Shown here in pieces: positions 1 to 21,808 of a stretch of 21,808 nt of DNA; position 1 is the first letter of the stretch, and every line of letters starts with the position of its first letter. Under the pieces are notes generated by a model. It was not told the origin of the DNA, ran no database searches, and saw only the letters and a list, made by a program, of their open reading frames with translations. This DNA is from a virus. The position numbers and the translations under genes were made by a program. The stretch covers positions 1 to 21,808 of IMG/VR virus record IMGVR_UViG_3300020465_000107. The stretch is one strand, 5' to 3'.

Positions 1-879
1 TTTTTCATCAAGAGACCATTGATTACCACTCATTATATGATTTTGAGCTTTTTTTACCATATCTGTTGCTTGTTCTAAAGTTGTATTATATTTAGCTACA
101 GTATCATCTATAAGAGGAAGTAAATCCATAACTGCTATAGCTCCTGCGTCATTTTCTCCTGATATACCCATTTCTGCTTCTTTTTTTTCTAAAATTTGTG
201 CTAATACTACTACCTGACCTTCACTTAATTCAGCAGTATTTAGTCCTGCTTGTATGTCTAAAAATGTTGTAAAATTTTTTGGTATCCCATAGTATTCTTC
301 ATTAAGAAATAAATCATCATCATTAAAAATAGGGGGACCTTTAGGTATTTTATCAATCATATCTTGAGTAGGATGTAAATATCCTTCCCAACCAGTACCT
401 TCCCATGATCCTCCAAATCTTTCATTATACCCTAAAACAGAACGTAAATATCTATGTTGCCCCCACCACATTATTGCTCTTAGTTGACCTCTTTCCATAA
501 CATATGCTTGTGGTTGTATATCAGTATTATGTTCATAGTTAGGGTTAGATACTAATGCTCCATTAGGAAAAAATGGATGTTCTGGTTCTGTTGCTGATAA
601 TTGGTTTTGGAGGTCTCCTATTTCTTCTATTAGGGCATCTATTCGAGCTTGTTGAACATCAACCCCTTTATTAACATATGCACTACTTTTTTGAATAAGT
701 TCTTCATGAGATTTGCTTCCTGCTTTTGGTATATTATAAAATAATTTATTGTATATTTGAAAAAATTGATTAGGAGTATATCTTTCTAATGGTTTTTTTA
801 ATTCACTAAATTCATTATCGTTATTAGAATTATAAGTATTTTTTCCATATATTGTTTTTACTATTTTATATGTAGCCAT
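1..879 (-). CDS. Partial phage structural protein (C-terminus outside window)
   Basis: The reading frame opens at an ATG at 879 and stays open for 293 codons to the window edge, so the C-terminus is missing. Its start overlaps the stop of the upstream gene in a TAATG arrangement, which fixes the start and implies translational coupling. The protein begins MATYKIVKTIYGKNTY and has a segment FFQIYNKLFYNIPKAGSKSH near residue 40. A helical, Gln/Glu-rich stretch follows at about 75-95, then a Trp-rich segment (MWWGQHRYL; GGSWEGTGWEGY) around residues 135-165. I recognise no enzyme motif. Its place immediately downstream of gp6-like and DNRLRE-like genes suggests a baseplate or tail-fibre-network component. 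The function is inferred from position only. Confidence 0.7.
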   Translation of the reverse strand, partial: MATYKIVKTIYGKNTYNSNNDNEFSELKKPLERYTPNQFFQIYNKLFYNIPKAGSKSHEELIQKSSAYVNKGVDVQQARIDALIEEIGDLQNQLSATEPEHPFFPNGALVSNPNYEHNTDIQPQAYVMERGQLRAIMWWGQHRYLRSVLGYNERFGGSWEGTGWEGYLHPTQDMIDKIPKGPPIFNDDDLFLNEEYYGIPKNFTTFLDIQAGLNTAELSEGQVVVLAQILEKKEAEMGISGENDAGAIAVMDLLPLIDDTVAKYNTTLEQATDMVKKAQNHIMSGNQWSLDEK

Positions 880-2042
880 TATCTTATAATTTTAAAATTA
901 TAATCATTATCATAAATTGTAGTACCATCATTATTTATATGTTTAAATAATAAACGATAATATCTTTCAGGTTGTAATCCTTTCATATATAATTTAAAAT
1001 ACATCCCTTGTGAATCTGCACTTAATTGAGTATTATTATTATCAAAAGGTATTATTTCTTCTTCTGTATGTGCATCTCTTATGCTATAATATGATTTTGT
1101 TGTAAAATATCCTGTATCTAGATAATTTGAAGATGTAGCAAATTGTCTTACTGGATATTTATCTCTTACATGAATTCTAAGAGTTGCTATTTCATTTTGA
1201 TTATATTCTTCTTTATTTCTATATAAACTTACATTTAATTCTCCATTAAGTTTAGCTGATGATTGATAATTATGAATACTATCTTTCCATTTAAAAGTCA
1301 ATTTTGGTGGATATATAGTGTGAGTATTTACTGAAAACCATTTTAATTCACCAAAGCTACTTGAAGTACCTGTTTCTATTATATCAGGTTTTTTTATAAT
1401 AAAACCATTATTGTATATACCTGTAGGGTATTCTTGATTTACAAATAAACTAGCACTCCATTTTCTTATTATATCTGTTACTTCTATATTTGTATCTAAA
1501 TTGTCTCCTTTTAAAAATTGTTGTGTACCATAAAAACCACTTCCTGTGTACCATACTCCTCCTCCTTCAGCGATACCAACTGCTGAAGATGTATTTATAG
1601 ATCCTGTAACTCCATCATTAAAACTTGAAGTTGGCCATTGTGTTTTATCAATATCATTATCACTATAGACCCAAGAGGCTCCATCTGAAGATGTTGGTAA
1701 ATTTGAATATCTTCCTGTTCCTTCATCCCATATTTGAGCAATAGGAAAAGCATCTAAATTAATTATAGTAGTTAAATTTTTATGTTCTGTAGAAAATAAC
1801 TGTAAACTACATGTTACTTCTCTTCCTGTTTGGAAATTTAAAGCTCCTACTTCTTTAATAGCTAATTTTAAATCATTATTTGAAAATTTTACTAGTATTC
1901 TTGAGGGATGGTATCTTGTGTCTGATGTACCTTTTTCTTTTACAAGTTCAAGAATTTCATCATGCCCTGTGTTCATTGTAGACCTGTTAGGGTGACTATA
2001 TAATGTTGTGTCTATTTCCGGAAATATAGAATAATATGCCAT
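879..2042 (-). CDS. Structural protein with DNRLRE-like beta domain
   Basis: This 387-residue protein is probably a virion structural component. Residues about 5-255 resemble a DNRLRE-type beta-sandwich: an opening DTTLYSHPNRSTMNTG, a framework strand RILVKFS, a central ITDIIRKW-like segment (EVTDIIRKWSASLF), a Gly-rich GGGVWYTGSGFYG loop, and a closing YPPKLTFKW strand. The last ~120 residues form a second beta-rich, Ig-like region. DNRLRE-like modules are known mainly as carbohydrate- or surface-binding domains, so binding to the host surface or to another tail protein is plausible. The gene starts 2 bases after the gp6-like gene ends and overlaps the next gene by one base, so it belongs to the baseplate operon. 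The family assignment is by pattern and is moderate. Confidence 0.6.
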   Translation of the reverse strand: MAYYSIFPEIDTTLYSHPNRSTMNTGHDEILELVKEKGTSDTRYHPSRILVKFSNNDLKLAIKEVGALNFQTGREVTCSLQLFSTEHKNLTTIINLDAFPIAQIWDEGTGRYSNLPTSSDGASWVYSDNDIDKTQWPTSSFNDGVTGSINTSSAVGIAEGGGVWYTGSGFYGTQQFLKGDNLDTNIEVTDIIRKWSASLFVNQEYPTGIYNNGFIIKKPDIIETGTSSSFGELKWFSVNTHTIYPPKLTFKWKDSIHNYQSSAKLNGELNVSLYRNKEEYNQNEIATLRIHVRDKYPVRQFATSSNYLDTGYFTTKSYYSIRDAHTEEEIIPFDNNNTQLSADSQGMYFKLYMKGLQPERYYRLLFKHINNDGTTIYDNDYNFKIIR

Positions 2043-2044
2043 AA

Positions 2045-3928
2045 TTATCTGTATGTTGTTACTCGTCCCTTAATGTCTTGATTTGGGAATTTTAATTCAA
2101 AAATACTTGGATCTAATGAAGGGTAAATTACTTCTTTTTTAGTTGCTGATTCAAAATCATATCTATAAACAGAATAAGGATTACCATTTTTATTTAAAAC
2201 TGTTACTTTTTCAACTGTTTGTACTCCTTGAACACTACCTAATAGATTCATTATTTCTGATTTTATAATTGGTTGATTTATTTGCCATTTATCTATTTCA
2301 AAATAATTTTGTAATTCTGATATACAATTAAGTAATACTTCTTCATTATTATAATTTGTAAATGTAGTTATTTCAAAATCAACTGAAAAATTAATTACAA
2401 AAGCATTTTTAATATTAATAGAATCTGTTAACATTCTAAACTGTTCTAAATATGTTATTAAATTTTGTTTTGTAGCTGCATTTAAAGTTGTAAGTTTTTT
2501 ATTTTTATCATATCCTAAAGTATATAAATTTAAAGCTAAAGGATTAGGAATACGTCCAGGTTCTGAAGTTAATGGAGATAACTGGTCATCTTGAGTTATA
2601 TATGCTTTTGATATTCTACCAAACATAGAGGGCAAAGAAAGAGTTCTAATCATATAATCTTCTTTAGTTACAGCTCTTTTTTGAGAAGCAAAAGATGCTA
2701 TTGCATTTAATCTAGTTTCTTCAATAGTATCTCCACCTGAACCACCTGATGCTTTTTCTGGGTTATTAACAGCTACTGATTCTTTTACAAAATTTAATAA
2801 TCCTACATTTAAGTTAGCATTGTTAGTTAAATTTAAAGATCCTATTTGGTTTATTGTACCTGTTGCTACATTTGAAGCTATCCCTCCTCCTACAAGATAT
2901 TTTACAGTTAATGTAGTATTAGCAGGAACTTGACCATAAGCTTTAGTATATAAAAAATTTGAAGGATCATAAGCTACATCTAATTTATTTCTTCCATCTT
3001 TTATTCCTAAACCTATATTATCGGGATTTGGAATTATTTCTACATCTGCTTGATCTGAAATTCCACCTCCAAATTGTATTTCTAGTCTATTATTATCTTT
3101 AAAACGAGTTGTAAATCTTCTTGGTACTTTTTTTACTTTTAATAAATATGGAGTTTGTTTATTATATTGATATAAATCAGGATCATTAGCTCCTGTATTT
3201 TCTACTTCTTCAAATATAGTATCTTGTGCTAAATAATCTACTTCTTTATATTCATTTCCATCAGCATCAGTAATAGATTCTATAGATAAAACATTATTAT
3301 CAAATAATTCTAATGTTAAAAATTGTTGGGGGCCCGCTATTTCAAATGACTGATCTTTTCTTGTAGCTGATATAGCTTGTGTTGATTTTTTTAAAAGATA
3401 GTATTGAGGGTTATTATCAGAATCATAATTATATATACTAAGTGTTGTAGGATCCATAGATCCAGAAACTCTAAAATCTATTTTATCCTGAGTCATAAAA
3501 TTAGGACCTTCTGAAGATTGGAATATAGAATTTTCTCCTATTTGTAAACAATAATTATAATCTGGGACATAATTATCTCCTACAGAGGGTAATAATTGAA
3601 ATACATCTAAAGTTACACTTGCTGCTGTTGTTGCTTTAGGTTTATATCCCATAGCATAAGCAAGATTATTTATATTTTCTCTTTCTTTAGCTACAGTTAT
3701 AAATGATTCTTGTAACTGAGTATCAGTATAAAAAGATAAAACATCTCCTACATAAGCAGCCATTTCTATAAACATCATACCTGGAGATGCTTCACTAAAA
3801 TCATTAAAAGTATTAGGGTAGTATATTTGAGCAAATTCGAGTAATTGATTTTTAAAAGAATTATAATCTTTATTTAAATAATTAACATCTTTATCCTGTG
3901 ATTTATTTGATACTTTAGTATAAGCCAT
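2045..3928 (-). CDS. Baseplate wedge protein, gp6/baseplate J-like
   Basis: This 627-residue protein matches the T4 gp6 / baseplate J-like family that forms the inner ring of contractile-tail baseplates. The N-terminal signature is clear: a YLNKDYNSFKNQLLEFAQ segment, then FNDFSEASPGMMFIEMAAYVGD and an LSFYTDTQLQESF helix (residues about 18-80), the usual assembly core. A middle beta-rich region carries VDYLAQ and RLEIQFGGG, and about residues 390-430 hold the conserved-type segment ASGGSGGDTIEETRLNA followed by AVTKEDYMIRTLSLP. It is also close to T4 gp6 in size. The immediately upstream gene is gp25-like, its usual partner in the wedge. There is no Shine-Dalgarno sequence; an AT-rich leader precedes the ATG. 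Confidence 0.87.
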   Translation of the reverse strand: MAYTKVSNKSQDKDVNYLNKDYNSFKNQLLEFAQIYYPNTFNDFSEASPGMMFIEMAAYVGDVLSFYTDTQLQESFITVAKERENINNLAYAMGYKPKATTAASVTLDVFQLLPSVGDNYVPDYNYCLQIGENSIFQSSEGPNFMTQDKIDFRVSGSMDPTTLSIYNYDSDNNPQYYLLKKSTQAISATRKDQSFEIAGPQQFLTLELFDNNVLSIESITDADGNEYKEVDYLAQDTIFEEVENTGANDPDLYQYNKQTPYLLKVKKVPRRFTTRFKDNNRLEIQFGGGISDQADVEIIPNPDNIGLGIKDGRNKLDVAYDPSNFLYTKAYGQVPANTTLTVKYLVGGGIASNVATGTINQIGSLNLTNNANLNVGLLNFVKESVAVNNPEKASGGSGGDTIEETRLNAIASFASQKRAVTKEDYMIRTLSLPSMFGRISKAYITQDDQLSPLTSEPGRIPNPLALNLYTLGYDKNKKLTTLNAATKQNLITYLEQFRMLTDSINIKNAFVINFSVDFEITTFTNYNNEEVLLNCISELQNYFEIDKWQINQPIIKSEIMNLLGSVQGVQTVEKVTVLNKNGNPYSVYRYDFESATKKEVIYPSLDPSIFELKFPNQDIKGRVTTYR

Positions 3929-3938
3929 ATTATTTTAT

Positions 3939-4397
3939 TTAGTAAGGATTTAAATTTTCTTGTAAAGTTGGATCTGCCATATAATCCGGATCACTAAGAT
4001 TAAGTGCTATTGCATCTAATTTGTCACTATATTTAAATCTATATGTTATTTTTATATGTAATCTATGTTTTTCATCTACGGGACTTGCTTCTACCCCAAA
4101 TAAATCAACATCAGGTATAAATATATTTATTTGGTTATTTATTTCTGTTTTTAATGCATCTACATCTATATTAGGTTCAAAAAGTAGATTTTGGATTCCT
4201 ACACCAAAATTAGGTTCATTTATTCTTTCTCCTTTTTTAGTTACAAGAAGATTAATTAAATTACTTTTTATTTGTTCATTGTAAGTATATGTTTGTTTAA
4301 ATACTCCAGGAGCGTTAAAAGGAAAAGCAACCCCAATAGCAGCATTTTTATTGAGATCTAAAGGGTTAATATTTACAGGGTTATTAAATGTAGGCAT
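3939..4397 (-). CDS. Baseplate wedge protein, gp25-like
   Basis: This 152-residue protein belongs to the gp25/GPW_gp25 family, a small baseplate wedge subunit that sits with gp6 and helps start sheath assembly. The diagnostic segment is NLLVTKKGERINEPNFGVG followed by LLFEP (residues about 47-75), matching the family's 'T..GER...P.FG..L...LFEP' core. The C-terminal half, with IKITYRFKYSDKLDAIALN, fits the family's closing beta strands. The length is close to other members (T4 gp25 is about 130 residues). It lies 10 bases before the gp6-like gene and 3 bases after an unknown gene, so it is in the same operon. The family is sometimes labelled 'lysozyme-like', but no catalytic function should be assumed. 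Confidence 0.92.
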   Translation of the reverse strand: MPTFNNPVNINPLDLNKNAAIGVAFPFNAPGVFKQTYTYNEQIKSNLINLLVTKKGERINEPNFGVGIQNLLFEPNIDVDALKTEINNQINIFIPDVDLFGVEASPVDEKHRLHIKITYRFKYSDKLDAIALNLSDPDYMADPTLQENLNPY

Positions 4398-4400
4398 TTG

Positions 4401-4838
4401 TTAGTTTCCTTTTTTTCTTGCAATTGCTTTCATTAAATCACTATAATCTCTTGTTACTGCATTTGCTACAGATTCAGGCATTCCTGCTGTTTCCATAGGC
4501 AGTGGAGCACCAGTAGCGAATGGTTTTGATAAACTTACAGGAGCATGAGCTGTTTGAGTATTTGTATTACTCATTGCTGTTTCGTTTAATAAGTCATTTA
4601 ATGTATTATCTTTTACAAAATTTTGTTTTTTAATTGGTTTTTTACCCATAATTTTTTCTTTTAAAGAATTTTTTATATTATTTGATACAGGTGTATCAAT
4701 AATAGGTTGTTCTTTAATTATAGGTTTAACTTCATCACGTAAATCTTCTTTAAGTGATTTAATTTCTCTACGTAACGCATAATCAATTTCTTCTCTAACT
4801 ATTTTTCTAATCAGATTTTCAAATGTTTTTGCTTTCAT
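4401..4838 (-). CDS. Unknown helical phage protein in baseplate operon
   Basis: I do not recognise this 145-residue protein. The first ~45 residues are strongly helical and charged (KTFENLIRKIVREEIDYALRRE then EIKSLKEDLRDEV), typical of a coiled coil. A polar, Pro-rich middle follows, then a C-terminal region with MPESVANAVTRDYSDLMKAI. There is no signal peptide or TM segment. It is the first gene after a promoter-like box (4849-4864), followed 3 bases later by the gp25-like gene, so it may lead a sub-operon with gp25 and gp6. A chaperone or connector role in the baseplate is possible but only inferred from position. Confidence 0.7.
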   Translation of the reverse strand: MKAKTFENLIRKIVREEIDYALRREIKSLKEDLRDEVKPIIKEQPIIDTPVSNNIKNSLKEKIMGKKPIKKQNFVKDNTLNDLLNETAMSNTNTQTAHAPVSLSKPFATGAPLPMETAGMPESVANAVTRDYSDLMKAIARKKGN

Positions 4839-4848
4839 TATTATTATG

Positions 4849-4864
4849 TTTTATTATAAATATA
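4849..4864 (-). promoter_or_regulatory. Promoter-like box TATATTTATAATAAAA
   Basis: On the minus strand this 16-mer lies 10 bases before the ATG at 4838 in a short non-coding gap. It is identical to the 16-mer at 9409-9424 and shares its first 9-11 bases with boxes at 14365-14375, 20838-20848 and 21189-21199, each also in a gap. The phage encodes a gp55-like sigma factor, and T4 late promoters carry a single -10 element (TATAAATA), so a related late promoter is a reasonable reading. The reverse strand of the box actually contains TATAAATA, so the direction of action is inferred from the genes downstream. Confidence 0.5.
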
Positions 4865-4881
4865 AATTTTATTTTTTTCTT

Positions 4882-5952
4882 TTAACTTCTTGATATCTTT
4901 CCCCTACCAGAGCCTCTTCGATATGATCTTGCTCTAGGACTATTTTTAGGAATTACTTCTGTTTGTGTATTATCATCTATTTCTCCTTGTGTATTTGGAC
5001 CTTTTGCTATATAACGGTTATATCCTACCATTTTTAAATTAGCATTATATATTTTATCAATATATTCAGTTCCTGTTAATTCTTCTATTAAATTTTTATA
5101 AAAATCATCTGTATCACTATCTGGTACTAACCCATTATGTCCTAAAGGATTAATTCCATCACCTAATATTAAATTTTCATCTATATTACCTTCAGAGTCT
5201 GTTAATTCTTGATTTTGATAACATTTTTGAATATACAATAAATAATAAAGTTCTACTGTTTGTCTTGCTTGAAGTATTAAAGCTAATAATGAATCTACTA
5301 ATCTTATACCACCTTCTATTATTCTTTGTAAAAAGTTTATTTGTTTATTAATGAAACCATCAGGTGCTAAAACTTTCATAAAACCTTTAATACAACCTTT
5401 AAGACATACAGCTATTCCTTGTATTTGTAACATTTTTTCTTGTAGTGCTGTTATAACACCCCCTGTAGCCCATCGAAGAGGTAAAAAACTTACAACAGCA
5501 TCAACTGCTATATGGACTATATTTAAAGTAGTAATTATTCCATCCATTATATTACATAATTGGTATATTCTAGCTATTTTTGCTAAAATAGCTTGTAATT
5601 TAGCTAAAAGACCATTCATTCTATCTTTAACACCTAAAGGAACTTCTTCAACTTGATCAATAAGGAGATTTACTTTAGAATAAACTTGTTTTACTGCTCC
5701 TTGAGCTAAAGGATCACATGCATAAGCTAAAAGATCTTCTTTTATTTGTTCTTTATCTATATTAAAATTAGATTGTGGAGATTGAATATTTAAAGGAGGC
5801 ATAAAATCAACATAGGGAATTTGATCTACTAATTCATCTATTTTTGCATTAACTTCTGCTTCTACTTGTATTCTTAATTCATTAAGACGTCTTAATACTT
5901 CTTGTTTTAACATTCTTAATAAATTTGCGGGATTTGATACTGTATGTGCCAT
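4882..5952 (-). CDS. Unknown helical tail/baseplate-region protein
   Basis: I do not recognise this 356-residue protein. Residues 1-50 are a long charged helix (LLRMLKQEVLRRLNELRIQV). A region at about 120-200 alternates hydrophobic helices (IMDGIITTLNIVHIAVDAVV; TALQEKMLQIQGIAVCLKG) that could be buried or membrane-active. The last ~20 residues are basic and Arg/Ser/Gly-rich (ending RGSGRGKISRS). It sits between the spike-like gene and the gp25/gp6 pair, 3 bases after the former. Long amphipathic helices in this position could suit a tail-tube or baseplate hub partner, or a protein that reaches the membrane during ejection. This is inference from composition and location. Confidence 0.65.
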   Translation of the reverse strand: MAHTVSNPANLLRMLKQEVLRRLNELRIQVEAEVNAKIDELVDQIPYVDFMPPLNIQSPQSNFNIDKEQIKEDLLAYACDPLAQGAVKQVYSKVNLLIDQVEEVPLGVKDRMNGLLAKLQAILAKIARIYQLCNIMDGIITTLNIVHIAVDAVVSFLPLRWATGGVITALQEKMLQIQGIAVCLKGCIKGFMKVLAPDGFINKQINFLQRIIEGGIRLVDSLLALILQARQTVELYYLLYIQKCYQNQELTDSEGNIDENLILGDGINPLGHNGLVPDSDTDDFYKNLIEELTGTEYIDKIYNANLKMVGYNRYIAKGPNTQGEIDDNTQTEVIPKNSPRARSYRRGSGRGKISRS

Positions 5953-5955
5953 TGT

Positions 5956-6420
5956 TTATTCTTTTAAAAATATGTTTTTACTTTTTATTCCTTCTATACT
6001 TTCAGTTAATCTATCTATTTGTTCGTATAAAAGTGAAAAATCATTTGCTGCAGGTGCTGAAGTTCCTATTACAGGAACAGTTACACTATATTGGGTTGCT
6101 AGAAATATATAAGTACTTCTTAAAACATCTAACATTTCATTAAGCCATTTTTCTGTTTTATTACCTAATAAAGCAGGTTCTGTTGGGTAATTATCTCCTG
6201 ACATTCCTAAATATATTTTAGGAGTATTTACTATAAAAAAACTATTTTCTACTTTATCACTTGTGTCAAAATGGATACTACCATTAGTACTAAAACCTAT
6301 AGATTTATCAGAAAATAATAAAATTGAATCATCTTTAGCATTAAATAGTATTCTATCTGAATTTATTATTGCTTGTTTTCCTTCATATTTATCTGGAGAT
6401 ATTGGTTTATAAGTTGACAT
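5956..6420 (-). CDS. Spike-like beta-helix protein, gp5 C-terminal type
   Basis: This 154-residue protein begins with short repeating beta segments that read like a triple-stranded beta-helix: IINSDRILFNAKDDSILLFS, then KSIGFSTNGSIHFDTSD, then FFIVNTPKIYLG (residues about 18-75). That pattern (polar turn, short strand, 'I.F.s..' rungs) is typical of the C-terminal needle of T4 gp5 and VgrG-type spikes. The C-terminal half is helical, with WLNEMLDVLRSTYIFLA and a closing SLLYEQIDRLTESIEGI. It follows the hub-amidase gene by 14 bases, so hub and needle appear to be separate polypeptides here, unlike T4 gp5. Confidence in the spike role is moderate. Confidence 0.6.
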   Translation of the reverse strand: MSTYKPISPDKYEGKQAIINSDRILFNAKDDSILLFSDKSIGFSTNGSIHFDTSDKVENSFFIVNTPKIYLGMSGDNYPTEPALLGNKTEKWLNEMLDVLRSTYIFLATQYSVTVPVIGTSAPAANDFSLLYEQIDRLTESIEGIKSKNIFLKE

Positions 6421-6434
6421 ATTTTAATTTTTTA

Positions 6435-9038
6435 TTAATATCCTGATGGTGGAGGTTCTAAACCTACATTCGTACTTTCAAATGCAAGGTTTTCAGTTGT
6501 TTCTGTTACTTCAGTTCTTTTAATTGTTTTTCCTCCTACTTTCTTTTTACTCCATGTATTATCATCAACAAGAAGATCAACTTTAGTATCTTTTGCATTA
6601 TCTGTTAGATCTATAGGTATTTCTTCCCAAGCTGGATCACACTTTGATGGATCAGCTACTTTAAGTGCCCAATCTATCATTTTTAATTCATAACGGTAAT
6701 CCCATCTTGGTGAACCATCTTTAATTTTTACTATAGTTCCTTTACTACTACTTCCTCCTGTCCAGCCATTTTTCTTTACAGCATTTGCTTGGCCAGGGTG
6801 TGGGACTTTCATTATGTTTTTCTTTTTAATTGTATTCCATGGTATACCTGTGTGTGGGTCTTTACCAGGTCTTTTTCTTAATGCTTCTAAATGGGTATAT
6901 GAATTCCACCAAGGACAGTTTTTAGCAGCTACATCATTATGACCACATACTACAAGTTCAACACCTTTAGCTCTATATTTTTTAATATAAGCTACTATTA
7001 TAGAATTAACAGCTTCTGCTTGTTGTCTAGTTATATTTAAATATGATTGCATTTTTTGACCATAAGGTCCACTTCTATCATTCCTATCTTCAGGACTTCC
7101 ATATTTACTTCTATAATTTCCAGTTCCTGTTTTAACAGCATTGTCGGCTCCTCCTATCCAATTAAAATGAATAGCATTTGTATTTGTAGTTGGTCCATGT
7201 TTTCTTTCACCCCCATAACCCTCATCAAAAGCTGTATTGGTCCAACCCTCACTAGAACCTCTATTACCTCCCCAACCTGGAGTTGTCCATGCATCTCCCC
7301 TACCACTTCTACAAGTCCCATCACCAAACCAAGCAATTCTTCCATCATGTTGAATAGCATGTTGGTATCCAGAAGATCTCCATTTACCACTTTGTCTATA
7401 ATGCATATGCATTTCAACTATTTCAGCTGCAATTAATTTATGAGAAGTTGCTGTAGTATGTATTACTAAATATTTTTTATTTGAATTGACTGGATTTTTC
7501 TGTAAGTCTAATATATATTTGTCACAATATGTACTAGGATATTCAGGTTGTGGGATATCACAATATCTATCACTATTTAAAGAATCATAAACTCTTACAG
7601 GGTAACCTTTAAATGTTCTAGATCCTTCTAAAAAAGTATCATTATTTTGTCCTTCAGTTTCTGAATCAGTATTTTCATTACCACCGCCAGGAGGAGGTGG
7701 AGGGGAAGGAGTATTAGATGAGTTACTATCACCAGTTCCACCAGGATTATCTACTGGACCTGCATCATAAATACATGAACCATCATCTTGTGTAGCATTT
7801 GGGTCATAATTATCTGCATTAGGATCTGTACAACCTAATATTGGTGTAGGTTGATTATCATTTTGGGGATTATTTTCATTAGTTATATCACTACCAGAAT
7901 CGTCATTTTCTTCTTCACACCCTTCTATAAGTTCATCTCCACCAGCTACATTATAATCTTCCCAATCTACATAATCTATATCATCTTCATTGTAATCTCC
8001 AGATTCAAATAATTCATCCCACGGAGTCATTTCATCACTAGTAACAGGAATAGGTGTTGGTGGAGGAGGTTCATGAGATTCTATTTCTTCTATTACTTCT
8101 TCAGTAGCTGCTATTTCTTGATCTACTATTGGAGTTACTTCTATATGAGAAGTTTCTGAAATAACTTCATTAGTTACAGGTGCAGGAATATCTCCTGCAA
8201 ATACCCTCATAGGATCTACAGGAATAATTAATTTTGCTGTATAAGATTTTGCATGTGTTGATGCTACTTGAAGGTTGCTTATTGATTGGTTTGATGTTAA
8301 ATATATTGAAGAAGGATCATTATTCACATTTTCTAAAGTAGCTACCCATCCTCTTGAATCTTCTTCTTCATTTTGTCCGTTACGTATTATTATGATAGGA
8401 TCTCCATCTTGAGCATTACCTCCTTTTGACCAATCATTTTCTGTAACATTAGTTGATGTAGCTCCTAAACGAATTGAATTACCAAATCTACCTTCTAAAA
8501 TAGAATCTCCTTCATAAGGTAATAAAGGTTTAATATTTGTTTGTTCTATAAAGTATTGTCCTAAATCTATATCTGTTGATTGGTCTTCTAATTGTCTATA
8601 GACCATTCCATTTTCAGCGTTGTTATAGTCTTGTGTTGTATTTGAGTCTGATAAAGATTTTAAACTAGGTAAAGCATTATGGTGTGGGTGATTCCACATA
8701 TTTAATGTTGGTAAGTAATATGTAGTTACTGCATTTTTATCATAAGCCTTACCTTTTGAGCCTAAAATTAAAACTATTTCATTTTTTAAAGGATAGTTTT
8801 TTATAAAAGAAAAAATTGGTTTTGCAGTAGATGCATCATAAGGATTTTCTAAAGGAGTTTCTTCATTTAATTTAGTATAAAAAATTGTTCCTAAAGCATC
8901 ATAAAATCCTAGTGCTTCAGCTTGAGGGTGATTAATATCTAATATTACATCTAATACTCTAACTGCTGTCATTTGAGTAGATGACGGCAAACTGATATTA
9001 AAATCACTAGTTTTAGATTTAACTATTGTTCTCCCCAT
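6435..9038 (-). CDS. Baseplate hub protein fused to N-acetylmuramoyl-L-alanine amidase
   Basis: This 867-residue multidomain protein probably sits in the baseplate hub and cuts peptidoglycan during infection. Residues about 20-125 look like the OB-fold of gp5-type hubs (AVRVLDVILDI; NEIVLILGSKG; TYYLPTLNMWNHPHHNALP). A beta-rich part follows to about 290, then an acidic, Pro-rich linker (300-470) holding one Cys module, GCTDPNADNY at 402 to DDGSC at 418-422. Residues about 515-725 are an Amidase_2/PGRP domain. All five functional residues of T7 lysozyme have counterparts: zinc ligands H527, H700 and C708, plus Y558 and K706, with T7-like H-x5-K-x-C spacing. Amidase_2 enzymes cleave the bond between MurNAc and L-Ala. 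The C-terminal ~130 residues are unassigned. Its start overlaps the upstream gene by 20 bases. Confidence 0.88.
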   Translation of the reverse strand: MGRTIVKSKTSDFNISLPSSTQMTAVRVLDVILDINHPQAEALGFYDALGTIFYTKLNEETPLENPYDASTAKPIFSFIKNYPLKNEIVLILGSKGKAYDKNAVTTYYLPTLNMWNHPHHNALPSLKSLSDSNTTQDYNNAENGMVYRQLEDQSTDIDLGQYFIEQTNIKPLLPYEGDSILEGRFGNSIRLGATSTNVTENDWSKGGNAQDGDPIIIIRNGQNEEEDSRGWVATLENVNNDPSSIYLTSNQSISNLQVASTHAKSYTAKLIIPVDPMRVFAGDIPAPVTNEVISETSHIEVTPIVDQEIAATEEVIEEIESHEPPPPTPIPVTSDEMTPWDELFESGDYNEDDIDYVDWEDYNVAGGDELIEGCEEENDDSGSDITNENNPQNDNQPTPILGCTDPNADNYDPNATQDDGSCIYDAGPVDNPGGTGDSNSSNTPSPPPPPGGGNENTDSETEGQNNDTFLEGSRTFKGYPVRVYDSLNSDRYCDIPQPEYPSTYCDKYILDLQKNPVNSNKKYLVIHTTATSHKLIAAEIVEMHMHYRQSGKWRSSGYQHAIQHDGRIAWFGDGTCRSGRGDAWTTPGWGGNRGSSEGWTNTAFDEGYGGERKHGPTTNTNAIHFNWIGGADNAVKTGTGNYRSKYGSPEDRNDRSGPYGQKMQSYLNITRQQAEAVNSIIVAYIKKYRAKGVELVVCGHNDVAAKNCPWWNSYTHLEALRKRPGKDPHTGIPWNTIKKKNIMKVPHPGQANAVKKNGWTGGSSSKGTIVKIKDGSPRWDYRYELKMIDWALKVADPSKCDPAWEEIPIDLTDNAKDTKVDLLVDDNTWSKKKVGGKTIKRTEVTETTENLAFESTNVGLEPPPSGY

Positions 9039-9402
9039 CTTTTACTTCTATATTTTTAGGTTTTTCTACTGTTTTTGCTATTTCTTCAGCTACTTCTTGA
9101 AGTTGTTCCATTTCAGCTTCAGTTAAAGCTCCTCCATCTCCTGTATTAGAAGTACCTGTAGATAAACGTTGAACTATTGCTGCCATTTTTATTAATTGGT
9201 CATCATTTTTAACACTTATTTCCATATACTCTTTAATTAAGGGAACTACTACTGTAGCGTCTCCTAAACTAGTAATAAGAGGACGTAATTCAGCTATTAA
9301 AGATGCTAATTGTTTTGATTTTTTTGTTTGGTTTTTATGAATTTCTTTTAAAATATCAGAAAAACTTTTATCATCAAAAATTATTTGGTTTAATGGATCC
9401 AT
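9019..9402 (-). CDS. Unknown small helical protein, translationally coupled to hub
   Basis: I do not recognise this 127-residue protein. It is almost wholly helical, with KEIHKNQTKKSKQLASLIAE at about residues 20-39, LIKEYMEISVKNDDQLIKMA in the middle, a Gly/Ser/Thr-rich hinge (about 80-92), and an acidic tail (EMEQLQEVAEEIAKTVEKP). There is no signal peptide or TM segment. The gene opens directly after a promoter-like box (9409-9424), and its 3' end overlaps the hub-amidase start by 20 bases, so the two are probably made together. A hub chaperone or adaptor is possible; this is inferred only from the coupling. Confidence 0.72.
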   Translation of the reverse strand: MDPLNQIIFDDKSFSDILKEIHKNQTKKSKQLASLIAELRPLITSLGDATVVVPLIKEYMEISVKNDDQLIKMAAIVQRLSTGTSNTGDGGALTEAEMEQLQEVAEEIAKTVEKPKNIEVKDGENNS

Positions 9403-9408
9403 ATTTGT

Positions 9409-9424
9409 TTTTATTATAAATATA
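9409..9424 (-). promoter_or_regulatory. Promoter-like box TATATTTATAATAAAA
   Basis: This minus-strand 16-mer is an exact copy of the box at 4849-4864. It lies 6 bases before the ATG at 9402, in the 30-base gap between the sigma-factor gene and the baseplate operon. The gap marks the boundary between a regulatory block (9433-11235) and the tail block (9402 leftward), which fits a promoter for late tail genes. The short distance to the ATG means a start site a few bases downstream would give an almost leaderless mRNA. Confidence 0.5.
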
Positions 9425-9432
9425 ATAAAAGA

Positions 9433-10188
9433 TCAAATTTTTACATATCCTAGTTTATGATATTGACCATATAATTTTTTGTATAATTTTTTTAATGATT
9501 TTGTTACTTTTGTAATTACAGGAGTATCTACATTTGTAATTTCACGGATGTATATATAAAGAGCTTTTTTATTAAATATTTCTAAATTTTCTCTACGTTT
9601 AAATAAAATATTTATAGCATCACAAACTTTTCTGTCTGTTTCTTTTTTAAATAAAGTAAACATATTAGCGTCAACATATTCTGTAAAGTAATCTATAAAA
9701 TCTTTCATATCTTTTTTACGTGCTGGTCTCCCTAATTGAGTTAATACTCCATCATCTTCGTCAGCTTCCATTACATTTACTGTTATTTTTTTCTTTTTGT
9801 AATTATTATTATTATAAAGTATAAGATAATTTTTACCTACAATAGAAAAATAAGAAAAAGCTTTTGAACCTTTAGTAGGATCAAAATAATGAAGTTTTTC
9901 TAATAAAAAGCAAACAACTTCATGTTTTAAATCTTCCAATGATTCTACTTCTGTATAGTAAAATTTAAATGTATGTATTAAGTTTTCAGATAATTTATAA
10001 AAAGCATAATGAATACGTGAATTATATATATAATTTCTTTCATCTTCATTATTTGAAGCTAAATATTCTGCTATTGCTTTTTCTGTATCTTCTGTAAAAT
10101 ATAGGTGTTTTGTTTTTTTTCTTCCTCTTTTCTTTTTAGGTTTAGGTGTAGAGTTTGCTTCTTGTTTAATTTTGGTTTTATCTTTCAT
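9433..10188 (-). CDS. Late transcription sigma factor, gp55-like
   Basis: This 251-residue protein resembles T4 gp55, the phage sigma subunit that directs host RNA polymerase to late promoters. A very basic N-terminal tail (KPKKKRGRKKTK, residues 16-27) precedes a helical region. The recognisable core is at about 80-125: EVESLEDLKHEVVCFLLEKL followed by FDPTKGSKAFSYFSIVGKN and YLIL, which fits the sigma region 2 pattern ('a..yF......N.L'). A basic KKKK follows. T4 gp55 is 185 residues, so this one is longer, mainly from its tails and a C-terminal helical region. It lies 3 bases after a small TM gene and directly before a promoter-like box. Other sigma-like phage regulators cannot be excluded. 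Confidence 0.72.
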   Translation of the reverse strand: MKDKTKIKQEANSTPKPKKKRGRKKTKHLYFTEDTEKAIAEYLASNNEDERNYIYNSRIHYAFYKLSENLIHTFKFYYTEVESLEDLKHEVVCFLLEKLHYFDPTKGSKAFSYFSIVGKNYLILYNNNNYKKKKITVNVMEADEDDGVLTQLGRPARKKDMKDFIDYFTEYVDANMFTLFKKETDRKVCDAINILFKRRENLEIFNKKALYIYIREITNVDTPVITKVTKSLKKLYKKLYGQYHKLGYVKI

Positions 10189-10191
10189 GTT

Positions 10192-10446
10192 TTATTTAAG
10201 AGTAAATTCGTTTAATGCTTCTTGTAATTTTTTGAGTTCTTGAAAGAACCATCCTATTTGGTCATCAGAATAAAATATATTTTTATCATCTAATTGTTTT
10301 AATCTTTGATCACAAGCATTTATAGCATCACTTTGTTTTGTGATAAAATCTTCTAATGATTCATTTTTTTTCAATAGATTAAAAAGAGCAAATCCTAAAG
10401 AAGTTGTAATTATTATAAGTATTATTGTTGCTATTATCCACCCCAT
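10192..10446 (-). CDS. Small single-TM membrane protein, function unknown
   Basis: This 84-residue protein has one hydrophobic segment at residues about 3-24 (WIIATIILIIITTSLGFALF), followed by KK and a helical, charged domain (about 25-84) that includes QLDDKNIFYSDDQIGWFFQE. A short N-terminus and following positive residues suggest an N-out, C-in signal-anchor or an inner-membrane anchor with a cytoplasmic tail. It sits between the HD-domain gene and the sigma gene with 3-base gaps on each side, so it is co-transcribed with them. I do not recognise a family. Confidence 0.7.
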   Translation of the reverse strand: MGWIIATIILIIITTSLGFALFNLLKKNESLEDFITKQSDAINACDQRLKQLDDKNIFYSDDQIGWFFQELKKLQEALNEFTLK

Positions 10447-10449
10447 ATT

Positions 10450-11235
10450 TTAGTCTTTAAAAAATGAATCTATAACATCCAAAGTAGCATTGGATAAATT
10501 TGGATTATTTTTTGGATTTATTTTTTTTGATGTCCTTAAAGTCTTATCACCTTTAGAACCGTTTTTAGGTTTTGATTGTTTTGGAACTGCATCTGTTGCA
10601 TTATTCCATATTTCAAATTCAATTTGAGCAGCCATATGGTCAGCTTGATGCATGAGTAAAGGTAAATGAGATCTTAATTTAGTTTCCTTCATACTAGACA
10701 TAAAGTAAAATTTATTACTTTCATCATATAAGCCATCATGTATTTTAATTCCTATAAATTCATTTTGGGTTACTTTAACACCAATTTCTTGCAACAAGAA
10801 TAAAGATCTTTCTGGTATCTTCATTGCAGGGATATCAGTATTAAATTTATAAATTTGGCCTAATTTGTCAATATGCCATTGTGAATCATTTGGTTGATAA
10901 TATTCACCTTCTTGTTGGCCCATCTTGCCTAAATCATGGAATAAAGCAACAAAATGCATTTCTTCAATTGTATATGTAGATATATCACCTCCCATTTTTT
11001 TCCACGTTTTATATAATTCATTTGCACAATCATATACACGTAATACATGGTCAACATAACCACCAGCAAATGCTGAATGGTGCCAATTTTTAGCTGCTGC
11101 GGGCATCATCATCATCCTGTCTTGGTATTTTTCTAAAAAAGGGATTAATGTATTTGTTCTTTCTTTAGATATATTTGTTTTTACTTCATTAACATAACGA
11201 TCCCAATTTGATTGGATTTTTTCTGCTGATAACAT
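10450..11235 (-). CDS. HD-domain metal-dependent phosphohydrolase
   Basis: This 261-residue protein carries the HD superfamily motif set: H63 in GGYVDHVLRVYDCA, the H100-D101 pair in FVALFHDLGKMGQ, and a distal D199 in LLMHQADHMAAQ. These residues bind divalent metal in HD phosphohydrolases. HD enzymes act on nucleotides, cyclic dinucleotides or nucleic acids; nothing in the sequence fixes the substrate. The C-terminal 40 residues are basic and low-complexity (KPKNGSKGDKTLRTSKK), suggesting a disordered or nucleic-acid-contacting tail. The gene is 3 bases upstream of a one-TM protein and near the late sigma factor. Nucleotide salvage, or removal of a host signalling nucleotide during infection, are both possible inferences. 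Confidence 0.82.
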   Translation of the reverse strand: MLSAEKIQSNWDRYVNEVKTNISKERTNTLIPFLEKYQDRMMMMPAAAKNWHHSAFAGGYVDHVLRVYDCANELYKTWKKMGGDISTYTIEEMHFVALFHDLGKMGQQEGEYYQPNDSQWHIDKLGQIYKFNTDIPAMKIPERSLFLLQEIGVKVTQNEFIGIKIHDGLYDESNKFYFMSSMKETKLRSHLPLLMHQADHMAAQIEFEIWNNATDAVPKQSKPKNGSKGDKTLRTSKKINPKNNPNLSNATLDVIDSFFKD

Positions 11236-11236
11236 A

Positions 11237-11455
11237 TTATATATTTCCTAAATTTTGAACACCACTAGCTCCTAAAGGATTAGTAGATGATATTTTAATA
11301 AGAGATTGTAATTCTTCAAATCTTTCTTTAAGTTCTCCTTCTTTCATAAATCTAAGTGCTTCTTCTTGTTCACCTCTTTTAATTAAAATATGTAATTTAT
11401 TAAAAGCCACATCTAATCTTTCCATGGCTCCTTGTACTTGCATTGCGTATCTCAT
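11237..11455 (-). CDS. Small helical protein, function unknown
   Basis: I do not recognise this 72-residue protein. It is mostly alpha-helical, with MERLDVAFNKLHILIKRGEQ and EEALRFMKEGELKERFEEL filling residues 11-50 and a short polar tail. There is no TM segment or signal peptide. It ends one base before the HD-domain gene begins and follows a 58-base gap, so it is probably the first gene of the HD/sigma block. Its acidic and basic heptads would suit a small dimeric adaptor. Confidence 0.68.
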   Translation of the reverse strand: MRYAMQVQGAMERLDVAFNKLHILIKRGEQEEALRFMKEGELKERFEELQSLIKISSTNPLGASGVQNLGNI

Positions 11456-11513
11456 AGTTATTTTTTATTTAATAGTATTATATAATAAGGGGATTTTAAA
11501 AAACCAAGTTTTT
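11456..11513 (-). other. Gap with possible weak terminator and promoter
   Basis: This 58-base gap separates two gene blocks. At its right edge an A/T hairpin (11498-11514, seven pairs, three-base loop) overlaps the stop codon of the upstream gene; its 3' arm is a run of six T on the minus strand, so it could be a weak terminator. Further left, minus-strand TTATTATATAATAC (about 11473-11486) is AT-rich and partly palindromic and could be a -10 region for the gene at 11455. It does not match the TATATTTATWA box seen elsewhere. Evidence is thin. Confidence 0.3.
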
Positions 11514-12782
11514 TTAGGATAGATGTCCTTTAAATAATAAACGAGGAACATCATCTGAAAACGATGTTATTACTATTTCTGTGCCTATTTTGCTTATAAC
11601 ATCTTCTCCTTCTAAATATGTCATATCTCCATTTCTATTTAAATATAACATTCCACTAAATTGTTCATATTCTTTATAAGTAAATACTAATTCTTTTGCT
11701 ATATCTATTTCAAATTCTTTGTAATTAAAATCTTGTTCAGTAAAATATTTATTTATATTAAAATATTTACCTTCAGGCACAAAATCATTTTTATAGTATA
11801 TTCTTTTTAATACTTCAGCAAAACCGTTTATGAATTTTTGTTTTTCAAAATTTTCACTTTTAGTAAAAATATCATAAATACTTACTATTTTAATAGGCCA
11901 TTTTAAACTTTTAGTTAGTATTTTTATAGCGTCGTCTGTATTTTCTTCTGACATTCCTAACCCATCAATAAATTCTTCAAATTTTCCTGTTTTTTTAGTC
12001 CCAGACCAAGATCCTCTACCATATCCTTTTGCTACAACTGCTCCAGCATCTGCTGATTTTTCTAATTCTGCAAACTTTTCACCTCCAATAGATGCTTTGA
12101 TTTCTACATTTTTATCTCCTACGTCCAAATCACCTTTTGAATCTCTTTTTTTAACATTTTTAAATAAAATAGAAAATAAAATTTCACCAGGTCCTATAGA
12201 TACATTACCTACTATAGTAGTAACCATTTTTCTATATAATATTTTTAATTTATTTGAAGGGATTACAGAAATTAAGTCAGTAAAATTTTTAGCACTAAGG
12301 TTAAAATCTACTGGATTTTTTATATATTCAAAGAAATTATCTTGGATTTCAAGATCTCTTAATAAAGTTGAAAATCTTTTAATTTGATCATTTGGAATAT
12401 TAGATTCTTTAGCTTTTAATTCTAAATATTTTTTTATGGGGTTTGAAGTTTCTAAATCTTGTATTTGTGCTGCTAATTTAGCTGCGTCTTGATCTGATAT
12501 AGATGTTGATTTTATAAGAAGAATTAAATCTTCTTTTGAAAAAGATTTGTCATTTTCAGGTTCTACTTCAGAAGGAGAATTTTCCATTCCTGCTACGCCT
12601 GGTTCTCCATCTTTATCCCCATAGGTTTTTTCGTCTTCTAATTCATCTAAAATATCTTCAGAAGGGATATTAAGACGTTCTAATATTGTTTTTAAAATTT
12701 TAATATCAGAGGGATTATCCAAACAAGGATAACCCTTTTTAGTCCTATATGACCATTCTAATAATAACTCATCGAGAGTCAT
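11514..12782 (-). CDS. Protein with PD-(D/E)XK nuclease-like motif
   Basis: This 422-residue protein is unassigned as a whole, but residues about 197-230 read as a PD-(D/E)XK nuclease core: E200 in IGPGEILFSILF, D218 (with D220) in SKGDLDV, then E227-x-K229 in NVEIKAS. The order helix-Glu, strand-Asp, strand-ExK matches that fold, and a basic, Gly-rich stretch follows (AKGYGRGSWSGTKKTGK). The N-terminus (DELLLEWSYRTKKGYP) is followed by an acidic low-complexity part (about 45-80). Possible roles include a DNA end-processing or resolving nuclease packed with the genome, or a degenerate structural relative. It is 5 bases from the acidic protein gene and presumably co-transcribed with it. Confidence 0.65.
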   Translation of the reverse strand: MTLDELLLEWSYRTKKGYPCLDNPSDIKILKTILERLNIPSEDILDELEDEKTYGDKDGEPGVAGMENSPSEVEPENDKSFSKEDLILLIKSTSISDQDAAKLAAQIQDLETSNPIKKYLELKAKESNIPNDQIKRFSTLLRDLEIQDNFFEYIKNPVDFNLSAKNFTDLISVIPSNKLKILYRKMVTTIVGNVSIGPGEILFSILFKNVKKRDSKGDLDVGDKNVEIKASIGGEKFAELEKSADAGAVVAKGYGRGSWSGTKKTGKFEEFIDGLGMSEENTDDAIKILTKSLKWPIKIVSIYDIFTKSENFEKQKFINGFAEVLKRIYYKNDFVPEGKYFNINKYFTEQDFNYKEFEIDIAKELVFTYKEYEQFSGMLYLNRNGDMTYLEGEDVISKIGTEIVITSFSDDVPRLLFKGHLS

Positions 12783-12787
12783 TTTAT

Positions 12788-13243
12788 TTATTTTATTATG
12801 TTAGCTAATTTTTGGAAACGTTCTTGAAGAGATTTTGACTCATGTAATTTACCGTCACCTCTTGTTGTCTTAGCTGGTGTGTATCCTGAATCTTTACCTG
12901 AAGTGTTTTTATTTCCTGCGTCTCCAAATCCAGTTGATGCTGCTTCTTCTAAATCTGCTTCTTCATCTACTTTTTCATCACCATCTTCCATGTAAGTTTC
13001 ATCTACATCATCACCCATTTCATCACCCATTTCATCATCACCTCCTTCAAAGTGAGTTTTTAATAAGTCAAAAATTTGACGAAGTACGTCATCTTCACCT
13101 GCTTCATCACCTGCTGTATCTGCATCTATATCTGTGTCATCAACAGATACATCAACATCATCTTCAGCTTCATTTGTGATAGGTGTAGGAGCAAATTTGT
13201 CAAATTCCTCTTTGATCATTTTTTTAAGTTCTTCTAATTTCAT
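12788..13243 (-). CDS. Highly acidic low-complexity protein
   Basis: This 151-residue protein is dominated by Asp and Glu between residues about 25 and 105, with a small internal repeat GDDEMGDEMGDD, flanked by a basic helix at the N-terminus (MKLEELKKMIKEEFDKFAP) and a helix at the C-terminus (SLQERFQKLANIIK). There is no signal or TM segment. Such acidic proteins with helical ends occur among prohead core or scaffold components and DNA mimics in T4-like phages, but neither role is shown here. It lies just upstream of the PD-(D/E)XK-like gene; an acidic partner for a DNA-binding enzyme is one alternative. The function remains unknown. Confidence 0.7.
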   Translation of the reverse strand: MKLEELKKMIKEEFDKFAPTPITNEAEDDVDVSVDDTDIDADTAGDEAGEDDVLRQIFDLLKTHFEGGDDEMGDEMGDDVDETYMEDGDEKVDEEADLEEAASTGFGDAGNKNTSGKDSGYTPAKTTRGDGKLHESKSLQERFQKLANIIK

Positions 13244-13261
13244 TTTTTTATTTTTTTAGTA

Positions 13262-13411
13262 TTATATTTCAAATCCAAAGTTTAATATTAAGAACCTAAA
13301 GCTTACACCAGGGTTCCATTTTAATTCTAATAGGGTAAAAACCCCAAATCTAAATGTAAAGTCAATAATATTTTTTTTATTACCTTCTTTCCAACTATTT
13401 ATTAAATTCAT
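13262..13411 (-). CDS. Putative 49-residue protein in a short gap
   Basis: A complete small reading frame (ATG at 13411, TAA at 13262-13264) fills most of the 184-base gap between two longer genes. It encodes 49 residues starting MNLINSWKEGNKKNIIDFTF and ending FLILNFGFEI, rich in Phe, Leu and Trp. Its codons mostly end in A or T, like the neighbours, and it starts 16 bases after the preceding stop, behind an A-rich leader. No homology is recognised. An N-terminal basic, C-terminal hydrophobic design could mean weak membrane association. It could still be a chance frame in AT-rich DNA. Confidence 0.4.
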   Translation of the reverse strand: MNLINSWKEGNKKNIIDFTFRFGVFTLLELKWNPGVSFRFLILNFGFEI

Positions 13412-13427
13412 AACTTTTTTATTTTTA

Positions 13428-14345
13428 TTATTCTTCATTTTGTAGTCCAGCTGTTAAGCCTTCCATATATGCTAGTTTAGCTATTTCATAATATACTCTG
13501 ATATTTTCTGATCCTTCTCTTAAAGATATTCCTTTTTCTTTAATTATTTCAAGAAGTTTTCTATGTACATCTCTATCCATAGCTGTTGATGCTACTGCTC
13601 TTCTGTCTTCTTTTTCTTTAAGAAGAATTTCATCTTTTTCATCTTCAATTTTTCCTAATCTTTTATTAATGTCTTTAATTTGTTTAGGAATATCTCCAAT
13701 TTTTTTATCGTATTTTGCTCTATCTATTTTTTTAGCATTAAAATCTTGTACTAATGGTTTTATTTTTGCTTGTAATTTCTTTTTTTGATCTTTAAGTTTT
13801 TCTGCTTCTTTATCTAAAGTTTTTATACCTTTAGTTGTTTTTTTAGCTCCTTTACTTGCTTTTTTTTCTTCCTTATCTTCATTTTCACTTAAAATGTTTT
13901 TTATTTCATTTTTAATGGCTTCTTTAAGTGATTCCATTTTATCATTTTTGTGATCAGCGTCTTTCATTTTTCCTTTTTTAAATGAATTTTGGATTTCTTG
14001 CATTCCATCACCTCTTTCTGATGTATATGATTCTAAAAATTTATTAAATGAAGTTTCATTAATAGGACCAGCGTGATTCATTCCTGATTCAAATTGAATT
14101 AATGCTGAATAATAGGCATTATGTTTTTCTAAATTATTAAGGACAGTTTCTGTTGCTGTTTTTCTTTCGTCAGGAGTAGATTCTTGTAATCTTGCACATC
14201 CTAAATTAGTTAATTCAAAATCCATACCTTTTCTAAACTCATATGGGTTTAATCTATCTAATCTATTATTAATTTCTGTCGTTTTATTTTCCCTTTTCTG
14301 TTTCTTGGAATCAGGTGTATATCCGTAAAGATTATTATTTGCCAT
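13428..14345 (-). CDS. Coiled-coil protein, function unknown
   Basis: I do not recognise this 305-residue protein. Its N-terminal third has ELTNLGCARLQESTPDERKT and a helical segment ending near residue 130. The centre (about 150-250) is a Lys/Glu-rich coiled coil (KAKSKGAKK-like run, then LDKEAEKLKDQKKKLQAKIK and IGDIPKQIKDINKRLGKIED). The C-terminal 40 residues form another helical unit (RKLLEIIKEKGISLREGSEN). It is soluble, with no signal or TM segment. A promoter-like box (14365-14375) lies upstream, so it may head the transcript that includes the acidic and PD-(D/E)XK-like proteins. A scaffold or prohead role is only a guess. Confidence 0.68.
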   Translation of the reverse strand: MANNNLYGYTPDSKKQKRENKTTEINNRLDRLNPYEFRKGMDFELTNLGCARLQESTPDERKTATETVLNNLEKHNAYYSALIQFESGMNHAGPINETSFNKFLESYTSERGDGMQEIQNSFKKGKMKDADHKNDKMESLKEAIKNEIKNILSENEDKEEKKASKGAKKTTKGIKTLDKEAEKLKDQKKKLQAKIKPLVQDFNAKKIDRAKYDKKIGDIPKQIKDINKRLGKIEDEKDEILLKEKEDRRAVASTAMDRDVHRKLLEIIKEKGISLREGSENIRVYYEIAKLAYMEGLTAGLQNEE

Positions 14346-14359
14346 TTTCTATTATGTTA

Positions 14360-14375
14360 TTCCCTAATAAATATA
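14360..14375 (-). promoter_or_regulatory. Promoter-like box TATATTTATTA
   Basis: The 48-base gap between the giant repeat protein and the coiled-coil gene holds TATATTTATTA on the minus strand (14375-14365), followed by GGGAATAAC instead of the AATAAAA seen at 4849 and 9409. It is 19 bases before the ATG at 14345. It matches the first 9 bases of the other boxes exactly. There is no clear terminator hairpin in this gap, so some read-through from the giant gene is likely. Confidence 0.45.
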
Positions 14376-14393
14376 AATTTATTTTAAAAGGCG

Positions 14394-17300
14394 TTATTGT
14401 TTTATAATTCTATTGTTTATATTTTTATTGTTATAAATAATATTTAAGTTATAAATACCACTTGGTAAATCTGTCATATTTATTTGGGTTATTTTTTCTT
14501 CATAAATAACTAAATTACCTACCATATCATATATTTTTATATCTATTTCTTTTGAAATATTTAACATATCAGTTACTGGATTTGGATAAATAAATAATTC
14601 GTCTAAATTTTCTTCTAATTCAACAGGCCATCCTAAATCACAATAATTATATAATTCAATACAATATGAATCCCATTCTCCTAAGCAACATTCATCATCA
14701 ATTGATACTACCCAAGCAAAACATTCATTAGGTAACCAATATGGTTCTCCTGGTCCTCCACTACATCCTGCATCATATAAACAACTTCCATCGTCTGTAT
14801 TTGCAATAGGATCATAATTATAAGCTGAAACATCTGTACATCCTATTAAAGTATCAATACATGCTCCTGAATCTGTGTTTGCTAAAGGATCATAATTGAT
14901 AGCTGTTTCATCCATACAACCTAATATTACTTCTATACATGAAAAATCTTCTACATTTGCATCTTGATTGTAATTAAATGCATTTGGATCTGTACATCCT
15001 TCGATTATTTCAATACATGAATCATTATCAACGTTTGCATCTGGATCATAATTTAATGCAGTTTCGTCTGTACAACCATAAACTATCAATATACAAGATC
15101 CATCATCTGTGTTTGCTTCTTCATTATAATTAACTGCTAAATTATTTGTACAACCTGTGACTATAGCTTCACATGTTCCGTTATCTGTGTTTGCATCTGG
15201 GTTCCAATTAAATGCTGTTGAATCAGTACAACCATATACATATGGAATACAGTAAAAGCTTTGATCACCAGTATTAGCGTCTTCATTATAATTTAATGCA
15301 GTACTATCTGTACAACCATAAATTATAGGTATGCATGTTCCATTATCTGTATTAGCTAAAGGATCATAATTAAATTGTGTATCATCAATACATCCATAAA
15401 TAAATGGTATACAAGATCCATTATCTGTATTTGCATTTTCATTGTAGTTAAATGCAGCTGCATCTGTACATCCGTAAATAAGAGGTATACATGATCCATC
15501 ATCTGTATTAGCAGTTGAATCGTAATTGAATGCCTCTTCATCAGTACAACCATATAAATAAGGTATACAACCGTTATTAGTATTTGCTAATTCATTATAA
15601 TTGAGAGCTGTTTCATCCATACAACCAATTACTACTGGAATGCAACTATCATCATCTGTGTTTGCGTTTAAATCATAATTAAATGCTTCAGGATTTGTAC
15701 ATCCATAAATGTAAGGAATACAACCTGAATTAGTATTTGCCGTCTCATCATAATTTAATGCAGTATCATCTGTACATCCAATAACTACAGCTTCACATGT
15801 GCCATCATCAGTGTTAGCATTGGAATTATAATTAAATGCTGTCTCATCTGTACAGCCTAATATTGGATAAACGCATCCAGAATTTGTATTAGCTTCTTCA
15901 CTATAATTAAGTGCTGTATCATCTGTACAACCAATGATTACTTCTTCACATGTTCCGTCATCTACATTTGCATTAATATTAAAATTAAAAGCTTCTGGAT
16001 TTGTACATCCATATACAAATGAAATACAACCAACATTAGTATTTGCTAGTTCATCATAATTAAATGCAGTTGGGTCTGTACATCCGTATGCAAATTCTAT
16101 ACAAGAACCATCGTCAGTATTTACGTTAATATCATAATTAAATTGAGTTGGGTCCATACAACCATAAACAAAAGGTTCACATGGATTGTTTTCATCTGCT
16201 GTATTTGCTTCTGAATTGTAATTAAATGCTGTTTCATCTAAACAACCGTATATAAATGGTTCACATAAATTATTATTTGTATTAACATCTACACCATTTA
16301 TTCCTGTTAGTGGGTTTCCTACTCCATCATTATCATAATCATTGTAAGTATATGAATTAGGATTCAAACAACCATAAACAAAAGGATAACAAGATCCATC
16401 ATCTGTATTGGCATCTGGATCATAATTAAATTGATTTGTTTGTGTACATCCTTCTATTACTGGTATACATGATTCATCATCTACATTTGCTTCTATATCA
16501 TAATTAAAGGCATCATCTTCCGTACAACCATAAACTACTTCAATACAAGAATCATTATCTGAATTAGCAGATGAATCATAATTAAATGCTAGTTCATTAG
16601 TACACCCATAAATAAATGGTTCACATAATAATCCATTAAAATCAAAATTAGCTTCTGGATTATAATTAAATGCAGTTCCATCTATACATCCTAATATATA
16701 AGGTATACATGGGTCAGAAAGATCGCCTATTGCTGTTCCGTTAACTGTTGCATTATAGTCAAAATTAAACATCATATCATCCATACAACCAAATACTGCA
16801 AATTCTTCACATGAACCATCATTATAATCTGCTTCTACTCCATACTCATTAATATAAGTGTAATACTCTGTATATGCTTCATTATTGCAACCTGGGTTAT
16901 AATAACATGAACCATCTGTTGTATTTGCTGTTGCAATATAATTAATGGCTTCTTCGTCTAAACATCCATAAATTTTTGGTATACAACTATCACCACATTT
17001 AGCTTCTGCCTTATAAATAAAACCATATTGGTTATAAGATAATATTGGATTTGTATATGGATTTGTTCCTCCATTTACTATTACTAATCCTACTGGATTT
17101 GTTATCTCAAATTTACATTGTTCTGCTGTTTGTTGTGAATTTCCAAATGAATAAAAATATGTATTTATCATTTCTGATGTATTCAAGTCTAAAACTGTAT
17201 CTAATTGCAGTTGATCTGATTCTAATGTAAATGGTCCCCACCAATTATCACCTTGTGTTACTACTAAAAATGATCCAGCCCAACCATTATCTCCCCAATC

Positions 17301-18905
17301 TTGTAATGTTAATGTATTACTGCAACTTGGTGTATATAATGTAGATGTAGCTTCTTCATCATAATTAAATGCATCTATATCTGTACAACCATAAACATTT
17401 AGAGTTAAACATGTCCCATCATCTTCTGTTGCATAAGCATCATATTCTACATAATCTGAATCTGTACAACCTAATATTATATCATCAATACATTCTTGGA
17501 CAAATATATTTTCTTGAAATATAGGACCAAAATTACCTCCACCTGTTGAAAGTGTATCACATGGAGTATATACTATCCAAGATCCATCTATACCTCCCCA
17601 TATTGAACCAGCTAAACCATCACCGTAAGTATCTGTTATACTAAATAAGACTGAAGTCCCATTATCAATACAAACTTGTTTTTCAACAATACCATAATCA
17701 GGAATATTACTATATGTTCCAGGTGTTACTAAATCTAACACAGTTCCTCCACCATCATATATTGCCCAACCTGTTTCTCCTTGGTATTGGTCTAATGTTA
17801 TTTCTACTGTTACTACTGTTTTACCTGATGAGCAAGATATATCAGTTCCATCACAAGAACCATCATCAATAGTTGCTGATGGATTATACATATTTGATGT
17901 TGGGTTTGTACAACCTGGTATATTAATACAAGAACCATCATTAACTCCTGCTTCAGGATTATAATTTAATGCATTTTCATCTGTACAACCATAAATAAAT
18001 GTACATGGATCCATATACCAATATTCACCTACTACTGCATTAACATTTAGTCCTGGTGAAAATGTTCCTAAATTTCCATCTGCTTCTGCTTCTGTATAGC
18101 ATACATAAATTAATACTGCTGGAGCATTACAATTACCTTGAACTTCTGCAACAAAATCTACGTAAAAGGTATTTTCACCTATATATAATTTATTTCCAAC
18201 TTCAAATATATCTTGATTATCATTAAAATAAAAATCAGGATCTACACCAAAATAATTTTGCCCCCATACTATAGTATTACAACTACCTCCTGGAAAAATT
18301 AGTCCTGATGGGAAGATTCCCGCTTCTGGATTATAATTAGATGCATTTTCATTTGTACATCCTTCAATATATTCACATGAACCATCATCACTAACTGCCT
18401 CTTCATCAAAATTAATTGCTATTTCATCTGTACAACCCTCAACTGGAGGTGCACAAGGAGCGATTGTAAGAGACTCAATTAAACCTAAACCATAATTACC
18501 TTCTGCATAAAATAAAGTATCTTGGCAATTATTAAAAACTAAACTCCATCCATCTTCGGGCCATGATAAACCATCACCCCAAGAATCTATTAATTCAAAA
18601 GTATAATCTCCTGAGTTTAATTCTATAAAATGATAAGCATCTGATTCACCATCATAATAGCCTTCTTCTATAGAATATATAGTATCAATAGTATTATATA
18701 AATACCATGATACTTCTTCTGCATAATTATCAAACTGAAAACTTACTTCAACCCAAGAATTATATAACGATAATGTATCTATTGTTTCTATTATAGTATC
18801 AGTAATAGGTGGTGGGGGTGGTGGGGGTGGGTAAGGGGGATCAACAATTGTGTCTTGTGAAAATATTAGTAAGGGTAATAGTAGTAATAGTAAAAACTTT
18901 TTCAT
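14394..18905 (-). CDS. Giant secreted Cys-repeat protein with T9SS sorting domain
   Basis: This 1503-residue protein is built for export. Residues 1-17 are a signal peptide (ending IFSQ), followed by a Pro-rich stretch (23-33). About residues 48-145 and 360-465 are two related beta-sandwich modules, each with a D-x-[WY]-GDGL loop; a third, weaker copy is near 530-600 (DWGDNGW). Interleaved and then in tandem are 33 Cys modules of the form GCTD ... A-x-NY ... AN-x-DDGSC; modules 7-33 are contiguous. Residues about 1436-1503 are a type A T9SS sorting domain (FIYPNPVTDMLNI; IKIYDMVGNLV; LPSGIYNL; final IIKQ), normally removed when Bacteroidota export and anchor proteins at the surface. It starts 3 bases after the holin-like gene. 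Likely roles are surface masking, adhesion or a released factor; none is shown. Confidence 0.9.
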   Translation of the reverse strand: MKKFLLLLLLPLLIFSQDTIVDPPYPPPPPPPPITDTIIETIDTLSLYNSWVEVSFQFDNYAEEVSWYLYNTIDTIYSIEEGYYDGESDAYHFIELNSGDYTFELIDSWGDGLSWPEDGWSLVFNNCQDTLFYAEGNYGLGLIESLTIAPCAPPVEGCTDEIAINFDEEAVSDDGSCEYIEGCTNENASNYNPEAGIFPSGLIFPGGSCNTIVWGQNYFGVDPDFYFNDNQDIFEVGNKLYIGENTFYVDFVAEVQGNCNAPAVLIYVCYTEAEADGNLGTFSPGLNVNAVVGEYWYMDPCTFIYGCTDENALNYNPEAGVNDGSCINIPGCTNPTSNMYNPSATIDDGSCDGTDISCSSGKTVVTVEITLDQYQGETGWAIYDGGGTVLDLVTPGTYSNIPDYGIVEKQVCIDNGTSVLFSITDTYGDGLAGSIWGGIDGSWIVYTPCDTLSTGGGNFGPIFQENIFVQECIDDIILGCTDSDYVEYDAYATEDDGTCLTLNVYGCTDIDAFNYDEEATSTLYTPSCSNTLTLQDWGDNGWAGSFLVVTQGDNWWGPFTLESDQLQLDTVLDLNTSEMINTYFYSFGNSQQTAEQCKFEITNPVGLVIVNGGTNPYTNPILSYNQYGFIYKAEAKCGDSCIPKIYGCLDEEAINYIATANTTDGSCYYNPGCNNEAYTEYYTYINEYGVEADYNDGSCEEFAVFGCMDDMMFNFDYNATVNGTAIGDLSDPCIPYILGCIDGTAFNYNPEANFDFNGLLCEPFIYGCTNELAFNYDSSANSDNDSCIEVVYGCTEDDAFNYDIEANVDDESCIPVIEGCTQTNQFNYDPDANTDDGSCYPFVYGCLNPNSYTYNDYDNDGVGNPLTGINGVDVNTNNNLCEPFIYGCLDETAFNYNSEANTADENNPCEPFVYGCMDPTQFNYDINVNTDDGSCIEFAYGCTDPTAFNYDELANTNVGCISFVYGCTNPEAFNFNINANVDDGTCEEVIIGCTDDTALNYSEEANTNSGCVYPILGCTDETAFNYNSNANTDDGTCEAVVIGCTDDTALNYDETANTNSGCIPYIYGCTNPEAFNYDLNANTDDDSCIPVVIGCMDETALNYNELANTNNGCIPYLYGCTDEEAFNYDSTANTDDGSCIPLIYGCTDAAAFNYNENANTDNGSCIPFIYGCIDDTQFNYDPLANTDNGTCIPIIYGCTDSTALNYNEDANTGDQSFYCIPYVYGCTDSTAFNWNPDANTDNGTCEAIVTGCTNNLAVNYNEEANTDDGSCILIVYGCTDETALNYDPDANVDNDSCIEIIEGCTDPNAFNYNQDANVEDFSCIEVILGCMDETAINYDPLANTDSGACIDTLIGCTDVSAYNYDPIANTDDGSCLYDAGCSGGPGEPYWLPNECFAWVVSIDDECCLGEWDSYCIELYNYCDLGWPVELEENLDELFIYPNPVTDMLNISKEIDIKIYDMVGNLVIYEEKITQINMTDLPSGIYNLNIIYNNKNINNRIIKQ
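14397..14600 (-). other. Region encoding T9SS type A C-terminal sorting domain
   Basis: Codons 1436-1503 of the giant protein encode the sorting signal. The hallmarks are YPNPV at the start, a middle IYDMVGN strand-turn, LPSGIYNL, and a basic C-terminus. In Bacteroidota this ~70-residue domain takes a cargo through the T9SS pore and is cleaved during attachment to the surface. Its presence means the phage product depends on host secretion. Confidence 0.85.
14769..16967 (-). repeat. Tandem array of 27 Cys modules (~78-bp unit)
   Basis: Codons 647-1379 hold modules 7-33 back to back, most 25-26 residues (75-78 bases) long, each starting GC and carrying a second Cys near the end. Conserved positions are the GCT(D/N) start, an A-x-N-(Y/F) core and AN-x-DDGSC. 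A few units are longer: module 8 (34 residues), 9 (33) and 14 (42). The spacing suggests one disulphide per module and acidic loops that could bind calcium; both are inferred. The repeats are in frame and diverged, so the array is coding and not a CRISPR. Confidence 0.92.
18814..18839 (+). other. Potential G-quadruplex in polyproline region
   Basis: The plus strand, which is the template for the giant gene, has four G-runs in 26 bases: 814-818, 823-827, 829-831 and 835-839 (add 18000), with loops of 4, 1 and 3 bases. This fits the usual G3+N1-7 quadruplex pattern and is striking in such AT-rich DNA. It encodes the Pro-rich stretch after the signal peptide, so selection for proline codons may be the whole explanation. 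Confidence 0.5.
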
Positions 18906-18908
18906 AAT

Positions 18909-19124
18909 TTATTTTTTTGCAAATTTTTCAACTCCAGCAATACCGAAGCATCCTAATACAACCCATACAAATGAATCGTATACAAATTCATTAATAACTA
19001 AATCCTGACCTATCCATCCTGTTGCTAAGTCAGCTATCATAATTAAACACATTATTAAAAATGCTATAAATCCAATTATAGATTTTTCATTATAATCATT
19101 ATTTTCTTTAAATATATCCCACAT
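18909..19124 (-). CDS. Two-TM holin-like membrane protein
   Basis: This 71-residue protein has two hydrophobic helices, at about 17-34 (IGFIAFLIMCLIMIADLA) and 50-66 (FVWVVLGCFGIAGVEKF), with charged ends (N-terminal ENNDYNEK, C-terminal KFAKK). That is the size and shape of small class II holins, which open the inner membrane to release lytic enzymes. It lies 12 bases after an exported thioredoxin-like gene and 3 bases before the giant secreted protein, in a block where every product is membrane or exported. There is no dedicated endolysin in the window apart from the hub amidase. Holin identity is by topology only. Confidence 0.5.
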   Translation of the reverse strand: MWDIFKENNDYNEKSIIGFIAFLIMCLIMIADLATGWIGQDLVINEFVYDSFVWVVLGCFGIAGVEKFAKK

Positions 19125-19136
19125 AATTTTTTAATT

Positions 19137-19460
19137 TTAAAATTGATCCATTACTATTTCATCTATAACTTCTTGGATATCTTCTTTTGTAGCTTGCATA
19201 CTAAATGAGATATCTGCTTCGTATCTTTCTTCTTCTTCTCCATCTACTATTACTAGTATTGTAGGCACAACTGTTATTTTATGGTCTGTTGCGGCTTTAG
19301 TATTTGTTGCAATGTCAATATTTTTGACTTTACAATCTGTTAATTCTTCTACCCATTTAACATCATTAGAAGCATTCCAACTTGCATTAAAATGGATTAC
19401 TTGTATTTGCGAATATGTTATTCCTGATATAAATAGGAGTAATAATAATAATTTTTTCAT
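19137..19460 (-). CDS. Exported thioredoxin-fold protein lacking CxxC
   Basis: This 107-residue protein starts with a signal peptide (MKKLLLLLLFISGITYSQ, cleavage likely before or at Q18). The mature part follows the thioredoxin plan: strand VIHFNASW, helix, strand KVKNIDIAT, helix, then the cis-proline motif VVPTILVIVDG (P66) and a C-terminal helix. At the active-site position the sequence is W28-N-A-S-N-D, not WCxxC, so both redox cysteines are missing; the only other Cys is C43. It therefore should not act as a classical oxidoreductase and more likely binds a partner in the periplasm. It sits 6 bases after the TM-coiled-coil gene. Confidence 0.72.
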   Translation of the reverse strand: MKKLLLLLLFISGITYSQIQVIHFNASWNASNDVKWVEELTDCKVKNIDIATNTKAATDHKITVVPTILVIVDGEEEERYEADISFSMQATKEDIQEVIDEIVMDQF

Positions 19461-19466
19461 AAGTTT

Positions 19467-19757
19467 TTATTTTAATCTATCTATTTTTTCCTCAATACGT
19501 TTTAAATCTTCTTTAATTTCTTCGACGTCATCTTGAGTGTTTTGAATAGTTAATCTTATATTTTTATCCTTCATATCAAATTCCATTCTAGTTACATCTG
19601 GTGGTGGGATTTCAATTATAGGTAATTCTTTTGCTTCTGCTATGTCTGCTTGAAGTGCAAACCACATACCTACTACAGTTGCTATTAAAACTGCTATTCC
19701 TCCTAGGGTTTTTAAACTTATTTTAAAGGATGTATCTTCGTTTAATTCTTTTGCCAT
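19467..19757 (-). CDS. TM-anchored coiled-coil protein, possibly inner-membrane spanin-like
   Basis: This 96-residue protein has one TM helix at about residues 17-36 (TLGGIAVLIATVVGMWFALQ), an intermediate ELPIIEIPPPDVTR linker, and a C-terminal coiled coil (NTQDDVEEIKEDLKRIEEKI). A short cytoplasmic N-terminus, one TM and a periplasmic coiled coil match the layout of inner-membrane spanin subunits, which help fuse the two membranes at lysis. No partner lipoprotein was found; the nearby outer-membrane barrel and exported proteins are candidates for interaction. It lies 3 bases after the barrel gene. A non-lytic membrane role is equally possible. Confidence 0.5.
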   Translation of the reverse strand: MAKELNEDTSFKISLKTLGGIAVLIATVVGMWFALQADIAEAKELPIIEIPPPDVTRMEFDMKDKNIRLTIQNTQDDVEEIKEDLKRIEEKIDRLK

Positions 19758-19760
19758 TTT

Positions 19761-20822
19761 TTAAAATATTTTGTAATTAATTCCGAATGAGAAATTATGC
19801 CATTCTCTATTCCAATATTTATTGTATTTACCTTCTATAAATATACCTAAATTTTTATTAAACCAATAACCAAAAATTAATCCCCCAGAATAATCTATCC
19901 ATTGACCTCCTTGAAAATTTTGATATGAATATTCATTATCATCTAACCAATGTAGGGGTAAAATATTTCCCCATGCATGTAACCAAAAATCTTTTTTATA
20001 GCTATAATAATCAAACCCTGCTATTAATGAATGGTTCCATACATTAGGTAGTTTATTTTTTTCATTTATTACATATTCATCTAATACTTGTGGTATGATA
20101 ACTTCTTCCCATACTTCATTTGAATTTGCAACTATATTCCCATTTGGGTCTGTGTATATTTCATTAAAAGGATCTATTTCGTATCCTTCTTGTAACGCTA
20201 AATATGTGTAATGTAAATTACCATTTTCTAATACCCATTCATCTAATGGATTAAAACCATAAGGTTCTGAAATTCTTTGTGCTACTCCTATACTGAACGA
20301 TAATTTTTTATTGACTTTTTGTCTGAATCTTTGTGATCCTTCAAAATATTCTATATCAGCAAATCCATCTTTTAAATATTCTGTTTTAACCATCCATTTA
20401 TCTGCAACATATCTTAAAAAATGGTGTTGATCAAAAAATGTTAGGCCTTGTTGTCTTTTATATTCTCCTTGAAATAAAAATTCAAATCCAGAAACTTTAC
20501 CTATTGTTGCAGCGTCACTAAATGAATTTTCTGTTCCTTTTTTAAATGCTTCTTTAGGTAAATATCCAAATCTTGCAATTTTTCTTACTCCAAATATTAT
20601 AGAATAATCAAAAGGAGTTTCTATAACACTTTGATTTAAAGTACCTGTTGTTATAGAATATGTATCATCATCAGCTAAAGAGGTTCCTCCATTTACTCCT
20701 CCATAAAATGTAGAAAATTTAGTAAATTTTTTAAATTCTTTTTTTAAATCGAATGATTTTTTATCAGTTTGACCAAACATAAGAAAAGGAATGACCAATA
20801 GCGAAACTAATAGTTTTTTCAT
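19761..20822 (-). CDS. Phage-encoded outer-membrane beta-barrel-like protein
   Basis: This 353-residue protein has a signal peptide (MKKLLVSLLVIPFLMFGQ, ending FGQ) and then a beta-rich mature part with alternating aromatic/polar strands: FSTFYGGVNGG, FDYSIIFGVRK, KLSFSIGVAQR, HSLIAGFDYYSY, YSGGLIFGYWF, LGIFIEGKYNKYW and HNFSFGINYKIF. The final residue is Phe, the usual end of outer-membrane barrels recognised by the Bam machinery. One central stretch (about 200-250, acidic) could be an external loop. It is the first gene after the tmRNA terminator and a promoter-like box. Phages sometimes express surface proteins to block superinfection; that role is inferred. It is unlikely to be a virion protein because it carries a signal peptide. 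Confidence 0.68.
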   Translation of the reverse strand: MKKLLVSLLVIPFLMFGQTDKKSFDLKKEFKKFTKFSTFYGGVNGGTSLADDDTYSITTGTLNQSVIETPFDYSIIFGVRKIARFGYLPKEAFKKGTENSFSDAATIGKVSGFEFLFQGEYKRQQGLTFFDQHHFLRYVADKWMVKTEYLKDGFADIEYFEGSQRFRQKVNKKLSFSIGVAQRISEPYGFNPLDEWVLENGNLHYTYLALQEGYEIDPFNEIYTDPNGNIVANSNEVWEEVIIPQVLDEYVINEKNKLPNVWNHSLIAGFDYYSYKKDFWLHAWGNILPLHWLDDNEYSYQNFQGGQWIDYSGGLIFGYWFNKNLGIFIEGKYNKYWNREWHNFSFGINYKIF

Positions 20823-20832
20823 TATAATGTTT

Positions 20833-20848
20833 TTTTATAATAAATATA
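20833..20848 (-). promoter_or_regulatory. Promoter-like box TATATTTATTATAAAA
   Basis: This minus-strand sequence (20848-20833) lies 10 bases before the ATG at 20822 and directly behind the tmRNA terminator. It differs from the boxes at 4849 and 9409 at one position (T for A after TATATTTAT). A terminator followed by a new promoter box is what a transcription-unit boundary should look like, so this is the best-placed copy of the motif. Confidence 0.52.
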
Positions 20849-20854
20849 GGAAAG

Positions 20855-20884
20855 AAAAATAAAAAAGCAGCTCTTTCGAGCTGC
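20855..20884 (-). terminator. Intrinsic terminator of the tmRNA gene
   Basis: On the minus strand GCAGCTC-GAAA-GAGCTGC (20884-20867) forms a perfect 7-bp, GC-rich stem with a GNRA (GAAA) tetraloop closed by C-G, followed at once by TTTTTTATTTTT. This is a textbook Rho-independent terminator and the strongest hairpin in the window. It ends the permuted tmRNA transcript and may remain as its 3' hairpin. Confidence 0.93.
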
Positions 20885-21187
20885 TTCTAGGATTTTTACG
20901 ACATGATCCTTGTTTACCGTGTGGCTAGGATACCTCTTAGGCAGCCATTGCAACTGTTTGCTCAATAGTAGCAACATCCTCCTTTGCAAGAGATCTAATT
21001 GCATACATAAGAGCGAAAACAGAAGCGTTCGCCGTTTTAACCTGTTTGCCGGTTACTGCGTTGGTCTTCCTTATATCCTTACTTGCTGTCAAATCCAGTC
21101 ATCCCCATATCTTAAATATTTTTTAGTGGAGATGCCGGGAATCGAACCCGGGTCCAAACAAGCAGCTAATATAAGTACTAGCGACCA
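20867..21187 (-). ncRNA. ssrA: Circularly permuted (two-piece type) tmRNA
   Basis: tmRNA frees stalled ribosomes and tags the nascent protein. The tRNA-like halves are in reverse order. The acceptor piece comes first (21187-21127): a TpsiC arm CCGGG-UUCGAUU-CCCGG (21151-21135), then CAUCUCC and discriminator A. After a 20-base spacer (21126-21107) comes the coding piece: GGGGAUG (21106-21100), then ACUGGAUUUGACAGC, the tmRNA D-arm signature. GGGGAUG and CAUCUCC give a full 7-bp acceptor stem (one G-U). H2 also pairs across the pieces: AUAUAAG with CUUAUAU, AGCAAG with CUUGUU, and GACC with GGUC. CCA is not encoded (ACUA follows the stem). AACC/GGUU before the tag may be part of PK1. The transcript ends at the terminator. 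Mature ends are inferred. Confidence 0.92.
20937..21032 (-). other. tmRNA tag reading frame, 31 residues, ends AMAA
   Basis: Starting with GCG at 21032, the frame reads ANASVFALMY ... ATIEQTVAMAA and stops at TAA (20939-20937). An AN start and a hydrophobic/AA end are typical of degradation tags (compare E. coli ANDENYALAA). Codon GCG as resume codon is inferred because this is the frame that reaches an AA-stop end; the alternative GGC frame stops after 12 residues with a poor end. At 31 residues the tag is unusually long. Confidence 0.72.
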
Positions 21188-21199
21188 ATTATAAATATA
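21184..21199 (-). promoter_or_regulatory. Promoter-like box upstream of tmRNA
   Basis: Minus-strand TATATTTATAATTGGT (21199-21184) repeats the first 12 bases of the boxes at 4849 and 9409. A start site about 6-8 bases after the box would fall at GGTCGC (about 21187), which is the segment that can pair with GACC of the coding piece. A shared box therefore suggests that the tmRNA is expressed with the same phage gene class as the structural genes. Confidence 0.5.
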
Positions 21200-21210
21200 T
21201 AAATTATATT

Positions 21211-21351
21211 TTAGTATTCCAAATTTAGATGGATATCTTCTATTGTATCTTTTATTTCTTTTAATGATTTTAAAATTTCATCTTTAGTTAATTGAGAATC
21301 TCTTTCTATATCATCAATAAGAGTTTCTATTTTATCTAGTAATCTTTCCAT
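21211..21351 (-). CDS. Small acidic helical protein, 46 residues
   Basis: The ATG at 21351 overlaps the stop of the upstream gene (TAATG), and the frame stops at 21211. The product, starting MERLLDKIETLIDDIERDSQ, is one long amphipathic helix with heptad spacing (L/I at a and d positions) and an acidic charge, ending HLNLEY. It probably dimerises. No family is recognised. The coupled start, 46 clean codons and AT-ending codons like its neighbours support a real gene. It is the last gene before the tmRNA, whose promoter-like box begins 11 bases beyond the stop. Confidence 0.6.
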   Translation of the reverse strand: MERLLDKIETLIDDIERDSQLTKDEILKSLKEIKDTIEDIHLNLEY

Positions 21352-21524
21352 TATTTATTTGAGTTTTTTACCTTATTTAAAGCATATTCCCATACCTGTC
21401 TTGCATCTTTATATTGGTGCTTTTCTTGAGATTCCATTTTTTTAACTTGTTTATCAAATTTTTTTTGTAATCCAAGTTTTTTTAATTCATTGTGGGTATC
21501 CCACCAAAAATCTTCTACTGACAT
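21351..21524 (-). CDS. Small basic protein, 57 residues
   Basis: This frame starts at ATG 21524, one base after the previous stop, and ends in a TAATG overlap with the next gene, so it is embedded in a tightly packed operon. The product begins MSVEDFWWDTHNELKKLGLQ and is Lys-rich and helical, with a Trp pair (W7-W8) and W45 in ARQVWEYALNKV. There is no signal or TM segment. I recognise no family. Tight packing on both sides is the best evidence that it is real. Confidence 0.62.
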   Translation of the reverse strand: MSVEDFWWDTHNELKKLGLQKKFDKQVKKMESQEKHQYKDARQVWEYALNKVKNSNK

Positions 21525-21525
21525 A

Positions 21526-21717
21526 TTATTTAATCCATTCGTTATATGCTATTACATATGCTTCAAGTCTAGAAAGACTAGGATCTTCTTTAAGTTCTTG
21601 CATAGCCCATTGTTCTACTTCTATTCTTAACCCAAAAGCACTAGCTTCTTCTAAAAGTAATTCAATTTCTTCTTCATCTTCTAGTTGACTTTCTACCTCT
21701 TCTTTTTGGTCTCTCAT
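21526..21717 (-). CDS. Small acidic protein, 63 residues
   Basis: The product is very acidic at the N-terminus (EEVESQLEDEEEIELLLEEA, residues 6-25), with a more structured C-terminal half (QWAMQELKEDPSLSRLEAYV then AYNEWIK). Small proteins ending in a similar 'leAY..AYNeWi' helix are common in T4-like phage genomes, but I know of no function. ATG 21717 is chosen as start because the upstream part of this frame uses G/C-ending codons unlike the rest of the window, whereas the overlapping frame there has normal codons. It overlaps the preceding gene by 44 bases. Confidence 0.66.
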   Translation of the reverse strand: MRDQKEEVESQLEDEEEIELLLEEASAFGLRIEVEQWAMQELKEDPSLSRLEAYVIAYNEWIK

Positions 21718-21808
21718 TTGGAAAAAGTCTATAATGTTCTTTCCAATATTTTTCCTCAGCCAATTCCATTTTTTTTCTATCAGATTTTGTAATTCGTTTT
21801 TTTCTTCC
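21674..21808 (-). CDS. Partial basic protein (N-terminus outside window)
   Basis: This frame is open from the window edge and stops at TGA 21676-21674, giving 44 visible residues. It includes a helical MELAEEKYWKEHYRLFPNE and an Arg/Lys-rich end (RPKRRGRKSTRR). Its codons end almost wholly in A or T, matching true genes here. The Arg-rich tail suggests nucleic-acid binding, but too little is visible to name it. The last 44 bases overlap the next gene in another frame. Confidence 0.5.
   Translation of the reverse strand, partial: GRKKRITKSDRKKMELAEEKYWKEHYRLFPNERPKRRGRKSTRR

Follow-up and report, generated by a model that had tools for sequence, protein, structure and literature searches.

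Does the minus strand of this locus hold a circularly permuted tmRNA gene, from which bacterial lineage did its rearrangement come, and is the gene still in working order? The window, meaning the whole stretch of DNA that was analysed, corresponds to a 21,808-base IMG/VR contig; among its genes, which are all on the minus strand, are those for the baseplate wedge proteins of a myovirus. Our analyses show that it contains a circularly permuted tmRNA gene. The whole is quite likely best explained as a working permuted tmRNA of a marine Bacteroidota myovirus. On balance, the gene probably also represents a further independent permutation in the Bacteroidota tmRNA lineage, so far seen only in the phages of that lineage, in which one subgroup carries a translated 27-codon hairpin and a 37-residue tag. 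The gene and its pieces are as follows.

20862-21191, minus strand: complete permuted tmRNA gene (ARAGORN and Rfam tmRNA_permuted)
21124-21186, minus strand: acceptor piece, with the H2 3' strand, T-arm, acceptor-stem 3' strand and discriminator A (RF04321 alignment and pair counts)
21107-21123, minus strand: intervening sequence of 17 nt (RF04321 match and alignment)
20889-21106, minus strand: coding piece, with the acceptor-stem 5' strand, D-segment, H2 5' strand, tag ORF and one pseudoknot (RF04321, alignment and pair counts)

The permuted order, acceptor half upstream of coding half, had been proposed in a preliminary description of this DNA and is borne out in three ways. ARAGORN calls a permuted tmRNA at 20846-21218; the Rfam model tmRNA_permuted (RF04321) gives a full-length match (model positions 1-213) at 20937-21186, with 82.7 bits and an E-value of 8.5e-15 against a gathering cut-off of 47 bits; and the order of the halves, with the 17-nt spacer between them, can be read straight from the sequence. 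The RF04321 score alone is not decisive, because its cut-off is unspecific: four proteobacterial genes (L163-L166) that are one-piece by ARAGORN reach 54-65 bits, and proteobacterial permuted genes score 104-162 bits. The match spans the whole gene and not merely a tRNA-like fragment, and the betaproteobacterial model beta_tmRNA (RF01850), the best-scoring of the three older models of the clan, above the cyanobacterial RF01851, reaches 48.7 bits, under its own cut-off of 84. No one-piece tmRNA was matched at the family cut-off in the window contig or in 17 others, contigs that may be fragments; the weaker matches to one-piece models in these 18 cover pieces of T-arms, most of which belong to the permuted gene. 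SmpB was not found in the same 18, possibly fragmentary, contigs. The tail position of the acceptor piece reads CUA, so that CCA would have to be completed post-transcriptionally.

Relatives were drawn from IMG/VR by means of a neighbouring protein and DNA patterns, and 14 genes were aligned. Across these genes, 90.4% of cells pair in the structure derived from the window, compared with 38-48% when the partners are slid, the total being lowered by a terminator hairpin that is confined to the window's subgroup, and two-sided changes occur at 23 of the 49 pairs. The principal helices are:

21100-21106, minus strand: acceptor-stem 5' strand GGGGAUG, 7 bp with CAUCUCC at 21128-21134, including G3:U70 (paired in 14/14)
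21135-21151, minus strand: T-arm, loop UUCGAUU (100% paired, 2/5 pairs covarying)
21063-21085, minus strand: H2 5' strand, three blocks with 21159-21186 (covariation in each block; pairing 98% in the outer two, 77% in the inner)
20889-20920, minus strand: H-type pseudoknot after the tag, 20916-20920/20898-20902 and 20906-20910/20889-20893 (14-gene pair counts)

The acceptor stem and H2, which had been predicted to form only across the two pieces, do so, and both helices are kept in the relatives. H2 covaries; the acceptor stem is invariant throughout, including G3:U70, the alanine tRNA identity pair, and so contributes no covariation. All five pairs of the pseudoknot stem covary (95% paired), and its second helix is 93% paired with one-sided changes. 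RNAalifold, given the nine short-tag genes alone, returned an identical tRNA-like core. A short hairpin, AACY/RGUU, surrounds the resume codon (window 21039-21054); it is paired in 14/14 with one compensatory change, and would pair the frame-setting A. In four relatives (L008, L010, L087, L128), the protein-coding gene upstream seems to extend into the tmRNA, with its UAG stop inside the acceptor piece.

Evidence on the host comes from elsewhere in the window.

14403-14591, minus strand: Por_Secre_tail, the type IX secretion C-terminal sorting domain of a 1503-aa repeat protein (host evidence)

Type IX secretion is a Bacteroidota system. The sorting domain also exceeds its cut-off in the Flavobacterium immuto phage and in six tmRNA-bearing relatives, whereas among 14 control genomes Bacteroides alone matches, below the cut-off; its absence from shorter contigs carries little weight. 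For the wedge protein, Microcystis phage Mel-JY01 (48.8% identity) and the Flavobacterium immuto-group phages (46.5%) rank as the nearest annotated isolates; for a second window protein an immuto phage comes first. Since the domain is present and its secretion system belongs to Bacteroidota, a Bacteroidota host is the best reading, and the phage very probably has one, in keeping with the initial suggestion. The structural genes of Mel-JY01 (PP395634.1, L110) resemble those of these Bacteroidota phages, and its stated cyanobacterial host may be open to question. The 1503-aa protein (window 14394-18905) combines repeats resembling GCTDxxAxNYxxxAxxDDGSC with the type IX tail in a phage-encoded product, and has no relatives in the phage isolate collection. 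Directly after the tmRNA, a 353-aa protein (window 19761-20822) has a signal peptide and appears by eye to resemble an outer-membrane barrel; it has 393 relatives in IMG/VR, and the phage isolate collection gave none.

A search of IMG/VR for Gly-first tags found eight one-piece tmRNAs whose tags read GENNYALAA, GEENYALAA or GEYNYAMAA; one of these tmRNAs matches one-piece genes in Parabacteroides, Phocaeicola and Bacteroides records, all with Gly-first tags. The Parabacteroides gene has the same acceptor stem as the phage gene (GGGGAUG/CAUCUCC), a near-identical D-segment, the segment GGUUUUGACAGC in common with one phage relative (L008), and the resume context UUAACU followed by GGCGAA in common with the sister phages. 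The window gene likewise has a Bacteroidota-type D-segment and a Gly resume codon in the context UAACY followed by GGC; its UUUUGACAG D-segment, T-arm and acceptor stem match Bacteroidota one-piece genes, and not the alphaproteobacterial genes or the pelagiphage gene. In the 22 alphaproteobacterial permuted genes compared, the T-loop is GGC(G/A)G(U/C)A, the resume codon Ala and the D-segment different; these marks (a GGCGGUA-type T-loop, a AUAGGAUCGACG-type D-segment and an Ala resume codon) are absent from the phage gene. Four betaproteobacterial genes differ from the phage genes in both D-segment (UUUCGAC) and resume codon, and the window gene falls short of the RF01850 cut-off and resumes at Gly, not Ala. 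Judged by model rank, a cyanobacterial lineage is not indicated either, RF01851 not being the best of its clan.

A tree of the tRNA-like domain placed the phage genes with the Bacteroidota one-piece genes (support 88/73), with only 76-94 columns carrying signal. AU tests rejected none of the alternatives, whether phage with alpha (p 0.07-0.19), phage with beta (0.17-0.29) or a single clade of all permuted genes (0.07-0.10); on the tRNA-like domain alone the alternatives gave p 0.07-0.25, and a first, noisier tree run gave mixed AU results. Pattern scans of GTDB for a permuted tmRNA on Bacteroidota chromosomes gave no match in one case and, in the other, four Burkholderiales loci only.

Two origins had been offered for the gene, independent permutation or acquisition from elsewhere. 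The sequence features, and more weakly the tree, favour a permutation separate from the proteobacterial ones and arising from a Bacteroidota one-piece tmRNA; acquisition was not rejected by the AU tests. The latter would have the permuted gene taken from an alpha- or betaproteobacterial tmRNA, perhaps via a marine phage, and then converging on the Bacteroidota resume codon and tag. Marine phages do often carry permuted tmRNAs (PMC9004378), beta_tmRNA outscores the other two older models, the AU tests reject neither the phage-beta nor the phage-alpha grouping, and common resume and tag features could reflect adaptation to a Bacteroidota host; against this, the D-segment, T-arm and acceptor stem, which lie outside the tag, match Bacteroidota one-piece genes, and the best tree joins the phages with those genes. 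We regard proteobacterial acquisition as unlikely, if still worth serious consideration, and retain separate permutation within the Bacteroidota lineage as the preferred account.

The tag itself was delimited by comparison among relatives.

20937-21050, minus strand: tag ORF, resume codon GGC, 37 codons GKQVKTANASVFALMYAIRSLAKEDVATIEQTVAMAA, stop UAA (frame kept in five full genes and in the decayed L128)

The resume GGC stands at 21050-21048 and the tag reads GKQV...AMAA, with an internal peptide such as SLAKEDVATIEQ; the frame ends in AA ahead of the stop. This GGC is common to the window and four relatives, all with exactly 37 codons in the open frame, whereas sister phages have 10-aa tags, such as GEQVEMAMAA, from GGC according to ARAGORN. 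The A residues at -4 and -3 of GGC are invariant in 14/14, and in E. coli the frame is set by position -4, which is nearly always A (PMC2481249). For the window ARAGORN prints the tag AMAA, which is too short, as the frame extends upstream to the GGC common to the relatives. Translation might instead resume at GCG or GCA after the AACY/RGUU hairpin, in which case the tag would have 31 aa here and 4 aa (AMAA) in the sister phages. Such a reading would account for the ARAGORN output and for the presence of that hairpin, with its compensatory change, in every aligned sequence, and pelagiphage HTVC008M has a similar hairpin before its resume codon; yet with the downstream GCG as resume codon at least six sequences lack the A at -4, and the codon is not constant, being GUG in L005 and ACG in L007. 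GGC with A at -4 is, by comparison, common to most Bacteroidota one-piece genes and to other phage types with tags of 11-16 aa. Resumption at GCG or GCA is thus improbable, and GGC is taken as the resume codon below. A degenerate tag pattern gave no match in a search of viral contigs, and a supposed amphipathic helix in the tag proved no better than in shuffled peptides.

The difference between the 37-codon and the 10-codon tags is due to a single segment.

20949-21029, minus strand: in-frame insertion of 27 codons (81 nt) relative to the 10-aa tag of sister phages (14-gene alignment)
20950-21026, minus strand: long hairpin of 30 pairs with bulges inside the insertion (folding, redraw tests and pair changes)

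The insertion folds as one long hairpin in the window and its relatives, and its frame is open and of equal length in all six sequences. When synonymous codons were redrawn from the window's usage, 0-9 of 1000 redraws were as stable for each of the six; reshuffling the gene's own synonymous codons gave a weaker signal (2-27 of 500 as stable). Two-sided changes occur at 5 of the 30 pairs, compared with 1.2 in shuffles. Strong selection on the inserted peptide was not seen (pN/pS 0.78, weak amino-acid constraint). Because the redraw and pair-change tests are positive and the peptide is weakly constrained, the RNA fold seems to have been kept alongside the frame, and the hairpin seems to be conserved in six diverged genes more strongly than the peptide alone would demand. 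A mobile palindrome was also considered and rejected, no second convincing copy of the insertion being present in the window or the fetched loci. Our best guess is that the hairpin serves as a compact structural element in place of the pseudoknots absent from the shortened RNA.

In T4 gene 60, translational bypass is linked with a hairpin in the coding sequence. A long hairpin in a myovirus coding sequence recalls that case, as a lead only, and the segment might accordingly go untranslated, being either bypassed or cut by a double-strand RNase to yield a short tag or a truncated template; this we consider very unlikely, given that the frame is open through six inserts of equal length and that the edge codons, which bypassing requires to match, differ in L005 and L007.

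Two further elements flank the gene and bear on its expression.

21189-21199, minus strand: TATATTTATAA element, promoter-like, immediately upstream of the acceptor piece (spacing to genes)
20863-20888, minus strand: intrinsic terminator directly after the gene, an 11-pair stem and U-run

The motif TATATTTATWA has five minus-strand copies in the window, one before the acceptor piece and four 22-30 nt before gene starts, and most tmRNA relatives have a similar element at equal spacing. Ahead of genes in other relatives, enrichment is confined to the TATATTTATTA form (10/24), so that the element is no more than a probable promoter.

If this is a working tmRNA, transcription of the gene would start at its own promoter-like element and end at its own terminator, and the spacer would be excised by host tRNA enzymes, leaving two RNAs that the acceptor stem and H2, whose pairing is described above, would hold together. 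The acceptor, with G3:U70, would be charged by the host alanyl-tRNA synthetase, and host SmpB, the phage having no SmpB that we could see, would deliver the tmRNA to ribosomes stalled on broken mRNA. Translation would then resume at GGC and add the 37-residue tag ending in AMAA, whereupon the ribosome would be released and the stalled protein marked for proteolysis. The gene would most likely go back to a one-piece Bacteroidota tmRNA that was permuted independently of the proteobacterial ones, and the tag ORF of the window's subgroup would later have gained the 81-nt segment in frame and kept it as an RNA hairpin.

One long-tag relative (L128, 2349-2549) has lost the acceptor 5' strand, D-segment and H2 5' strand, which may reflect decay, recombination or misassembly: either the gene can decay or this contig is misassembled. 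The window gene might by analogy be an inactive relic, or an inhibitory decoy sequestering SmpB in the manner of mycobacteriophage DS6A, in which a gene with the tRNA-like domain only has been reported (PMC4131195; PMC11915505). That precedent, and the relative without the front of its coding piece, speak for the idea; retention of the tag frame, stop codon, resume context and pseudoknot in diverged relatives, and the terminator directly after the gene, make it highly improbable, and a working tmRNA remains our preferred explanation.

Permuted tmRNAs in marine phages are as such already known: among 133 unique structures of phage tmRNA, 53 are two-piece forms, and 50 of these come from marine or aquatic samples (PMC9004378). 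What look new are the Bacteroidota-type permuted tmRNA, of which no report was found in the open-access literature, supplementary tables aside, and the 37-residue tag with its hairpin insert. Earlier work traced permuted tmRNA to three main clades of bacteria (PMC11915505); a phage permuted gene of Bacteroidota type would add an origin, and would suggest phages as a possible birthplace of such rearrangements. A tag ORF that has to be translated through a long hairpin, yet is maintained at exactly 37 codons, offers a direct test of the tolerance of the tag region, and of whether a phage tmRNA has roles other than labelling proteins for degradation.

Among known systems, the gene shares with the alphaproteobacterial, betaproteobacterial and cyanobacterial tmRNAs of RF04321 the order of pieces, the spacer, the acceptor stem and H2 formed across pieces, G3:U70, a tag ORF with its stop, and a full-length model match above the cut-off; it differs from them in its Gly rather than Ala resume codon, its Bacteroidota-like D-segment and T-arm, and its 37-aa tag with a hairpin insertion. 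It resembles the Bacteroidota one-piece tmRNA of Parabacteroides distasonis (L175) in acceptor stem, D-segment, resume context and Gly-first tag, and the AMAA tag end recurs in another one-piece gene (L173), but the phage gene is permuted, has one pseudoknot after the tag and has 37 tag codons against 9. Other permuted phage tmRNAs also carry Gly-first tags: in eight (L093, L095, L096, L099, L101, L103, L105, L106; GTYNTPLALAA) the stretch after H2 resembles the betaproteobacterial form, and in five (L091, L104, L108, L094, L100) the tags are of 13-16 aa, for example GKVINLFSAPVRLAA. The tmRNA genes of mycobacteriophages and Streptomyces phages, compared here by tag and DNA match, are also carried by phages and have annotated tags such as AVDTDVDFAMWEAELASDLVAA and ANSNVASAYALAA; their DNA matches the window in the T-arm only. 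Like the tmRNAs of Melnitz and of pelagiphage HTVC008M, the window gene is phage-borne, marine and permuted; unlike them, it is of Bacteroidota type, the Melnitz gene being placed by its authors with alphaproteobacterial genes (PMC9004378) and the HTVC008M tag being Ala-first, ANFNEYALAA.
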